Assembly: GCF_001310955.1 (NCBI RefSeq)
Contig: NZ_BAZX01000002.1
Coordinates: 186,001-250,000, forward strand
DNA from: Marinifilum fragile JCM 15579
GTDB taxonomy: Bacteria > Bacteroidota > Bacteroidia > Bacteroidales > Marinifilaceae
Length of the DNA stretch: 64,000 nt
Reading direction: 5' to 3'
Each line of letters starts with the position of its first letter. Positions within the stretch are counted from its first letter, which is position 1. Position numbers and translations under genes: made by a program. The notes beneath the pieces were generated by a model that had not been told where the DNA came from, did not search any database, and was given only the letters and a program-made list of their open reading frames with translations. This document shows positions 1 to 64,000 of this stretch, one piece after another.

Positions 1-3000
1 TGTCATTCCTATTGAATATATAGATGATTTGACCATCTACACCATTGATTAGATTATAGAATTTTCGGCTATCTGTGCTGCTTCCAATAGAAAAGTAGGA
101 TGCTCCATTCGCGTTTAATGTAGTAGGGGAACTAGAATTTGTACTTCCTGAACTGGTATATTTTTTTAACTGTAATTGATTTACTAATAATGTTCCTCGG
201 GCATTAATGTCGGCAGCCAGAAATTCTCCAGCTTGATGTTGAATTCTACCTCCTTGTATGTAAAGTAAATTCGAGGAAGAATTAGTGCCTCTAATATCTA
301 TATATCCTGTACCATCGCTTTTAGCCTCTATATTAATGTATCTGTTTGTACCAGTAGTACCAGCATAAAGAGTTCTTCCAGAAATTTTAAACCCACCAAT
401 AGTTCCTTCTGTTGCATTAACTTCGCCTGTTAGCGTTACATTATTTCCTACAGCATTATCGAAATTAATGTTATCTGCGGTCAATACCCTTGCGTCTAAT
501 TTATCCGCTGTAATGGTCCCTGTAGCAATTTTATCTGCTGTAATTGTCCCAGCTTTAATGTGCCCAGATTCTATAGCATTTGAAGAAATTTTACTTGCTG
601 TAATTGCATTTGCTGCAATTTGAGTAGCTGTAATGGTATTCGAAGTAATTTTATTACCGTGTAAGCTACCTGTTTCAATTCTGTCAGCACTAATATGACC
701 TGAGTTGATTTGATTTGCAGTAATTGTTCCTGTATAGATACCGTTTGCATCAATGGTAGTTGTATAACCTTCAGCAATTGAAGAATCAAAAACAGTAGCA
801 TAAGCTACATACCAGGTAACTGGAGCCGCTCCTCCACTTAAATAATAATAGTGTGTAGAACTAAATGAACCTGAATAACCAGCTTTTACGTAGTAGATAT
901 ATTCTTCAAATCTACCAGTTCCAGATGTTGGAGTTAGCCATTTATTAGTAGCGCCTGTTCCAATGCTATTTGAAGCCCAAGCAACACTATAACCTACTGG
1001 AATTTTCGCAATAAACTTACAGATTAGCTCCCTGTTTGCATGTGTTCCAACCGAAAAGTAAAAACCACCATGACCTGGTGATGCGCTTCCATTGGTAACA
1101 ATTTTCATCATCTGACCTACCTTATTTGGTGAGTCTGAGGAAGGAGTTACTAATGTTCTTATTACGTTGCCATTGGCAGCATTGTTATATGTTCCTGTAC
1201 CATTCCAACCAGTAATAAAGTTTGGATCTCGGTATAACATTTTTGCACCAGACATTTTAGCTGCTAAATTTGCTTTAACTTGAGCCCCAGCTGTAGTCTC
1301 TACACCAGATGTGCCGGACACTTTAGACCAGCTAATGGTAGCATTAGGTCCCATGGCGATATTGTTGCCAACAACTAACTCATTGGTTTTAATTTTTGAA
1401 GCACCAATAGAGGCTACACCGATTCTATCAGCATGAATGGTTCCAGCATTGATTTTATTCGCATGAATTGTGCCTGTATATAAACCGGTAGCATCAATAT
1501 AAGTGTTATTGATAGGTTCAGCTTTAACTATTATTTCTTTTGTACTACCTCCGTCTCCACTTACTGACCAAATCGAAATTTCATTGGATCCAATATTTAA
1601 AGTAGCATCAAATTTGAACCATCGGGTAACTACATCTGGGGCACTCATGGCTCCTAAATCAGAGTTATTTAAACCAGCGTGAATACCTCCTTCAAAATCA
1701 TAACCTTTAATCCATATACTAGCTTTTCCTCCCCATTCCGAGGTGAAGGTATATTTTGAGCCTCCAGCGTAATTGGTATTTGTAGGTACACTAGTTGAAC
1801 CTGACCAAGCGTATAAAACAGGTGCGTCTTTTCCATCTCTACCATCTTGTCCATTTACACCATTTGTTCCGGGATCTCCTTTGTCGCCTTTTGCTCCAGT
1901 GTCACCTTTTGCTCCAGTGTCACCTTTATCCCCCTTAAACAAAGACCATTTGTAATCTGCTTTATTGGAGCTTTCAGTCGAAGATGTTTTATTAGTGGCA
2001 ATTCCGATGTATAGTGTGTTTGAATTTGGGGTATCATAAAGATTTGTTCCATCAGCAGAATCAGAATATTTAATCCATGTATAGGTTGTGATACCATCTG
2101 CACCAGAGTCACCTTTCACTCCTGTATCCCCTTTGTCTCCTTTAACTAAAGACCATGAATAATCAGCAGCGTTATTTGATTCAGTGGCTGATGTTTTATT
2201 ATATGCAAAACCAATGTATTCTTTACCAATAGGTGAATTTGACAAACCTGAACCTGACGCACTATCAGCATACTTTATCCAGGTGTATGTAGTCACTCCA
2301 TCATTACCCGGATCACCTTTTACTCCTTGTGGTCCTTCAGGTCCGGTGGATCCAGTGTCACCTTTGTCACCCTTAAACAAAGACCATTTGTAATCTGCTT
2401 TATTGGAGCTTTCAGTCGAAGATGTTTTATTAGTGGCAATTCCGATGTAAAGCGTGTTGGAATTTGGCGTATCATAAAGATTTGTTCCATCAGCAGAATC
2501 AGAATATTTAATCCATGTATAGGTTGTGATACCATCTGCACCAGAGTCACCTTTCACTCCTGTATCCCCTTTGTCTCCTTTAACTAAAGACCATGAATAA
2601 TCAGCAGCGTTATTTGATTCAGTGGCTGATGTTTTATTATATGCAAAGCCAATGTATTCTTTACCAATAGGTGAATTTGACAAACCTGAACCTGATGCAC
2701 TATCAGCATACTTTATCCAGGTGTATGTAGTCACTCCATCATTGCCCGGATCACCTTTTACTCCTTGTGGTCCAACAAGATTGGCTTTTGATTCTGCACT
2801 TAGATGTTCCCACTGAAGCGTAACACCTGATCCCAGTGTAGTTTTTCCATCTTTATCCCACACAATAGCACCATTGGCTAAATTTCCCGAACCATTGGAA
2901 TGTAAAGTCCATCCAGGAGTAGAAACAGAATCAGAATTAATGGTACAATTTGCAATTAAACCTTCCTTGGCATTCAGCCAACCTTCAAAGTATCCGTTTT

Positions 3001-5062
3001 GTGCCCACAAGCCATAACCTGAAAGAACCTTACCTGTTGAACTGGTAATTCCATCCAAACGTCCGAATCTGGCCTTGGTTTTCCCGTTATATATCACATC
3101 ATAAAATGGAGCGTAGGTAGAGCTTGAACTCAAATAGAGTAATCCTTTTCTGTCTGTATCTGAACTATTCCATCTAAGAAGAATGTCTCCAATTTCAATT
3201 GTACCAGAACCGGTTTTTTCAGTGAATGTGATATACTTCATCAATTCACCTTCATCATCGGTACGACTCTGAGATGTACCTTCACTTTCTACTGTAATGT
3301 AGTAGGATTTAATGTTTCCGGGAGAGCTTGAGCCCTGGCATCTTAAAATGTCACCCACTCGGAATGGTTGCTCTTTTGAGAAATAAAGAATGTTACCGTC
3401 GACATACTCTATTGTATCCGTATCTGATACTATTAAATCACCATTTGAGATATTAATTTTATTATTGGTGAAAGTATTGCATGTTAGGCCTTCTCTTAAA
3501 TCGAGGTTATCAAATTCAGCGTTGGCATTTTGTGATATTCTCCAGGTTCCTTTGCCTCCAATTCCAGAGATAAAGGGAGCTGTTCCTATAGTACCTTTAA
3601 ATGTAGTATCTCTATGCGATATGATTCCTATATTTCTAAGAATTTCAAAATCTTTTGTCCCGTCAGTAACAATTTCCCAACCTTCGTTTACAGCATCGGT
3701 GTGTTTGATCCAATCGTTTGAATTTAACTTTAACATTCCATTAGCGAGGTAGGTATTCGTACCATAAACAGCAAAACGGTCAGTTGCATGTATGCCTGTA
3801 TTAAAATGAAAGGCTGGTCTGTCTGTTTCAAAATGAAACCAAGAGCTATTTTTACTACCTATTTCGCCAACTCCACTGGTATTGGAAATGGTGTGACTAC
3901 CAATTGTTTTAGTGCCTTCGGAAGTCGTTTCGAACTTTCTGTTTCCATCGTAATTAGCAATTAATCTATTTAGTTCTACCGAAGTATGGTTAACTGTATC
4001 TGTACCATTTGGAAGGATTGTAATTGCTTTAAACTCTTTGGTTCCATCTCCATACTCAATATAGAATGGGGTATAGGTTCCACTTCCTCTTTTCTGGAGT
4101 CTGATTCCCATTTCTGGCTTTCCATAATCCAGATAATTACCATTATCGGACAATCCGTAATCCATATTGTAGAAGTCCATAAAGTATTCATTTCCATCTC
4201 CTCTTACCAATGAGAGGGTAGATTCTTTTGCACCACCCCAAGCTGTTTGAGGAGGACTCCATACATTTAGAAGGGTATGATCACTACCATATCTGCGTAT
4301 ATTCATGATGTCAGTTGCATTTTCTGGTGAATACAACACTGTTTTGTTGAACTTTGCCGAGGAAAGAATGGTTGAATTGAATATTACATCTTCATTGCCT
4401 TCATCATATTTGAACACCTGCTTGCTACCATGATTAAGGTAAAGGTCGTTTGAACTGTTTAAGCCTAAAGTGGCTGTTGTTCCGCCACCATCCTGAGAAA
4501 GGATGAATGAAACATTATCAGATTCGTTTGAGTTGTCGGAATCAGCCTCTAAAGTAAATGTTAATCCGCCACTTACCCTTAGTTTTGGATTATTGATGTC
4601 ATTTCTTAAGTAACGGAATGATTCAATGTTATCCAACTTATTGGCATTTACCGATTGTGCTACCGACAAGGTAGATTCTGCTTTGGTTTTAAATTTACGG
4701 GTATCGTTGTCATAGAATGCAATTCCATTGCTTAAGGGAGCATCCTCACGAGTGGCAATCATTTGCAGGCTACCTTTATCACCTACACGAGCATATCCAT
4801 CGGCATCAAATACCAATTGCCCATCGTTAATTCCGTCGTATTTTTTAGCTACCAACCCGGTAAAACTGGTTGAACCAAGGCCAAAGTCAGCATTTTCTCT
4901 TAAGGTAATGACATCGGCAGAGGTATAGAATTTTCCGGCATGTGTTTCATACCCATCTTCACCAGGAACAAGGCCAACTTCTTGCTTTACTTGTTCAATC
5001 TCCTGTTGTTCCAGGAGCAAGGCTAAAATGGCGTTGTTTGTTATTAAATTTTTTATATCCAT
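1..5062 (-). CDS. Prophage tail-tip/tail-fibre protein with collagen-like repeats (3' end beyond window)
   Basis: An uninterrupted frame begins with ATG at 5062 and is still open at base 1, giving at least 1,687 codons. It starts MDIKNLITNNAILALLLEQQ. The middle (residues ~763-1043) holds collagen-like Gly-X-Y runs such as GDKGDTGAKGD, alternating with ~70-residue modules containing TYTWIKY and ending near WSLFKGD. The region around residues 1430-1530 has a repeated TITADKI / AITASKI pattern typical of long phage tail fibres and tail-tip proteins. Length, Gly-X-Y stretches and position downstream of lysis genes fit a receptor-binding structural protein of a prophage late operon. The C-terminus (chaperone or receptor domain) is not visible. 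The exact role (side fibre or central tail tip) is inferred; a secreted adhesin is less likely because there is no signal peptide. Confidence 0.8.
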   Translation of the reverse strand, partial: MDIKNLITNNAILALLLEQQEIEQVKQEVGLVPGEDGYETHAGKFYTSADVITLRENADFGLGSTSFTGLVAKKYDGINDGQLVFDADGYARVGDKGSLQMIATREDAPLSNGIAFYDNDTRKFKTKAESTLSVAQSVNANKLDNIESFRYLRNDINNPKLRVSGGLTFTLEADSDNSNESDNVSFILSQDGGGTTATLGLNSSNDLYLNHGSKQVFKYDEGNEDVIFNSTILSSAKFNKTVLYSPENATDIMNIRRYGSDHTLLNVWSPPQTAWGGAKESTLSLVRGDGNEYFMDFYNMDYGLSDNGNYLDYGKPEMGIRLQKRGSGTYTPFYIEYGDGTKEFKAITILPNGTDTVNHTSVELNRLIANYDGNRKFETTSEGTKTIGSHTISNTSGVGEIGSKNSSWFHFETDRPAFHFNTGIHATDRFAVYGTNTYLANGMLKLNSNDWIKHTDAVNEGWEIVTDGTKDFEILRNIGIISHRDTTFKGTIGTAPFISGIGGKGTWRISQNANAEFDNLDLREGLTCNTFTNNKINISNGDLIVSDTDTIEYVDGNILYFSKEQPFRVGDILRCQGSSSPGNIKSYYITVESEGTSQSRTDDEGELMKYITFTEKTGSGTIEIGDILLRWNSSDTDRKGLLYLSSSSTYAPFYDVIYNGKTKARFGRLDGITSSTGKVLSGYGLWAQNGYFEGWLNAKEGLIANCTINSDSVSTPGWTLHSNGSGNLANGAIVWDKDGKTTLGSGVTLQWEHLSAESKANLVGPQGVKGDPGNDGVTTYTWIKYADSASGSGLSNSPIGKEYIGFAYNKTSATESNNAADYSWSLVKGDKGDTGVKGDSGADGITTYTWIKYSDSADGTNLYDTPNSNTLYIGIATNKTSSTESSNKADYKWSLFKGDKGDTGSTGPEGPQGVKGDPGNDGVTTYTWIKYADSASGSGLSNSPIGKEYIGFAYNKTSATESNNAADYSWSLVKGDKGDTGVKGDSGADGITTYTWIKYSDSADGTNLYDTPNSNTLYIGIATNKTSSTESSNKADYKWSLFKGDKGDTGAKGDTGAKGDKGDPGTNGVNGQDGRDGKDAPVLYAWSGSTSVPTNTNYAGGSKYTFTSEWGGKASIWIKGYDFEGGIHAGLNNSDLGAMSAPDVVTRWFKFDATLNIGSNEISIWSVSGDGGSTKEIIVKAEPINNTYIDATGLYTGTIHANKINAGTIHADRIGVASIGASKIKTNELVVGNNIAMGPNATISWSKVSGTSGVETTAGAQVKANLAAKMSGAKMLYRDPNFITGWNGTGTYNNAANGNVIRTLVTPSSDSPNKVGQMMKIVTNGSASPGHGGFYFSVGTHANRELICKFIAKIPVGYSVAWASNSIGTGATNKWLTPTSGTGRFEEYIYYVKAGYSGSFSSTHYYYLSGGAAPVTWYVAYATVFDSSIAEGYTTTIDANGIYTGTITANQINSGHISADRIETGSLHGNKITSNTITATQIAANAITASKISSNAIESGHIKAGTITADKIATGTITADKLDARVLTADNINFDNAVGNNVTLTGEVNATEGTIGGFKISGRTLYAGTTGTNRYINIEAKSDGTGYIDIRGTNSSSNLLYIQGGRIQHQAGEFLAADINARGTLLVNQLQLKKYTSSGSTNSSSPTTLNANGASYFSIGSSTDSRKFYNLINGVDGQIIYIFNRND
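1932..2773. repeat. Direct tandem duplication inside the tail gene (period 438 bp)
   Basis: About 404 bp at 1932-2335 recurs almost unchanged at 2370-2773, a period of exactly 438 bp (146 codons), so the reading frame is kept. Three anchors checked by eye (start, middle and end of the block) all give the same 438-base offset. Each period contains two diverged ~70-residue half-modules, so four related modules separated by collagen-like linkers are present. The few base differences are mostly synonymous, which implies a recent duplication or gene conversion. Confidence 0.85.
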
Positions 5063-5080
5063 AATTAATATCTTTTAATG

Positions 5081-5188
5081 CTACTTGCATTTAATTAATA
5101 ATCCCTTATCTGAAGATTTTTGAATATCCGGATCATATCCACTTAGGAAAAAACCATACAACTTTCCGTCGCTACCTGCATTTTGCAT
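5081..5188 (-). CDS. Small prophage ORF, 35 aa
   Basis: A 35-codon frame (MQNAGSDGKLYGFF...) ends 18 bases before the tail gene start and lies in the same orientation. Composition looks coding (Gly, Asp, Ser and Lys mixed, no low-complexity AT translation). It would fill most of the otherwise empty space between holin and tail gene. No family recognised. It could also be the 3' remnant of a longer gene, since the frame stays open upstream as far as a TAA at about 5232. Confidence 0.4.
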   Translation of the reverse strand: MQNAGSDGKLYGFFLSGYDPDIQKSSDKGLLIKCK

Positions 5189-5199
5189 TATTCTATTTT

Positions 5200-5331
5200 T
5201 TAGCCGAAAGTGGTATGTACTTTTTCCAGTAGATATTTAATTGTTTCTTGCATGCCACATTTTTGGTTGAATACCAATATAATTTGGTATTGGCTTGAGT
5301 GGCATGTAAGTAATGGCACTGATGAAATCAT
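5200..5331 (-). CDS. Small prophage ORF, 43 aa
   Basis: A 43-codon frame starting at 5331 (MISSVPLLTCHSSQYQ...) sits between the holin-like gene and the 35-aa ORF, in the same orientation, with a 75-base gap to the holin stop. It has two Cys and a short hydrophobic stretch. No family recognised and no independent support beyond operon position, so this is a weak call. Confidence 0.25.
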   Translation of the reverse strand: MISSVPLLTCHSSQYQIILVFNQKCGMQETIKYLLEKVHTTFG

Positions 5332-5406
5332 TTCATCGAAGAAGGGGGGATTCAATTTTTAATGAATTTGTTATGCCATTGTTGCTAAGAACTTAGCCTT
5401 TGGTGA

Positions 5407-5798
5407 TTACTTTGTTTTTTCTCTTGCTCGCCCATTTCCCCAAATGTGCGAACCAATCATGTAAGCTCCGAAAAAGAATCCGGCCACCATCATTACCAGT
5501 GTGTTTAATGCACCAACAGCTGGAACAGAAATTTTGCGTATTCCTGGTTGATAGGGTATGCAAGGCCTGCTCCCAGTATAAGGAGTAGAAATACACCAAC
5601 TATTGCCAGGGCAAGGAATCTGCGGGTTAATGATCTTGCCGAGTTTTCACTTAGAGTTGTCTTGAGGAATTGCATTTGAGCATCGGCAACTTTTAACGAT
5701 TGCTGCGCTTTCTCCTCTTTGGTAAAGAAAAGGGCATCGATGCCTTTAATGGCTCCGTCAATTATTTTTTCTGATCGTTTGCTTGATAAAAATCCCAT
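5407..5798 (-). pseudogene. 3TM holin-like prophage protein, interrupted by an apparent 1-base deletion
   Basis: The first 85 codons from 5798 (MGFLSSKRSEKIIDGAIKGI...) show the charged N-terminus, KEEKAQQSLKVADAQMQF segment and SLTRRFLALAIVGVFLLLIL membrane helix of the small Bacteroidetes prophage holin-like family. The frame then runs into a stop at 5505. Re-reading after the A-run at 5532-5535 (minus strand) with one extra A restores ISVPAVGALNTLVMMVAGFF and GAYMIGSHIWG up to a stop at 5407, giving a natural 130-residue protein with a second membrane helix. The gene lies immediately downstream of the M15 endolysin, the expected lysis-cassette order. No canonical X-XXY-YYZ slippery heptamer fits the reading frame, so programmed frameshifting is not favoured. 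A sequence error or a real lesion are both possible. Confidence 0.7.
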
Positions 5799-5808
5799 GA
5801 TTGATAAT

Positions 5809-6213
5809 TTAAACTGTACTTAGCTCGAAATGTGGCATGTCCCAGCCTTTAAATGCGTCACTACCAAATGTGCCACCCCACCTAACATTCAGGTTCATTC
5901 GATTTGCTTCTCCCAGAATTACTCCGGCTATAATTGCCAGGTGAATCTTGTCCCAGGAGGCCTTGCCATTTACATAGGCATAGATGTCAATTGCATTTCC
6001 TGTTTGGTGATAGCTTTTGATCTTGTAGCCATCGCATTTCGACAGGCCTTTTTGATACAATTGTTGTTGTTCTTCTTCGGTTCTTAAGCCGCCATATTCA
6101 GGTATTCCAAAATCAATGGGACTTAAGGCAATGGCGTTATGCATTAGTTGCTGTAATCGCTGATCAACTTTCCCAAGTCGATCCAATGACCTCTTGCTAA
6201 AAGTGAATGTCAT
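5809..6213 (-). CDS. M15-family peptidoglycan endopeptidase (prophage endolysin)
   Basis: A 134-residue protein of the M15 / D-Ala-D-Ala carboxypeptidase-like endolysin family, which cleaves peptide cross-links in peptidoglycan. The zinc-site pattern is complete: SYHQTGNAIDIY supplies H69 and D76, and WDMPHFEL supplies H128; the preceding GGLRTEEEQQQLYQKG is the family's substrate-side motif. There is no signal peptide, so export would depend on the neighbouring holin (start 5798, ten bases downstream). The family is also used for chromosomal wall turnover, but the position between small membrane proteins and a tail gene makes a lysis role likely. Confidence 0.85.
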   Translation of the reverse strand: MTFTFSKRSLDRLGKVDQRLQQLMHNAIALSPIDFGIPEYGGLRTEEEQQQLYQKGLSKCDGYKIKSYHQTGNAIDIYAYVNGKASWDKIHLAIIAGVILGEANRMNLNVRWGGTFGSDAFKGWDMPHFELSTV

Positions 6214-6215
6214 TG

Positions 6216-6461
6216 TTATTTCTCCCTGTCTTTTTTGTTCTCAAGAACAATTTTCACCTGCTGTACTTCATCCAGAATTTTGTGAAAATAGTCCCTGTTT
6301 TTCTGCACTTGTGTCTCTAATTGCCTAATGCGAATATCTGTTTCTACTTCAAGAGCTTTTACTCTTCCGCTCATGTTAATCCAGCCCCCAAGAGTGATAA
6401 TAAAAACAGTTAAAGCCATTGACAAAACTTGACCAAGTGTAATGTTTACTTTTTTTTCCAT
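6216..6461 (-). CDS. Small prophage membrane protein with coiled coil
   Basis: An 81-residue protein with one membrane helix (about residues 9-28, LGQVLSMALTVFIITLGGWI) followed by a charged coiled coil (RVKALEVETDIRIRQLETQV). This architecture resembles XhlA/hemolysin-like and spanin-like small lysis proteins, but no family is certain. It ends two bases before the endolysin start, so the two are probably co-translated, which supports an accessory lysis role. Confidence 0.6.
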   Translation of the reverse strand: MEKKVNITLGQVLSMALTVFIITLGGWINMSGRVKALEVETDIRIRQLETQVQKNRDYFHKILDEVQQVKIVLENKKDREK

Positions 6462-6472
6462 TGGCTATATTT

Positions 6473-6721
6473 TTAAATTGTTAGTGTGTACACATCTTCC
6501 TCAAGAATCTTGCTTAGTCGCTTTAAACCATTTTTGCCGTTTAAGGCACGAATACATTGTTTTCGTAAGTTTTGATATTGTTCTTTCCAATAATCGGCCT
6601 GTGCTTTAAAATCACCAGCACTATCTGCGGCCTTAATTTTTTTTTCCAGGCTACGTAGTAGGTCTTCTTCCGATTTGTTTGCTGTTTCGTTAATTATTCT
6701 TGCTATAATATTTTTGTCCAT
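6473..6721 (-). CDS. Hypothetical prophage protein, 82 aa
   Basis: A helical, charged 82-residue protein (MDKNIIARIINETANKSEED...) with no membrane segment, first gene of the visible minus-strand late cluster; 11 bases separate it from the next gene. No domain recognised. The sequence KAQADYWKEQYQNLRKQC suggests an amphipathic helical bundle. A function in assembly or lysis cannot be told from sequence. Confidence 0.55.
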   Translation of the reverse strand: MDKNIIARIINETANKSEEDLLRSLEKKIKAADSAGDFKAQADYWKEQYQNLRKQCIRALNGKNGLKRLSKILEEDVYTLTI

Positions 6722-7200
6722 TTTTCATTTAAATTTAGTGATTGGTCTATTTGGTTATGTATTTATTTTGTTCCCGTACTATGAATTTATAGAGATTGTT
6801 GATTTAGATTTCACAAATACATAAAAAATGACAAATCATTAGTGGTTGTAACTAATTTATTAGAGGATTCAATTTGGTTTTACGCATTTTTTAAATGAAT
6901 ACTAGATAAGTAAATTACTTTTTCTTTGTTTCGATTTCAAAGTTGCAAATCATTTCTATGTGCTCCAAAAAACTATATAACAGTTGTATAGAATAGTCTA
7001 ATCATTGGACTTTTTACTTGGTACTGATTTTTATTTTACCATATTTATACAAAAGCGAGAGTCGATATTGTATTAAGGATCGATTAAAAGTAAAAGTATC
7101 TTTACAAAGACAAATGAAATATCATAATATAATTTTGTGTTGTGTTATTTTTGTAATATACCTGTATGGGTTAAAGATGACATTGTATTAATAAATTAAA
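6722..7200. other. Non-coding divergent interval in the prophage
   Basis: About 480 bases separate the minus-strand lysis cluster from a plus-strand ORF, and no convincing gene is visible on either strand. The right side carries two good -7 boxes for the plus-strand gene, TAATTTTG at 7130-7137 and TATTTTTG at 7146-7153. On the minus side only an imperfect box, TGTATTTG at about 6820, is seen. The interval is very AT-rich. Confidence 0.5.
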
Positions 7201-7635
7201 ATGTTAATAATTATGGATGGATTGTATTTATCAATTAAAAAATGTATTAACAAACATGTGGAAGATGGATTCTTACCTCAATTAAATTACGAGTGGGATC
7301 TTAATCAATTTGAAGGTGAGTATAAAAACAATGCATTACCGCTTGTTTTATTCAAACTTAGAACTATAGATTATCCATGTCCTAATGACAAATATCCAAT
7401 AGGAAAAATGATTTTTGTTATAAAGGTGATTTTTAAGAAAAGAAAGGATGAAAATGAAAGGGAGGATTACAAAGGTTTCAAATTGTTAAAAAAACTACTC
7501 TTTCTTCTTCGAAATGTTCAAAGTGAAGAGACAGGTCCAATTACAATTAACAGACTAGAAGCATTGAACTCAAATAAAAATACACATGCATTTCAGTATA
7601 TAATATCCACACCATACTATCCAGCCATCAATTAG
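7201..7635 (+). CDS. Hypothetical prophage-region protein, 144 aa
   Basis: A 144-residue soluble protein without recognised domain. The start may be the ATG at 7201 or the one at 7213 (MDGLYLSIKKCINKHVEDGF). The pattern of an N-terminal helix followed by beta-rich segments with LPLVLFKLRTIDYP and a C-terminal FQYIISTPYY faintly recalls phage tail-terminator/completion proteins, but this is a guess from shape. It is transcribed opposite to the lysis genes, with -7 boxes at 7130-7153 just upstream. Codon use is very AT-rich like its prophage neighbours. Confidence 0.55.
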   Translation: MLIIMDGLYLSIKKCINKHVEDGFLPQLNYEWDLNQFEGEYKNNALPLVLFKLRTIDYPCPNDKYPIGKMIFVIKVIFKKRKDENEREDYKGFKLLKKLLFLLRNVQSEETGPITINRLEALNSNKNTHAFQYIISTPYYPAIN

Positions 7636-7834
7636 TATGATATGGTGAGTTATATTCAATTTTGCTCCTAATCGTTGGTAGGTTTGAAGAAATCAACAGT
7701 CTTTTTATGAAGTATGGTAAAGGTCATGGCGTTTCTGATGAATAATTTAAAGTCCGGCTAGTGATTGGATCAAAAAACCGGAGCTCCTTAATTTATAAAC
7801 ACATGGCGTTTAGTTCGTAACAGAAACAAACTTT

Positions 7835-8047
7835 TCATTTATCACTGGCATCTAATTCCTTTAATTCCTTTTTTGCATTGGTTCCAAGATAATTGTAAAA
7901 AGTAGCTCTGCTAATTCTGAACGTCGGATGAATTAATTCATTAAAAATCCATTTCCCTGTTGCTCCTCTTTTAGAATGTTCTACATATATATTTTGTACC
8001 TCGATTATCTTAATTAGTAAATTTCGTTTGTTGTATCCCATGTTCAA
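7835..8047 (-). CDS. Small prophage protein with an HTH-like C-terminal half, 70 aa
   Basis: A 70-residue basic protein: MNMGYNKRNLLIKIIEVQNI, then a Gly-Ala-Thr turn, then HPTFRISRATFYNYLGTNA, which reads like the turn and recognition helix of a helix-turn-helix. From memory, similar short proteins (KRNLLIKIIEVQNI... SRATFYNYLG) occur in early regions of transposable Mu-like phages of Bacteroidetes; that link is recollection, not a search. It faces away from the repressor gene at 8796, so it may be an early or regulatory gene. Confidence 0.6.
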   Translation of the reverse strand: MNMGYNKRNLLIKIIEVQNIYVEHSKRGATGKWIFNELIHPTFRISRATFYNYLGTNAKKELKELDASDK

Positions 8048-8624
8048 TGTAAATTTAAATAGTTGGATTTTGATTATCCATTGTTAATTTTTCATAGCGA
8101 TATTGGTGAGTTTATAAAGCTTATTGTAGAATAATTCTAAACTACAATAGAATTGATAAAGCTGTGATTATATTGATAATAAACATTATTGCTGGTCGAG
8201 CTCTATCTATTAGGTGCATGATGAATTAGATAGAAAGTCATTCGTTTGGTTAATTGCCTTTATTTCTTGGAATTGAGTGTACTATTGTTTTTTCAATAAA
8301 TCATAAGGAGTTTTAATTGATAGATCCTGAATATTATATTCTGCTTTATTTTTTATGAGTACTCTGTGAGCTTAGTAATAAACTTGTCTCCTTTGTTTAT
8401 TAATTAAGCTTTTTATAATAAATTTCACAATACGCTTCTTCTCTAAAAAATAATAATGCTTAGTAGTCATTTGTTTATTGTTTTTCTTTACTGATTATAC
8501 ATACATTTTTTCTATAAATAACTATGGAGAAAAAAATGCTTGCCCTTTTAAACTTTACTTTATAATACATTGTAATTGTGTTTGGTTGGTTTCGATAATT
8601 ATTGTAATTAAATAAATTTATTTC

Positions 8625-8688
8625 AATCATTGTTAATCAGTTGTTTAGAAAAATAAAAATTTCCTTAGTGTCTGATTTACTAATGATT
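8625..8688. promoter_or_regulatory. Inverted operator-like pair upstream of the prophage repressor
   Basis: AATCATTGTTAATCAG (8625-8640) and CTGATTTACTAATGATT (8672-8688) are inverted copies, with one base inserted and one changed. They flank a 31-base spacer, about 40 bases upstream of the repressor's -7 box. A repeated dyad in the space between divergent early genes is what is expected for operator sites of a phage repressor. Binding by the adjacent S24-type protein is inferred. The rest of 8048-8700 shows no gene. Confidence 0.45.
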
Positions 8689-8703
8689 ATAAGTATACAT
8701 TGC

Positions 8704-8734
8704 TTGATAATTGTCTTTATTTTTACTATCTTTG
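8704..8734 (+). promoter_or_regulatory. Promoter of the prophage repressor (decides its start)
   Basis: TATCTTTG at 8727-8734 matches the Bacteroidetes -7 consensus TAnnTTTG exactly, with a TTG at 8704-8706 at about the -33 spacing. Because it lies inside the longest possible frame (from 8700), transcription from it can only support the ATG at 8796. Confidence 0.6.
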
Positions 8735-8795
8735 CTCAAATAATCAGTACAAACATACAATAAAAATTGTATTTCGCAAAATCAATATATATTTC

Positions 8796-9662
8796 ATGAG
8801 TCATAATAATAATGATTACAGTCAAAGATTTGAATTAATAATAACCAAACTTGGATATAGTCCTCTTGCTTTTTCAAGGCTTCTAGGCTATTCGCGGGCT
8901 GATAAGATATACAATGTTCTCAATGCTAAAAATAAACCAAGCTTTGATATCCTTTCTGATATTACAAGAAAGTTTGAATGCGTTAACATTGAATGGCTTT
9001 TGACCGGTAGTGGAGAACCCTTTAAGAGTAAGTCTATAGTAAAAGGGAGAGATGAGATAAATTATCAAAAAGAAAATGATAAATCAGAAAAGCAATTTGT
9101 AATTCCTAAATGTATTACGGTTGATAGCAATGAAAAAGAGAATATATTAATGCTAGATGTAAGAGCATCCGCTGGCTACCCCGAAAATATAGATAATGCC
9201 CAATATTTGGAACAGCAACCTGCGTTTTCAATACCACGTCCTGAATTTCAAGGGGCTACTTTTAGAGGGTTTCAAGTTTCAGGAGATAGTATGGAGCCCA
9301 CTTTAACAAATAGTTCTTGGGTTTTTGCTATGGCAGTTGATGATGCTGAATTCATAAAGGATGGCCTAGTATATGTTGTTGTGCTTAAGTCTGGGGTGGT
9401 TGTAAAAAGAGTTTTAAATCGCTTGAAAGAACGTAAACAGTTAATTCTGAAGAGTGATAATACTAGCTACCCCATTAAGACCATTAATCAGGAAGATATT
9501 TTAGAAGTTTGGGCAGTAAAATCATACATGAGCTTTGATTTAGGGAATCATTCTGCCAATTTGTATCAAATGATAAATAATTTAGAAATAAAGCAGTTAG
9601 ATTTTGAGAATAAAATTGAAAGGTTGACTACCATTATTGAGAATTTTGAGAATAACTCATAA
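8796..9662 (+). CDS. S24/LexA-type phage repressor with HTH domain
   Basis: A protein of 288 residues from ATG 8796. The frame extends upstream to 8700, but a -7 box at 8727-8734 makes the later start far more likely. N-terminal HTH: FSRLLGYSRADKIYNVLNAK with the LLTGSGEP turn common to Bacteroidetes phage-type repressors. C-terminal S24 signal-peptidase-like fold: Ser of VSGDSMEPTL and Lys of VVVKRV form the Ser-Lys pair used for self-cleavage, and ASAGYPENID resembles the Ala-Gly cleavage region. It likely keeps the prophage silent and is inactivated by RecA-stimulated self-cleavage (family knowledge). A coiled-coil tail of ~40 residues follows the peptidase domain. A good terminator lies directly downstream. 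Confidence 0.88.
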   Translation: MSHNNNDYSQRFELIITKLGYSPLAFSRLLGYSRADKIYNVLNAKNKPSFDILSDITRKFECVNIEWLLTGSGEPFKSKSIVKGRDEINYQKENDKSEKQFVIPKCITVDSNEKENILMLDVRASAGYPENIDNAQYLEQQPAFSIPRPEFQGATFRGFQVSGDSMEPTLTNSSWVFAMAVDDAEFIKDGLVYVVVLKSGVVVKRVLNRLKERKQLILKSDNTSYPIKTINQEDILEVWAVKSYMSFDLGNHSANLYQMINNLEIKQLDFENKIERLTTIIENFENNS

Positions 9663-9676
9663 CTTTATTAAAGATA

Positions 9677-9710
9677 AATCCTTTCGAAGATATTCGGAAG
9701 GATTTTTTTT
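9677..9710 (+). terminator. Intrinsic terminator after the repressor
   Basis: AATCCTTTCGAA (9677-9688), loop GATA, TTCGGAAGGATT (9693-9704): a 12-bp stem with one G-T pair, followed by a T-run on the plus strand. It begins 15 bases after the repressor stop. Confidence 0.85.
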
Positions 9711-9772
9711 ATGGATATTGTTGAGCTAGGATATTTTTCTTGCGCCAGTCTATAGAAAAATTGAAAATTCAG

Positions 9773-9980
9773 CCTCTGGCGCAATTCAGGGCCTCATTTT
9801 TTTGCAAATTGATTGCCTGTGGCCAGCAAGGAGGTCAATTTTTCCCTTGGCCATGTGCTGGCGTCAGCCAGCAGCTCAAAAAATTGCTCGGCGACCCTCT
9901 GTCGCAATTTAGGAGCTCAACTTTTGACTTTTTGACCCTCTGGGGTGAGTCAGATAATCAACTTTTTACTCGACGTGAGT
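9773..9980. repeat. Degenerate ~41-bp tandem repeat, five units
   Basis: Units begin at about 9773, 9816, 9858, 9896 and 9937 (spacings 43, 42, 38, 41). Each starts CCTCTGG/CCTGTGG/CTGGCG/CCTCTGT/CCTCTGGGG and carries an internal AGGAGCTCAA-like block followed by a T-run. GC content is clearly above the surroundings. Inside the third unit boundary TGCTGGC-GTCA-GCCAGCA (9856-9873) is a perfect 7-bp hairpin. An 82-codon frame runs across it, but its composition (many Gln, Phe and Cys) suggests chance. Function unknown; it lies just outside the repressor, near a likely prophage border. Confidence 0.55.
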
Positions 9981-10102
9981 TTGGCTAGAGAAAAATAACG
10001 TTACATTCCTTTAGAAATAGATGTTTAAGGAAAAATCGGTTCTAAGAAGGTAAAATCAAGTTCTAGTAATTTTAAAGTATTATTTTTCTTGAATACAAAA
10101 AA

Positions 10103-10130
10103 AGCCTGACATTTCTGCCAGGCTTTTTTT
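10103..10130 (-). terminator. Terminator of the TetR-HPP operon; left member of an inverted hairpin pair
   Basis: Read on the minus strand this is AGCCTGGCA-GAAA-TGTCAGGCT, a 9-bp stem (one G-U pair) closed by a GAAA tetraloop. It is preceded on the plus strand by an A-rich stretch that gives a T-run on the minus strand. It lies downstream of the HPP gene. The identical 22-base sequence recurs in inverted orientation at 11527-11548. Confidence 0.75.
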
Positions 10131-10150
10131 GTTTAGGTTCAATTTTAAAT

Positions 10151-10255
10151 TTAGCCGAACCATATGAAAGAATTGATTTCATCGAATTTCGTTTCGTGCG
10201 GTAGGGAGGTCCATAGAATCATGTCTTCTATACTCTTAAAATTATCAAGAACAAA
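10151..10255 (-). other. Possible short gene remnant downstream of the HPP gene
   Basis: After the HPP stop a different minus-strand frame stays open for ~35 codons to a TAA at 10151-10153 and reads EHFVLDNFKSIEDMILWTSL..., which looks coding rather than random. It has only an internal ATG (about 23 codons from the end) and no recognisable family. It may be the tail of a gene truncated when the neighbouring cassette was inserted. Confidence 0.25.
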
Positions 10256-10272
10256 ATGTTCTTACTTTAGAA

Positions 10273-10782
10273 TTAAATCCAATAGGATGGATAGGATCTG
10301 TTTTTGCTCAAATTATTAAAAAGTATTGCAATAATTGTTATAACAATAGCTCCTGAAAGGACGGGATTAACAATAAATGCAAGTCCTTTTGCTCCCAGAA
10401 TAACCACGATTGGGTCGGCTCCGGCAGGTGGATGTGTTGTACCTGTTAATTGCATTAGTCCAATAGCTATGCCAACACCAAGGGCCAATGAATACCATTC
10501 GTTCCCCAATATGTAAAAACAGCCAATACCAATTATTGTTGATAATAAATGCCCGCCAATAATGTTTCTTGGCTGTGCTAACGGACTATTTGGCACCCCA
10601 AAGGCAAGCACGCAGGTTGCTCCGAATGGGGCCATTAAAAACGGAGCATTAAAATGATAGGTTAGGAGCGAAACTGCCATTATAGCAACAAACCCTCCCA
10701 GTCCAGAGAATATTGAGAATTTGAATCCCAGACTGCCTGGACTTGATGAGCTGGTTTTTATTTTTAAAAGATAATCTCTCAT
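10273..10782 (-). CDS. HPP family integral membrane protein
   Basis: A 169-residue membrane protein of the HPP family (PF04982-type). The name-giving motif is present in GTTHPPAGADPI, preceded by FGATCVLAFGVPNSPLAQPRN (split here by eye) with the family's conserved Pro and Arg. Four to five hydrophobic helices cover most of the length. Members have been linked to nitrite transport in plastids and cyanobacteria; the bacterial substrate is not known. Its start overlaps the end of the TetR gene by four bases (ATGA), so the pair forms one operon and the regulator probably controls this transporter. Confidence 0.85.
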   Translation of the reverse strand: MRDYLLKIKTSSSSPGSLGFKFSIFSGLGGFVAIMAVSLLTYHFNAPFLMAPFGATCVLAFGVPNSPLAQPRNIIGGHLLSTIIGIGCFYILGNEWYSLALGVGIAIGLMQLTGTTHPPAGADPIVVILGAKGLAFIVNPVLSGAIVITIIAILFNNLSKNRSYPSYWI

Positions 10783-11315
10783 GATAGAATTTCTGATTTT
10801 AAAAAGTCGATAGTCTTATCAACCTGATTTTGATTTCGATAAACTTGACTTGTAATTAAACAAGCTTCAAAAAGCATATATATTTGAAAGGCTTTCATAT
10901 TATCGGCAATATTTTTTGAAAAGAATTGTTGCAGATCTAACTTGTGACTTTTGATGATTTCGTATATCTCTTTATTTTCACTTTTAAGTTCAGAAAGCAT
11001 ATTCAAGAAGACACAGCCACTAAAGTCCTCCTTCTTGTTCATGTATTTAAGATATTCAAATGATTTTAATATGATCTCCCTGAAATTTTTTGCTTTACAG
11101 GTAAATTCAGTTAAGCCACCAAACCATACCAAATGTCTTCGCTTAAGGTATTCAACAGCTAACTTTTCTTTAGATTCGAAATGGTCATAAAAGCTTGCTT
11201 TGGCTACTTTTGATTCTTTTATAATTTGATTAACACCAGTTGAGTTGTAACCTTGCCTATGGAATAGTTCAATGGCAACATTCATTATTCTTTCTTTCGG
11301 TTTTAATTTTTCCAT
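10779..11315 (-). CDS. TetR/AcrR-family repressor
   Basis: A 178-residue regulator. Residues 7-55 form the TetR helix-turn-helix (RIMNVAIELFHRQGYNSTGV, then KESKVAKASFYDHFESKEKL); the rest is a helical ligand-binding domain resembling the YxaF/LmrA subgroup, with a Cys at GCVFLNM. It is first in a two-gene operon with the HPP membrane protein. A dyad (11335-11348) sits between promoter elements immediately upstream, so autoregulation is likely. The inducer is unknown. Confidence 0.88.
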   Translation of the reverse strand: MEKLKPKERIMNVAIELFHRQGYNSTGVNQIIKESKVAKASFYDHFESKEKLAVEYLKRRHLVWFGGLTEFTCKAKNFREIILKSFEYLKYMNKKEDFSGCVFLNMLSELKSENKEIYEIIKSHKLDLQQFFSKNIADNMKAFQIYMLFEACLITSQVYRNQNQVDKTIDFLKSEILS

Positions 11316-11319
11316 GATG

Positions 11320-11348
11320 CAAATGTATATAAAAACAGAAAAGTCTGT
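11320..11348 (-). promoter_or_regulatory. Promoter and operator of the TetR-HPP operon
   Basis: On the minus strand TACATTTG (11327-11320) is a perfect -7 box placed only four bases before the TetR ATG, so the transcript is leaderless or nearly so. Upstream, ACAGA-AAAG-TCTGT (11335-11348), extended by a further CTGT, is an inverted repeat in the promoter spacer. This is the expected position for a TetR operator. Confidence 0.65.
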
Positions 11349-11738
11349 CTGTATTTGTAAAGAAAAATATCAAAAAAGTTTTTATCCGCTAACTTATAAA
11401 AGGAAGTTCGATGAAATCAATCTTTTTGTATGCTTTGCAAGAACAATTGTATTTCCACTTATATAATATGAGATTGTTCGATAAAAGTTAGAGTATTTAA
11501 TTAGTATCAATTTATTAAATACAAAAAGCCTGGCAGAAATGTCAGGCTGTATTTGATATTTTACAATTGATTTCGTGTAATCCTTAGTTTGATTTATGAA
11601 ATAGCCAATCAAAAGAGGAAATCCGTTGTATAAAGAATACTTCCTTCCATATAAATTCTTTGTAAATGAATGGATAAAGTATATTTGCATTCACAAAAAC
11701 AAAAAACACTATTACTAACATTAACAAATTAAGTATAA
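11349..11738. other. Intergenic interval: inverted hairpin copy and TIM-barrel gene promoter
   Basis: No gene is convincing here. Contents: the second, inverted copy of the AGCCTGGCAGAAATGT... hairpin at 11527-11548 (no strong T-run, no gene upstream to terminate). Then a promoter, TTTG at 11659-11662 and TATATTTG at 11680-11687 (start-to-start 21 bases), for the gene at 11739. The leader contains CACTATTACTAAC at 11707-11719, nearly complementary to the core of two candidate small RNAs described below. Confidence 0.55.
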
Positions 11739-12416
11739 ATGAGCATAGATCTTATATTCATGCTTACGCGGGATGATAAAACAGTACAAGATGCCAGAAA
11801 ATATGTGAAAGAAATTGTGGCAGAGGGAGTAAAACATATCGGTTTTAAAGATATGGGATTGCCTTTAGAAGAGCTAAAAGAGTTAACACATGATTTGAAG
11901 CAGGAAGGAGCTACAGTTTATTTGGAAGTGGTAAGTTTAGATTCGGAGAGCGAAATCAACTCAGCAAAGGTGGCAATGGATTTAAATGTAGATTATCTGT
12001 TAGGAGGAACAAGACCTGAACTGATTGCTCCTTTGGTGAAAGATCATCCACTAAAATATTATCCTTTTGTGGGTCGAGTTGAAGATCATCCAAGTATTTT
12101 GAAGGGGACAATTGCTGAAATTGCTGCTCAAGCTGAAGAAATAACCAGTATTGATGGGGTAGATGGGTTGGATTTATTGGCTTATCGCCATTTAGAAGAA
12201 GATATCCCTAGTTTGATTACGGATGTATGTAAATCATCAAAAAAACCGATCATTGTAGCCGGTAGCATTGACAGTGTAGAAAGGATAGAAACGGTTAAGG
12301 CAAGCAATGCTGCTGCTTTTACTGTAGGGACAGCTGCATTTGAACAAGCATTCTCTGCCAATAAGCCAGGAATAGGTGGACAGGTTGAAAGTATATTAAA
12401 AGCTTGTTCGATCTAG
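11739..12416 (+). CDS. TIM-barrel protein with phosphate-binding site (HisA/ribulose-phosphate-binding type)
   Basis: A 225-residue protein with alternating helix-strand pattern of a (beta/alpha)8 barrel. The C-terminal PIIVAGSIDSVERIETVKAS and AAFTVGTAAFE resemble the phosphate-grip loops of HisA/HisF, NanE and KGPDC-type barrels. Earlier strands carry VKHIGFKDMG and VYLEVVSLDS. The substrate cannot be named. It is monocistronic, with its own promoter at 11659-11687 and a ~45-base leader. The next 500 bases downstream contain two candidate small RNAs rather than genes. An assignment to a pathway would be a guess. Confidence 0.7.
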   Translation: MSIDLIFMLTRDDKTVQDARKYVKEIVAEGVKHIGFKDMGLPLEELKELTHDLKQEGATVYLEVVSLDSESEINSAKVAMDLNVDYLLGGTRPELIAPLVKDHPLKYYPFVGRVEDHPSILKGTIAEIAAQAEEITSIDGVDGLDLLAYRHLEEDIPSLITDVCKSSKKPIIVAGSIDSVERIETVKASNAAAFTVGTAAFEQAFSANKPGIGGQVESILKACSI

Positions 12417-12503
12417 AGCTTAAAAACGATATGTATTTAAAATTTTTACATTCTTTAACACATCTTCTCATTTATTAACTCAAATGTTAAATACATTTGT
12501 TAC

Positions 12504-12590
12504 AGACAAAGAGATAGATTAGGTTTTTTCATAGAATAATAGATTAGGATTTTAAATAAAATGCCCGGCTTACCAGCCGGGTTTTTTATT
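12504..12590 (+). ncRNA. Candidate small RNA, copy A
   Basis: A perfect -7 box TACATTTG (12492-12499), preceded by CATTTA about 20 bases upstream, is followed by ~85 bases without an ORF. They end in a strong terminator: CCCGGCT-TACC-AGCCGGG (12564-12581) plus six T. The interior shares GTTTTTTCATAGAAT and a following AGATT(T)AGG block with the minus-strand element at 43.99-44.10 kb, so the two are homologous. Transcription start is inferred from the box. It could instead be a long 3' region of the gene ending at 12416, but the internal promoter argues for an independent RNA. Confidence 0.5.
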
Positions 12591-12675
12591 TTATATGCAT
12601 TGCAAAAAAAAAGAGTTTAAGTTTCTTTAACTTCCTTTGAGCCCATTTAACGATTAATTGAGATAGTTTTACAAT

Positions 12676-12764
12676 AGAGAAAACAAACAGGAAGTTTCTC
12701 TAAGATTTAGGTTAGTAAATAGTGGTTAGTAAAAGAAAGCTTGGGGTGGTGCCTAAGCTTTTTT
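12676..12764 (+). ncRNA. Candidate small RNA, copy B
   Basis: A -7-like box TAGTTTTA (12664-12671) with CATTTA 18-19 bases upstream is followed by ~90 bases ending in AAGCTTGGG-GTGGTG-CCTAAGCTT (12737-12760) plus T-run. Core 12703-12729 (27 bases, starting AGATTTAGGTTAG and ending AATAGTGGTTAG) is identical to the core of copy C at 44029-44055 on the other strand. No open frame is present. It lies in tandem behind copy A. Confidence 0.5.
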
Positions 12765-12917
12765 CGTTAGTTGCAAGTACTTGTAAATACTACAATACGC
12801 ACGGAATTTAGTTTGGGATAAAATTTATTTTAAACAAAATATGGAATAAAGTGAACATATTTTGTAGATTTGTATATCAATTAATAGTTTAATCTTTATT
12901 AATATAAAATCCCAACT

Positions 12918-13364
12918 ATGAAAAAATCAATAGTTATATTATTTGTGCTGATTGGATTTTCATTGAGTGCACAGAATACAAAACTTGAGGTATTGAAAGA
13001 ATTTGTTGCAGGTTCTATTAGTTTTAATGATGAATTTGCAGATTTAGGACAGCCAATTGTAACCATTAATAAATTAGCAGAAAAACAGGCTGATAAAACA
13101 ATTGACTTAACCAAAGACAATATCAAAGAAACTTTAGAGCTTGCAAAAACTTACAAAACCTGTATTATTACGGTGGGTGTACATACCATTGTGAAAATTA
13201 CTGATTTTGAAAATTGCAGTCCAAGTGGTGCTTGGGGAGCAAGTATGCCAATGGGAAAAGGATATGTTCAGAAAGCTGGTGTTTTGAACGAAAAGAATGA
13301 CTATATCAAAAACATTATTGGTCGTCCAGGAACTCAGGAAAGAAAAGTTTTTCTCTTTAAATAA
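12918..13364 (+). CDS. Hypothetical secreted protein, 148 aa
   Basis: A signal peptide (MKKSIVILFVLIGFSLSAQN) is followed by ~130 residues with no recognised domain. Two Cys (YKTCIITVG and FENCSPSGAW) could form a disulphide, and SPSGAWGASMPMGKGYVQ is Gly-rich and loop-like. A -7 box TAGATTTG (12865-12872) precedes the gene. It is convergent with the PorP gene and shares a bidirectional terminator with it. Probably periplasmic. Confidence 0.7.
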   Translation: MKKSIVILFVLIGFSLSAQNTKLEVLKEFVAGSISFNDEFADLGQPIVTINKLAEKQADKTIDLTKDNIKETLELAKTYKTCIITVGVHTIVKITDFENCSPSGAWGASMPMGKGYVQKAGVLNEKNDYIKNIIGRPGTQERKVFLFK

Positions 13365-13384
13365 AGAAATCAAAATAATTAAAA

Positions 13385-13418
13385 ACGCCGATATGAATTT
13401 ATATCGGCGTTTTTGTTT
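13385..13418. terminator. Bidirectional terminator between convergent genes
   Basis: ACGCCGATAT (13385-13394), loop GAATTT, ATATCGGCGT (13401-13410): a perfect 10-bp stem with A-run on the left and T-run on the right, so it can end both the plus-strand secreted-protein gene and the minus-strand PorP/OmpA gene. Confidence 0.9.
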
Positions 13419-15005
13419 TTATTGATAGTCGTAAATTTCGAAGGTTACACGTCTGTTGTTTGCTCTGCTTTGATTGTCGGTATTTGCGACAAGCGGATTT
13501 TTTTCTCCGTGGGGAATGATGATAATTCTATTGTCTGGCACACTATTTAGAAGTAAATAGTTTTTAACTGTTGTAAGACGTTTGTATGCTAATTCTATAT
13601 TTGAGTCATCGGAACCAATATCATCAGTATGACCATGCATTTTAAGAATGTAAGAAACATTTTCTACCATCATTTTGATAACGGGAGTTAGTTTTCTGCG
13701 AGAATATTCGGTTAATTCATATTTACCGAAGGCAAAATAGATATTCTCCAATCGCTCTTCCATTTCAATTCTTTCTTCCTTTTGTTCTGGACAGCCATTG
13801 TTTGCTGCAATTCCGGGAATTTCAGGGCAATAATCTTCACTATCTACCACGCCATCCTGATCGGAATCTACAGGACAACCATTTTCATCAACAATGTAGA
13901 ATGGTGGAGTACCCGGACAATTGTCCTTTTCATCAGGCACACCATCCCGATCTTCATCGGTCATTTTCTCTTCTTTTTCTATCTGTTCCAGTTCGTGGCG
14001 CAAACGGTCAATCTTTTTGTATTTCTCAGCCAATAAGGATTTTAAAGTGCTTATATCATTGTCTAGAATCCTTTCCGGTTCTCTTTTCTTTTTTGATTTT
14101 AATCGATATCCGATAAGAAATTCATGATTATTGGATGAATATCTTCCTGTTTTTTGGATGCCAATATCGTATGAATATCCAATTACAAAGTTCTTTAAAA
14201 CATTCACACCTATATTTAACCCAACAGAAAAATCGTCTCTGTAATTTACTGCGAACCAGCCTTTGTCTGCAAGTTTGGCAATAACATTTGCATCAAACTG
14301 AAAAGGAGAGCTATCTGCATATCTCATCATAAGGTATGGTGTAACGCTTAAGTCTCTTATTCGAGGGATTTTAAACTCGTAACCTCCGCTTAGCATGGCA
14401 TGACGAACCAGTTTGTATGATGATTCAGATCCATCTCTGCTTTCACTTACCGAGTTGTTTAAAAGTTGCGGAATGGTTAAACCCACCACTACATTTTTAT
14501 AGGTGTAATACAAACCCATATTTGCCATGAATTCGGTATTTTTAAAATCTGTATTAATCAGGTAAGGATCGTCGGGATTTGCTCTTAAATCGTTCATGTT
14601 TACCCTAAAATCGGATATTCCGGCAGATAGACCAAATCGTAAAAAGTGATCGGAAGCAATTTCAAGCCTGTAAGAATAGCTTGCAAGGGCTTGTGTGTTG
14701 TCAAAAATCCCAACATTGTCGTTTACCAGACTAAAACCAAGCCCGTATTTTGCTTCTTTAAGAGCAGCATCGGCAGTAAAAACATGTGTAACCTGACCAC
14801 CATCAAAATCAGCAAATTTCTGATTCCTTAACAAGTATGCACTAAACAGGTTGTTGGCTCCTGCAGCTGCGGGATTGTATACTGTTGGATTGATATAGTA
14901 TTGGTCGAGCAAGGGAACTTGCTGTGCCTCTAGCTTACTTCCGCAGAAACAAACCAGAATAAAAATGAATATCGGAATATATTTAGTAACGTAAAATGGT
15001 TTCAT
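13419..15005 (-). CDS. PorP/SprF family outer-membrane protein with TSP3 repeats and OmpA C-terminal domain
   Basis: A 528-residue protein. Signal peptide to ~residue 27; residues ~28-300 match the PorP/SprF beta-barrel (QVPLLDQYYINPTVYNPAAA, then SYSYRLEIASDHFLRFGLSA). A coiled segment follows, then two thrombospondin type 3 calcium-binding repeats (DEDRDGVPDEKDNCPGTPP, VDSDQDGVVDSEDYCPEIPG), then an OmpA peptidoglycan-binding domain (MHGHTDDIGSDDSNIELAYK). PorP/SprF proteins help surface attachment of a partner exported by the type IX secretion system; the OmpA fusion would tether it to the wall. It lies 12 bases downstream of the type B cargo gene, the usual pairing. Confidence 0.9.
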   Translation of the reverse strand: MKPFYVTKYIPIFIFILVCFCGSKLEAQQVPLLDQYYINPTVYNPAAAGANNLFSAYLLRNQKFADFDGGQVTHVFTADAALKEAKYGLGFSLVNDNVGIFDNTQALASYSYRLEIASDHFLRFGLSAGISDFRVNMNDLRANPDDPYLINTDFKNTEFMANMGLYYTYKNVVVGLTIPQLLNNSVSESRDGSESSYKLVRHAMLSGGYEFKIPRIRDLSVTPYLMMRYADSSPFQFDANVIAKLADKGWFAVNYRDDFSVGLNIGVNVLKNFVIGYSYDIGIQKTGRYSSNNHEFLIGYRLKSKKKREPERILDNDISTLKSLLAEKYKKIDRLRHELEQIEKEEKMTDEDRDGVPDEKDNCPGTPPFYIVDENGCPVDSDQDGVVDSEDYCPEIPGIAANNGCPEQKEERIEMEERLENIYFAFGKYELTEYSRRKLTPVIKMMVENVSYILKMHGHTDDIGSDDSNIELAYKRLTTVKNYLLLNSVPDNRIIIIPHGEKNPLVANTDNQSRANNRRVTFEIYDYQ

Positions 15006-15017
15006 TGGTGAGTGGTT

Positions 15018-17276
15018 TTAATTTCCCAGAATTGATAAGCTTCCTTTTACAGGTTTAATTTCTTCTGATTTAAATTCAATTAGATAATAGTATGCACCAT
15101 TAGGTAAGATTGAACCATTAAAGCTTCCTTTCCAATCGTTTTGATATGATTTGGAGTGGTAAACTTCCTGACCGTAAATATTAAAAATGTATACTTCCGG
15201 ATTTCCTAGACTAGGAGCGTAATGAATTTTCCAGGTATCATTTATTCCATCTCCATTAGGAGTTAAAGCGTTGTTAACAATGATCTTCTGATTTTCATCG
15301 AGTTTTATTTCAACCAATTGTCCGGCATCAGAAGAGCGACAGGCATTTCCATCAACTACCAAAACCTGGTAAGTGCCAGATTCAAGATTGGTAAGTTCAT
15401 AAACCGGATTATCGCTTGTTGTGGTTTCTCCCGGATTAATGATGTAGGTATAAGGTGCAACACCATCTGAAACCGAAATTACAAGCTTACCATCGTATCC
15501 CGTGTGTACATCGGTGCTAACAATCTGCAATTTAGGATTGCTTTGTAATGTATAATTAGGTTTTGCTGCAATTAGTTTGTCATTGCAATTACCAATGCTT
15601 ACATACAAGTTAGAGTTGATGTTTGGAACAATATCTTCAAATACAATTGGACCGCCATCTCCAACGATTTCCGAAAGAATGATATCGCCATCTTGAAGGA
15701 TGTATTCAATGCCAGAAATGGTACTGGTTAATTCAATATCAATAGATTCTCCTTCACAGAATTCTTCAGGAGTAGCAAAGTTTTCAACAGAATTGGTACT
15801 GATATCGGGAACCGTGATCAATTTGGTATTGTCAAGAGCAAGTGGATAAGTACAAACCGTTTCATGAGCATAAACCGTGTATGTACTGCTAGTGCTCGGA
15901 TATTGTTCTGGAAATTGGATGGTACCACCATTTCCAACTACATTAGGTTCGATTAGTTGGCTGCCATCATGCAATTGATAAAAAATATCAGCTTGACTGT
16001 TTTCTACCGAAATAATTACCTCTTCGCCTGCACAAATGGTATCGCGATTGCTTAAAATGATTTTGCTAATATCCGGAGAATGGTGAACATCAATATCAAC
16101 GGTGTATCGAATGTCAATCGGATCCAAACATCTTTCACCTAATGCTTCAATTCGGTAAGTGGTTGAATTACTAGGTGCTGTTGGTTCAAAGCTAATTCCT
16201 TCGTTATTACCTGTTATTGGAGATCCAATGGCTGTGCTTCCATCCCAAAGTTGATATTGAACTTTTGTGTCGGTTGGAGTTAATGAAACTACAACTTGTT
16301 CGCCTTCGCAAATGGTGTGTTTATCGATTGTAGGATGAAGGTGAATTTCAGGTTGTAAACCCACATTAACCCTTATGCTTTCATCAAGCTTTTGCTGAGT
16401 GCCACAAGCTTGGTTTGTGGCAATTACCTGGTAGGTTACCGAGCGGAAAGGTGAGAATTCAGGAAAAGATAAGGCTGAGCCTGTTCCATCAATGATATCC
16501 CCTTTCAAATAGGCACCATCAAAAAGTTGATATTTTACACCAACTTCACTGGAATCAATAGAGATAATAGTGTTCTCTCCAACACAAATTTCTGGTTCTG
16601 TAATGCTAACATCCATTGTTGCGATTGGCAATGGAACCACTGTTAAATCATATTTGTTTTCTAATTCAAGTCTGTCATTGCACCCAACCATATTGGTTTC
16701 TACAATGTAGGTTGTACTTGTTGTCGGCGAAACTGAGGTAAAGTTAAGTGTCCCGCTGTTCCCTGTTGCCATGTCTAAAACTGATCCGGATTGATCTTTT
16801 AACCAATAAGACAATCCAGCTTCAGAATTTTCAACCGAAATTACCACAGGTGTATTTAAGCTCTCGCAAATTTGAGCGTGATTGGCCGTAACTAACAAAT
16901 TTAATTTAGGTCCGGCGCTTACCGCAACAGTAATGGTCTCTGACAGATCAACACTTTCTCCAGTACTCGTGTTGGTAGCTGTAACACTAAATGTTGTAGT
17001 TGCTCTTGGTTGTGAGCTAAATGATATTTGGGAGCCAGTTCCATGAATTGGAGTACCCTCGTTCACACCATTGGCTTTAAGTTGGTATTGAATACCAACT
17101 TCACTACTTGCTAAAAAGATGCTTATTGTTTCTCCTTCACAAATTGCTGGTTTGTCAATACTTAAATCGATCGTGCTGTCAGGTGGAATCTGTGCACTAA
17201 TTGCAATTAACGGATTAGATAATAAGAAGTAAACAAATAAAAGAGCAGTATATGAGTAGGGGTAAAAATGCTTCAT
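15018..17276 (-). CDS. Type IX secretion substrate with type B (gliding-motility-associated) C-terminal domain
   Basis: A 752-residue protein: signal peptide (to ~residue 29), then six ~90-residue Ig-like modules, each beginning with an ICEGE-like motif (AICEGETISIF, QICESLNTPVV, EICVGENTIIS, TICEGEQVVVS, TICAGEEVIIS, EFCEGESIDIE) and containing YQL. A SprB-like segment follows (SVSDGVAPYTYIINPGETTT), and then the ~85-residue type B sorting domain starting NALTPNGDGINDTWKI and ending PVKGSLSILGN. Such proteins are exported by the Por/T9SS machinery and held on the surface with a PorP/SprF partner, which is the next gene. The Cys-containing modules suggest an adhesin-like surface protein. The ligand is unknown. 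Confidence 0.9.
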   Translation of the reverse strand: MKHFYPYSYTALLFVYFLLSNPLIAISAQIPPDSTIDLSIDKPAICEGETISIFLASSEVGIQYQLKANGVNEGTPIHGTGSQISFSSQPRATTTFSVTATNTSTGESVDLSETITVAVSAGPKLNLLVTANHAQICESLNTPVVISVENSEAGLSYWLKDQSGSVLDMATGNSGTLNFTSVSPTTSTTYIVETNMVGCNDRLELENKYDLTVVPLPIATMDVSITEPEICVGENTIISIDSSEVGVKYQLFDGAYLKGDIIDGTGSALSFPEFSPFRSVTYQVIATNQACGTQQKLDESIRVNVGLQPEIHLHPTIDKHTICEGEQVVVSLTPTDTKVQYQLWDGSTAIGSPITGNNEGISFEPTAPSNSTTYRIEALGERCLDPIDIRYTVDIDVHHSPDISKIILSNRDTICAGEEVIISVENSQADIFYQLHDGSQLIEPNVVGNGGTIQFPEQYPSTSSTYTVYAHETVCTYPLALDNTKLITVPDISTNSVENFATPEEFCEGESIDIELTSTISGIEYILQDGDIILSEIVGDGGPIVFEDIVPNINSNLYVSIGNCNDKLIAAKPNYTLQSNPKLQIVSTDVHTGYDGKLVISVSDGVAPYTYIINPGETTTSDNPVYELTNLESGTYQVLVVDGNACRSSDAGQLVEIKLDENQKIIVNNALTPNGDGINDTWKIHYAPSLGNPEVYIFNIYGQEVYHSKSYQNDWKGSFNGSILPNGAYYYLIEFKSEEIKPVKGSLSILGN

Positions 17277-17693
17277 TCAAGAGGTTTTGGTTATAATGGA
17301 TTTAAAAGCTTGCAATTAAATGTTTTGGAAAAAATAGTTGAATGAGATATAAATTCAGCATCTCTTCTTTAAGATTTTGATTTTTTTAAGATTCTATTCA
17401 ACTTTTTAATACTTTAAATAAGTAGGTTTGATTGTTTAATCAAATTGGTATTTAGGTTGTTATCTAGCTTATGGATAAATGTGTAAAAATAGAAGCAAAA
17501 ACATATAGCTATGATTTACAAGTTGTATTAAACCCAGATGAAAAAATTGACAAAATGACAAAAAATGAAGGTAAGTGTATTTTATTTTAGGGTCATTCGA
17601 TTATGGTTAATTGAAAGGATTCCTAAATTATCGGGATGAACTCCCAATATATTTTTATACATTTGTTAGAATTACATAATATGGATTGAAAAT
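17277..17693. other. Intergenic region with a possible 39-aa ORF and the deaminase promoter
   Basis: A plus-strand 39-codon frame at 17471-17590 (MDKCVKIEAKTYSYDLQVVL...) has plausible composition but no other support. At 17658-17665 TACATTTG is a perfect -7 box for the deaminase gene starting at 17694. The left part is the upstream region of the minus-strand T9SS substrate gene. Nothing else is seen. Confidence 0.4.
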
Positions 17694-18148
17694 ATGATGA
17701 ATGAAGAATCAGTTAGTGTGCTAAGCAAGCAAGATAAGTTGGACAGGAGATATTTGAGAATGGCATTGGTGTGGGCCGAAAATTCATATTGTAAAAGAAG
17801 ACAGGTGGGAGCCTTATCGTAAAAGACAAAATGATCATTTCGGATGGGTACAATGGAACACCTTCTGGCTTTGAAAATGTATGCGAAGATGAAAACTTTA
17901 AAACCAAACCTTACGTACTACATGCAGAAGCCAATGCTATTACCAAAGTCGCAAAATCGGGGAACAGTAGTGAAAATGCTACTTTGTATGTTACCGCTTC
18001 CCCATGTATCGAGTGTGCTAAGTTGATTATTCAGGCTGGAATTGTTCGTGTGGTTTATTCCGAAGAGTATCATAGCTCTGATGGAATTGATTTATTGTCA
18101 AGAGCCGGCGTTGAATTAAAATATATCAATCTGAACGAAGAGAATTAA
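17694..18148 (+). pseudogene. comEB: dCMP/cytidine deaminase (ComEB-like), interrupted by an apparent 1-base deletion
   Basis: From ATG 17694 the frame reads MMNEESVSVLSKQDKLDRRY and then LRMALVWAENSYCKRRQVGA before a stop at about 17819. One base added at 17814-17818 (TTATCG to TTAATCG) continues it as LIVKDKMIISDGYNGTPSGF, and the 105-codon remainder carries the zinc site: HAEANAI (His, catalytic Glu) and SPCIECAKLI (PCxxC). The restored protein is ~151 residues, normal for deoxycytidylate deaminase, which makes dUMP for thymidylate synthesis. The break falls in an otherwise perfect gene with a good promoter, ten bases from the S41 protease gene. A sequence error seems more likely than true decay. 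Confidence 0.85.
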
Positions 18149-18158
18149 AACAAAATAC

Positions 18159-19763
18159 ATGAGTTACAATAATAAAAGAAGTGCAATATTTCTGCCAATT
18201 TTACTGACTTTAGCCATTATAGTTGGTATGTTTATTAACTCCCTGTTTCAAGGGAATAGTAGTGGAGAATCAACCATATTCCAGCTACCTAAGGCAGAAA
18301 GCAAGTTGGAGGTTGTTTTAGATATGGTTGAATCAGATTATGTAGATACGGTTAGTTCTGCAGATTTGGTGGAGCAGGCAATTCCTGCACTGCTTAAGGA
18401 TCTTGATCCTCATACCATATATATCCCCGCAAAGGATTTGCAAAGAGTAAACGAAGATTTGAAAGGAAATTTTGGAGGAATTGGAGTACAGTTTATTCGT
18501 TACCAGGATACTGTTGCAATTGTTCGTGTTATTCCAGGTGGTCCATCGGAATTGGCAGGCATAAAAGCTGGCGATAGATTGGTAACCGTTAATGATACCT
18601 CCATTGTTGGTAAAGAATTAAAAGATAATGATATCATTAGTCGATTAAAAGGGCCAAAAGGTACTCCGGTAAAAGTTGGTGTTTATCGCAGAAGTACGAA
18701 TGAAACTTTGGAAATGGAATTGTTGAGAGGATCTATACCAGTTCCGAGTGTTGATGTTGCTTATATGATTAATGATGAAGTGGGATACATTAAAGTGAGC
18801 CGTTTCGCAGCAACAACATACTTTGAATTTTCAGAAGGATTGGAGAAGTTGCAATCTGAAGGAGTAAAGAAATTGATTGTTGATCTTCGAGGAAATACAG
18901 GAGGTTATTTGTCTGAGGCTACCAACATGATCAATGAATTCCTTTCTGAGAATCAAATGATGGTTTATACTGAAGGCAAATCACAGCCTAGAACCGATTA
19001 TAAATCAAATGGGAATGGTAGATTTCAGGATTTGCCGGTTATTGTTCTGATTGATGAGGTTTCGGCTTCGGCAAGTGAAATCTTTGCAGGTGCAATACAG
19101 GATAACGACAGAGGTAAAATTGTGGGACGTCGTTCGTTTGGTAAAGGTTTGGTGCAAGAACAGAGACGACTGCCTGATGGTTCGGCATTGCGTTTAACAG
19201 TGGCACGTTATTACACGCCAACAGGCCGATGTATTCAAAAACCATACAACAATGGCAAAGAAGAGTATTACAATGATTTGAACCTTCGATTTATTCATGG
19301 TGAATTTGAGAAAAAAGATTCCATCCACTTTAATGATTCATTAAAGTATACCACTCCGGGTGGAAATACCGTTTATGGAGGAGGAGGTATCATGCCGGAT
19401 GTTTTCATCCCTGTGGATACTTCGGGCTACTCGAATTATTTCCGCGATCTGAGAAGAAATGGCATCATATATCAGTATGCATTTTCTTTTGTAGATCAGT
19501 ACAGAGAGCAAATGCAAGGTTTAAAAACTCACAAGGATGTACTAAATTTTGTGAAGGATAAAGCCATTATTAAAAATCTGGTAGCTTACGCTGATAAAAA
19601 AGGAGTGAAACCAGATTCGAAAGGATTAAGACAATCGCGTAAAGTGATAGAAACGCAATTGAAAGCTTATATTGCTCGTGATTTAATTGATGATATAGGA
19701 TTTTATCCAATCATTAGGGAACTGGATAAAACCTTGATAGAAGCAGAAACACATTTTAACTAG
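18159..19763 (+). CDS. S41-family C-terminal processing protease (CtpA-like)
   Basis: A 534-residue periplasmic protease. One N-terminal membrane helix/signal (FLPILLTLAIIVGMFINSLF), a PDZ domain (~residues 90-175, FGGIGVQFIRYQDTVAIVRV, GGPSELAGIKAGDRLVTVND), then the tail-specific protease core with the catalytic Ser in EVSASASEIFAGAIQDNDRG and Lys in RRSFGKGLVQ. The C-terminal ~120 residues are the Bacteroidetes-type extension. These enzymes trim C-termini of exported proteins. It starts ten bases after the deaminase gene, suggesting one transcript, and is followed by a terminator. Confidence 0.92.
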   Translation: MSYNNKRSAIFLPILLTLAIIVGMFINSLFQGNSSGESTIFQLPKAESKLEVVLDMVESDYVDTVSSADLVEQAIPALLKDLDPHTIYIPAKDLQRVNEDLKGNFGGIGVQFIRYQDTVAIVRVIPGGPSELAGIKAGDRLVTVNDTSIVGKELKDNDIISRLKGPKGTPVKVGVYRRSTNETLEMELLRGSIPVPSVDVAYMINDEVGYIKVSRFAATTYFEFSEGLEKLQSEGVKKLIVDLRGNTGGYLSEATNMINEFLSENQMMVYTEGKSQPRTDYKSNGNGRFQDLPVIVLIDEVSASASEIFAGAIQDNDRGKIVGRRSFGKGLVQEQRRLPDGSALRLTVARYYTPTGRCIQKPYNNGKEEYYNDLNLRFIHGEFEKKDSIHFNDSLKYTTPGGNTVYGGGGIMPDVFIPVDTSGYSNYFRDLRRNGIIYQYAFSFVDQYREQMQGLKTHKDVLNFVKDKAIIKNLVAYADKKGVKPDSKGLRQSRKVIETQLKAYIARDLIDDIGFYPIIRELDKTLIEAETHFN

Positions 19764-19812
19764 ACTAAATTACAAGTTGTAAGCTTCAAATCTAATGATA
19801 AAAGCATAGTAA

Positions 19813-19842
19813 AGACTCTCTGAAAAGGGAGTCTTTTTTTTA
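19813..19842 (+). terminator. Terminator after the S41 protease
   Basis: AGACTCTC-TGAAAA-GGGAGTCT (8 bp with one G-T pair) followed by seven T on the plus strand, 50 bases after the protease stop. Confidence 0.85.
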
Positions 19843-20010
19843 TTGTTCTTGCGGCTTGTTACTTGAAGGTTATTATATTCTGATACTTCTTTTAATTCTA
19901 TAAAAAAACAAAGCCAATTAAACCTTCCAACTTTTCAAAAGTCAAAGAACCGAATTCGATTTTAAAAAGCGCTGAAATTAGTAAATGAGAACATTAAAAA
20001 TTTTAGATAG

Positions 20011-20871
20011 ATGAAACGATCAGTAATAGTTGGAATGATTTGCATGTTTGTAGTGGCTGGAATGTCGAACCTATATGCACAACAAAATAGAGGTGAACGC
20101 GGACAGAGAAGCGATCAATGCAGAAAAGAGATGCGTTGTAATCTTAGCGATGCACAAAAAGAACAAATGAAAGAAGTACGTGTCAAGTATGCCAAGCAGA
20201 GCTTAGATATCAAGAATGAATTAAATGAGTTGCGAGCAAAGCAGAAAACTTTAGTTTCGGCTGAAAAACCAAATAAATCACAAGTTTATGCCAATATCGA
20301 TAAGATGACTGCTTTAAAAAAGGAATTGCACCTTCAGAAATTAGATATGCGAATGGAAATGCGTTCGTTTTTAACCGAGGAGCAATTATTGCGCGCCGAT
20401 GCCCGACCAAATCACCGAAAAGGAATGAAACAAGGCCGTGGAGGAAATGATGGAATGACACAGGGAAGAATGCATGGCAAGCATGCACATGGACAAATGC
20501 AAGGCAGAAAAGGTATGGGTGCACAAAAAGGCATGCATGCTGGCAAAGGAAATATGCTTGACTTGAGTGATGATCAGCAGGCAAAAATGAAAGAATTGCG
20601 TTTGGCTCACATGAAGGATACCAAATCTTTACGCGATGAGGCAGAAGAACTACGATTGAAGCAAAGAAACTTAATGACGGATGAAAATCCAGATAAAAAA
20701 GTATTAATTGCCAACGTAAAACGTTTGGCGGATATCCAAAACGCTTTGGCAAAAAAGAGATATGAACATCAAATGGAAGTTCGCGAAATCCTTGATGAGG
20801 ATCAGTTGGTGATCTTTATGAGTAGAGCAGGCAAAGGCAAAGGTTTTCATAGAGGCCACAACAGGTGGTAA
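20011..20871 (+). CDS. Spy/CpxP-like periplasmic protein with duplicated LTxxQ-type domain
   Basis: A 286-residue protein: signal peptide (MKRSVIVGMICMFVVAGMSN), then a helical domain starting LSDAQKEQMKEVRVKYAKQS. A ~50-residue linker rich in Met, Gly, His and Lys (GRMHGKHAHGQMQGRKGMGA) follows, then a second copy of the helical domain starting LSDDQQAKMKELRLAHMKDT, and a basic tail. Both halves end in FLTEEQL / ILDEDQL, the LTxxQ-like motif of the Spy/CpxP family of periplasmic chaperones and metal sensors. The His/Met-rich linker suggests metal binding (inference). It is a single gene with its own terminator. Confidence 0.8.
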   Translation: MKRSVIVGMICMFVVAGMSNLYAQQNRGERGQRSDQCRKEMRCNLSDAQKEQMKEVRVKYAKQSLDIKNELNELRAKQKTLVSAEKPNKSQVYANIDKMTALKKELHLQKLDMRMEMRSFLTEEQLLRADARPNHRKGMKQGRGGNDGMTQGRMHGKHAHGQMQGRKGMGAQKGMHAGKGNMLDLSDDQQAKMKELRLAHMKDTKSLRDEAEELRLKQRNLMTDENPDKKVLIANVKRLADIQNALAKKRYEHQMEVREILDEDQLVIFMSRAGKGKGFHRGHNRW

Positions 20872-20898
20872 TAAATATTTTACTTATAACTAAATTGT

Positions 20899-20930
20899 AG
20901 AGGTTCCATTTTGGGACCTCTTTTTTTTTA
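20899..20930 (+). terminator. Terminator after the Spy/CpxP-like gene
   Basis: AGAGGTTCC-ATTTT-GGGACCTCT, a 9-bp stem with one G-T pair, followed by nine T on the plus strand. Confidence 0.9.
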
Positions 20931-21122
20931 GGACTAGTCATCTCGAATTGTTGGAAAAGTGAAAAGGTAGAAAAGTTGTGAAATTTAAAATATCAGGCTT
21001 CAGTAAATTGGAGTTGAACCCTTTCTTCAAATAGAATAATTATATGCTACTTTAATTAAAAAAGAACTTTATTGGTGTAGAACGATTGTAAATTACATAA
21101 TTTTCAAAAAAAATCTTCACTT

Positions 21123-21297
21123 TTCTCATTTAAGCAAATGAGTTTTCTCATCAAATTCTGATTTTATTCTCATCGGTTGATGAGAATTGGTAAAACATCT
21201 CTACAACCTGCCAATAGTGACGTTTCTCTCATCTGTATTGCTTATTTGTTCCATTTGTCAAAAAGTTTCTCACCAAAACACTTGTTTTTTGATGAGA
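21123..21297. repeat. Cluster of TTCTCATC/GATGAGAA motifs
   Basis: In ~175 bases the motif TTCTCATC or a one-base variant occurs about seven times in both orientations (near 21123, 21144, 21167, 21178 inverted, 21224, 21266, 21290 inverted). One pair forms TTCTCATCGGTTGATGAGAA, a perfect 8-bp hairpin with a GGTT loop. No credible gene overlaps. It may be a protein-binding or structured-RNA region; it lies within a gene-free kilobase (20931-21958). Confidence 0.4.
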
Positions 21298-21444
21298 AAT
21301 CGAATCGCTTTTTGGGAATTTATACTTTACATTAGGACGACAAAAGCAATTATTTTCTTCTCAAAATAATTAGAAAGCTTAGCGGTAATGAAGCTTGCAA
21401 ATGAGAAGCAATAAGTTCGCCAATTGTGTTATTGAGTTTTTGAT

Positions 21445-21750
21445 AGAAGCGTTTAGGTTCCGAATAAAACCGGAAAGGTAAGCAATAGAAGCGATTAGGT
21501 TCCGCATAGAAGTGGAAGGATAGCCAATAGAAGCGTTTAGGTTCTAATTAGAAAGGTTTAGGTTGTTTATAGAAGCGTTTAGGTTATGCAACCCCAAATT
21601 TAGGATTCGGAAACTAAATGGAACACTAGGAAACCTCAATTTTTGGGTTATACAACCTAAACCGAAGCTTAAAGAACCACAAATTATCGGTCTCGAACCC
21701 AAACGGAACAATAAAAGACCTAAATGGAACATTTCGGAACCTAAATACAG
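21445..21750. repeat. Array of AGAAGCGTTTAGGTTC motifs, inverted in its second half
   Basis: Five forward copies of AGAAGCGTTTAGGTTC or close variants start at 21445, 21487, 21529, 21550 and 21571. From about 21588 on, the reverse form AACCTAAA(C/T)GGAAC recurs at about 21654, 21695, 21718 and 21738, with weaker copies at 21590 and 21629. The whole block is thus a ~300-base imperfect dyad of short motifs. Frames across it translate to repetitive, non-protein-like sequence. No known element recognised. Confidence 0.55.
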
Positions 21751-21958
21751 GAAGATTAATGATTAGCATTAAACACATTTATACAAATTTCAAATAAACA
21801 TATAGTTAATTTTATAATTAAACCATAAGTAAAACTTAAGCATAATGGGAGATTGAGAGAATTTATAACTAAAACTGTTTTACAGCACACTCTAAACTGG
21901 GTTACATTTTGATCATAACAAGAATTAAGGGTTGTAATATTAATTAAAATCATAAAAA

Positions 21959-22380
21959 ATAAAAAAGAATTTTTTAATACTAGTGTTTGCTTTTATTGCC
22001 ATTGCTAGTATGGCTCAAGAAAAAAGAATTACAGCTAGCTATTATAATTCCAATGAGTTTGGTTTGGCATTATTCAACAACAAAAATTTTTATCCTGAAT
22101 TTAGGGTAGAAGCCAAAAATGAACAACTAAAAGATGCTAGTTATTCTTTCTTTTTGAGAAATGAATTTAATCTTGATAAATCTCTGGATATTGATTTATC
22201 ATGGGGCTTGGTTTTTCCTATTCTAGTGAAGAGGATGAATACATGAGACTACCTGTTTATATCACCAAAAAGAAAGTTTTTTGTGATAATCTTAAATTGA
22301 TGGTAGGGATTGAATTCAAGACTGAATTGGCTGATGAATTTAAATTATTACCCAAGATAGGGGTTGGTATTAATTTTTAA
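21959..22380 (+). pseudogene. Small outer-membrane beta-barrel protein gene with two lesions
   Basis: The frame reads (I)KKNFLILVFAFIAIASMAQ, an obvious signal peptide, but the start codon is ATA (21959-21961) instead of ATG. It continues with alternating beta-strand sequence (ITASYYNSNEFGLALFNNKN) to WG at 22206. There one base is missing in the G-run 22203-22206; adding a G restores LGFSYSSEEDEYMRLPVYIT and a C-terminus ADEFKLLPKIGVGINF, typical of a barrel ending in Phe. A GTG at 21983 could serve only a shortened, signal-less product. Two independent lesions plus the gene-poor, repeat-rich setting make this the best candidate for a true pseudogene here. Confidence 0.6.
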
Positions 22381-22400
22381 ATAATTACAATGAAACTGCA

Positions 22401-22556
22401 ATGGATAATACAAAAGATCGTGGTCATTTGTATGCAGTTAGTCGATATGTAAATATGGATGGTAGAAAAACATATACTATAATTAATCCAGTAGTTAAAT
22501 TTTATAGAGGTTCAAGTGGTTCAGGAACAGCTTTTGTTTTTGATGATTTTGAGTAA
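22401..22556 (+). CDS. Short ORF, 51 aa, possible gene fragment
   Basis: MDNTKDRGHLYAVSRYVNMD... ends FVFDDFE. Its composition is protein-like and it follows the decayed barrel gene by 20 bases, in the same direction. The frame is open for a few codons upstream of the ATG (NYNETA), so it may be the end of a longer, broken gene. No family recognised. Confidence 0.35.
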   Translation: MDNTKDRGHLYAVSRYVNMDGRKTYTIINPVVKFYRGSSGSGTAFVFDDFE

Positions 22557-22580
22557 AACAAACTTTTATAAATTAAATAA

Positions 22581-22600
22581 GGCTGCCAAAATTGGCAGCC
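22581..22600. terminator. Hairpin between convergent genes
   Basis: GGCTGCCAA-AA-TTGGCAGCC, a perfect 9-bp stem, sits eight bases past the hemN stop. The flanking T-tracts are short, so termination strength is uncertain. Confidence 0.65.
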
Positions 22601-22607
22601 TTAAATT

Positions 22608-23972
22608 TTATATTGCTTTCGAAAACATTTTATCGCCACCTTTTTGTGAGTAGCGCAGTTTGTTATCGAATGGTTTGGCAATGTTTCTCAGGAAAATCAT
22701 ACCCAAATCGGTAACAATTAGTTTTTCCTCGTCCAACTCTATGATTCCTTCCTCTCTCATTACTGTTAGTTCTTCGGTAATGCTTTCAGGTAGGTATTTT
22801 TGTAATTCATCGGTAAAGAACAACTCACGACGACAGGTAATGTCTAAAATGGCACGTTTTACGGTCAAATCTTCATCTGTAAGGAAATAACCTTTGACCA
22901 AATCCAATACACCTTTTTCACAAGCTGCTTTGTACAGGTGAATTTCCTTTGGATTTTGTGCGTAAGCATATTTTGCATCAGAAATAGATGAGGCGCCTAA
23001 GCCAATCAGTAATTCCGTGTGGGAAGTGTTGTATCCCATAAAGTTTCGGTGCAGGCGTTTTTCTTCCCTGGCCACGAACAGTTCGTCGTGCGGCAATGAG
23101 AAGTGATCCATACCAATATCGCTGTAGTTTAGTTCTGCCAGTTTTTCTTTTCCTAGATCGTACAAAGCGCGTTTCCCAGCACTATCCGGAATATCGGCAT
23201 CGGTAAACATGCGCTGACCTTTGGTTTTCCAAGGTACATGTGCGTACGAATAGTAAGCAATTCTATCAGGTTTCAGCTCCGAAACTTTCTCGAATGTGTC
23301 GCGAACCGAAGAAATTTGTTGTTTAGGTAAACCGTAGATCAAATCAAAATTTACTGATTTATAGCCAATTTCTCTGGCAGTTTCGGTTACCTCTTTTACA
23401 ATTTCGAAACTTTGCTTGCGGTTAATCACACGCTGTACTTCTGGGTCGAAATCCTGAACTCCAAAGCTTACTCTTCTAAATCCAACATCATACAAAGCTT
23501 GCAAATGCTTTCTTGTGGTATTGTTTGGATGCCCTTCGAAACTGAATTCATATTCAGGATGCAAAACGGCATGTTCTTTAATGCCATTAATCAGTTTTTT
23601 AAGGTTTTCCGGACTAAAGAAAGTTGGAGTACCTCCACCCAAATGCAATTCTCTTAGAACAGGCTTTTCACCAAAAGTATTCAGATAGATTTTCCACTCC
23701 TGCAGTAATGCATCTATATATTTGTCTTCAACGCCATGATCGCGTGTGATGACTTTTGTGCAGGCGCAATAAGTACAAAGACGTTCGCAATAGGGAAGGT
23801 GCACGTAAATACTAATTCCTTTTGTCGAATTCGATTCATCAAAAGTGCGTTTAACTATTTTCAACCATTCTTTTGCATCTGGTCTTTTATCTCCCCAAAA
23901 TGGTACGGTTGGATAACTTGTGTATCGTGGTACAGGAACGTTGTACTTTTCGATTAAGAGCTCTTTGTTCAT
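22608..23972 (-). CDS. hemN: Oxygen-independent coproporphyrinogen III oxidase
   Basis: A radical SAM enzyme of ~454 residues that decarboxylates coproporphyrinogen III to protoporphyrinogen IX in anaerobic haem synthesis. The N-terminus LLIEKYNVPVPRYTSYPTVP is the HemN signature. SIYVHLPYCERLCTYCACTK gives the CxxxCxxC cluster ligands plus the extra Cys; LHLGGGTPTF is the SAM-binding Gly motif, and the C-terminal HemN domain is present. The frame extends to 24098, but the -7 box TATCTTTG at 24005-23998 would put the transcription start below the in-frame ATG at 23996. MNKELLIEKY at 23972 is therefore preferred, and it also matches family length. Confidence 0.92.
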   Translation of the reverse strand: MNKELLIEKYNVPVPRYTSYPTVPFWGDKRPDAKEWLKIVKRTFDESNSTKGISIYVHLPYCERLCTYCACTKVITRDHGVEDKYIDALLQEWKIYLNTFGEKPVLRELHLGGGTPTFFSPENLKKLINGIKEHAVLHPEYEFSFEGHPNNTTRKHLQALYDVGFRRVSFGVQDFDPEVQRVINRKQSFEIVKEVTETAREIGYKSVNFDLIYGLPKQQISSVRDTFEKVSELKPDRIAYYSYAHVPWKTKGQRMFTDADIPDSAGKRALYDLGKEKLAELNYSDIGMDHFSLPHDELFVAREEKRLHRNFMGYNTSHTELLIGLGASSISDAKYAYAQNPKEIHLYKAACEKGVLDLVKGYFLTDEDLTVKRAILDITCRRELFFTDELQKYLPESITEELTVMREEGIIELDEEKLIVTDLGMIFLRNIAKPFDNKLRYSQKGGDKMFSKAI

Positions 23973-23997
23973 GGAAAATTCTTTTGCCTTATTCATA

Positions 23998-24005
23998 CAA
24001 AGATA
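23998..24005 (-). promoter_or_regulatory. -7 box of hemN
   Basis: TATCTTTG on the minus strand matches TAnnTTTG. It lies 25 bases before the chosen hemN ATG and excludes the longer N-terminus. Confidence 0.55.
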
Positions 24006-24103
24006 TCTTTTTTTGTCAATTTCTGTTATTGTATTTAATTCTTCTTGTTTGATGATATTGAACTCAAATTTAATATTTTTATATAAGCCTAAAACCAAAA
24101 GAT

Positions 24104-24832
24104 ATGGATATCAACGTAAAAGAAAATTTTATTGAAAAGTTTAAGAAGTATTTTGGTGAAGAAACCAATCTTCCCATTGCTTTTTGGTACGGAAACGATC
24201 GATTGCAAGATGAAGAAATCAGACCGAAAAATTGGATGTGTATTATTGGTCAGTTAAACAGGATAAGAAATGGAGAAAGCTTAAGTTTTTCAGCTGATTC
24301 GGTAAGTTGTGGTGGTGGAAAAACCTATTGCGGATTTGCAGAATTTGTGCCGGGATTGGCTAACTTTCTTTCTACAGGAAAGGAAAGATATCTTAAGAAT
24401 AGTGATATTGCTCAGAAAGTAATTAATCAGTTTCCTGTTTATAATGCTCCTGCCAAATACATCAGTTTTAAAAGGTGGGATCAATTGTCAGAAGAAGATG
24501 AGCCCGAAGTGGTAATCTTTTTTGCCAAACCCGATGTTTTGTCAGGTTTGTTTACATTAGCCAATTACGATCAAACCGATTTGCAAAGTACAATTGTACC
24601 TTTTTCATCGGGTTGTGGTTCTATAGTTACTTTTCCCTATCAGGAAAGTAAAAAAGAAAAACCGAAGGCGGTTCTGGGAATGTTTGATGTTTCAGCTCGT
24701 CCATATGTACCTGAAAATACCTTGAGTTTGGCCATTCCCATGAAAAAAATGCTTGATATGATCGCCAATATGGATGAGAGTTTCTTGTCAACTGACGAAT
24801 GGGGGAAAGTAAAAAACAGAATATGCAGATAA
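24104..24832 (+). CDS. DUF169 family protein
   Basis: A 242-residue soluble protein of the DUF169 (COG2043-type) family. LPIAFWYGNDRLQDEEI near the N-terminus and DSVSCGGGKTYCGFAE with its Cys-rich Gly motif, then SSGCGSIVTFPYQES and VLGMFDVSARPYV, fit this group. Family members occur in anaerobes; a cofactor or metal role is suspected because of the Cys residues but not shown. It starts divergently from hemN with 131 bases between and is followed after ten bases by buk, so the two may be co-transcribed. Confidence 0.8.
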   Translation: MDINVKENFIEKFKKYFGEETNLPIAFWYGNDRLQDEEIRPKNWMCIIGQLNRIRNGESLSFSADSVSCGGGKTYCGFAEFVPGLANFLSTGKERYLKNSDIAQKVINQFPVYNAPAKYISFKRWDQLSEEDEPEVVIFFAKPDVLSGLFTLANYDQTDLQSTIVPFSSGCGSIVTFPYQESKKEKPKAVLGMFDVSARPYVPENTLSLAIPMKKMLDMIANMDESFLSTDEWGKVKNRICR

Positions 24833-24842
24833 TACTTTAACT

Positions 24843-25916
24843 ATGAATAGAAATGAAATAGTGATTGTGATTAATCCGGGATCAACCTCAACAAAAATTG
24901 CCCTATACAACAGAGAAGGACTGGTTAAAGATTTTGTTGCGAGACATTTGCAAAAGGATTTAGATCAGTTTCATCATGTTACCGATCAGTTTGAATACAG
25001 ATTTGAAATGTTGAAAGACTGTTTGAATGGTATGCTGACTGAAAAAGATTTTTCAGTGGTTGGTATTGTAGGGAGGGGTGGAATTGTAAAACCTTTGGAA
25101 GGAGGAACATATCGCATTAGCAATGAGTTTTTAGAAGATGCACGTACAGGAAAATATGGAGATCATGCATCGAACTTGGGAAGTATGCTGGCCAACAAAT
25201 TGGCAGAACATCTTGGTTTAGATGAAAGTTATACGGTTGATCCTGTTTCGGCTGGTAACATTATCGAAAAGGCTCAAATTTCCGGTGTTCCTGGTATTGA
25301 AAGGAATCGCAGGGGACATCCCTTAAATATGAAAATGACAGCAAGAAAAATTGCGGCTCAGCAAGGAATTGCCTATGAAGATGCCAAGTATGTGATTGCT
25401 CATTTGGGAGGAGGAATTTCCATTGCCTCGGTTGAAGGTGGAAAAATTACCGACGTAAATGATGCTTTGATGGGAATGGGACCATTTTCTCCGAACCGTG
25501 CAGGTGCAATTCCCACGCGTGGCATTATGGATTTGTGCTACTCGAAACCAAGAAAAGAGGTGGAAACTCTTCTAAGCAAAAACAGTGGATTGAAGGCCTA
25601 TTTGGGTGTTGACGATTTGCGCGATGTTTTCGAATTGATTGAAGAAGGGAATGAAAAAGCTCAGTTGGTTTATGATGCCTTCGTGTACCAGATTGCCAAG
25701 GAAATTGGTGCTTACCATACAGCAATGAAATGCAAAGCCAATGGAATTATTATTACAGGAGGCATTGCTTATTCCGATCGTTTTATTGCAGATTTAAAGG
25801 ATTATGTTGGCTGTTTAACGGAATTCTTTGTATACCCCGGAGAAAATGAAATGGAAGCACTGGCGGAAGGTGCATTCCGCGTAATTGATGGCAAAGAATT
25901 GGCATTGGAATATTAA
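24843..25916 (+). CDS. buk: Butyrate kinase
   Basis: A 357-residue acetate/butyrate kinase-family enzyme that converts butyryl-phosphate and ADP to butyrate and ATP. The first ATPase motif is VIVINPGSTSTKIALYNREG; AHLGGGISIASVEGGKITDV and the C-terminal IIITGGIAYSDRF are the other nucleotide-binding loops. Length and FSPNRAGAIPTRG are butyrate- rather than acetate-kinase-like. No phosphotransbutyrylase gene (ptb) is visible next to it, unlike the usual ptb-buk pair; branched-chain acyl substrates are possible. It is part of a short co-directional run with the DUF169 and small hydrolase genes. Confidence 0.9.
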   Translation: MNRNEIVIVINPGSTSTKIALYNREGLVKDFVARHLQKDLDQFHHVTDQFEYRFEMLKDCLNGMLTEKDFSVVGIVGRGGIVKPLEGGTYRISNEFLEDARTGKYGDHASNLGSMLANKLAEHLGLDESYTVDPVSAGNIIEKAQISGVPGIERNRRGHPLNMKMTARKIAAQQGIAYEDAKYVIAHLGGGISIASVEGGKITDVNDALMGMGPFSPNRAGAIPTRGIMDLCYSKPRKEVETLLSKNSGLKAYLGVDDLRDVFELIEEGNEKAQLVYDAFVYQIAKEIGAYHTAMKCKANGIIITGGIAYSDRFIADLKDYVGCLTEFFVYPGENEMEALAEGAFRVIDGKELALEY

Positions 25917-25940
25917 AAAAACTTAACCTAGATTCATAAA

Positions 25941-26438
25941 ATGAAAGTTGTTTTTTCACATGGTAAAGAAAGTGGCCCTTGGGGAACCAAAATAAAGAGA
26001 TTAAGCGAAATCGCTAAGAAAAAAGGATTCGAAATAGATAGTTTGGATTATCGGGCATATTCTAATCCCGATGATCGTGCAAGTCAGCTTTTAAACTATT
26101 TAAAGGGAGAAAAGAAGGATTTTATATTGGTTGGTTCAAGTATGGGCGGATATGTTTCTTTGGTAGCTTCAGAGAAGATTAATCCGAAAGCCATTTTTCT
26201 ATTGGCTCCTGCTTTATATTTAGAAGGATATGCGAAACAGGAGTATCCGATTAATTGTAAGAATATTCAAATTGTTCACGGAAAATCGGATGAAGTTATA
26301 CCTTACGAGCATTCGGTTCGATATGCCAAAGAGTCGAAATGTACACTGCATTTAATTGAAGGTGATCATCGATTGAATGCATCTTTAGAGAAAGTGGAAA
26401 GTATTTTTGAGAGTTTTCTGGAGAAAATTTTGAATTAA
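25941..26438 (+). CDS. Small alpha/beta-hydrolase (YqiA/esterase-like)
   Basis: A 165-residue compact alpha/beta-hydrolase. VVFSHGKESGPWGTKIKRLS holds the oxyanion-side HG, LVGSSMGGYVSLVASEK is the nucleophile elbow (GxSxGG), HGKSDEVIPYEHSV contains the acid Asp, and EGDHRLNASLEKVE the catalytic His. The substrate is unknown; similar proteins are annotated as esterases. It starts 24 bases after buk. A strong bidirectional hairpin separates it from trpS. Confidence 0.85.
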   Translation: MKVVFSHGKESGPWGTKIKRLSEIAKKKGFEIDSLDYRAYSNPDDRASQLLNYLKGEKKDFILVGSSMGGYVSLVASEKINPKAIFLLAPALYLEGYAKQEYPINCKNIQIVHGKSDEVIPYEHSVRYAKESKCTLHLIEGDHRLNASLEKVESIFESFLEKILN

Positions 26439-26442
26439 AAAA

Positions 26443-26470
26443 AGCCAGCTTAAAAGCTGGCTTTTTCTTT
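26443..26470. terminator. Bidirectional terminator between hydrolase and trpS
   Basis: AGCCAGCT-TAAA-AGCTGGCT (26443-26462), extended by flanking A and T runs on both sides. It serves both convergent genes. Confidence 0.88.
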
Positions 26471-26484
26471 TAAATATACTGAGT

Positions 26485-27474
26485 TTAGAATTTTCTAAAA
26501 CCAATTAATCTGCGAACTTCTTCAATTGTTTTAGCAGCACTTTCACGTGCTTTTTCAGCTCCCAATTTGGTTACCTTGTGTAAGTATGCATCATCTTGCA
26601 TGATGTCTAAAATACGCTCGCGAATCGGGCTTGTAAAGTTGATAATATCTTCAGCCAACTGTTTTTTCATATCGCCATAGCGAATTTCACAATTGTTGTA
26701 CTTGTCGTTAAAGAAATCGTAAGTATCCTTTGCAGAAACAATATCCATTAGTGTAAACAGGTTCTGAATTGCTTCAGGTTTTTTCTGGTTCATTTCAGTT
26801 GGACCACTGTCCGAAACGGCTTTCATTACTTTCTTACGGATATCTTTTGGATCATCAACCAAACAAATTGCATTTCCTTCCGATTTACCCATTTTACCCG
26901 ATCCATCTAATCCAGGAACTTTAATAAACTCGCCTGTGTATGAATAAGGTTGAGGAATTGGGAAAGTTTCTTCGCCATAAATGTTATTGAAACGACGCGC
27001 AAATTTACGTGCCATTTCCAAATTTTGCTCCTGATCTTTTCCTACTGGAACTTGATGAGCTTTGTGAATCAAAATATCCGCAGCCATCAGTACAGGATAC
27101 GTTAACAAACCTGCATTAACATTTTCTGGTTGTTTACGAGCTTTATCCTTAAAAGAAGTTGTTCTTTCCAACTCACCCAAATATGCATTCATGTTCATCA
27201 ACAAATACAATTCAGGAATTTCTGGTACATCACTTTGTACGTAAACTGTTGCTTTTTCAGGATCAATTCCACAAGCCAGGTACTCAGCTAATACGCGCTT
27301 TACGTTGATGTGAAGATCTGCAGGAGTTGGGTGCGTAGTCAGGGAATGCCAATCAGCAATAAAGAAAAAGCAATTGTTATCGTTTTGCATTTGCACAAAG
27401 TTCTTCACCGCTCCGAAGTAATTTCCCAGGTGTAAGTTACCTGTAGATCGAATTCCACTTACTACTGTCTTCAT
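26485..27474 (-). CDS. trpS: Tryptophan--tRNA ligase
   Basis: A 329-residue class I aminoacyl-tRNA synthetase charging tRNA-Trp. The HIGH-equivalent is TGNLHLGNYFGA, the KMSKS-equivalent is GSGKMGKSEGNA, and DQEQNLEMARKFARRFN contains the tryptophan-pocket helix. Length is normal. The minus-strand -7 box TAATTTTG at 27540-27533 gives a leader of about 55 bases. Monocistronic, ended by a bidirectional hairpin. Confidence 0.95.
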   Translation of the reverse strand: MKTVVSGIRSTGNLHLGNYFGAVKNFVQMQNDNNCFFFIADWHSLTTHPTPADLHINVKRVLAEYLACGIDPEKATVYVQSDVPEIPELYLLMNMNAYLGELERTTSFKDKARKQPENVNAGLLTYPVLMAADILIHKAHQVPVGKDQEQNLEMARKFARRFNNIYGEETFPIPQPYSYTGEFIKVPGLDGSGKMGKSEGNAICLVDDPKDIRKKVMKAVSDSGPTEMNQKKPEAIQNLFTLMDIVSAKDTYDFFNDKYNNCEIRYGDMKKQLAEDIINFTSPIRERILDIMQDDAYLHKVTKLGAEKARESAAKTIEEVRRLIGFRKF

Positions 27475-27629
27475 TATTCAATTCATTAATCGCTCAAATA
27501 TGAGCTGTTTATACTTAAAAATTTTAGTTCGACAAAATTATGAAACCTATCCGATAAATAAAATAGTATTAGGTAATTCTATCGTTATTGAAAATTTAAT
27601 TTGATTTTTTAGATTTGAAGTTTGGGATT

Positions 27630-28073
27630 TTAAGACAGAGCTTGCACCGTTAGCCAAGCCCAAACCACATATCTGCAAACTTTACCGGCCGCCATAAAAA
27701 GTGCCATCCAGTATGGATTGGTGCGTAATAATCCTAATCCGATTGGAATCATATCCCCTATAAAAGGAAGAAAAGCAAAAAAGGCAAGCGCATTTCCTTT
27801 ATTTCTGAGAAACTCTTTGGATTTAATCGCTTTATCAGGTTTAATTTTTAGCCATTTTTCGATTCTCTCCAATTTACCCAAGTATCCTAAATAGTAACCC
27901 GTTAAGCCACCTAACCAATTGCCTAAACTTGCAATGGCTACTGTGAGGCTGATATCAAAACCAGAATAAACACAAAGACTAAGAATAGCCTCTGAGCTAA
28001 AAGGAAGAATGGTTGCTGCCAGAAAACTTGCTAGAAACAATCCCCAATATCCATATTCGATGAATTCAAGCAT
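27630..28073 (-). CDS. YqaA/DedA-like membrane protein
   Basis: A membrane protein of ~147 residues with SNARE-associated/VTT-type features: FLASFLAATILPFSSEAILS near the start, then SLGNWLGGLTGYYLGYLGKL and AFLPFIGDMIPIGLGLLRTN, which resemble the YqaA subgroup of DedA proteins. The longest frame starts at 28142, but a perfect -7 box TACATTTG (28085-28078) lies four bases before the ATG at 28073, so a leaderless transcript starting MLEFIEYGYWGLFL is much more likely. Role probably in membrane lipid or envelope homeostasis (family inference). Confidence 0.82.
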   Translation of the reverse strand: MLEFIEYGYWGLFLASFLAATILPFSSEAILSLCVYSGFDISLTVAIASLGNWLGGLTGYYLGYLGKLERIEKWLKIKPDKAIKSKEFLRNKGNALAFFAFLPFIGDMIPIGLGLLRTNPYWMALFMAAGKVCRYVVWAWLTVQALS

Positions 28074-28077
28074 GCTG

Positions 28078-28085
28078 CAAATGTA
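28078..28085 (-). promoter_or_regulatory. -7 box four bases from the YqaA start codon
   Basis: TACATTTG-CAGC-ATG on the minus strand. Same geometry as the TetR gene (TACATTTG-CATC-ATG), consistent with leaderless transcription. Confidence 0.6.
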
Positions 28086-28192
28086 TAAAAAGCAAATGCT
28101 TTTATTAAAGAACTTTAACTTTTCCGCTCTTCTACTTTTCAAGACTTTTCAAGACTTTATTATATCTTTGTATAAAATTTAGAAAAGTATAT

Positions 28193-28528
28193 ATGGAGAC
28201 CACAAGACAAAGCAAAGTTTCAAGATTATTACAAAAGGATTTAGGATTGATTTTTCAGCAGGAAGGACGAAATCTATTTGGAGGAAAAATGATATCGGTT
28301 ACCACTGTAAGAATTAGCCCGGATTTGGGACTTGCAAAGGTGTATCTTAGTATTTTCCCTTCAGACAAGTCGGAAGAAACGCTTGAGGTGGTTAGAATGA
28401 ACACCAAAAACATCCGTAGAATTCTAGGAACCAAAGTTGGTAAACAATTAAGAGTGGTTCCCGAATTGGCATTCTATATCGATGATTCTTTGGATTATAT
28501 TGAGAATATCGACAACCTATTGTCATAA
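28193..28528 (+). CDS. rbfA: Ribosome-binding factor A
   Basis: A 111-residue RbfA: TTRQSKVSRLLQKDLGLIFQ at the N-terminus, ISVTTVRISPDLGLAKVYLS in the KH-type core, and LRVVPELAFYIDDSLDYIEN near the C-terminus, all hallmark segments. RbfA matures the 5' end of 16S rRNA in the 30S subunit. The -7 box TATCTTTG at 28164-28171 precedes it. The permease gene follows after 15 bases. Confidence 0.93.
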   Translation: METTRQSKVSRLLQKDLGLIFQQEGRNLFGGKMISVTTVRISPDLGLAKVYLSIFPSDKSEETLEVVRMNTKNIRRILGTKVGKQLRVVPELAFYIDDSLDYIENIDNLLS

Positions 28529-28543
28529 ACTCTTCCACCGAAT

Positions 28544-29758
28544 TTGAATCTACCTTTTCACATAGCCAGGCGATACCTGTTTTCCAAGAAAAAACAGAAT
28601 GTTATCAATATCATTTCACTAATTTCAGTAGTTGGTGTTACGGTTGGTACCATGGCTTTGGTGATTGTGCTGTCTGCCTTTAATGGTTTGAATCAATTTA
28701 TTGATAAGCAGTTTAGCAGTTTCGATCCCGATTTAAAAATACTTCCTGCAAAAGGCAAAACATTTGTTCCCGATTCAATTTTCGGACAAATTAAAAACAT
28801 GGAACAAGTGGCATTCTATTCCGAAGTTTTGGAAGAAAATGCGCTTCTCAAATATGGTAATCGTCAACGACCTGCAATTGTAAAAGGAGTTGATGAGAAT
28901 TTTAGCTTGATGACAGGTATTGATACCATGATAACGGATGGGAGTTTTGTGTTGGATACAAAAAAGTATCAGTTTGCCGTGTTGGGGTATGGTGTAGCAT
29001 TAGATTTGGGTGTAGGATTAACCTTTGTTGATCCCATTAAGTTTTATGTGCCAAAACGTAATGCCACTGTCGGACACAATCCAATGAATTCATTTAATAC
29101 CGAGGTAATATGGCCATCAGGATTTTTTCAGATTCAAGCCGATTTTGATACACAATATACCTTGGTTCCTTTAAGTTTTGCACGAAAATTATTCAGTTAT
29201 CAAAACGAAGTAAGTGCCATCGAGCTCGGAATAAATGATTCTGAAGATATTGATGAGGTAAAATCGGAAATACAAGAAATGCTTGGCGATGATTTTCAGG
29301 TAAAAAATCGTTTCGAATTACACGATGTCATTTATAAAATGATGAAGACAGAAAAGACCGCAGTCTTTTTCATTTTATCATTTATTTTGGTGATTGCCTC
29401 CTTTAATATCATAGGTTCATTAACCATGCTGATATTGGATAAAAAAGAGGATGTTAGCACCTTAAGAAGTTTGGGTGCCAATGAGAAAACCATAAGGCAA
29501 TTGTTTCTAATCGAGGGTTGTTTGATATCCATTTCGGGTGCGCTTTTAGGGGTAGTTTTGGGCATAATAGTTTGTTTTCTACAAATCAAATTCGGATTTG
29601 TAAAATTGGCCGCAGGAAGTTTCTTTATGAACTCTTATCCTGTAAATGTGCATCTTTCTGATATTTTTATCATCTTTATAACGGTTGTATTGATTGGGTA
29701 TTTCGCATCGCGTTTTCCAGTACAATACATTACCAAAAGATACTTGCAGTTTAACTGA
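28544..29758 (+). CDS. LolC/LolE-type ABC transporter permease
   Basis: A 404-residue FtsX/MacB-family permease. LPFHIARRYLFSKKKQNVIN and IISVVGVTVGTMALVIVLSA-like sequence form the first helix; a ~200-residue periplasmic domain follows, then three C-terminal helices with LILDKKEDVSTLRSLGANEK, the cytoplasmic loop typical of LolC/E. It likely moves lipoproteins from the inner membrane to LolA. The start codon is TTG (28544), the only in-frame start that keeps the conserved N-terminus. It is probably translated on the rbfA transcript (15-base gap), a frequent order in Bacteroidetes. Confidence 0.88.
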   Translation: MNLPFHIARRYLFSKKKQNVINIISLISVVGVTVGTMALVIVLSAFNGLNQFIDKQFSSFDPDLKILPAKGKTFVPDSIFGQIKNMEQVAFYSEVLEENALLKYGNRQRPAIVKGVDENFSLMTGIDTMITDGSFVLDTKKYQFAVLGYGVALDLGVGLTFVDPIKFYVPKRNATVGHNPMNSFNTEVIWPSGFFQIQADFDTQYTLVPLSFARKLFSYQNEVSAIELGINDSEDIDEVKSEIQEMLGDDFQVKNRFELHDVIYKMMKTEKTAVFFILSFILVIASFNIIGSLTMLILDKKEDVSTLRSLGANEKTIRQLFLIEGCLISISGALLGVVLGIIVCFLQIKFGFVKLAAGSFFMNSYPVNVHLSDIFIIFITVVLIGYFASRFPVQYITKRYLQFN

Positions 29759-29836
29759 TAAGTATTTCCTACTACCGATTAATAAATAGGAATCTAGTTG
29801 ATTTCTAATGGCAATAACTTATTAAAAATTACCGAA

Positions 29837-30517
29837 ATGAAGAAGATTTTTGTATTCTGTGTGCTAGCATTTGGAATTTCAATCTTTGTAAATGCTCAGC
29901 AAACAGCCTTAACTTCCGATGGAAAAGTTGTGATTCTTTACGACAATGGAACCTGGACTTATGCCAATGTAAAACTTCCCAATACAGATACTAAGGAGAT
30001 TCAAAAGAAAGCAGGAGAAGTTACAGTACCAACCAATGTATCTGTTGTAGATAATTCTCCTATTAGTTTGAAAGATGCCACCCTTGAAAAAATGGCATTT
30101 ATTGAAGGACAAAGTGAAAAACTTTCGAAATATTTTAAAGACAAAAATATTGTTCGTTGCGATTTTACTTTAATATCGAAAGATGGAAAAGCCGTATTGA
30201 AAACAGATTGGAAAATTATGAACGGTGAAGCCTATTCGTATTTTGGATTCATAAAAGAAGGAAACAAAATCTCTTTGGAGTTAATAGGCGGCAAAACAAT
30301 TGATTTGGTTTATACCAAAGAGTTTGAGCCTAAAGAGTATGAGAAATATGGATTTTCGACTTACTCAGCAGAACTGGAATTAAACGAAGAACAAATTCGT
30401 TTGTTGAGAAATTCGATTGTTTATAAAGCACATATGACTTGGAGCAGAAGAACAGAAGAATATAAAGTTGTTGCGCCTTCATATTTTATAAAATCATTAC
30501 CTCAAATTATTGAATAA
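29837..30517 (+). CDS. Secreted DUF3157-like protein, first paralogue
   Basis: About 226 residues with signal peptide MKKIFVFCVLAFGISIFVNA. Right after it comes QTALTSDGKVVILYDNGTWT, the bacterial DUF3157-like segment, then a beta-rich domain with LKTDWKIMNGEAYSYFGFIK and KEYEKYGFSTYSAELELNEE. The frame opens at 29798, but MKKIF at 29837 starts a clean signal peptide. Function unknown. Its stop shares one base with the ATG of the next gene, a diverged duplicate. Confidence 0.75.
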   Translation: MKKIFVFCVLAFGISIFVNAQQTALTSDGKVVILYDNGTWTYANVKLPNTDTKEIQKKAGEVTVPTNVSVVDNSPISLKDATLEKMAFIEGQSEKLSKYFKDKNIVRCDFTLISKDGKAVLKTDWKIMNGEAYSYFGFIKEGNKISLELIGGKTIDLVYTKEFEPKEYEKYGFSTYSAELELNEEQIRLLRNSIVYKAHMTWSRRTEEYKVVAPSYFIKSLPQIIE

Positions 30518-31167
30518 TGAAGAACTTATTGCTTGTTGCAGTACTTCTTTTTTGTGGCATTTATACAGTAGATGCTCAAATGAGATTGAGAACTCCAGAT
30601 GGAAGAGTTGTATTACTTTATGACAATGGAACATGGAAGTATGAAGAAGTAAAAAAGTCGGACCCTAAACCAAAGGTTCCAGTTAAATCAGACATTGAAT
30701 TATCTAAACCAATTTTACTGAAAAAGGCCAAATTAAAATCTGAAACAGTTATAAAAGGAGTCAGTTTAAAACTCAAAAAGTTTTCGGAAAACAAGAATAT
30801 TGTAAAATGTGATTTTCAGTTGGTAGCAGATGAAGAAAAAGTGATTCTTAAAACCGAATGGAAGATAATGGATGAGGAAGGTTTTCGATTTTTTGGTTTT
30901 ATCACAAAGAGGTCAAAAATCGATTTAGAATTGTCTAATGGAGAAATTGTAAGCCTGAATTATTCAAGAGATTTTGAGCCCAAAGAATATCCGAATTACG
31001 GTTTTACGATATTTAAAGCTGAACTTACTTTAAGTGAAGATCAAATTAGAGCATTACAGAAAGGATACATCACAAAATCAAGTATGCAATGGAGCAGGAG
31101 AGTTGAAGAATACGATGTTTTTAACCCTGATTATTTTATTAAAGAGCTTCCTAAGATTTTAAAATAG
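30517..31167 (+). CDS. Secreted DUF3157-like protein, second paralogue
   Basis: A 216-residue signal-peptide protein (MKNLLLVAVLLFCGIYTVDA) paralogous to the preceding gene: LRTPDGRVVLLYDNGTWKYE, LKTEWKIMDEEGFRFFGFIT, KEYPNYGFTIFKAELTLSED and the C-terminal MQWSRRVEEYDVFNPDYFIK align throughout. Overlap of one base (TAATG) shows translational coupling. The pair probably forms related periplasmic or surface proteins; no role can be stated. Confidence 0.75.
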   Translation: MKNLLLVAVLLFCGIYTVDAQMRLRTPDGRVVLLYDNGTWKYEEVKKSDPKPKVPVKSDIELSKPILLKKAKLKSETVIKGVSLKLKKFSENKNIVKCDFQLVADEEKVILKTEWKIMDEEGFRFFGFITKRSKIDLELSNGEIVSLNYSRDFEPKEYPNYGFTIFKAELTLSEDQIRALQKGYITKSSMQWSRRVEEYDVFNPDYFIKELPKILK

Positions 31168-31189
31168 TGCTTGGTTAAGAGAGCAAAAA

Positions 31190-31232
31190 ACACAAAAAAT
31201 GCAAAGATGAGATGTCTTTGCGTTTTTTGTGT
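31190..31232. terminator. Long bidirectional terminator hairpin
   Basis: Left arm 31190-31207 (ACACAAAAAATGCAAAGA), loop TGAGATG, right arm 31215-31232 (TCTTTGCGTTTTTTGTGT): 18 bp with a single T-G pair. Lies between the paralogue pair and dusB, which converge. Confidence 0.88.
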
Positions 31233-31251
31233 CGTTTAGTTTGTGATTTTT

Positions 31252-32247
31252 TTAATCTTCTTCTATTTGTAGTTCGCCCCATTCTGAAGTAATTTTATTC
31301 AGAATTACCATTAAATCATCATAGTGATCCGCACGAAGCATATCGATACGAGTTTGCTTAAAATTGTACAATCCTTTAAACATGCCTGCCATATGTCTGC
31401 GCATGTGTAAGATTCCTCTTCTTTCATCAATCCAGTCAATAGCAGCATCGATTTGTTCTTTTAGCATGTCTACCTGTTGAGCAACGGTTGCGGGAGGAAG
31501 CAATTCTCCAGTTTTCAGATAGTGTTTCACATCCCTAAAAATCCATGGTTTTCCAACGGCAGCACGTCCAATCATAATGGCATCAACACCATATTTATCA
31601 AAGGCCTCTTTTGCCTTTACAGGATTGGTAATATCACCATTTCCAATAATCGGAATGTGCATTCTTGGATTGTTTTTAACCTCACCAATTAAGGTCCAAT
31701 CTGCTTCACCTTTATACATTTGGCAACGGGTTCTTCCGTGAATGGTAAGGCCTGCAATACCAACGTCCTGAAGTTGTTCTGCAAGCTCAACAATAATTTT
31801 TGAATCAGCATCCCAACCCAATCTGGTTTTAACCGTTACGGGAATATCTACTACTTTTACAACTTCTTCTGTGATTTTTAGAAGCTGTGGAACGTTTCGA
31901 AGCATTCCAGATCCTGCACCTTTGCTGGCAACTTTTCTTACCGGACAACCAAAGTTTAAATCAAGAAAATCAGGCTTGGCTTCTTCAACAATTTTGGCAG
32001 CTTCAACCATTGGATCAACCTCTTTCCCGTAAATCTGAATGGCCACAGGACGCTCTTCTTCCAGGATGGTAAGTTTTTTCATGGTTCTGTTTACCGAACG
32101 AATCAATGCATCCGCTGAGATAAACTCCGTGTACATTAAATCGGCACCATAACGCTTACACAACACTCTAAATGGAGGATTGGTAACATCTTCCATTGGA
32201 GCCAATAAAACTGGCTGTTTCCCTAAGTCCAAATTTCCTATCTTCAC
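31252..32247 (-). CDS. dusB: tRNA-dihydrouridine synthase
   Basis: A 331-residue flavoenzyme reducing uridines in tRNA D-loops. APMEDVTNPPFRVLCKRYGA binds FMN; DLNFGCPVRKVASKGAGSGM holds the catalytic Cys; TVKTRLGWD, LTIHGRTRCQMYKGEADW and IPIIGNGDI complete the DusB barrel pattern. Assignment to the DusB subgroup follows from GSGMLRN and overall length. A -7 box TATCTTTG (32290-32283) gives a ~30-base leader. Confidence 0.92.
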   Translation of the reverse strand: MKIGNLDLGKQPVLLAPMEDVTNPPFRVLCKRYGADLMYTEFISADALIRSVNRTMKKLTILEEERPVAIQIYGKEVDPMVEAAKIVEEAKPDFLDLNFGCPVRKVASKGAGSGMLRNVPQLLKITEEVVKVVDIPVTVKTRLGWDADSKIIVELAEQLQDVGIAGLTIHGRTRCQMYKGEADWTLIGEVKNNPRMHIPIIGNGDITNPVKAKEAFDKYGVDAIMIGRAAVGKPWIFRDVKHYLKTGELLPPATVAQQVDMLKEQIDAAIDWIDERRGILHMRRHMAGMFKGLYNFKQTRIDMLRADHYDDLMVILNKITSEWGELQIEED

Positions 32248-32395
32248 TTCAGCTTTTTTTATATTCGGTAAAAATTAGTGCACAAAGATATAATAAAGTC
32301 TCGAACAGTCGAATTGTCAAATTACCACACACATGATTTGCTTCATAACGGAGTATTGATTTGAGATTTGGAATTTGATAATTGCCTTTTGTTGC

Positions 32396-32403
32396 TAATT
32401 TTG
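32396..32403 (+). promoter_or_regulatory. -7 box of the CPBP protease gene
   Basis: TAATTTTG with a TTTG at 32374-32377 at -33 spacing. It lies inside the longest frame (from 32382) and therefore supports the ATG at 32427. Confidence 0.55.
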
Positions 32404-32426
32404 TGTTTCAACCAAAAAAAAGAAAC

Positions 32427-33347
32427 ATGTTAAAAGGATCTTTTAGTCATCATAGCCCATTTACCCATTTGATAATTAGTTTAATTGCAGTAGTTGTATC
32501 TTTCCTGCTAGCCATGTTTGTAGGTACTGTGTTGGCATTAATATTTTTTGACATTAACATTTTTACAGATTTACAAGCAATTGATATAAACAGTGATACT
32601 GTAAATATTTCGGTTTTAAAATTTTATCAGTCGGTTTATTCTGTTGGAATGTTTATAATTCCTCCTTTTATTATTGCATTTTTGGTAAGTAAAAAAGTTC
32701 GTGAATATTTGTTTTTAGCCGAAAGTACAAATGTATCAAAGGTATTGTTGGCAACATTTATTATCATTTTTTCACTTCCCATGATTAACCTTCTGGCGCA
32801 GCTAAATTCCCATTTAAGTTTACCGGAATTCATGTCGGGTATCGAAACCTGGATGAAAAATAGTGAGGAACAAGCAAAAGTTGTAACCGAGAAGTTTTTG
32901 GTTATGAATTCAACTTCGGATTTACTGGTGAATCTTGTGGTTATTGCATTGATTCCAGCTATTGGAGAAGAGCTTTTATTTCGTGGAGTTTTACAGGGAA
33001 TCTTTGGAAAGCTAACAAATAATATTCATTGGGGAATTATTATTACGGCATTCTTCTTTGCGGCACTTCACATGCAATTTTATGGCTTATTGCCACGTAT
33101 GGCAATGGGAATACTTTTCGGATATTTATTGATTTGGTCACGAAGTTTATGGGTGCCAATAATCGCACATCTGGTAAATAATGGAATGGCTGTTATTACC
33201 AAATATTATATCGATAAAGGAAATGTTCCAAAAGAAATGGAAACCATAGGAGCCAACGAAAATTATTGGTTCACAGGTTTAATTTCGGTCATAATTGTAT
33301 TGTTGTTGCTACGAGTTTTCAGAAACATTTGTAAAAGGAAGGCTTAG
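32427..33347 (+). CDS. CPBP-family intramembrane metalloprotease (CAAX-protease-like)
   Basis: About 306 residues with eight hydrophobic segments. Motif 1 is IGEELLFRGVLQGIF (EExxxR), motif 2 is FFFAALHMQFYG (FxxxH), and motif 3 is IIAHLVNNGMAV (HxxxN), the complete active-site set of the CPBP/Abi family. Start 32427 is chosen because a promoter box lies at 32396-32403, upstream of it but downstream of the longer frame's first codon. Substrates are unknown; relatives process membrane peptides. Its last 39 bases overlap the 3' end of the convergent gene on the other strand. Confidence 0.87.
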   Translation: MLKGSFSHHSPFTHLIISLIAVVVSFLLAMFVGTVLALIFFDINIFTDLQAIDINSDTVNISVLKFYQSVYSVGMFIIPPFIIAFLVSKKVREYLFLAESTNVSKVLLATFIIIFSLPMINLLAQLNSHLSLPEFMSGIETWMKNSEEQAKVVTEKFLVMNSTSDLLVNLVVIALIPAIGEELLFRGVLQGIFGKLTNNIHWGIIITAFFFAALHMQFYGLLPRMAMGILFGYLLIWSRSLWVPIIAHLVNNGMAVITKYYIDKGNVPKEMETIGANENYWFTGLISVIIVLLLLRVFRNICKRKA

Positions 33348-34073
33348 AGATGCTTTCTCGGCCATTTTAACTTGTTCTAACTTTTCAAGTTCACCTTTTC
33401 TCCAAACATATACAACACCGTATTCTGAACATTTTTCACGCTTTTCTTCATCACTTAGCGATCCAAACTTCTTTTCAACCTGGTTCCAAAGATCAAGAAT
33501 AAGCTTATCAGCATCTTCACGAAACTCTGCAACTTTTTCGGAGAATCGATGGGTATTATTTTGTAGTGTTTTTTGATAATTGAATGCTTGTTTAAAATTG
33601 TCACAATTAACGCGCACCAGTGCAATGGAAGGACTGTAAATTGGATTTCCCCCCATTCTGGTTCTTTCCTGCTCACCTTTAATCAATTTTTCTCCCCACT
33701 CAATTACTTTCGAATCTTTTAATAGGGAAGGAGTGGCTTTCGAATTTTTGCGAATGCCGTAAAATTCACGTACCTCAGGTTTCATTTCACCTCGAATGAT
33801 GCAAAAGTTTAAAACTTGTATAAAATGAGATACATACAAGCGAGCTTTTCTCAGTTTCTCGTTGTACTCTTTGCTTTTACTCGATTGCTGACTTAATGCC
33901 TGCCTGTGATTTCTTATGGCAAGCTCGTAATGAGGAACAAAAGTTTCGATTCTTTGGTACAAAGAGTAGGAGAAAGCCAAGTCAAAACGATTGACTCTCA
34001 TACTGATACTTAAGGCTGCTTTAAGAGCACGTACACGTGCCGTGTCGGTATTTGGTAATCTGCGGTAAGGCAT
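33309..34073 (-). CDS. Conserved hypothetical protein, 254 aa
   Basis: Starts MPYRRLPNTDTARVRALKAA and is helical throughout, with a central YNEKLRKARLYVSHFIQVLN and a WGEKLIKGEQERTRMGGNPI segment; the second half contains FSEKVAEFREDADKLILDLW. No enzymatic motif or membrane segment. I do not recognise a named family. The 39-base antisense overlap with the CPBP gene's 3' end is unusual but both frames look real. Confidence 0.7.
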   Translation of the reverse strand: MPYRRLPNTDTARVRALKAALSISMRVNRFDLAFSYSLYQRIETFVPHYELAIRNHRQALSQQSSKSKEYNEKLRKARLYVSHFIQVLNFCIIRGEMKPEVREFYGIRKNSKATPSLLKDSKVIEWGEKLIKGEQERTRMGGNPIYSPSIALVRVNCDNFKQAFNYQKTLQNNTHRFSEKVAEFREDADKLILDLWNQVEKKFGSLSDEEKREKCSEYGVVYVWRKGELEKLEQVKMAEKASLSLPFTNVSENS

Positions 34074-34235
34074 TAATTAATATGGTTTAAGCAATAATGG
34101 TATTGTGATTTGCGAATATACAAAAAATATATGTTTCTATTTTACCGTTCGCAGTTAAGATTTTATATAAATGAAAATTATAAGTGAATCATAGAATAAT
34201 TATGCATACTTTTATGCAATAATAAAATTGTAATT

Positions 34236-35038
34236 ATGGAATATACATTGATTTTAATTGTTGCTCTGTTTTTCACTCAAACCTTATATTCCCAGAGCGA
34301 CACAATAGTTTATTACAAAGGTCATGCTCCATGCGATACAATACATGGTGCCGATAGACAAGTGGTATTCCAAAGGAAGAATGATAAGAAGTCCGTTATG
34401 ATGACTTTTGAGTTAAAAAACAACCAATGGAAGCTTGAAAAAACAGAGATCATAAAGCGAATGAGAAATGGACGTTATGCTATCGGTGGTGGTACCAATA
34501 ATATTATCAGATCTTATAAAAAGATAAATGGAGGTTATCAGGTAGAGGAGTATAATTATGAAGGAAAATTAAGGAAAAAGGGTTTAAGCAAAAAGATGTT
34601 TCCTTTGCATAGAGTTGGACAATGGCAGAGCTATACGACAATAATGTAGTAGGTATTGAGGTATTTAATGAAGAATTAATGGTTCAATCATACACTATTT
34701 TTAAAGGTAGAAATCTGCCTAACAATATTTATGCAAATGCAGATACTATTGCCGAATATAAAGGAGGAGATGATGGATTTGCTAAAGATTTGGCACACAA
34801 TATTGAATATCCAAGAATTTGTCAGGAAAATGGAATATCTGGATGTGTTTTGGTTTTGTTTGCAGTTGATGAATCAGGCATGCTTGCTGATATTCAAATT
34901 TTGAAAAAAGTAGACCCTTATCTTGATGAAGCAGCAATTGAAGCCATTAAAGCCTGCAATAAATGGAGACCTGCGATAAAGGATGGAAAACCAGTGAAAT
35001 TATATAATATAGCTCCTGTGAATTTCCTGCTGCGATAA
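34236..35038 (+). pseudogene. Energy-transducer-like protein with TonB C-terminal domain, interrupted by an apparent 1-base deletion
   Basis: The first frame (34236) has a signal peptide (MEYTLILIVALFFTQTLYSQ), then a region with KGLSKKMFPLHRVGQWQSYT, typical of the N-terminal part of Bacteroidetes TonB-domain proteins, and stops at 34649. The second frame carries on as DNNVVGIEVFNEELMVQSYT and ends with a full TonB C-terminal domain (YPRICQENGISGCVLVLFAV, LDEAAIEAIKACNKWRPAIK, NFLLR). One base added at about 34633-34637 fuses both into a ~267-residue protein of normal design. Read literally the second part would start at ATG 34622 without signal peptide. A terminator follows at 35089-35118. 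Confidence 0.72.
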
Positions 35039-35088
35039 ATTTTCATACAATGGTCCACAAGAAATGACCTGATTAGGCTTAAAATTTT

Positions 35089-35118
35089 AAAACTATCTCT
35101 ATTTGGAGGTAGTTTTTT
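35089..35118 (+). terminator. Terminator after the TonB-type gene
   Basis: AAAACTATCTC-TATTTG-GAGGTAGTTTT, an 11-bp stem with one T-G pair followed by further T. The rest of 35119-35408 holds no gene; TACGTTTA near 35235 may be a -7 box for the following lipoprotein gene. Confidence 0.8.
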
Positions 35119-35408
35119 GTTGATTTTCATTATTGTAGAACAATTCCACAGAACTTGTCCATTAAATTCCACAATTGATAATTTTTTTTCTTTTACAAGT
35201 ATTTTTGACCACCTGTAATAAAAAGCATAACTGCTACGTTTATAGATTGTTAGTTTAATTGTGGAATAGAGTAGGGTATATTCGCTTGATTTCGGTATTT
35301 TAATTGTAAAGGATTTAAGATGAGAAATTAAACGAAATTTTTAATCGAAACCAGTTGTAAAATACTGGAAAATCACATTCGAAAGATTATCAACTAAAAT
35401 TTAAGGAT

Positions 35409-36581
35409 ATGAAAAGAAACATTGTTGCTGTAGGAATGTTGTTGGCTTTTTCAGCCGCACTTTGGAGTTGTTCAAGTTCTGATGATAAAACACCAGAACA
35501 GAATCAATCATTAGAACAGAATCTTACTTCAGAGACTCAATCATTAGCAGTTGCTGTTGATGAAATTACTGCCTCAGAAGGATATGGACTGATCACCATG
35601 AGTGATAATACAAAAGAAGGAACAGAAGAAGAATCGGACGAAAGATTTTCATATGGTCACACCATTACTCTTGAAGATATTAAAGGTGTTTATGAGTATA
35701 TTCTTCCTGTACCAGATGAAGGAACTAGTACTAAAATGGGTAATGGTTATTGGAATTCAGCATTTGAAAGAGTGGGAGATAGTGATTTTTTCGTAATCAA
35801 TTTACCTCAGGAAAAGGCTACAAGACCTTGGAAACTGTATGTAGGGGAAGATGGTGATTCAGAATTAGATAATGATTTTAATATTACCGCTTCACAATAC
35901 AACTCTTCAACAGTAATGAATAGCGAAGGGTTTGAGTTTGACTACTTATTAGATGCTGATATTACAATTGAAGAAGAAGCTGCGGGAGCAATTTTTGTTG
36001 ATTGGAACATGAACATGTCAACAAATATGAGCTGGGATTATGAATCAGAGTTTAGCTTCCCTAATGGATATTCTGTGGGTCATGAGTTTCAGTTTGGCGA
36101 TACAACCGAATTCGCTTACAATTTGAAGAAAGATGGTGAAGTATTATTCATGGAAGAAGTGGAATATATTCGTTCTACAGAAGAAGCTGAAGCAGAATAC
36201 GAATATGCTCTTACAATAGGCAATATAAAGATTGTGAAGAATTCTTCAAGTGAAGAATACATGGTATACCGTAATGGTGAATTAGAAGAGGATGCTGTAA
36301 TTACTGTTCTTCATAATGAAGATACAACTACAGGCGAGGGAGAAGAAGATGAATCAGATCATGCATTCTGTAGAGGAGGACTTGACATCAAAATTACTTT
36401 CACAAATGAAGATGGTACTCAAGAGGAAGTAATACTTTCAGAATTAATCGGTGAGGAAACTCTTGAACAACTTGACGAGATCTTTAGCTCGATGCACGAT
36501 ATGTACTTTGTAAACAAATTGGTTGACAGAGTAGCAAAGGAAGCTTACGATATTAATATGGGTGAAGGAGCTGGAGAATAA
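35409..36581 (+). CDS. Acidic lipoprotein of unknown function, 390 aa
   Basis: Signal peptide with lipobox: MKRNIVAVGMLLAFSAALWS followed by CSSSDDK, so the mature protein is a lipidated, strongly acidic protein. Many Glu-rich stretches (NTKEGTEEESDE, TTGEGEEDESDH) and beta-rich segments (FEFDYLLDADITIEEEAAGA, FVDWNMNMSTNMSWDYESEF). No catalytic motif and no named family recognised. The SSDDK after Cys, with acidic residues close to the lipidated Cys, resembles the Bacteroidetes lipoprotein surface-export signal. Monocistronic with its own terminator. Confidence 0.75.
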   Translation: MKRNIVAVGMLLAFSAALWSCSSSDDKTPEQNQSLEQNLTSETQSLAVAVDEITASEGYGLITMSDNTKEGTEEESDERFSYGHTITLEDIKGVYEYILPVPDEGTSTKMGNGYWNSAFERVGDSDFFVINLPQEKATRPWKLYVGEDGDSELDNDFNITASQYNSSTVMNSEGFEFDYLLDADITIEEEAAGAIFVDWNMNMSTNMSWDYESEFSFPNGYSVGHEFQFGDTTEFAYNLKKDGEVLFMEEVEYIRSTEEAEAEYEYALTIGNIKIVKNSSSEEYMVYRNGELEEDAVITVLHNEDTTTGEGEEDESDHAFCRGGLDIKITFTNEDGTQEEVILSELIGEETLEQLDEIFSSMHDMYFVNKLVDRVAKEAYDINMGEGAGE

Positions 36582-36605
36582 ATTTCAGCTAGAAAATACA
36601 GATTA

Positions 36606-36633
36606 AAATCCGGCCAATAGGTCGGATTTTTTT
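36606..36633 (+). terminator. Terminator after the acidic lipoprotein
   Basis: ATCCGGCC-AATA-GGTCGGAT (8 bp, one G-T), flanked by A-run and seven T. It overlaps the longest possible frame of the RlpA gene (36632), supporting a later start there. Confidence 0.85.
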
Positions 36634-36670
36634 GTGCATCTTTATTTCAACTGTCACAATAATAATCCAG

Positions 36671-37108
36671 ATGAAAATAATTTGTATAAGCTTACTCTTG
36701 AATTTCATTTTCTCCTCTGTAAATTCTCAGGATAAATTGGATTATTCTGAAGAAGGCAAAGCAAGTTTCTATTCTGACTATTTTGAAGGAAGAAAAACCA
36801 GTTCTGGTGAGATATTTTGCCAAAGGAAGTACACAGCAGCTCACAAGAGCCTTCCTTTTGGAACTTTGGTAAAAGTGGTAAATATGGAAAATAAACGCTC
36901 TGTAATCGTCTTAATTAATGATAGAGGTCCATTTGTAAAAGGACGCGTTATTGATTTATCCAAAGAAGCCGCAAAACAATTGGGAGGTTTAATTGAGGGA
37001 ATTTATCGTGTTCGGATTTCAATCCATAAAAAGGATGAGGATTACATTCAGGTTAAGCAAGTTTTGAAACCTGTTCCGAACCAATCATTATCTTTATTCT
37101 TATATTAG
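36671..37108 (+). CDS. RlpA-like double-psi beta-barrel protein
   Basis: About 145 residues: signal peptide (MKIICISLLLNFIFSSVNSQ), then the RlpA barrel: GKASFYSDYFEGRKTSSGEI, AHKSLPFGTLVKVVNMENKR, VIVLINDRGPFVKGRVIDLS and AAKQLGGLIEGIYRVRI. The catalytic-type Asp of NDRGPF is present. RlpA proteins act on, or bind, denuded peptidoglycan glycans at septa; no SPOR domain is present in this short version. The start at 36671 is chosen because the upstream frame runs through the preceding terminator. Confidence 0.87.
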   Translation: MKIICISLLLNFIFSSVNSQDKLDYSEEGKASFYSDYFEGRKTSSGEIFCQRKYTAAHKSLPFGTLVKVVNMENKRSVIVLINDRGPFVKGRVIDLSKEAAKQLGGLIEGIYRVRISIHKKDEDYIQVKQVLKPVPNQSLSLFLY

Positions 37109-37141
37109 GAAAGTTCCATATAAGAAAGTATAAGTGCCTAT

Positions 37142-37173
37142 AAAAAAGAGCGCTACCCTAAAGGATAGCGCTC
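37142..37173 (-). terminator. Terminator of the fumarate reductase operon
   Basis: On the minus strand GAGCGCTATCC-TTTA-GGGTAGCGCTC (11 bp with one U-G) followed by six T. It lies 24 bases past the frdB stop. Confidence 0.88.
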
Positions 37174-37196
37174 ACTATATTTGGATTTCAGTCTAA

Positions 37197-37958
37197 TTAA
37201 TCCTTGATTTTTGCTGCTAAGAACTCACGGTTCAAACGAGCGATGTTTGCAATAGAAATTCCTTTAGGACATTCTACCTCACAAGCACCAGTGTTGGTAC
37301 AGTTACCAAAACCTAGCTCATCCATTTTAGCTACCATGTTCTTCGCACGACGAGAAGCTTCAACACGTCCTTGTGGCAATTTAGCCAAGTGAGAAACTTT
37401 TGCTGAAACGAATAACATAGCTGAAGAGTTCTTACAAGTAGCAACACAAGCACCACATCCGATACAAGCAGCAGCATCCATTGCTTCTTCTGCATCATCC
37501 TGTGAGATTGGAATTGCATTACCATCAGGTACACCACCAGTATTTACAGAAATGTATCCACCAGCTTGTAATACTTTTTCAAAAGCAGTACGGTCAACAA
37601 TCAAGTCTTTGATTACTGGGAAAGCACCAGCTCTCCAAGGCTCAATGGTGATTGTTTCGCCTTCTTTGAATTTACGCATGTGTAACTGACATGTTGTAAT
37701 GTCATCATCTGGTCCATGAGCACGTCCATTGATAAACAAGCTACACATACCGCAAATACCCTCACGACAATCGTGATCGAAAGCGATAGGCTCTTGTCCA
37801 TCGTTAATCAATTGCTCATTCAAAATGTCCAACATTTCAAGGAAAGAAGTACCTCCTGAAATATCATTGATTTTGTAAGTTTCAAACTTACCTGCAGTTT
37901 TAGCGTTTTTTTGACGCCAAACCTTTATAGTTAATTCTTTAATTACTTTATCTGCCAT
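37197..37958 (-). CDS. frdB: Fumarate reductase/succinate dehydrogenase iron-sulphur subunit
   Basis: A 253-residue electron-transfer subunit. The [2Fe-2S] ligands are in [20 protein letters not shown] and the following [11 protein letters not shown]; the [4Fe-4S]/[3Fe-4S] ligands are in [13 protein letters not shown] and [15 protein letters not shown]. It passes electrons between the membrane cytochrome b and the FAD subunit. It is last in the operon and begins three bases after the flavoprotein stop. Confidence 0.94.
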
Positions 37959-37961
37959 GGT

Positions 37962-39902
37962 TTACTTGTATGAACGTTGTGTCAATTCTACAGTTTCAAA
38001 CACTAAATCTTCCTTATGCAATACAGGCTCTTGGTTTTCTCCCTTGTACTCCCAAGCTGATACATAAGTGAAGTTGTCATCGTCACGTTTTGCTTCGCCT
38101 TCCTCAGTTACTGATTCTTCACGATAGTGACCACCACAAGATTCGTTACGATTCAAAGCATCACGAGCCATCAAATCACCCAATTCAAGGAAATCTGCTA
38201 CACGACCAGCTTTCTCCAACTCGATGTTCATTGCATCGAAATCACCAGGGATACGAACATCATTATAGAAGTCTTCTTTGATCTTAGCAATCTCAGCAAT
38301 TGCATATTTCAAACCTTCTTCGTTACGAGCCATACCTACGTAATCCCACATAATGTTTCCTAAACGCTTGTGGAATGAATCAACCGATTTGCTACCTTTT
38401 ACATTGTATAGTCTCTGTAGACGCTCGTTAACAGCTTTCTCTTTCTTATCGAATTCTGGGTGATTCAAGTCGATACGAGGAGTTTGAATTTCGTCAGCTA
38501 AGTAATCACCAATTGTGTATGGTAATACGAAGTAACCATCAGCTAAACCTTGCATCAAAGCAGAAGCACCAAGACGGTTACCACCGTGATCAGAGAAGTT
38601 AGCTTCACCAATTGCATACAAACCAGGAACAGTAGTCATCAGGTTATAATCAACCCAAGTTCCACCCATTGAATAGTGGATTGCAGGATAGATCTGCATT
38701 GGCTCTTTGTAAGGATCTACGTCAGTAATCTTTTCATACATCTGGAATAAGTTTCCATAACGAGCTTCGATTACATCTTGTCCCAATCTTTCGATTGAAT
38801 ATTTAAAGTCAAGGTAAACGGCTTTTCCTTCAGCGTTAACACCGAAACCAGCATCACAACGTTCTTTAGCAGCACGAGAAGCAACGTCACGTGGTACTAA
38901 GTTACCGTATGATGGGTATCTTCTTTCCAAGTAGAAATCACGATCTTCATCAGCGATATCATTTGGTCCCATTTCACCTTTTTGCAATTTAATTGCATCT
39001 TCTTTTTTCTTTGGAGTCCAAACGCGACCATCGTTACGAAGTGATTCAGACATCAAAGTCAACTTAGACTGCTGCTCACCGTGAACAGGAATACAAGTTG
39101 GGTGAATCTGTACGAAACATGGGTTTCCGAAGAATGCTCCATTTTTGTATGCTTGCCAAGCAGCACCACCGTTACATCCCATTGCGTTGGTTGATAGGAA
39201 GAATACGTTACCGTAACCACCAGTTGCAATTACAACTGCATGCGCACCGTGACGTTCAATTTCACCAGTAACCAAGTTACGAGTGATGATACCACGCGCT
39301 TTTCCGTCAACAATCACAAGATCCAACATTTCGTTACGCTCGTGCATTTCGATCTTTCCTTGTCCGATCATGCGGTTCATAGAAGCGTAACAACCTAATA
39401 ATAGCTGCTGTCCGGTTTGACCACGAGCATAGAAAGTACGGCTTACCAATACACCACCGAATGAACGGTTAGATAGAGTTCCTCCATACTCACGCGCGAA
39501 TGGTACACCTTGAGCAACACATTGGTCGATGATGTCACCACTTACCTCAGCCAAACGGTATACGTTTGCCTCACGTGCGCGGTAGTCACCACCTTTAATT
39601 GTATCATAGAACAAACGATAAATAGAGTCATTATCGTTTTGATAGTTTTTAGCAGCGTTAATACCACCCTGAGCAGCAATAGAGTGAGCTCTACGGCCTG
39701 AATCCTGGTAGCAAAATGCTTTTACGTTGTATCCCATTTCTGCCAAAGAAGCGGCAGCAGATCCACCGGCCAAACCGGTACCTACAACGATAATATCTAA
39801 TTTTCTCTTATTCGCAGGACTAACTACCTTAATAGCAGCTTTGTGTTTCGACCACTTTTCAGCTAATGGTCCGGCTGGAATTTTCGAATTTAATACTGTC
39901 AT
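37962..39902 (-). CDS. frdA: Fumarate reductase/succinate dehydrogenase flavoprotein subunit
   Basis: A 646-residue FAD-containing catalytic subunit interconverting fumarate and succinate. [20 protein letters not shown] is the FAD-binding Rossmann motif, [20 protein letters not shown] contains the His that binds FAD covalently in this family, and [20 protein letters not shown] and [20 protein letters not shown] are substrate-domain signatures. Its length (longer than E. coli FrdA) and the gene order cytochrome-flavoprotein-FeS are those of the epsilonproteobacterial/Bacteroidetes type. It is central to anaerobic fumarate respiration and succinate formation. Confidence 0.95.
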
Positions 39903-39922
39903 AACCGTTTAAATATTAACAA

Positions 39923-40579
39923 TTAAGCAAAAAAGTGTAAATACAAAGGAATAATAATGAATCCGCCAGAGATAATAATTGCGTAGATGTAACCCGCTCT
40001 TTCCAAACGTGCTCTCCAAATAATATTACTCATTCCGATAGATTGGAATGCTGACCAGAAACCGTGAGCCAAGTGTAATCCCAATAAGATTGCACCAACT
40101 ACATAAAGACCAGTGTATACCAGGCCTGTTGATCCATTAGTAAATAGGTTCTTTACCAATTGATAATCGTCATGTACATTTCCTTGAATTTGAATTGGCA
40201 CGAAGAAATGCATCAAGTGCATTGCAATGAAAACCAACACAAGACCACCCAAAACAAACATGTTTCTTGAAGACCAGGTACTGCTGTTACCCAAGTTCTG
40301 CGAAGCATACTTTTGAGGACGAGCTTTCTGATTTTGCAATGTCAAAATGATTGCATAGATGATGTGCACGATAAAGCCACCAAATAAAACTGGCTGTAAA
40401 CCAAAGCGGATTACCGGCATTGCCATAAAGTGTGCTCCTGCATTAAATAACTCTCCTGTGCTATCAAACATCAAGAAGGAGTTCAAGATCAAGTGCACCA
40501 ATAAAAATAGTACAAGGAAAAGACCTGATAAACTCATTATCAACTTTTTCCCAATAGATGAACTTAAAAAACTGCTCAT
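39923..40579 (-). CDS. frdC: Fumarate reductase/succinate dehydrogenase cytochrome b558-type subunit
   Basis: A 218-residue membrane anchor with five hydrophobic helices and His residues placed for two haems: LFLVLFLLVHLILNSFLMFD, FGGFIVHIIYAIILTLQ, LVFIAMHLMHFFV, and GLHLAHGFWSAFQSIGM. It connects the catalytic subunits to the quinone pool. First gene of the operon. The minus-strand -7 box TACATTTG (40642-40635), with TTGTTTC at -33 spacing, gives a leader of about 50 bases. Confidence 0.92.
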   Translation of the reverse strand: MSSFLSSSIGKKLIMSLSGLFLVLFLLVHLILNSFLMFDSTGELFNAGAHFMAMPVIRFGLQPVLFGGFIVHIIYAIILTLQNQKARPQKYASQNLGNSSTWSSRNMFVLGGLVLVFIAMHLMHFFVPIQIQGNVHDDYQLVKNLFTNGSTGLVYTGLYVVGAILLGLHLAHGFWSAFQSIGMSNIIWRARLERAGYIYAIIISGGFIIIPLYLHFFA

Positions 40580-40968
40580 AAGTTTAAAGATTTAATTAGA
40601 CTGTTTATTTATAAGCTTTTACTATAATTCCTTGCAAATGTAGACGCTCCCCATGGCTGAAACAATATTTAGGAACATATACAATTTATTTAGATTGATT
40701 CTAGGATAATCCTATGATTCAGGTTTTTAGAAAATTAGAATTATAAAACTAGGTATAATTCTAGCTATAAACCAATTAAGGAATATTTTCCGTAATGTTT
40801 TTTTTTAAAACGATGCAATTTATTAAATATTTGTATGTTATAGAACAAGCTTTTTTGATATTCTACTAATTTAGAATGTCATTAAAACTTGTAAAAAATT
40901 GTTTTATCCGATAAGAATACAATTTGCTCTTTTGCTGTGTGTTACTTGTTAAAATATCAAATTTGCAT
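40580..40968. other. Divergent promoter region between frdC and an alpha/beta-hydrolase
   Basis: Left side: the frd operon promoter (40642-40635). Right side: CAAATTTG just before CAT-ATG at 40969 resembles a -7 box (first base off consensus), which would give a leaderless hydrolase transcript. No gene or repeat is seen in between; very AT-rich with several homopolymers. Confidence 0.5.
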
Positions 40969-41760
40969 ATGGATCAGTATTTAGAACTGGAAAATTGTCG
41001 ATTACGATACAGAGATAATGGGAAGGGAAATACAGTAGTTCTTCTTCATGGATATCTTGAATCAGTAGAAACATTTGAAACTTTTGCCAATGATCTTTCT
41101 CGATTGGCCAGAGTAATTACCGTTGATTTACCAGGACATGGATCCTCAGAGTTAAAAAGCGATTCTTGCAGTATTGATCAGATGGCAGAAGCTGTTAACC
41201 AATTGGCTGAACATTTGAATTTGAAGCGAATTAATATCATAGGTCACTCCATGGGAGGATACGTAGCATTGGCTTACGCCGATTTATTTACAGAAAAATT
41301 GGAAAGCTTTTGCTTGTTTCATTCAACGCCAAATCCGGATACCGAAGAGAAAAAAGCCAATAGACAGAAGGAAATTGAACTGGTGAAAAATGGGAAAAAG
41401 GAGCTGATCTGTAAAACCAGTATTCCTAACACCTTTTCGAATAACAACCTGAAAAAGTTTGAACACGAAATTGAAAGAATCACCAAAATTGCTTGTAATA
41501 CTTCTGATAAAGGAATTATAGCTGCCTTGGAAGCCATGATGAATCGTCCTGATCGAAATCATGTGGTAAAAGCTCTGGATATGCCCAAGGTGAGTATCAT
41601 TGGGAAAATGGACAATTTTATTCCACTACAGGTAGCTGGGCAAATTGCCAAAGAGAATAATTTAACTCCTTTTGTATTGCAAACATCAGGACACATGGGG
41701 TTTATTGAGCAACGACAGGAATGTTTACGTGAGATTTTCCGTATTATTTATGAATGTTGA
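40969..41760 (+). CDS. Alpha/beta-hydrolase
   Basis: 263 residues from ATG 40969 (the frame continues to a TTG at 40924, less likely because a promoter-like box directly precedes 40969). VVLLHGYLESVETFETFAND holds the HG oxyanion motif, NIIGHSMGGYVALAYAD the nucleophile elbow, MDNFIPLQVAG the acid region and TSGHMGFIEQ the catalytic His. It resembles the YbfF/3-oxoadipate-lactonase type of small hydrolases. Substrate unknown. Confidence 0.85.
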   Translation: MDQYLELENCRLRYRDNGKGNTVVLLHGYLESVETFETFANDLSRLARVITVDLPGHGSSELKSDSCSIDQMAEAVNQLAEHLNLKRINIIGHSMGGYVALAYADLFTEKLESFCLFHSTPNPDTEEKKANRQKEIELVKNGKKELICKTSIPNTFSNNNLKKFEHEIERITKIACNTSDKGIIAALEAMMNRPDRNHVVKALDMPKVSIIGKMDNFIPLQVAGQIAKENNLTPFVLQTSGHMGFIEQRQECLREIFRIIYEC

Positions 41761-41764
41761 TTTT

Positions 41765-41893
41765 TAACCACTAAGGATAACAAAGTATTTTACGAAGGAG
41801 CACAAAGTAAAATGAATTGAAAAGTCTCACTAAAGGATTAAATATACCTTTGTGAGACTTCGTGATATCCTTTTGAGTACTTCGTGGTTAATT
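41765..41893. repeat. Palindromic intergenic repeat element (~129 bp)
   Basis: The ends are inverted: TTAACCAC at 41765 and GTGGTTAA at about 41884-41891. The two arms carry alternating blocks AAGGAT, ACGAAG and CACAAAG that match each other in inverse order. At the centre AAGTCTCACTAAAGG (from 41822) pairs with CCTTTGTGAGACTT, a 14-bp stem with one bulged T. Elements with this TTAACCAC..AAGGA..CACAAAG vocabulary are, from memory, frequent intergenic repeats in Bacteroidetes. It lies between two convergent genes and may end both transcripts. Confidence 0.6.
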
Positions 41894-41894
41894 T

Positions 41895-43627
41895 CTATCT
41901 TTCCCCATAAAGCAACTCATATTCTTTTTTGCTGGCAGTATCATGCCATTTTTCCGGAACTACTTTCCAATTGTTGTCACATTTAATGTCAACCATTCCT
42001 TTTTCCTCTATCCACTTCATTAGGTAGTAGCGAAGGTCTTTGGTGGTTGAGTTAATCAATCGAGTGGTTAATTCTTCTTTCGTTAGGCCAGCACCTTCGG
42101 TTAGATGGTTACCACCACCATTTCCACGATAAGAATTTAAAGCTACTCTATAGATTTTATTATCATCGAACTTTTCACCCGAACTCAAGCCGGAAATCTT
42201 AATTCTTTTCCCGTAAGGCTTCGATACATCAACGGTATAATCAATTCCTTCGGCCGAATCGTAATTGAAAAACATGGTGGTTAATCGGCTGCCTTTTTCA
42301 GTTGTTGAAATGTATAGCATCGGATCATTTGCCGATTTCATTTGCTGAAACCAGTTGTTGTAGCTAAACTCCAGAAAATCTTTAATTTCTTTCCCGCTAA
42401 GATTCATGGTGTATAACAAATTCTCAAATCGATATAGCTTAAACAGATCACGAACCTGTAGCTCACCCGAGTCGATAGTGGCGTTGTAGGATAGAGGAGC
42501 AGCAAAAGAAATATCTGCATCAGCCAAATCCATTTGAATGTTCTGAATCAAATCAATAAAAGGAGAATCGCCAAACATGGCATCCTTTGTGGATATGCTT
42601 TTTTTGAAGCTTCCTACTTTTCGCGATACATAAGCCTCTACTTCTTTAAACAAAGGCGTAAAATGTTCAACGTATGCTTTCGATTTTTGAACATCGGAAA
42701 TTTGTACCAAATTTGGTTTTAAAGTTTTGTCGTAGGACTTCTTCTCGTTGTTCCATTTTAAATCAACCACAACTTCAGCCAAAAATTGAGCTCTACTTTT
42801 AGGATTGATCACCAAAACTTTTTCTTTATCCGTATTTTCGAACCACGCAATTTGCTCATGATGATCGTGCCCACAAATCACCATATCTATACCTGGAACT
42901 TGCTTGGCAATCAGAATAGAAGCATTTTCATGACTCATCTCATTTTCATGTTCTTCACCAGCACCCGAGTGAAACAATCCAATCACAAAATCAGGCTGTT
43001 CTTTTTCCTGAATTATTTTTATCCACTTTTGGCTGATTCAACCATCGGTTCGAAATGCATTCCCGACCAAATTTTCTCTGGCAACCATTTCGGAATTGCA
43101 GGGGTGATTAAACCCAAAACTGCAATTTTTACACCTTGTTTCTCGATTATGGTATAAGGCTGGAAATATGGCTTCCCATCGGAGTTCTTTACCGCATTAG
43201 CAGCCATCCATGGGAAATTCAACTCATTTACCACTTTATCGTATACCGCATGTCCTGGCTCAATGTCATGATTCCCAACCGTAGCTGCATCGTATCCCAT
43301 GTAATTCATTACATCAGCACAAATGTGTTTGGTTTCCGTTTTTTCGAAGTTCGAATAGTAAACCAAAGGATCGCCCTGAAGGATATCGCCATTGTCTAAT
43401 AAAATTACTTCTGCATCAGCTTTTTTTCTCTGCTCGCTAACATATTCGTATACCTGGGCTAGCGAGCTGAAAGTTTCCTGTTCGTTTACCAAATCGTATG
43501 GAAACAATGCTCCGTGAACATCACTGGTTCCGTATATTTTTAATTGTAACTGTTCTGCTTTTTGAGGTCCACATGCCGAAATCATCAGCATGATAATCAT
43601 AGCATAAAAGATTGATTTTAGTTTCAT
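41895..43627 (-). pseudogene. 5'-nucleotidase/UshA-family metallophosphoesterase lipoprotein, interrupted by an apparent 1-base deletion
   Basis: The first part (43627 to ~43019) has a lipobox signal (MKLKSIFYAMIIMLMISACG) and metallophosphoesterase motifs YGTSDVHGALFP, LLDNGDILQGDP and VGNHDIEPG, then a stop. Adding one A to the run at 43027-43030 continues as ...KWIKIIQEKEQPDFVIGLFH into the second part, which holds MVICGHDHHEQIAW and the C-terminal nucleotidase domain (LSYNATIDSGELQVRDLFKL, LNSYRGNGGGNHL). The full protein would be ~577 residues, normal for UshA/CpdB-type enzymes that dephosphorylate extracellular nucleotides. Both parts are conserved, so a sequence error or a very recent mutation is likely. 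Confidence 0.85.
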
Positions 43628-43714
43628 CCGTTTTGGCTTATTTTCTGATAATGTGATTTGAAAAGGACCGTAAAGTTATAAAAAAGAACAAAATATTTTA
43701 TGTATGATAAGGAT

Positions 43715-43909
43715 CTATCTAAAGAATACGCCTGAAGATGTATCTGGAGCATTGGTTCTTTTTCTGGCTTTTTCCAGTACCTCTTTCTTTTCATCATCGT
43801 TGTAAAGCGACCAGTTTCCAATTTCTTCTGTAGTTCGCTGACATCCAAAACATACGCCGTTACTGTCTTGTCGACAGATTTTAATACATGGTGATTTTAC
43901 TTCTTCCAT
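43715..43909 (-). CDS. DUF1289-family small Cys-rich protein
   Basis: A 64-residue protein with SPCIKICRQDSNGVCFGCQR followed by TTEEIGNWSLYNDDEKKEVL, the DUF1289 pattern (CxxxC...CxGC, then ExxxW), thought to bind metal or an iron-sulphur cluster. It is small and monocistronic, just upstream of the nucleotidase gene (87 bases between). Confidence 0.85.
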   Translation of the reverse strand: MEEVKSPCIKICRQDSNGVCFGCQRTTEEIGNWSLYNDDEKKEVLEKARKRTNAPDTSSGVFFR

Positions 43910-43989
43910 ATTTTAGTTTGTTTATTTAAATTCATTACAAATAAAGATTAAAAAGTCTTTTTTTCAAAATTTGAACTTGAATTTATCCC

Positions 43990-44086
43990 AAAGAAAAATC
44001 CCGAACCTGTTCAGCCCGGGATTTTCTTCTAACCACTATTTACTAACCTAAATCTAATTCTATGAAAAAACTTCTCTGTTTTGTAT
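43990..44086 (-). ncRNA. Candidate small RNA, copy C
   Basis: On the minus strand a perfect -7 box TACATTTG (44098-44091), with CATTTA 18-19 bases upstream, is followed by ~95 bases ending in the terminator AAAATCCCG...CGGGATTTT (44025-43995) and a T-run. It contains GTTTTTTCATAGAAT, shared with copy A, and the 27-base core at 44055-44029 identical to copy B. The opposite strand has a 17-codon ATG frame only. The minus-strand gene at 44229-44615 could run into it, but the internal promoter suggests an independent transcript. Confidence 0.55.
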
Positions 44087-44228
44087 ATTACAAATGTAGG
44101 GTAGAAATGTGCTAAATGGTTTAAACAAAAGTTAATGAACCTTAAAAGTAAAGATGATTAGAACAATTTTTTGAAAATAGATACGAATGATTGAATCAGT
44201 AGCTGACAAAAGCATAGGATAGCTTGGC

Positions 44229-44615
44229 TTATTCATACACAAATTTAGATCCAGAATTTTCTCCCACAAAACACTTAAGGTTCTTGCTTTTATTTTTTAT
44301 TAGTACATAATATGAGTTGCCTACTTTCTGAAGAGTATCGCCAATTTCCACCAATTTATAGATTCCTTCATTATCATTTAATGAATGAAAATAAAATGAA
44401 TCTCTGCTCTCAATATTGACCACTCTAATAAATAATTCTTGCCTTGTATTTCTATCTATATACTTATTTATTACTTCTGCTTTATATGTTGATCTGTAAA
44501 ATCCCTGATAACTTCTTTTCTTTAGGCTAAATGGATTAATAAATACAAGAATAATACATCCAATAATTAGAATGATGCTTTTGTGATATTTCGTTAAAAG
44601 TTTAGTTATTTCCAT
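44229..44615 (-). CDS. Hypothetical membrane-anchored protein, ~128 aa
   Basis: One N-terminal membrane helix (KSIILIIGCIILVFINPFSL) followed by a beta-rich soluble domain (QELFIRVVNIESRDSFYFHS, NDNEGIYKLVEIGDTLQKVG). MEITKLLTKYHK at 44615 is taken as the start rather than 44645. No family recognised. Lower GC than its neighbours. Confidence 0.6.
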   Translation of the reverse strand: MEITKLLTKYHKSIILIIGCIILVFINPFSLKKRSYQGFYRSTYKAEVINKYIDRNTRQELFIRVVNIESRDSFYFHSLNDNEGIYKLVEIGDTLQKVGNSYYVLIKNKSKNLKCFVGENSGSKFVYE

Positions 44616-44671
44616 AGCAATTAATTTACCCAATTTGGTTTGCACTGACTAGCGAATTGTCTTGGTAGTTC

Positions 44672-44776
44672 CTAATTCTTTAACTCAATTATTCTTCTAG
44701 CTCGCTCTTCAGTGTTTTTATCTTTAATGACTTCTTCCAAGAGCTTTTCAATGCTATCTTTAATAATAAAACTCAT
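44672..44776 (-). CDS. Short ORF, 34 aa
   Basis: MSFIIKDSIEKLLEEVIKDK then NTEERARRIIELKN: an amphipathic helical peptide with realistic composition, lying between the helicase gene and the membrane-anchored protein. No other support. It could be a small regulatory peptide or an antitoxin-like fragment; neither can be shown. Confidence 0.4.
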   Translation of the reverse strand: MSFIIKDSIEKLLEEVIKDKNTEERARRIIELKN

Positions 44777-44839
44777 CTGTTATTTTTGATTTAGAATGTT
44801 TTATTCTATTAGTTGTATCCTTGGATTTTTGGCTTCAAA

Positions 44840-47302
44840 TCAATTCGTCTTCTCCTTCGAATTTCTCAAAAAAGACTGCACGTATCGTAGTTCCGAATAG
44901 CTGTAATCATTCCCCAATGCTTCTTTTACGGGGTTTAAACTATCGGTGCCATGTTTTTTGAACTGCTCTTTAATTTTTTTGATTTTTTTTCTTTCCACAA
45001 ACTCTTTTAAATCGAGCATGCCCAAGCCTACGTAGTGAGCCAGGTGCGATTCGATAGTGGTTTGTGACAAGTTGCGCAGGGCTGCAATTTCCCGAACATT
45101 TTTGCCCTCGGAATACATGTCGTAACTCACCTCCTTGGTGTTGGGTTTCTTTGGTTTTTCTTCTGGTTCGGGCGTAAAATTAAGCATGCCCAATCCTTTT
45201 TCTTGCCTGTATTCCATTACCAGCTTTATTACCTCGCCACCATATCGTTCAATTTTCTTTTTCCCAAATCCTTTTACCGCTTTTAGCTGGTCGGCCGAGC
45301 ATGGCAATAGGTTGGCAATATCAACCAAGCTGCGTTGCGAGGCAATCATATAAGCAGGAGCATTTATATTCTCCGATAGCTCTTTACGCCAGCTTTTTAA
45401 TTTTCGAAGCAAGGTAGGATGTTCCACATTTTCATCTACCACATCGCTTTTTCGTTTGGCTCTAAAACGAACTTTTTCCAAATGTGCCTTGGCCCTGATA
45501 TCCAAATAAGAATCAAGCTTAAACCCATTGAGGCATGCCTTTACACAGCTAAGTTTCACGTGCGAAAGCTCGTGCAATTGCTTCAGGTATTCTTCAATCA
45601 GCTTTTCAATGGCCTGATTATCGGTTTCAAACGAATGATTGTTTAAGATGGAAATTAGATGCTGATCGAGCTTATCGGTGAAATACTTGCAGCCATTTTT
45701 TATTCTTTCCTGTGCTTCCTTGTTGTCATCCAATTTTTCATCGCCAAAGCAATACCTTTTTAAACTTGGAATAAACTTATCGGCAACAGTTAAAATTTCG
45801 GTTTGGAAGGCATCGAAACCAGCTTTGATTTTTTCAGGCAGATTGCCCTGGAAAGCTTTCAGGTTATCTTGTAGTTGCTTGTTGATGTTTCGATAAACCC
45901 TGTAAAGATCGGAGTAGGTAAACAGCTCTTCCAACAGCTGAAACTGGAAACTTCTTTTTGCCATTTCCAATTGTTCTTCCCTTGGCGGATTTTTCTCGAT
46001 GTATTGGGTGAACTGAGAAACAGAACGATCGCAAATGATACCGCTTTCGCTTAATTTGGATTTTAATACCAAACCTTCGAGAGTTTTGCATCGGCTCAAA
46101 GCCACATAAACCTGACCATGAGCAAAGGCTGCATTGGCATCGATTATGGCCTTGTCGAAAGTCAAGCCCTGGCTTTTGTGAATGGTGATGGCCCAAGCCA
46201 ATTTCAGTGGATATTGAGTAAACTGACCAACCACATCTTCCTGAATCTCTTTCGATTCCTGGTTGATGCTGTATTTAATGCTTTGCCACTCTTCAGGATG
46301 TACCTCAATTTCGGAATGATCGTCTTCACATTTTACCAGAATGGCATCTTCTTCGAATCCGGTAACGGTACCAATTTTTCCATTGAAATATAGTTTTTCG
46401 GGCGAGCTATCGTTCTTAACGAACATTACCTGAGCACCTTTCTTTAATTTCAAATCTTCATCGGTAGGATAGGAGTATTCGGGAAACTGTCCATCAATTC
46501 TGGCACTGAAAGATTCTGTTTTGCTTTTAAGCTTTTCCAGTTGTTCTTCGTTTATTTTTTGAGCTCGCGCATTGTGCGTAGTCAATGTAATGTAGCCATC
46601 CTTATTTGTGGGATTAAAATCAGGCAAATATCTTTTTTCCAATTCTTTGAATGAGGCCTGGGAAAGATGGTTGTTCCTGATTTCGTTTAAGATTTGAATA
46701 AAATCCTGATCTTTCTGGCGATAAACATGTTTTAACTCGATGCTAATGTGTTGCGAGGAACGAAAAGCACGACTGCTAAAGAAAAAGGCGGTATCGTAAT
46801 GCTGGCTGAGCAAACTCCACTCCTCATTTTTTACGACAGGAGGCAGCTGTTGCAAATCTCCAATCATGAGTACCTGTACGCCACCAAAAGGCAGGTTTCG
46901 GTTCTTGAATTTTCTCAGCACTTCATCTATTCCATCCAGCAAATCGGCACGAACCATACTAATCTCATCAATAATGAGAAGATCCAAAGATTTAATTAGG
47001 TTGATTTTTTCTTTGCGGTATTTGCGCACCGAAGCCTCGCTTGCATTGGGTTTTTCATTCAGGATTTGACCAGGGAGAATGGGGCCAAATGGCAACTGAA
47101 AAAAGGAATGTATGGTAACCCCTCCCGCATTAATGGCTGCCACACCCGTTGGTGCAACCACGACCATTCGCTTAGGCAATTCAGCCTTAAGTTGTTTCAG
47201 AAATGTGGTTTTACCAGTACCGGCTTTTCCTGTCAGAAAAATTGTGGTATTCGTATTTCTAACGAATTTATGTGCAAGTTCGAGTTGTGAATTGGATTCC
47301 AT
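44840..47302 (-). CDS. PIF1/RecD-like helicase with HRDC and C-terminal HTH domains
   Basis: About 820 residues from MESNSQLELAHKFV (the frame continues to 47353). Walker A is FLTGKAGTGKTTFLKQL, Walker B is LLIIDEISMVRADLL, further motifs are GDLQQLPPVV and the late LAWAITIHKSQGLTFDKAII with VYVALSRCKTLEGL, giving a superfamily 1B 5'-3' helicase of the PIF1 type. After a ~150-residue helical region come an HRDC-like domain (QRSLVDIANLLPCSADQLKA, VKGFGKKKIERYG) and a final HTH (SEGKNVREIAALRNLSQTTI) as in RecQ-like C-termini. Probably acts in DNA repair or G-quadruplex/replication-fork processing. Confidence 0.9.
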   Translation of the reverse strand: MESNSQLELAHKFVRNTNTTIFLTGKAGTGKTTFLKQLKAELPKRMVVVAPTGVAAINAGGVTIHSFFQLPFGPILPGQILNEKPNASEASVRKYRKEKINLIKSLDLLIIDEISMVRADLLDGIDEVLRKFKNRNLPFGGVQVLMIGDLQQLPPVVKNEEWSLLSQHYDTAFFFSSRAFRSSQHISIELKHVYRQKDQDFIQILNEIRNNHLSQASFKELEKRYLPDFNPTNKDGYITLTTHNARAQKINEEQLEKLKSKTESFSARIDGQFPEYSYPTDEDLKLKKGAQVMFVKNDSSPEKLYFNGKIGTVTGFEEDAILVKCEDDHSEIEVHPEEWQSIKYSINQESKEIQEDVVGQFTQYPLKLAWAITIHKSQGLTFDKAIIDANAAFAHGQVYVALSRCKTLEGLVLKSKLSESGIICDRSVSQFTQYIEKNPPREEQLEMAKRSFQFQLLEELFTYSDLYRVYRNINKQLQDNLKAFQGNLPEKIKAGFDAFQTEILTVADKFIPSLKRYCFGDEKLDDNKEAQERIKNGCKYFTDKLDQHLISILNNHSFETDNQAIEKLIEEYLKQLHELSHVKLSCVKACLNGFKLDSYLDIRAKAHLEKVRFRAKRKSDVVDENVEHPTLLRKLKSWRKELSENINAPAYMIASQRSLVDIANLLPCSADQLKAVKGFGKKKIERYGGEVIKLVMEYRQEKGLGMLNFTPEPEEKPKKPNTKEVSYDMYSEGKNVREIAALRNLSQTTIESHLAHYVGLGMLDLKEFVERKKIKKIKEQFKKHGTDSLNPVKEALGNDYSYSELRYVQSFLRNSKEKTN

Positions 47303-47387
47303 TTTGTTCAAATCAATATAAGATATTAAAAGTACAAAATGTTTATGATTCACCCGTTTTTATATGGAATTATTGATTTCTTTTGAC

Positions 47388-47624
47388 TCAGTGGCGAGAG
47401 TTGTCGGAGATGGAGTAGTGAACATAGCAAGTGTATCCTAAAAAATTATCTTGCCTTTTGGTTAAGGGAAAGTTTTGAGGTGTTGCGTTCTTCTTTAAGG
47501 TTTTAAGTTGAACATGTATATGAAGTTCTTTTACTTTCTGATCGGTTTCTTTTAAATTGATATTCGAAATGATCCAGGGATATGAAATATCTAAAGCTTG
47601 AGAAAATATTTTGTATTCATTCAT
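47388..47624 (-). pseudogene. ISL3-family transposase N-terminal remnant
   Basis: MNEYKIFSQALDISYPWIIS and VKELHIHVQLK match the N-terminus of ISL3-type transposases (ALGL..PW, KELHI(H/Y)I). Homology then fades, and the remaining ~35 residues keep only GYTCYVHYSI, near where the family has a Cys and His motif. The DDE core is absent, so this is a dead fragment. No inverted repeats or target duplication are obvious around it. Confidence 0.55.
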
Positions 47625-47707
47625 GTCCGAGATTTTTTAAATCGAACCCTGAATCAATACTCAGGGTTCGAAAGAATGATTATTTGCTTTTGCTAATACG
47701 AATAGAT

Positions 47708-48943
47708 CTAAAATGCGTATTTAAAGTGCAGAAGAAATCTTGTGCTACTTACAAGATCAGAGTCTCCAACCTTGCCGTCGGCCTGAATTGTTCCGTAGGC
47801 AGTACCAGTGTGAATAATCTCTCCACCAATCTTCATTTTACCAGCCAGGAATTCAATTCTTGGAGCCAGCTGGTACAGATAGTCGATGTTTGAACCGCGG
47901 CTGTATAGGCCAACGAAGCTATCTCCATTTTTAGCCAAATCATCATCTGCTCCCAGGTTGGCGCTATAACCAGCGTTGAAACCGTAACGAACATTTCCTG
48001 TTGTTGTGAAAATATCAGAAGTCAAGTTCCAGGTTTTAATATTTGTGTACTCATAATCGCCATTCGACTTTACATTTTTCACTCCATAGCCACCAATCAT
48101 GGTGAAGTTGTACATGTTTTGTCCGTAGATACTCTGGATGTTCCACTTGAACTTTTTGCCTGTGATGCCCAACCAATAGTTCATGTAGTAGCTTCCCAGT
48201 TTCTCATCGGTTTTAATTCCGGCAGAATTAACCGTTAAAGGCATAAGGGTTCGGTAACCTAAAGTAAGTCCTGTAGAAACTGCATTTGACAATTTGGTTT
48301 CGAAACGAGAACTGATCTCAGGAATACTTGACTGCTGAGCGTACTTCACGTTTGCACCCTCAGGTCCTGTACTTTTAAAGTCCATCTCAGAAAGCAGAGC
48401 GAAGCTTAATTTGCTATTGTTGAATTTTCTGGTGTATCTCAACTGAGGTGCACGATTCAACAATCCAAAAGGAACTCCTGCTCCCCAGTGCAATACTCTT
48501 GGGAATGCAGACTCAATGAACATTGGATGCCAGTATTTACCCGCAAGCAGTTGATCTTTGTCCCAGTCAAGCTTGATGAATGCATGACGCAGGCGAAGCA
48601 ATCCGCTTTTATCGTTCGAGGTTCCTACAAAGTCACCTTCAATAACGGCTGTTCCTTTTGCTCCGAAAGCTTCAAAACCACTTACCGTAGCATTCAAACG
48701 AGACTGAATGGTAGTCATAAAGAACTCTGATCGATCGTTTAAATCATAGCCTTCCAAATCTAAAGATTCAGGAGCTGGATAAAGAAGGATTGCTCCTTCT
48801 CTGGCATTAATGGTTTTGCGTGTATCGAAATAGGTTTCAGCGGCAACAAAGCCTTTGATTTTAACGTTCACTTTTTCCTGTGCCTTTGCAAGAGATCCAA
48901 AACAGATCAATAATGCAGGTAGTAAAAATCTAAGTGTTTTCAT
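47708..48943 (-). CDS. Outer-membrane porin-like beta-barrel protein
   Basis: 411 residues: signal peptide (MKTLRFLLPALLICFGSLAK), then a barrel with alternating amphipathic strands (FVAAETYFDTRKTINAREGA, SRLNATVSGFEAFGAKGTAV, HAFIKLDWDKDQLLAGKYWH) ending in STRFLLHFKYAF, the terminal Phe for BAM insertion. It resembles DcaP-like porins. It lies 27 bases after cstA in the same direction, so it probably provides outer-membrane entry for the substrate CstA imports. Confidence 0.82.
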   Translation of the reverse strand: MKTLRFLLPALLICFGSLAKAQEKVNVKIKGFVAAETYFDTRKTINAREGAILLYPAPESLDLEGYDLNDRSEFFMTTIQSRLNATVSGFEAFGAKGTAVIEGDFVGTSNDKSGLLRLRHAFIKLDWDKDQLLAGKYWHPMFIESAFPRVLHWGAGVPFGLLNRAPQLRYTRKFNNSKLSFALLSEMDFKSTGPEGANVKYAQQSSIPEISSRFETKLSNAVSTGLTLGYRTLMPLTVNSAGIKTDEKLGSYYMNYWLGITGKKFKWNIQSIYGQNMYNFTMIGGYGVKNVKSNGDYEYTNIKTWNLTSDIFTTTGNVRYGFNAGYSANLGADDDLAKNGDSFVGLYSRGSNIDYLYQLAPRIEFLAGKMKIGGEIIHTGTAYGTIQADGKVGDSDLVSSTRFLLHFKYAF

Positions 48944-48970
48944 TTTTGTACTGATTTAGTTTGTTAGGTT

Positions 48971-50413
48971 TTATTGATGTTGCAGTTTCACTTTGGCCTG
49001 AGACTTTTTGTAAGCCACGAATAAGAATGCTCCTAGACTTGCAAGGGCTGTGAAAATTCCCAATGGGTAAGCCATGCTTTGCGAGATTCCAAATCCTTCA
49101 GGAGCAATTAGTATATAGGTTGTAATTACTGCTGTCATAAAGGTAGCAGGTAAAGAGATGAACCAGTGACCTCTTCCTTTGTGTACCATATACATAGCAG
49201 CGGTCCATAGTACTACGGTTGCCAAGGTTTGGTTTGCCCATCCAAAGTATCTCCAGATAATGGCAAAGTTTACTTGGGTAAGTAGGAAACCTATTGCGAA
49301 CAATGGCAGGGTAATCAACAGACGTTTACCAAGTGATTTCTGAGAGAAATTCAAAGAGTCTGCAATGGTCAAGCGAGCACTTCTAAAGGCAGTATCCCCA
49401 GACGTAATAGGAGCAGCAACAACACCGAAAACAGCTAATAAACCACCAATTTTACCAAGAAGGCTGTTACAGATTTCATTAACCACCCAAGCTGCATTGT
49501 GTCCTGGTTGCGACATGGTTTCTCCCAATTCGCGAATACCACCGAAGAAAGTCATGGCAGCAGCGGCCCAAATCATGGCAACAACACCTTCTGCAATCAT
49601 GGTTCCGTAAAATATTTTTCTTCCCTGCTTTTCATTGGTCATACAGCGAGCCATTAGAGGCGATTGTGTAGAGTGGAATCCTGAAATGGCACCACAGGCA
49701 ATGGTAATGAATAGTAGAGGATAGATTGGATATTTATCAGGAGAGGCGTGAAAGTTCATGATGTTCGATGGAACCAGTTCAGGAATTTCATAACCGCCGA
49801 AAATTAAAGCTCCGGCAATTCCGAATGCCATAATTAACAGACACAAACCGAAAATTGGGTAAATCTTACCAATCAACTTGTCAATAGGAATCATGGTAGC
49901 CAACAGGTAATAAAGGAATATAACACCTACTAGGATGGAAACATTGAATCCTGTTAATCCATTAAGGATACTGGCAGGCCCTTTGATAAAAACAACGCCA
50001 ACCAATACCAAAAGCACAACCGAAAATACACGCATGAAGTTCTTAAAGGCTGGACCTAAATATTTTCCTACTACTTCAGGAATACTGGCACCTCCATGAC
50101 GAACAGAAAGCATTCCTGAAAAATAATCGTGGACAGCTCCGGCGAAAATACAGCCAATAACAATCCAAATAAAGGCAACAGGGCCCCATAATGCACCGGC
50201 AATTGCTCCAAAAATAGGACCCAGTCCTGCAATATTTAAAAATTGAATCAGGAAGATCTTCTTCCAGTTCATGGGTACATAGTCAACACCATCTTCTTTC
50301 GAAATGGCAGGTGTAGTTTTTTCTGAATCAGCTCCAAATTTGCGTTCTACGAATTTACCGTAAACCACATATCCAAGAATCAGAGCGACAATACAAATAA
50401 AAAAGGTTACCAT
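48971..50413 (-). CDS. cstA: CstA-type carbon-starvation/peptide or pyruvate transporter
   Basis: 480 residues, ~14 hydrophobic segments. Hallmark sequences: FLIQFLNIAGLGPIFGAIAG, GAVHDYFSGMLSVRHGGASI, ISGFHSTQSPLMARCMTNEK and VAAPITSGDTAFRSARLTIA. CstA/BtsT proteins import pyruvate or small peptides under carbon limitation. It is the shorter Bacteroidetes form, lacking the C-terminal extension of E. coli CstA. Its upstream region has a large dyad (50484-50516), and two two-component systems lie directly upstream in the same orientation, so signal-dependent control is likely. Confidence 0.92.
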   Translation of the reverse strand: MVTFFICIVALILGYVVYGKFVERKFGADSEKTTPAISKEDGVDYVPMNWKKIFLIQFLNIAGLGPIFGAIAGALWGPVAFIWIVIGCIFAGAVHDYFSGMLSVRHGGASIPEVVGKYLGPAFKNFMRVFSVVLLVLVGVVFIKGPASILNGLTGFNVSILVGVIFLYYLLATMIPIDKLIGKIYPIFGLCLLIMAFGIAGALIFGGYEIPELVPSNIMNFHASPDKYPIYPLLFITIACGAISGFHSTQSPLMARCMTNEKQGRKIFYGTMIAEGVVAMIWAAAAMTFFGGIRELGETMSQPGHNAAWVVNEICNSLLGKIGGLLAVFGVVAAPITSGDTAFRSARLTIADSLNFSQKSLGKRLLITLPLFAIGFLLTQVNFAIIWRYFGWANQTLATVVLWTAAMYMVHKGRGHWFISLPATFMTAVITTYILIAPEGFGISQSMAYPLGIFTALASLGAFLFVAYKKSQAKVKLQHQ

Positions 50414-50483
50414 AGTAATTCTGTTTTGTATGAGTACTAAATTTTACTTCTACAAAACAAGTGGAAACGATTGCGGAGGGTAA

Positions 50484-50516
50484 GGGTAGTTTTGCGCAAA
50501 TTGCGCCAAAATACCC
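50484..50516. promoter_or_regulatory. Dyad operator upstream of cstA
   Basis: A 33-base imperfect palindrome: GGGTA at the left end, TACCC at the right end, and a central GCGCAA-A-TTGCGC flanked by TTTT and AAAA. It sits 71 bases from the cstA ATG, between the response-regulator gene and cstA. NarL-type regulators bind short inverted heptamers, so the adjacent regulators are the natural candidates (inference). Confidence 0.6.
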
Positions 50517-50633
50517 TCACAAGTATATGGGGGTAAATACGTACAAATGAACTGTAAGTAGATTAAAGTCAGATCTTTGTACTGTTGTTTGGAATGAATT
50601 TAATTAGAAGTCTGTAAGTGTCAGATTTTGAGT

Positions 50634-51275
50634 TTAAATCTCAATAATATTGTTTTTAACGGCATACATTACCATGGCAATGGAGTTGGCACAATTGGTT
50701 TTACTCAGCAAATTGGCTCTATGTCGCTCCACGGTTCTAATGCTAATATAAAGGGTATCTGCAATTTTGTTATTGCTGTATCCTTTGCAGATTAGCTGCA
50801 GAACTTCCAGTTCGCGATCGGTAAAGTGAACCACCTCAGAGGGTTTTTTTTGTTGCTTGCGTTTATTGAGAATACCCACCAATAGTTCTTGAGAGAAGTA
50901 ACTTCCTCCGGCTCCAACCATGTTTATGGCGGTTGATAATTCATCAACATCGGAGTTTTTAAGGAGAAAACCTTTCACCCCAGCTTCCACCATTTTGTCG
51001 TAGTATTGTTCCTCTCCATGCATAGACAGGACAATAATATTGAGATTCGGATTCTCCCTTAGTGCATGTATGGTCGCATCAATACCGTTCATTTTAGGCA
51101 TATTGATGTCCATTAGAACAATATCAGCTGAGGTAACCTTTAGCAAATCCAAAAACTCCTGTCCATTTTCAGCTTCCCCAACCACGTGAATTCCTTTCAT
51201 ATCATCAAGCAAAAAGCGCAATCCTTTACGGAAAATTTTGTGATCGTCAACGATGATTATTTTTTGTTCGTTCAT
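50634..51275 (-). CDS. NarL/LuxR-type response regulator, copy 1
   Basis: 213 residues. Receiver domain: KIIIVDDHKIFRKGLRFLLD, phospho-Asp in IVLMDINMPKMNGIDA, Lys in VKGFLLKNSDVDELS. C-terminal LuxR HTH: FTDRELEVLQLICKGYSNNK, then IADTLYISIRTVERHRANLL. It is paralogous to the regulator at 53845-54489 almost throughout. It is the last gene of a four-gene kinase/regulator cluster whose next gene is cstA, and probably activates that locus. Confidence 0.92.
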   Translation of the reverse strand: MNEQKIIIVDDHKIFRKGLRFLLDDMKGIHVVGEAENGQEFLDLLKVTSADIVLMDINMPKMNGIDATIHALRENPNLNIIVLSMHGEEQYYDKMVEAGVKGFLLKNSDVDELSTAINMVGAGGSYFSQELLVGILNKRKQQKKPSEVVHFTDRELEVLQLICKGYSNNKIADTLYISIRTVERHRANLLSKTNCANSIAMVMYAVKNNIIEI

Positions 51276-51285
51276 GTTAGAAGTT

Positions 51286-53838
51286 TTAAAGGTTTACATT
51301 TACAACAGCCATCATTCCACCTGACTCTGGACTGCTCTGAATGCTATGAGAGCCATTCAGAGATCGTATTCTACTTAAAATGTTGTAGAGTCCCATGCCT
51401 GAACTTTCGTAGTTGAGTTCGTCCGGCTCGAATCCTTTTCCATCGTCAATATATATTAAATTCAGCAAATTGTTCTCCCGTGAGAGTTTGATCTGAATAT
51501 GATCGGCATCGGCATGCTTGATGGTGTTGTTGATTAGCTCGGTTACGACCCTGTAAATCACAACTTCAACTTGCTGGTTAACTCTCGACTCCAAATTCTG
51601 GGTATCGAACGAAATGTTGATGCTTTTTGAAAGGTTGATTTTGTTGATGAATGAGTTGATGGCATTCACCAATCCGAAGTCGTTTAAGATATGGGGACTT
51701 AAATTATTTGATATTTCCTTGATATTGAGTAGGGTTTCACTCACAATTTCTCTTGAAGCGGTAATCATCTGTTCATTTTTTGGACTTAGATTGGCCTTCC
51801 CAAGTGCTGATAGGTACAGGTTTATACTGGAAAGAAGTGGCCCGATGGAATCGTGCAGATCCGTGGCAAATCTTTTTCTTTCATTCTCCTCGGTTTCAAT
51901 AACGGCATTCAAAACCTTGCGTTCAGTCTCTTGTCTGATGCTGATATCGCTAACTACTGCCAGAATGAGTTTGCTATCCGACAGATCTATTAGACTGATG
52001 TGCACTTCTATGGGGAAAGTTGTATTGTCTTTCCTTTTTTGAATAGATTCCAATTTCACCGCTGGATTGTCAGCATTCAGTTTGCTCCAAAACGATTTTA
52101 GTTGGTTTAGACTGTATTTATGGTCAAGAAGGGTAACGCTGGAACCAATGATTTCTTCCCGGCTGTATCCTGATAGCTTGCAGGCAGAAAGGTTTGCATC
52201 TAAAATTTTCCCATCAAAATCCAGGACAATGATTTCATCGGCGGCTTGCTCTATTAAGGAGCGCCAGCGCTTCTCAGAAGCACGTATTTTCTTTTCGTCT
52301 TCTTTTATTTTGGCCTCGGCCTCTTTCCTTTGGGAAATATCCATGAGGGTTCCTACCAGGTTTATGGCTTTTTTATCCGAGGCAAAGTCAAGGCTTTTGG
52401 CCTTTGCTTTCAACCAAATCCATTCGTTTTTTTTCGATAATAATCTGAATTCAACATTAAATAGGTCTATTTCTCCCAAGCTTAACTTCTCTCTGTTTAA
52501 AATGAAACTTTGTAAGTCGTCAGGGTGGATAAGATTTTCAATAAACTCAGGAGTGTTTTGTACCAAATCTGGATTGTAACCAAGCTTTTCCCAGATATTT
52601 TTGCTGATGTAAGTGGTATGCTCCACAAAGTTGTGCTCCCAAACTCCATCAGAATTGGCATCCAGCATTCTTAACAATCTATTACGACTGCTTTTTAGCC
52701 TTTTGTTTCTTTCCAGAAGTTTGTTTTCGGTTCGTTTGCGTTTGATTCTCAAATAAACTACGATCAGAACGATAAGGGTGAGAAAGGCAATGATGATATT
52801 GATACTGGTTCTGTGTTTGGACAAAAAGCTTGGTGGCTGATTGATGACTGTACTATTTTTGGGAAGATCCTTGACCATTATCCCAAATCGTTTCATTTGC
52901 TGAAAGTCAAACATGAAACTATTGTATCCCTCAGTAACCAAAGGAAGGCTATTGATGTCCGCACCATTTACAACTTTTACAGCCAGTTCAGCCGCTAATT
53001 GTCCCTGTTTCACTCCACTGGTGAGCATACCTCCAACAATTCCCTGGTTGAAATAAAATTCCCAGGAGCTGTAGATTGGAAGGCTTGTGGCTTCGCGGAT
53101 AATTTCAATGTTTTCCTGGTAGGAGATGTAGTTGCCTTCTTTATCCCTACTGAAATTGATGAGTAAAATGATGTTGGAATCATCCAGTTTTTTAACCTGT
53201 CTAACCAAATCTTCTATGGATAGGTTTTCCAGAAAGATCAAATTCACATCTGTATTTAATTCAGGCCAAAAAGAAATGATATGGTTCCGGTTGATAATGG
53301 CAGATGTAGTAATGTTATCGTTGATTACGACCAGGTTTTTAGCTTTTGGATGTAGACGCAGGGCCTGCTCAATGGTTTGCTTAAAATCAATGAATTCAGT
53401 AACACCGGTGATGTTGGTCATTCCTTCGATTAGGCTGTCTTCAAATTGATCGATGGAACAAAAGACTATGGGAATATCCTTAAAAAACTCTTCTTGATGG
53501 TCTCGTGTAAAATAAAGAGCATTGTTATCGGAGGCGATCACTACGTTGTAATGAATTCCCTTGTGTTTGAGTCGGTATAGTTTTACAAACTCTTCAAGAT
53601 ACTCTTTGTCATATCTTCTTTTGGTATCCATGTACTCAAACTGAATCTCAATGTTTTCATGTTTGTTGAGTACCGACAGAATACCTTTGGTAATATTATC
53701 GGTCCAATTCAATCCCTGATGGTAGGAGTGAAGCACCAAAATCTTTTTTCTTCGCGCAGAAGCATCAAGGCACGATAGGATCAGGAATACCACCAGAAGA
53801 AGTAGCAAATACTTGTATTTACCCAGTAGTTTTTGCAT
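51286..53838 (-). CDS. Sensor histidine kinase with ABC-type binding-protein sensor, copy 1
   Basis: 850 residues. N-terminal membrane/signal segment, then a ~290-residue periplasmic domain of the ABC substrate-binding (peripla_BP/PF04392-like) fold, starting KKILVLHSYHQGLNWTDNIT. A membrane helix follows (SINIIIAFLTLIVLIVVYLR), two PAS/PAC domains (SNRDGVWEHN-type, here ANSDGVWEHNF; then AADEIIVLDFDGKILDANLS), and HisKA_3 with the phospho-His in RKRFATDLHDSIGPLLSSIN. The HATPase domain has ELINNTIKHA, DDGKGFEPDE and GMGLYNI. It likely reads an extracytoplasmic ligand and phosphorylates the neighbouring NarL-type regulator. Confidence 0.9.
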   Translation of the reverse strand: MQKLLGKYKYLLLLLVVFLILSCLDASARRKKILVLHSYHQGLNWTDNITKGILSVLNKHENIEIQFEYMDTKRRYDKEYLEEFVKLYRLKHKGIHYNVVIASDNNALYFTRDHQEEFFKDIPIVFCSIDQFEDSLIEGMTNITGVTEFIDFKQTIEQALRLHPKAKNLVVINDNITTSAIINRNHIISFWPELNTDVNLIFLENLSIEDLVRQVKKLDDSNIILLINFSRDKEGNYISYQENIEIIREATSLPIYSSWEFYFNQGIVGGMLTSGVKQGQLAAELAVKVVNGADINSLPLVTEGYNSFMFDFQQMKRFGIMVKDLPKNSTVINQPPSFLSKHRTSINIIIAFLTLIVLIVVYLRIKRKRTENKLLERNKRLKSSRNRLLRMLDANSDGVWEHNFVEHTTYISKNIWEKLGYNPDLVQNTPEFIENLIHPDDLQSFILNREKLSLGEIDLFNVEFRLLSKKNEWIWLKAKAKSLDFASDKKAINLVGTLMDISQRKEAEAKIKEDEKKIRASEKRWRSLIEQAADEIIVLDFDGKILDANLSACKLSGYSREEIIGSSVTLLDHKYSLNQLKSFWSKLNADNPAVKLESIQKRKDNTTFPIEVHISLIDLSDSKLILAVVSDISIRQETERKVLNAVIETEENERKRFATDLHDSIGPLLSSINLYLSALGKANLSPKNEQMITASREIVSETLLNIKEISNNLSPHILNDFGLVNAINSFINKINLSKSINISFDTQNLESRVNQQVEVVIYRVVTELINNTIKHADADHIQIKLSRENNLLNLIYIDDGKGFEPDELNYESSGMGLYNILSRIRSLNGSHSIQSSPESGGMMAVVNVNL

Positions 53839-53844
53839 TGCTTA

Positions 53845-54489
53845 TCATTCTATTTCAATAATTTTATTCTTAACAGCATACATTACTAATGACGTAGAGT
53901 TTTTGCAACCTGTTTTACTAAGTAAGTTGGCACGATGACGATCAACAGTTCTGTGACTGATGAAAAGGTGTTCGGCAATTTCTGCATTGCTAAAACCATC
54001 ACAAATTAGCTTTAAAACTTCGAGTTCTCTGGTTGAGAGTTTAACCGTATCGGTTCTAAGTTTTTGCAATCTTTTTTGGTCCAATATATCCACAAGTAAC
54101 TCTTGAGAGAAGTATGATTTTCCTGCGATAACAGCTTCGATGGCGGCGATTAGTTCATCGGCATCTGAGTTTTTAAGCAGGAAGCCTTTTACTCCTGCAT
54201 CCAGCATTTGGTCGTAGTATTCTTCTTCACCATGCATCGAAAGAACAATTACTTTAAGATCTGGATATTTTTCCATTGCAATTCGAGTGGCTTCAATGCC
54301 ATTCATCTCAGGCATATTAATATCCATTAAGGCAATATCGATTGTTTCATTTTCAGCCATTTTAAGAAACTCCTTTCCGTTCGAGGCTTCTCCAATAACA
54401 GTAATGTTTGGAATATTACTTAATAAGAAACGCAATCCGCTTCTAAACATCTTGTGATCGTCAACAATTATTACCTTATTTTCTTCCAT
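53845..54489 (-). CDS. NarL/LuxR-type response regulator, copy 2
   Basis: 214 residues with KVIIVDDHKMFRSGLRFLLS, phospho-Asp in IALMDINMPEMNGIEATRIA, Lys in VKGFLLKNSDADELI, and HTH LSTRELEVLKLICDGFSNAE with IAEHLFISHRTVDRHRANLL. It is highly similar to copy 1, and the recognition helices differ at only a few positions (ISIRTVERHRANLL against ISHRTVDRHRANLL), so both may bind the same or overlapping sites. It starts seven bases after its kinase gene. Confidence 0.92.
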   Translation of the reverse strand: MEENKVIIVDDHKMFRSGLRFLLSNIPNITVIGEASNGKEFLKMAENETIDIALMDINMPEMNGIEATRIAMEKYPDLKVIVLSMHGEEEYYDQMLDAGVKGFLLKNSDADELIAAIEAVIAGKSYFSQELLVDILDQKRLQKLRTDTVKLSTRELEVLKLICDGFSNAEIAEHLFISHRTVDRHRANLLSKTGCKNSTSLVMYAVKNKIIEIE

Positions 54490-54496
54490 TTTGCAA

Positions 54497-57220
54497 TTAT
54501 AATTTTATTTCAATAACAGCCATCATTCCGCCGCGTTCCGGATTACTTTTTATTTTGTGTGTTCCATTTAAAGATCGGATACGACTTAGCACATTATACA
54601 ATCCCATTCCGCTTGAAGTACCAGCATTTATCTTTTTAGAATCAAAACCTATTCCATCATCAATGTAAATTAAGGATAAAAGTTTGTCTTCAAGTGAAAG
54701 GTTGATTTCGATATTTGTGGCCTTGGCATGCTTGATGGTGTTATTGATAAGCTCTGTTACTACCCTAAAAATAACAACTTCTACCTGGTGATTCAACCGT
54801 TCCTTCATATTTTCGGCATAAAAACTGATGTTTATGGCCTGGGAAACATTAATCTTATTGGTGAATGATTGAATTGCTTTTTCTAAACCAAAATCATTTA
54901 AAATATGAGGACTCAAGTTGTTTGAAATTTCTTTAATACTTACCAATGCTTCGTTTACGGCGTCTAAAGAGGCACTTATGATATTATCCTTGTCATCTTT
55001 GGTTTTTACTTTTCCCAGTGATGAGAGGTATAGATTTATACTTGAAAGCAATGGACCAATGGAATCATGCAAATCGGTTGCAAATCGCTTTCTTTCGCTT
55101 TCTTCAGTGTTGATAACAGCATTTAAAATCTTACGTTCGGTTTCTTGTCTGATACTGATATCGGTACCAACAGAAAGAATTAGTTTGCTATCCTGAAGCT
55201 CAATTAAACTCAGGTGAATTTCAACAGGAAAAGTGCTACCATCTTTACGACGTTGCACCGATTCAAATGAAACTGAAGGATTTGAAGTGCTTAGTTTCTT
55301 GCGATAAGTATGAAGTTTTGAACTGCTGTGAACCGTATCAATTTCACTATAATTTAATTCCAGCAATTCGCTTTGCTTGTATCCCAACCATTTGCATGCA
55401 GCAGAATTGGCATCCAAAATCTGACCATCAATATTGTAAATCAGAATTTCATCAGAAGCTTGTTCAATTAGCGAGCGCCAGCGTTGTTCCGAGACTCTAA
55501 GTTTTTTTTCTTCCTCACGAATTTGTTCTTCGGCAACCTTACGTTGGTTAATATCAATCAGCGTTCCCACCATGTTTAAGGGTTTTCCATCTTCGGAATA
55601 GTCCAGAATTTTCCCTTTTGCCTTGAACCACATCCATGTTTTATCCTTGGAACAAATTCTAAATTCGATTACAAACATTTCGCTTTTACCCGATCTGTTC
55701 TGCTTGTCTTTTTGTTTAATAATAATCAGATCCTCTGGATGAATAACCTTACATAGTAATTTCCGGGTATCTTTTTTGGTTACTGAATGGTACCCAAGTT
55801 TGTCCCAAATGGTTTTACTAATGAAAATCTCATTAGTCTTAAAATTGTGCTCCCATACACCATCCGAATTCGAATCGAGCATGTGAAGCAACCTGTTTCT
55901 ACTACTTTTTAATTCCTCATTTGCATGTTCAAGGTTTTCGGTTCGTTCCTTGACCAATTCCAAGAGGTTATGGCGGTGATGTTCGAGTTCTTTGTTTTGT
56001 TTTATAATTTGCTCAGTTTGCAATTCCAGTTTTTCATTGGCAAAAATGATTTCTTTGGTACGTTTGGCAACTCTTCTATCCAGTTCTTCATTAATTTTTT
56101 TTAATCTTCTTTCGTTTCTTTCTCGCTTAATGGTAGTGTATCTAAGAATGAAAATAATTACCACCATAAAAATAATCATTACAACCAATGAGGTTTGATA
56201 TTGCTTTATGATTGAAGGCGGTTGATGGCTGATAAAGCTACCTTTGGGCAGTTGTCGGGGTAGGATTTTAAATCGCTTCATCTGTTCGAAATCAAACTTG
56301 AATTGATTGTAGCCATCCTTTATAATTGGAATATCCGAAGCTTTTTCACCATTTAATATCCTTAAGGCTGATTTTGCAGCCAGTTCTCCTTGTTTAAACC
56401 CACTAGTTATCATCCCACCAACAATACCTTCGTTAAAATAAAATTCCCAACTGCTGTATATTGGTAGGTTTGTGACTTTGCGTATGATTTCGATACTCTC
56501 CTGATAGGAAATATAGTTTCCATCTTTGTCACGACTAAAATTGATAAGGTATATGATACTTTGTGGATCAAGGTTTTTTACCTGATGTACAAGTTCGTCA
56601 ATTGATAAATTTTCAAGAAAAACCAATTCGGCATCGGTGTCAATTTCTGGCCAGACATCTCTTACAGTATTTCTATTTAAAATTGCTGATTTGGTTTGAT
56701 TATCGTTAATCACTACCAATTGTTTGGTTTTTGGATGTAGTTGAAGTGCAATTTCGATGGTTTTTTTCGAATCAATTTCTTCGGTAACACCTGTAACCTG
56801 TTCAAAACCAATAATCAAATTAGACGAAAACTGATCGACTCCGCAAAATACAATTGGGATTTTATCGAAGTAACTCCGATAATAGGTTCTTACAAAATCG
56901 AGGGCATTGTTATCGCAAACTATAATAACGTCGAACAGATTTTTTTGATGTTTTAAATCGTAAAGTTTTGCAAACTCAACCAAATATTCAGCTTCGGAAT
57001 GCCTTTTGGTATCCATGTATTCAAAGATGATTTCAATGTCATCATTTTGATCAAGAACGGATAAAATTCCTTCACTGATATTATCGGTCCAATTTAATCC
57101 CTGATGGTAGGAGTGAAGTACAAGAGCCTGCTTTTTTCGAGCCGCGGTTTTAAAACTGCACAAAAAAATTGCTATGCAAATAAGCAGAATTCCTAATGAT
57201 ATTTTTTTTAGCAGCTTCAT
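54497..57220 (-). CDS. Sensor histidine kinase with ABC-type binding-protein sensor, copy 2
   Basis: 907 residues, same architecture as copy 1: signal/TM, ABC-binding domain beginning KKQALVLHSYHQGLNWTDNI, TM (SLVVMIIFMVVIIFILRYTT), two PAS domains, HisKA_3 (RKRFATDLHDSIGPLLSSIN) and HATPase. It differs by a ~70-residue coiled-coil insertion after the TM helix (INEELDRRVAKRTKEIIFAN, NLLELVKERTENLEHANEEL). It is the first gene of the cluster. A box TATCTTTC (57268-57261) just upstream is one base off the -7 consensus. Confidence 0.9.
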   Translation of the reverse strand: MKLLKKISLGILLICIAIFLCSFKTAARKKQALVLHSYHQGLNWTDNISEGILSVLDQNDDIEIIFEYMDTKRHSEAEYLVEFAKLYDLKHQKNLFDVIIVCDNNALDFVRTYYRSYFDKIPIVFCGVDQFSSNLIIGFEQVTGVTEEIDSKKTIEIALQLHPKTKQLVVINDNQTKSAILNRNTVRDVWPEIDTDAELVFLENLSIDELVHQVKNLDPQSIIYLINFSRDKDGNYISYQESIEIIRKVTNLPIYSSWEFYFNEGIVGGMITSGFKQGELAAKSALRILNGEKASDIPIIKDGYNQFKFDFEQMKRFKILPRQLPKGSFISHQPPSIIKQYQTSLVVMIIFMVVIIFILRYTTIKRERNERRLKKINEELDRRVAKRTKEIIFANEKLELQTEQIIKQNKELEHHRHNLLELVKERTENLEHANEELKSSRNRLLHMLDSNSDGVWEHNFKTNEIFISKTIWDKLGYHSVTKKDTRKLLCKVIHPEDLIIIKQKDKQNRSGKSEMFVIEFRICSKDKTWMWFKAKGKILDYSEDGKPLNMVGTLIDINQRKVAEEQIREEEKKLRVSEQRWRSLIEQASDEILIYNIDGQILDANSAACKWLGYKQSELLELNYSEIDTVHSSSKLHTYRKKLSTSNPSVSFESVQRRKDGSTFPVEIHLSLIELQDSKLILSVGTDISIRQETERKILNAVINTEESERKRFATDLHDSIGPLLSSINLYLSSLGKVKTKDDKDNIISASLDAVNEALVSIKEISNNLSPHILNDFGLEKAIQSFTNKINVSQAINISFYAENMKERLNHQVEVVIFRVVTELINNTIKHAKATNIEINLSLEDKLLSLIYIDDGIGFDSKKINAGTSSGMGLYNVLSRIRSLNGTHKIKSNPERGGMMAVIEIKL

Positions 57221-57348
57221 GTCCTTCTGATAATGTGGTATCCATTTATTTGAATGTTTGGAAAGATACTAAGCTTAATGATGTTATACAATGTTATAAA
57301 ATACCCATTTTTTGATCCAGTTCGGGCATTATTAGTCCTAAAATAATA

Positions 57349-57384
57349 AAAGGCTGACCCTTATTAAAGAATCAGCCTTTTTTA
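57349..57384 (-). terminator. Terminator after the M49-like peptidase gene
   Basis: AAAGGCTGA (57349-57357) and TCAGCCTTT (57372-57380) form a 9-bp stem with a 14-base loop, with T-rich sequence on both outer sides. It ends the minus-strand transcript from 59081. Confidence 0.7.
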
Positions 57385-57440
57385 TATGATAGAATAGTAA
57401 GAATTAATTATTCATTACCAATTACTCATTATTAAATGAA

Positions 57441-59081
57441 TTATAGTCCAAGAACCTTAACGCCTTGTTTAAATACTACATCTTTAGGAATTCCCGCAGA
57501 GTTTACACGATCAAGATCTTTTTGTAAATCTTCACGGATATAACCTCTTTCAGCAATCATTTGTTTTGCCATTTCGTAGTTACCATCACCCTGAACAATT
57601 AGAATTTGTTTTCCTAATTCGTTCATAGCAGCTTTCATTTTTTCGAAATCTACTTTATAAGTTCCAGTTTCAGGATTTCTTGTGAAAGCACCTTGCTCTT
57701 CGAAGAAATAGAAACGCATCATGTTTGCTTTACCATGAGCACTTGCAGCACCAAAGCGAACCGAACGGAAGATACCAGCCATGAAAGTAACATAGTTATC
57801 CATTAGCTTGCTCTTGTCCATTTCACCCCACTCAGCCATTTGAGTAATCATGTATAAACCTAAAATGTCAGCTTTACCTTCTTCGATAGAAGTGTAAGTA
57901 TCTTTAAGAGCCTTACGAACGCTTACCTTATCTTTTAAAGTGTACTTGATACCCAATCCATGAGCAACTTCGTGGAACATTACATTTTCGAAGAATGCAT
58001 CGAAAGTAACATTTTTGCGCTGGCTTTCGTCAATCAACAAATCTGAAATAGGAACCAAGATTTTATCGAATTTAGCTTGCATAGCATTTTTTAACTGAAG
58101 CTTTCTACTTCCTTTTGCAGCGTGTACACGAGGATCGTTTGGTAGGTTAATCGCGATGTTTTTGCTACCTGCGTTACAATCACCAGCGTAGTAAATTACA
58201 TCGTAAGCATTCATGTCTGCATTGGCATTTGCTTTTTCTGCCTTGTACTCAGGAGGTACAGGAAGACCTTCTTGTAAACGAGGCAATAATGAAGCAAATT
58301 TTGATAGTTTTTCACTCCAAACTTTGTCTTTCACCAAAATCTGACCAGAGTGAGAAGCTTTGTATCCGTAAAGAGCATCTTCGTAAGTTTCGATAGGACC
58401 AACTACGAAATCAAGAGTGTTGGTTTTCATATCCATCCAAGCCAAATCAGAAGCCAGGTAATCATCAGTTAAAAGAGCTTCAGCACGAAGTTCCAGGTAT
58501 TTCTTTAAACCAGCATCTTCAGCCAATTCAGCAGCTTTCTTTAATAATTCAGCAGCTCTTTTAATTTCTTCAGGATATACTTCGTGGTATGAAGCAACTC
58601 TTAATTTGCCATCTTCATCACGAACGATTTTGGTGTACCAGTCAGTTTTCATTTCATCCTCGATAGCATCAAATTCTTCTTTGGTCATATCTTTTGGATA
58701 GAAATTAGCACCCTTTGGCTTTGCTCCAAATCCTTCAAGGAAAGCATTGTTGTCATCTAATCTGTCCCAAGCACCATAGTTAATTTTAGAATAAGCAATA
58801 GCTGCAGGATCATTTAATTGAGAAAGGAATTCTGTTTTATCTCCAATAGCATCTTTCCAGAATAATTCTTCCATGATATCAGCTACCTCAATTAAAATAG
58901 GAAGCATTTGCTTCTCTTTTTCTGTCAGAAGATTTAAATCGGTAGTTAGCTCGAATTCAGCATACTGATCTACCAATTTTTGAGTTGGAGAAACCACTAC
59001 TTCTTTTTTTTCTTTTTGATTACAAGCTACTAAGCCAACAATTAGGCCTAACAACAACGTAACAGATGCGAGTTTTTTCAT
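57441..59081 (-). CDS. M49 (dipeptidyl-peptidase III)-like zinc peptidase lipoprotein
   Basis: 546 residues. Lipobox signal: MKKLASVTLLLGLIVGLVAC. The zinc site is NVMFHEVAHGLGIKYTL (HExxH) plus YTSIEEGKADILGLYM, equivalent to the EExxxE/D motif of M49. Dipeptidyl-peptidase III has HExxGH; here the motif is the shorter HEVAH followed by G, as in Bacteroidetes relatives often labelled Zn-dependent hydrolase. The lipoprotein would face the periplasm or surface and degrade peptides. The divergent C1 peptidase gene at 59270 suggests a shared peptide-degradation role. Confidence 0.82.
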   Translation of the reverse strand: MKKLASVTLLLGLIVGLVACNQKEKKEVVVSPTQKLVDQYAEFELTTDLNLLTEKEKQMLPILIEVADIMEELFWKDAIGDKTEFLSQLNDPAAIAYSKINYGAWDRLDDNNAFLEGFGAKPKGANFYPKDMTKEEFDAIEDEMKTDWYTKIVRDEDGKLRVASYHEVYPEEIKRAAELLKKAAELAEDAGLKKYLELRAEALLTDDYLASDLAWMDMKTNTLDFVVGPIETYEDALYGYKASHSGQILVKDKVWSEKLSKFASLLPRLQEGLPVPPEYKAEKANANADMNAYDVIYYAGDCNAGSKNIAINLPNDPRVHAAKGSRKLQLKNAMQAKFDKILVPISDLLIDESQRKNVTFDAFFENVMFHEVAHGLGIKYTLKDKVSVRKALKDTYTSIEEGKADILGLYMITQMAEWGEMDKSKLMDNYVTFMAGIFRSVRFGAASAHGKANMMRFYFFEEQGAFTRNPETGTYKVDFEKMKAAMNELGKQILIVQGDGNYEMAKQMIAERGYIREDLQKDLDRVNSAGIPKDVVFKQGVKVLGL

Positions 59082-59269
59082 TTTTACAATGATATTAGTT
59101 AGAAAATGTTGTTTTTGGTATTTGAAATAAGGGTAAAAGTTGATTGAATATTTTTACCTTGCATGATCTTTCAAAACATTCAAAATTACAAGCAAAGATT
59201 TGTATTATCAAGACTTGTGCATGGAAAGGCAGCAGTTTTGAATTTTTTTAAACAACAAACAAAACAATC

Positions 59270-60463
59270 ATGAAACTTAAAGTAGTATTTACCGCTTTAC
59301 TTGCAGTAGCCTTTATTTTGCCTGTAAGCGCAAAAAAGAAGAAGGAAGAAAAAAAATCCTACCAATTTACCATTGAAAAACAGCTGGATGCAACTTCGGT
59401 TAAAGATCAGCACAGATCGGGAACTTGTTGGTCATTTGCAACTGTATCATTCATCGAATCGGAACTATTACGTATGGGTAAGGGAGAGTTTGATTTATCG
59501 GAAATGTTTATTGTAAACAGAAACTATCACCTTAGAGGAAAAGATTACGTTCGTTTCCATGGCAAGAAAAGCTTTTCTGCAGGAGCCGAAGGTTGGGATG
59601 CCATGAATGTGGTAAAAAAGTTTGGAATGATTCCTCAGGAAGCTTATTCGGGAAATACATTCGACGAAACATTGCCTGTTCATGGGGAAATGGATGCAGT
59701 TTTAAAGGCTTATGTGGATGCTGTTGTAAAAAACAGAAACAAAAAATTGACTCCTGTTTGGATGAAGGGATTCGATGGAATTCTAGATGCTTACCTGGGA
59801 GAGGTTCCGGAAATCTTCAGCTATAAAGGAAAGGAATACAGCCCAAAATCCTTTGGTGAAGAATTGGGTATTAATCCAGATGATTACATCACCATTACAT
59901 CATACAATCATCACCCTTTTTATGAATCATTCATTTTCGAAGGTCCTGATAACTGGTCGTTAGGAGAGGTGTACAACTTGCCAATGGATGAAATGATGCA
60001 ATGTGTGGATACAGCCATTGAAAATGGATACAGCATTGCCTGGGGTAGTGATGTAAGCGAAGATGGTTTTGCTTTCAGAAAGGGAGTAGCTGTTGTTCCA
60101 GATACGGAAGTGAAAAACATGGCTGATTCAGAAATTTCAAAATGGCAAAATATGAATCGCGATCAGAAAGCTGCTTATGGAACCGAATATCCAGTAAAAG
60201 AAAAGGCAATTACTCAGGAAATGCGCCAAATGGCTTTCGATAACTATCAGTCAACTGAAGATCATTTGATGCACATGACAGGGATTGCAAAAGATCAAAA
60301 CGGTACCAAGTATTATTTGATTAAGAATTCTTGGGGAACAGATTTGAATAATCACAAAGGATATTTTTATGCGTCGAAAGCATTCGTACAGTACAAAACT
60401 GTAGGATTAATGATGCACAAGGATGCAATTCCTGCTGCCATTAGAACAAAACTGGGATTGTAA
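59270..60463 (+). CDS. C1-family aminopeptidase (bleomycin-hydrolase-like), exported
   Basis: 397 residues: signal peptide to ~A21, then the papain-type active site KDQHRSGTCWSFATVSFIES (oxyanion Gln47, nucleophile Cys53), His in STEDHLMHMTGIAKDQ, and Asn in YLIKNSWGTDLNNHKGYFYA. The large insertion between Cys and His fits PepC/bleomycin hydrolase. Most relatives are cytosolic; the clear signal peptide implies periplasmic action. It is ended by a strong terminator 28 bases after the stop. Confidence 0.9.
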   Translation: MKLKVVFTALLAVAFILPVSAKKKKEEKKSYQFTIEKQLDATSVKDQHRSGTCWSFATVSFIESELLRMGKGEFDLSEMFIVNRNYHLRGKDYVRFHGKKSFSAGAEGWDAMNVVKKFGMIPQEAYSGNTFDETLPVHGEMDAVLKAYVDAVVKNRNKKLTPVWMKGFDGILDAYLGEVPEIFSYKGKEYSPKSFGEELGINPDDYITITSYNHHPFYESFIFEGPDNWSLGEVYNLPMDEMMQCVDTAIENGYSIAWGSDVSEDGFAFRKGVAVVPDTEVKNMADSEISKWQNMNRDQKAAYGTEYPVKEKAITQEMRQMAFDNYQSTEDHLMHMTGIAKDQNGTKYYLIKNSWGTDLNNHKGYFYASKAFVQYKTVGLMMHKDAIPAAIRTKLGL

Positions 60464-60490
60464 GAATTAGGAATTACCAATTGCGATATG

Positions 60491-60518
60491 AATGCGCTTC
60501 GAAAGGAGCGCATTTTTT
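60491..60518 (+). terminator. Terminator after the C1 peptidase
   Basis: AATGCGCT-TCGAAAGG-AGCGCATT followed by T-run on the plus strand. Confidence 0.85.
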
Positions 60519-60523
60519 ATTAT

Positions 60524-61715
60524 CTCTTGCTGGTGCAAGCTCGCGCTATCGGGAAACTTCGTTTCGTGGGACAGCCAGGGGTTTTCTCAAAGGACGGAAT
60601 AATCCCCGCCCGGAGGTTAGGAGCTGCAAAAAATCCCTCTGTGACATTTCTGTTCCTGTTGATGGCCGGGTCAGGCGCGTTTCAGCACTTTGTGCCTTAG
60701 CTTTTGAATCAGGTGATGCTGTCTCTTTTTTTTGATTTGTACTACAATAAGAACCGAGGTGAGTATCAGCAAAATTGCCAAAGAACTCTTCACATCCATT
60801 TTTTCGTTGAAAACAAATATCCCTACGAATACACCGGTTAGCGGTTCCAGGGTGGACAGGAGGGAAGCGGTTCCCGGGCCCGTGTATTTCATGCCCTTGT
60901 AGAAGAGCACAACAGCGAAGAATGTGGACCAAACCGCGAGATTTAGGGTGTAAAACAACGAAGTGGGCGTGAAGTGGGTGTTCAGCTGGTTGGTCAACAG
61001 GGATTTCGCAAAAAAGAGGAGGGCGGTAATTCCGAATATCCAGAAGGCAATCGTTAGAGGGGGAAGTTTTTTTAACTCCTCACTCGCCATGCCCAGAATG
61101 TAGATGGCATACAGAAAACCTGATACAATTGCCCAAACAATTCCGGTTAGGTTTATGTTGCTCTCTGTACCCACCGACAGCAGAGCAATTCCTGTTACAG
61201 ACAGGAGTAGGGCAGTGGTTTTCCGGACAGTAAATCTTTCTTTGTAGATAATGGCTGCAAACGATATGGTGACAATGGGGTAAACGAAATGCAAGGTGCT
61301 GGCCAGACCTGAGGATATGTACCGGTAGGAGAGGAACAATGTGTAGGTGGTGAGCATGGTTCCTACAAATGCCAGAAACAGGATCAGTAGAAATTGTTTC
61401 TGGTTGATTGTAAGCGTGATTTTCCGGATGAGGCAAAATAGGCCGATTAGTATAAAGGCGAAGCTGTACCGATACAATAGCAGATTGTCCACACTAAAGC
61501 CTTCGGCATAGGTTTTCAATGCAAAAAAGGGCATGAGGCCAAAAAATATTGCGGAGAGCAATATCATGAGCGTTCCCTTGGTTTGTGGGTTTACCATCGT
61601 TTTATTGCTTATATTACGGTGGGCAAAGCTATGAAAATATGTTGAGTAAAATTATCTTCTGACCTGGCAAAATCTCATTTGGGAACAAAAAGAAAAGCTC
61701 TTGCTGGTGCAAGCT
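60524..61715. repeat. 18-bp direct repeats bounding a GC-rich segment
   Basis: CTCTTGCTGGTGCAAGCT occurs at 60524-60541 and again, same orientation, at 61698-61715. Each copy contains TTGC-TGGT-GCAA, a small hairpin. The sequence between them, including the EamA gene and ~130 non-coding bases (60542-60670), is visibly richer in GC than either side. The arrangement is that of a transferred or repeat-mediated insertion; no recombinase gene is present. Confidence 0.6.
60671..61597 (-). CDS. EamA/DMT-family transporter
   Basis: 308 residues with ten hydrophobic helices in two EamA repeats: GTLMILLSAIFFGLMPFFAL at the start of repeat 1, STLHFVYPIVTISFAAIIYK at its end, LTGIVWAIVSGFLYAIYILG opening repeat 2 and ASLLSTLEPLTGVFVGIFVF closing it, then a basic tail. 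Drug/metabolite exporters of this type move amino acids or nucleotide precursors; the substrate is unknown. Codon and base use are much more GC-rich than neighbours, and 18-bp direct repeats lie on both sides, so recent transfer is likely. Confidence 0.88.
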   Translation of the reverse strand: MVNPQTKGTLMILLSAIFFGLMPFFALKTYAEGFSVDNLLLYRYSFAFILIGLFCLIRKITLTINQKQFLLILFLAFVGTMLTTYTLFLSYRYISSGLASTLHFVYPIVTISFAAIIYKERFTVRKTTALLLSVTGIALLSVGTESNINLTGIVWAIVSGFLYAIYILGMASEELKKLPPLTIAFWIFGITALLFFAKSLLTNQLNTHFTPTSLFYTLNLAVWSTFFAVVLFYKGMKYTGPGTASLLSTLEPLTGVFVGIFVFNEKMDVKSSLAILLILTSVLIVVQIKKKRQHHLIQKLRHKVLKRA

Positions 61716-62293
61716 TAATCAATATCCAATTTGTATTTATACAGTAGGCCTTCAAGATTAAATGCTGAAAATTTCGCTTTCTTTAATATATTAGATTCAG
61801 GGTCAATGGAAAAGTTACTTGCCGTTCTAAAATTTACTTTTTCGAGATTGGTATTTAAAAATCTTGCCCCTGTTAAGTCACAATCGGAAAATATGGAAGA
61901 TGATAAGTTCACTTCTGAAAAGTCAGTCTCTTTTAAAGAGCATTTATCGAATTTTGTTTTCATCAACTTTGTTCCAAAGAAGCTTGAATAATCCAAGAAG
62001 CAATTGTGAAATGAAAAAGAGAACATAAATTTGTTGCATTCCGAAAAATCAACTCCAAGAATTTTACATTCTTTGAACTTTGCGTTTCGAAACCCCGCTC
62101 CTCTAATTTTCGCCATCGAAAAATCGCAGTTTTCAAAGGTGCAATCTTCAAAACTGTTACCAATAAGGTCGCTTTTTGAAAAGCTACATCCCACAAATTT
62201 GCATTCAAAAAACTCTCTATTTCTTAAAGATTTTTCTGAATAGTCTATATTTTCAAATAATTTTCTTTCGTGTATTTTTATTTCAATTGTCAT
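61715..62293 (-). CDS. Pentapeptide-repeat protein (Qnr/MfpA-like fold)
   Basis: 192 residues almost entirely of A(D/N)LxX-type pentapeptides: CSFSKSDLIGNSFEDCTFEN, CDFSMAKIRGAGFRNAKFKE, CSLKETDFSEVNLSSSIFSD and CDLTGARFLNTNLEKVNFRT. This predicts a right-handed quadrilateral beta-helix. Relatives include gyrase-protecting Qnr proteins, but most have no known role, and a resistance function cannot be claimed. A non-repeat loop at about residues 92-100 (CNKFMFSFSFHNCF) interrupts the helix. The stop codon overlaps the end of the right 18-bp direct repeat. Confidence 0.85.
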   Translation of the reverse strand: MTIEIKIHERKLFENIDYSEKSLRNREFFECKFVGCSFSKSDLIGNSFEDCTFENCDFSMAKIRGAGFRNAKFKECKILGVDFSECNKFMFSFSFHNCFLDYSSFFGTKLMKTKFDKCSLKETDFSEVNLSSSIFSDCDLTGARFLNTNLEKVNFRTASNFSIDPESNILKKAKFSAFNLEGLLYKYKLDID

Positions 62294-62614
62294 TAATCTT
62301 ATTCTATGCTAATTACTTAGTAATTCAGACTCTTGGCAGAAACCTCCATATCAATTCCTACTATTTTTCCATTCCATTTTTAAAGAATTATAAACGTAAT
62401 AAATTTATTTCGACACTTCAAATGTTTTGTAGACTTTCGTTGCATAAGGTAGGTGGACTGTTTTTTCCAGATCGGCAGGTTTGTGCTCTAAACCTCATAT
62501 CAAAGTAGATCTTCTTCAAAAGATAACGCGACAAAATACTATCTTGACTTTCACTGAATAATAATTTGGAATGGGAAAATGTCATATAAAGGGCAGGGGG
62601 AGTAAACAAAAAAA
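62294..62614. other. Intergenic interval, nothing recognised
   Basis: About 320 bases between the pentapeptide-repeat gene and the SulP terminator hairpins. Frames here are short and overlap each other on both strands without protein-like composition. No clear promoter box is seen for the minus-strand pentapeptide gene. Confidence 0.4.
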
Positions 62615-62672
62615 ACACCTCCTCCCAGCGTGGGAAGGAGGTGAAAAAAAGTCTGAGGAAAAAGCTTCCTCA
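62615..62672 (-). terminator. Two hairpins ending the SulP transcript
   Basis: CACCTCCT...AGGAGGTG (about 62616-62643), with A/T runs of seven to eight on both sides, is the main terminator. A second small hairpin TGAGGAA-AAAGC-TTCCTCA (about 62655-62673) lies between it and the gene. Confidence 0.8.
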
Positions 62673-62700
62673 AACAGGTATTTTCTAATATTTTAAAGCC

Positions 62701-64000
62701 TTACTCAATTTTCACTTTATCGGTTACTACATAATAACGAGGATCATCGATATCTCGAATAATTACAGTTCTAAAATGATCATCTGCAGTTTGAAGCAGT
62801 TTGATACAGTCCTCACTTAGGTGCTTCAATTTAATAGTTTTTCCAGCACTTTCGTATTTCTGAACCAGATTTCTAATGGCCTCAATTCCCGAGTGGTCAG
62901 AGACTCTTGATTCAATAAAATCAATTTCTACGGATTCCGGATCGTTTGCCACATCAAACTTGCTCATAAAGGTAGTAATTGATCCAAAAAACAGAGGTCC
63001 CCAAATCTCATAAACTTTGGTTCCATCTTCTTTAACAGATTTACGGGCACGAATTCTTCTTGCATTCTCCCAAGAGAATACCAGTGCACTTACAATAACA
63101 CCCACAAGAACAGCAATAGCCAAATCGAAAATTACGGTTAATCCAGATACCAAAATCAATACAAAAGCATCTGATTTTGGAATTTTATTTAGAATACGGA
63201 AGCTCGACCAAGCAAAGGTTCCGATAACTACCATAAACATTACACCAACCAATGCTGAAATTGGCACCATTTCGATATATGGAGCAGCAAATAGGATAAA
63301 TGCCAATAAAGTAACAGCAGCAATAATTCCAGATAACCTTCCACGGCCGCCAGATTTCACGTTGATTAATGACTGTCCGATCATTGCACAACCTCCCATT
63401 CCACCGAAAAATCCGGTAACGATATTGGCAGCACCCTGTGCCATACACTCACGGTTACCATTACCACGGCTATTTGTAATCTCATCCAATAGGTTCAATG
63501 TCATTAGCGATTCGATCAAACCAATTGCTGCCAATATAGAGGCATAAGGCAATACAAATTTAATGGTCTCCCATGTGAAAGGAACCACGGTGAATAGTTG
63601 TGACTGGAATGTTGGCAGACTACCCTTTAAACCAGAACCACCACCATCTCTAATGAATGACCCAACGGTGCTAACATCTAATCCACCAAAAATTACAATG
63701 GCTGAAACCACTACAATACCTGTTAAAGCGGCTGGAATTTTCGTGGTTAATTTTGGTAGGAAGAACATGATTCCCATGGTTAAAATTACCAATCCAATCA
63801 TGGTGTAAAGTTCAGTTCCATGCAACCATACTGCTTCTCCAGCTATTTTTTCGGTAAACATTCCCAATTGAGAAAGGAAAATTACGATTGCTAAACCATT
63901 TACGAATCCCATCATTACAGGATGAGGAATCAAACGAACAAACTTACCAAATTTGAACACACCAGCTAAAAACTGAATGATACCTGTAAGAACAATTGTT
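62701..64000 (-). CDS. SulP-family anion transporter with STAS domain (5' end beyond window)
   Basis: The frame is open to the right edge. The last visible codons upstream read TIVLTGIIQFLAGVFKFGKF, a typical SulP internal segment, so the true start lies past 64000 and the GTG at 63960 is internal. Visible: IPHPVMMGFVNGLAIVIFLS, ECMAQGAANIVTGFFGGMGG (SulP core motif), SALVGVMFMVVIGTFAWSSF, then a cytoplasmic STAS domain (VEIDFIESRVSDHSGIEAIR) with the regulatory Ser of DHSGIEAI. These proteins carry sulphate, bicarbonate or other anions; substrate not determinable here. Confidence 0.9.
   Translation of the reverse strand, partial: TIVLTGIIQFLAGVFKFGKFVRLIPHPVMMGFVNGLAIVIFLSQLGMFTEKIAGEAVWLHGTELYTMIGLVILTMGIMFFLPKLTTKIPAALTGIVVVSAIVIFGGLDVSTVGSFIRDGGGSGLKGSLPTFQSQLFTVVPFTWETIKFVLPYASILAAIGLIESLMTLNLLDEITNSRGNGNRECMAQGAANIVTGFFGGMGGCAMIGQSLINVKSGGRGRLSGIIAAVTLLAFILFAAPYIEMVPISALVGVMFMVVIGTFAWSSFRILNKIPKSDAFVLILVSGLTVIFDLAIAVLVGVIVSALVFSWENARRIRARKSVKEDGTKVYEIWGPLFFGSITTFMSKFDVANDPESVEIDFIESRVSDHSGIEAIRNLVQKYESAGKTIKLKHLSEDCIKLLQTADDHFRTVIIRDIDDPRYYVVTDKVKIE

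Follow-up and report, generated by a model that had tools for sequence, protein, structure and literature searches.

Three short elements in the window (the whole 64,000-nucleotide stretch of DNA that was analyzed), designated copies A, B, and C, are most plausibly members of a FopS-like family of trans-acting small RNAs (sRNAs), which are predicted to block translation of susC-like mRNAs by pairing with their start codons. We give this reading a probability of about 0.77; the mechanism is proposed from analogy with FopS and from computed pairing. At the level of sequence, a typical gene of the family has a promoter to itself, a seed of ~30 nt that is conserved, and an intrinsic terminator whose stem covaries, and copies often lie in tandem.

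Copies A and B sit in the intergenic stretch 12417-12917, between plus-strand open reading frames (ORFs) at 11739-12416 and 12918-13364, and neither overlaps any ORF of at least 80 amino acids (aa). A sequence-only reading had described two consecutive plus-strand promoter-to-terminator units without ORFs, and these are located as claimed, with some changes to their parts. In each, a promoter-like element is followed by ~90 nt that contain no ORF and by a hairpin with a run of T's behind it. The perfect -7 box of copy A stands, whereas its terminator, described as a 7-bp GC stem, has 8 pairs, 6 of which are G-C (12563-12582). The AAGCTT-based terminator of copy B is visible in the fold, although it is absent from the terminator-scan list, but in the proposed box, TAGTTTTA, the G that closes TAnnTTTG is missing. 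The CATTTA reported before both boxes is present but forms only the border of a longer fixed motif, TTAAC-N15-TTARC-N12-TAnnTTTG, which is common to the copies. The terminator scan (651 bases) found 2 sites versus 0.2 +/- 0.4 in shuffles, both on the A hairpin, one per strand. A sigma-70-type promoter scan of the A/B region was at the level of shuffles (4 versus 3.2, no excess), since Bacteroidota promoters are not expected to match such a model. Fold z-scores are -3.3 for A, -2.6 for C, and -1.9 for B; the minimum-energy folds of A and C pair part of the seed, while centroid folds keep most of it free.

The sequence sharing with the minus-strand element, here copy C, was also confirmed: A and C have GTTTTTTCATAGAAT in common, and B and C are identical over exactly 27 nt, a 27-mer that recurs in other copies. 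At the level of sequence, the family resemblance of A, B, and C is not chance. BLASTN with copy C was run on the 4.7-Mb assembly (94% complete, 75 contigs) and returned C and six more copies at E <= 3e-14, followed by B (1.8e-7) and A, the latter at only 0.0145. A covariance model, R1, built from 12 aligned copies of this genome, finds 13 places at E <= 1e-4, at eight loci; as 12 of these are the model's own input sequences, a single place, the third copy on contig C15 (C15:49168), is new. Contig C2 carries five copies (A, B, C, and a tandem pair), C13 a pair, C15 a trio, and C22, C24, and C17 one each, with a weak fourteenth match (27.6 bits) beside the C22 copy. No ORF of at least 80 aa overlaps any of the 13. 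The family is made up of at least 13 predicted sRNA genes in this genome, with promoter, seed, and terminator. The proposal of a multicopy trans-acting sRNA family holds as a prediction: the 13 copies are spread over eight places, they have a promoter type in common, their terminators covary, and their seed is conserved while the flanks diverge and matches the starts of other genes.

Table 1. Positions in the window of copies A, B, and C and their parts
Feature	Position	Strand	Basis or remark
Copy A, whole unit	12455-12594	+	Promoter, seed, terminator
Copy A promoter, TTAAC-N15-TTAAC-N12-TACATTTG	12455-12499; -7 box 12492-12499	+	Exact pattern match; kept in 4/5 genus genomes, own included
Copy A sRNA (predicted; 5' end placed from the box)	12505-12594	+	R1 match 12517-12593, 59.7 bits (model built with A included)
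Copy A seed, complement of leader + AUGAAAAAA	12523-12549	+	Alignment A1 of family copies
Copy A intrinsic terminator	12563-12588	+	Terminator scan and fold
Copy B, whole unit	12627-12768	+	Divergent copy
Copy B promoter with a single mismatch (box TAGTTTTA without its last G)	12627-12671	+	Pattern match
Copy B sRNA (predicted), without UUUUCAU anti-AUG part	12677-12768	+	R1 match 12688-12769, 62.5 bits (B is in the model)
Copy B 27-nt core identical to C and other copies	12703-12729	+	Sequence comparison
Copy B terminator hairpin, AAGCTT-based	12733-12765	+	Fold; not in terminator-scan list
Copy C, whole unit	44135-43989	-	Typical full family copy
Copy C promoter, TTAAC-N15-TTAGC-N12-TACATTTG	44091-44135	-	Exact match
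Copy C sRNA (predicted)	43989-44085	-	R1 match 43989-44077, 99.8 bits (model built with C included); 33.7 bits when aligned to FopS

No Rfam family matches at the gathering threshold in the whole 64-kb window. A permissive search of the A/B region gave 28 weak matches, mostly to unrelated families, among which FopS, at 22.1 bits, stood out only because of the copies elsewhere. The Rfam FopS model (RF04319; gathering cut-off, 56 bits) aligns colinearly with the family over its whole length (model positions 1-71), with the same seed near the 5' end, and the Rfam/Infernal check that had been proposed in this way brought out a kinship below cut-off. As none of the 24 own-genome matches exceeds the cut-off (best, 36.3 bits), we call the family FopS-like and do not file it under RF04319. 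Among the best 10 of these matches, nine are family copies and the tenth is antisense to an apparent ORF start.

FopS has been described as a group of paralogous sRNAs that are highly conserved within Bacteroidaceae, bind the protein RbpB, which counteracts them, and repress a susC mRNA; FopS-10 of Bacteroides thetaiotaomicron pairs across the start codon and blocks translation (PMC11697453). The family resembles FopS in its seed, which matches end to end (GUKUUUUUCAU-G-AUUAGAUUU-AGGUUA-UAAA), in the order of 5' seed and then terminator, in its intrinsic 3' terminator hairpin (covarying over 91 distinct rows), in its TAnnTTTG box, and in a target site that is predicted to cover susC-like start codons. 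Copy number is also alike, 13 here versus the 14 given for B. thetaiotaomicron (PMC11697453). Unlike in gut FopS, where only a few nucleotides separate box and seed and the model starts at the seed, this gap is ~20-25 nt in 47 copies of the present family and therefore represents a 5' extension relative to FopS; a small hairpin is possible in this stretch, at <= -2 kcal/mol, in 20 of the 47. Also unlike FopS are the TTAAC/TTARC promoter, the dense arrays, and the lack of an RRM_1 match in the own genome.

A related RNA, GibS (RF04182), has a seed region R1 (not to be confused with our model) in common with FopS (PMC11697453), but differs from the family copies in being longer, with a 142-position model, and in having a second seed, as described in PMC7366714. 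Identity with GibS was rejected: in the search that gave the full-length FopS alignment, its only match reached 32.8 bits against a cut-off of 115 and ran antisense to the copy, and copy A scores 18.7 bits with the GibS model. Multicopy paralogous sRNAs that share targets are described also for Listeria, as LhrC1-7 (PMC11697453). Nothing related on small RNAs of Marinifilaceae was found in the literature searched for both terms together.

The seed has the reverse complement CTAACCTAAATCTAATTCTATGAAAAAAC, which corresponds to a susC-type start region, a leader ending in CTAACCTAAATCTAATTCT followed by AUGAAAAAA. Pairing was computed with the C-type seed for 36 susC genes, which represent 57 HMM rows (30 genes had loci already and 6 were fetched; the remaining rows, pieces of those genes or weaker matches, were left out). 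Background starts came from twenty 20-kb stretches and the 64-kb window, as ORFs of at least 100 aa with guessed start codons, and include at least one susC gene (L064 = L269), so that the comparison errs on the cautious side. The median pairing energy is -13.95 kcal/mol for the 36 susC starts versus -9.0 kcal/mol for 319 other starts (p 3.3e-12), with 18 of the 36 at -14 kcal/mol or better and the weakest at -4.7, and none of 100 shuffled seeds equals the real seed on susC starts. Over genes at large, 23 starts reach -14 kcal/mol versus 14.1 +/- 5.4 with shuffled seeds; with so slight an excess, we propose only susC-like starts as targets.

These comparisons bear on the alternative that fares best, although we consider it unlikely, namely that the sRNAs are real but that their seed serves mainly other mRNAs or acts as a decoy for another sRNA or an RNA-binding protein, the susC match being a by-product of A/T-rich start composition. 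Start regions are A-rich, MKK starts are common among exported proteins, and the excess is smaller without the anti-AUG part: when just the leader part is used, the susC mean is reached by 17 of 500 shuffles and the susC-minus-background difference by 2 of 500. When the anti-AUG part is held fixed and the rest shuffled, however, none of 300 seeds reaches the real susC mean, and susC starts outperform those of 100 background genes with ATGAAA-like starts (p 1.8e-6). The related FopS RNAs, moreover, repress a susC mRNA in experiments reported in PMC11697453. Good matches outside susC, which would suit the alternative, include a Sir2-like gene, an aquaporin-like gene, and secreted proteins, all named by eye. 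Among other weak BLASTN or RF04319 matches, 16 loci were fetched; in 5 of them the match lies at the start of an ORF, which by eye is SusD-like, Sir2-like, secreted, or unnamed, and in the other 11 it lies elsewhere. Further RF04319 matches on C34, C16, and C20 are at apparent ORF starts, one of them aquaporin-like (by eye), and two weak R1 matches, C19:67222 and C27:50298, are antisense to susC start codons. Within the window, the ORF at 35409-36581, with the start MKRNIVAVGMLLAFSAALWSCSSSDDK, is the fourth best seed match of the 319 sampled genes, at -16.9 kcal/mol.

That the elements are instead 5' leaders, or leader remnants, of protein genes, acting in cis and read on either strand, was raised in the sequence-only reading itself and is very improbable. 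The seed does complement a leader plus AUGAAAAAA, and each of A, B, and C is followed by an ORF on its own strand. A seed that is antisense to leader-plus-AUG, however, leads us to read that sequence as the target, and 7 of the 13 copies, at 4 of the 8 places, have their nearest downstream ORF of at least 80 aa on the other strand. Promoter and terminator are both on the sRNA strand, and one seed is repeated in arrays that contain as many as six units, with a spacing of 172 to about 510 bp. The units end, furthermore, in terminators whose stems differ in sequence between copies yet keep pairing. In 91 distinct rows, pairing is kept in 98.3% of cells, two-sided changes occur at 9 of 10 pairs, and the covariation score is 0.754 versus a maximum of 0.21 when the partners are slid, in an alignment that was fitted to the R1 structure and so leans toward it. 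It is hardly tenable that the elements are a repeat scattered through the genome, of mobile or REP-like DNA, and do not function as RNA, for although many copies are near identical and in tandem, and B shows decay, the seed and terminator are kept while the flanks diverge, the terminator pairing is preserved by two-sided changes, the promoter is kept across genera, and no transposase-like protein is seen among the nearest ORFs (by eye, first 45 residues).

Conservation within the genus shows the same pattern of a kept core. For the C24 copy, aligned from four species, 66 of the 67 columns from seed to terminator are invariant, while unchanged columns number 39/45 in the promoter, 67/78 in the intergenic stretch before the copy, 152/200 in the upstream coding sequence, and 130/200 downstream. 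Four of the 5 genus genomes, counting the own one, have copy A at the same place. Copy B is present in three, one of which (G332) has it damaged; it is missing in G331, and the G330 stretch did not align. Copy B is probably decaying or re-purposed.

The shared promoter is nearly confined to the family. Its pattern has 11 exact matches in the own genome, 10 of which are at family copies and 1 at C28:58475; with one mismatch allowed, copy B, the third C15 copy, and one C8 site join, giving 14 in total, versus 2 for a backward control at the same setting. Thus 10 of the 13 copies are exact to the full pattern including the sigma-ABfr -7 box TAnnTTTG, C15:49168 has its mismatch elsewhere, and B and the C17 copy are without the box; a clear TAnnTTTG is missing in the C17 copy (L018) and in a doubtful copy on C3 (L021). 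Among upstream regions in family loci, 74 of 93 distinct ones match exactly, 84 of 93 match with at most two mismatches, and 9 have more (3 were too short), whereas in the shuffle control 1 of 113 matches with two mismatches and none with fewer. These upstream regions show that the promoter is kept across genera. The direct repeat, 20 bp apart and beside the -7 box, suggests that a regulator may bind there. At C28:58475-58604 (the end of L088, near the contig end), the family promoter precedes a different short unit, with a possible hairpin by eye and without the anti-AUG seed.

RRM_1, the fold of the FopS partner RbpB, has no match at E <= 0.001 in the own genome, while a control genome, Bacteroides ihuae, was positive, and none in any of the 5 genus genomes. 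R1 copies number 4-16 each in 23 of 56 Marinifilaceae genomes, own included, and none of these 23 (genera g1, g181, g189-g192, all with at least 4 copies) has an RRM_1 match, although two are 63% and 80% complete, so that the absence is weaker there. The 28 Marinifilaceae genomes with RRM_1 have 0-2 weak R1 matches each, and five genomes have neither RRM_1 nor more than 0-2 R1 matches. This exclusion between arrays and RRM_1 may be one evolutionary split within the Marinifilaceae, and we therefore attach no p-value to it. Across the order, RRM_1 is present in 34 and absent in 24 of 58 strong-FopS genomes; an RbpB partner is thus not a strict mark of the FopS family, and FopS and RRM_1 show no association (odds ratio 0.63, p 0.16).

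In 294 genomes of the order, RF04319 has a match at E <= 0.01 in 84 and over the cut-off in 58. R1 matches occur in 58 of the 294, weak outside the own genome (~37-49 bits); those in the wider order were left out of the copy counts, as some may be chance or target antisense. Among the matches listed, the FopS-type seed pattern occurs in Bacteroidaceae, Prevotellaceae, Muribaculaceae, Dysgonamonadaceae, Parabacteroides, Barnesiella, Odoribacter, Ancylomarina, and others. From a pattern scan of named genomes, 80 of at least 119 seed loci were classified. Among the 85 sites in these 80 loci, a terminator is present at 72, a TAnnTTTG box at 77, and an antisense ORF of at least 60 aa at 4. The arrays in relatives run head to tail, often at a spacing of 184-215 bp, and tandem sites are found outside Marinifilaceae too, as in Dysgonomonas L185, with four within 1.8 kb.

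Several features of individual groups were also observed. In genus g181 (L292-L296), the stretch from promoter to seed of FopS-like copies apparently contains two additional hairpins, the first of which in some copies includes another UUUUUCAU (by eye), and the Ancylomarina copy L171 resembles one of this genus (by eye). L166, a metagenome-assembled contig titled Clostridium sp., has two FopS sites with box and terminator and is probably a binning error. Upstream of 42 of 121 gut-type FopS sites (L150-L268, among the matches listed) is an inverted repeat, TGTT-N2..6-AACA, versus 1.6 expected from shuffles; it lies 12-90 bases before the seed and is a possible operator.

The FopS-type seed pattern was also seen in 49 viral contigs (L342-L390), many with a hairpin-like stretch after it, and in 27 of the 49 there is no TAnnTTTG box just upstream of the seed. 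In one contig (L343), the pattern begins 6 nt behind a tRNA-Arg gene. The RF04319 cut-off was passed by 3 of the 9 viral loci scanned (L344, L371, and L362). Some seed-bearing viral contigs may include host DNA. One phage with FopS has been noted before (PMC11697453).

If the FopS-like reading is correct, a regulator acting on the shared promoter would cause many copies to be transcribed together, giving a large dose of one seed. By pairing across start codons, the RNAs would block the translation of susC-like mRNAs and of some others that encode exported proteins, as FopS-10 does. In this lineage the block would occur without RbpB, an action proposed because no RRM_1 protein was found. More tentatively, and at somewhat less than even odds, the Bacteroidales branch lacking RRM_1 may have an RbpB-independent layer of control, in which arrays of near-identical anti-susC RNAs under one little-shared promoter type would shut off many outer-membrane transporters at once; phages, which carry variants of this seed that in part lack the promoter context of the host, would perhaps close the same surface proteins during infection.

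RNAs of the FopS kind are already known; compared with them, the family is notable for the arrays, the shared promoter, and the finding of no RRM_1. The FopS seed logic in other Bacteroidales families, expanded to arrays where no RRM_1 was found, would provide a natural test of RbpB-free function, and the promoter signature makes the regulator of these RNAs searchable. The family may also offer a simple rule, by which a seed that mirrors the susC leader plus AUG would mean translation control in bacteria without Shine-Dalgarno sites.
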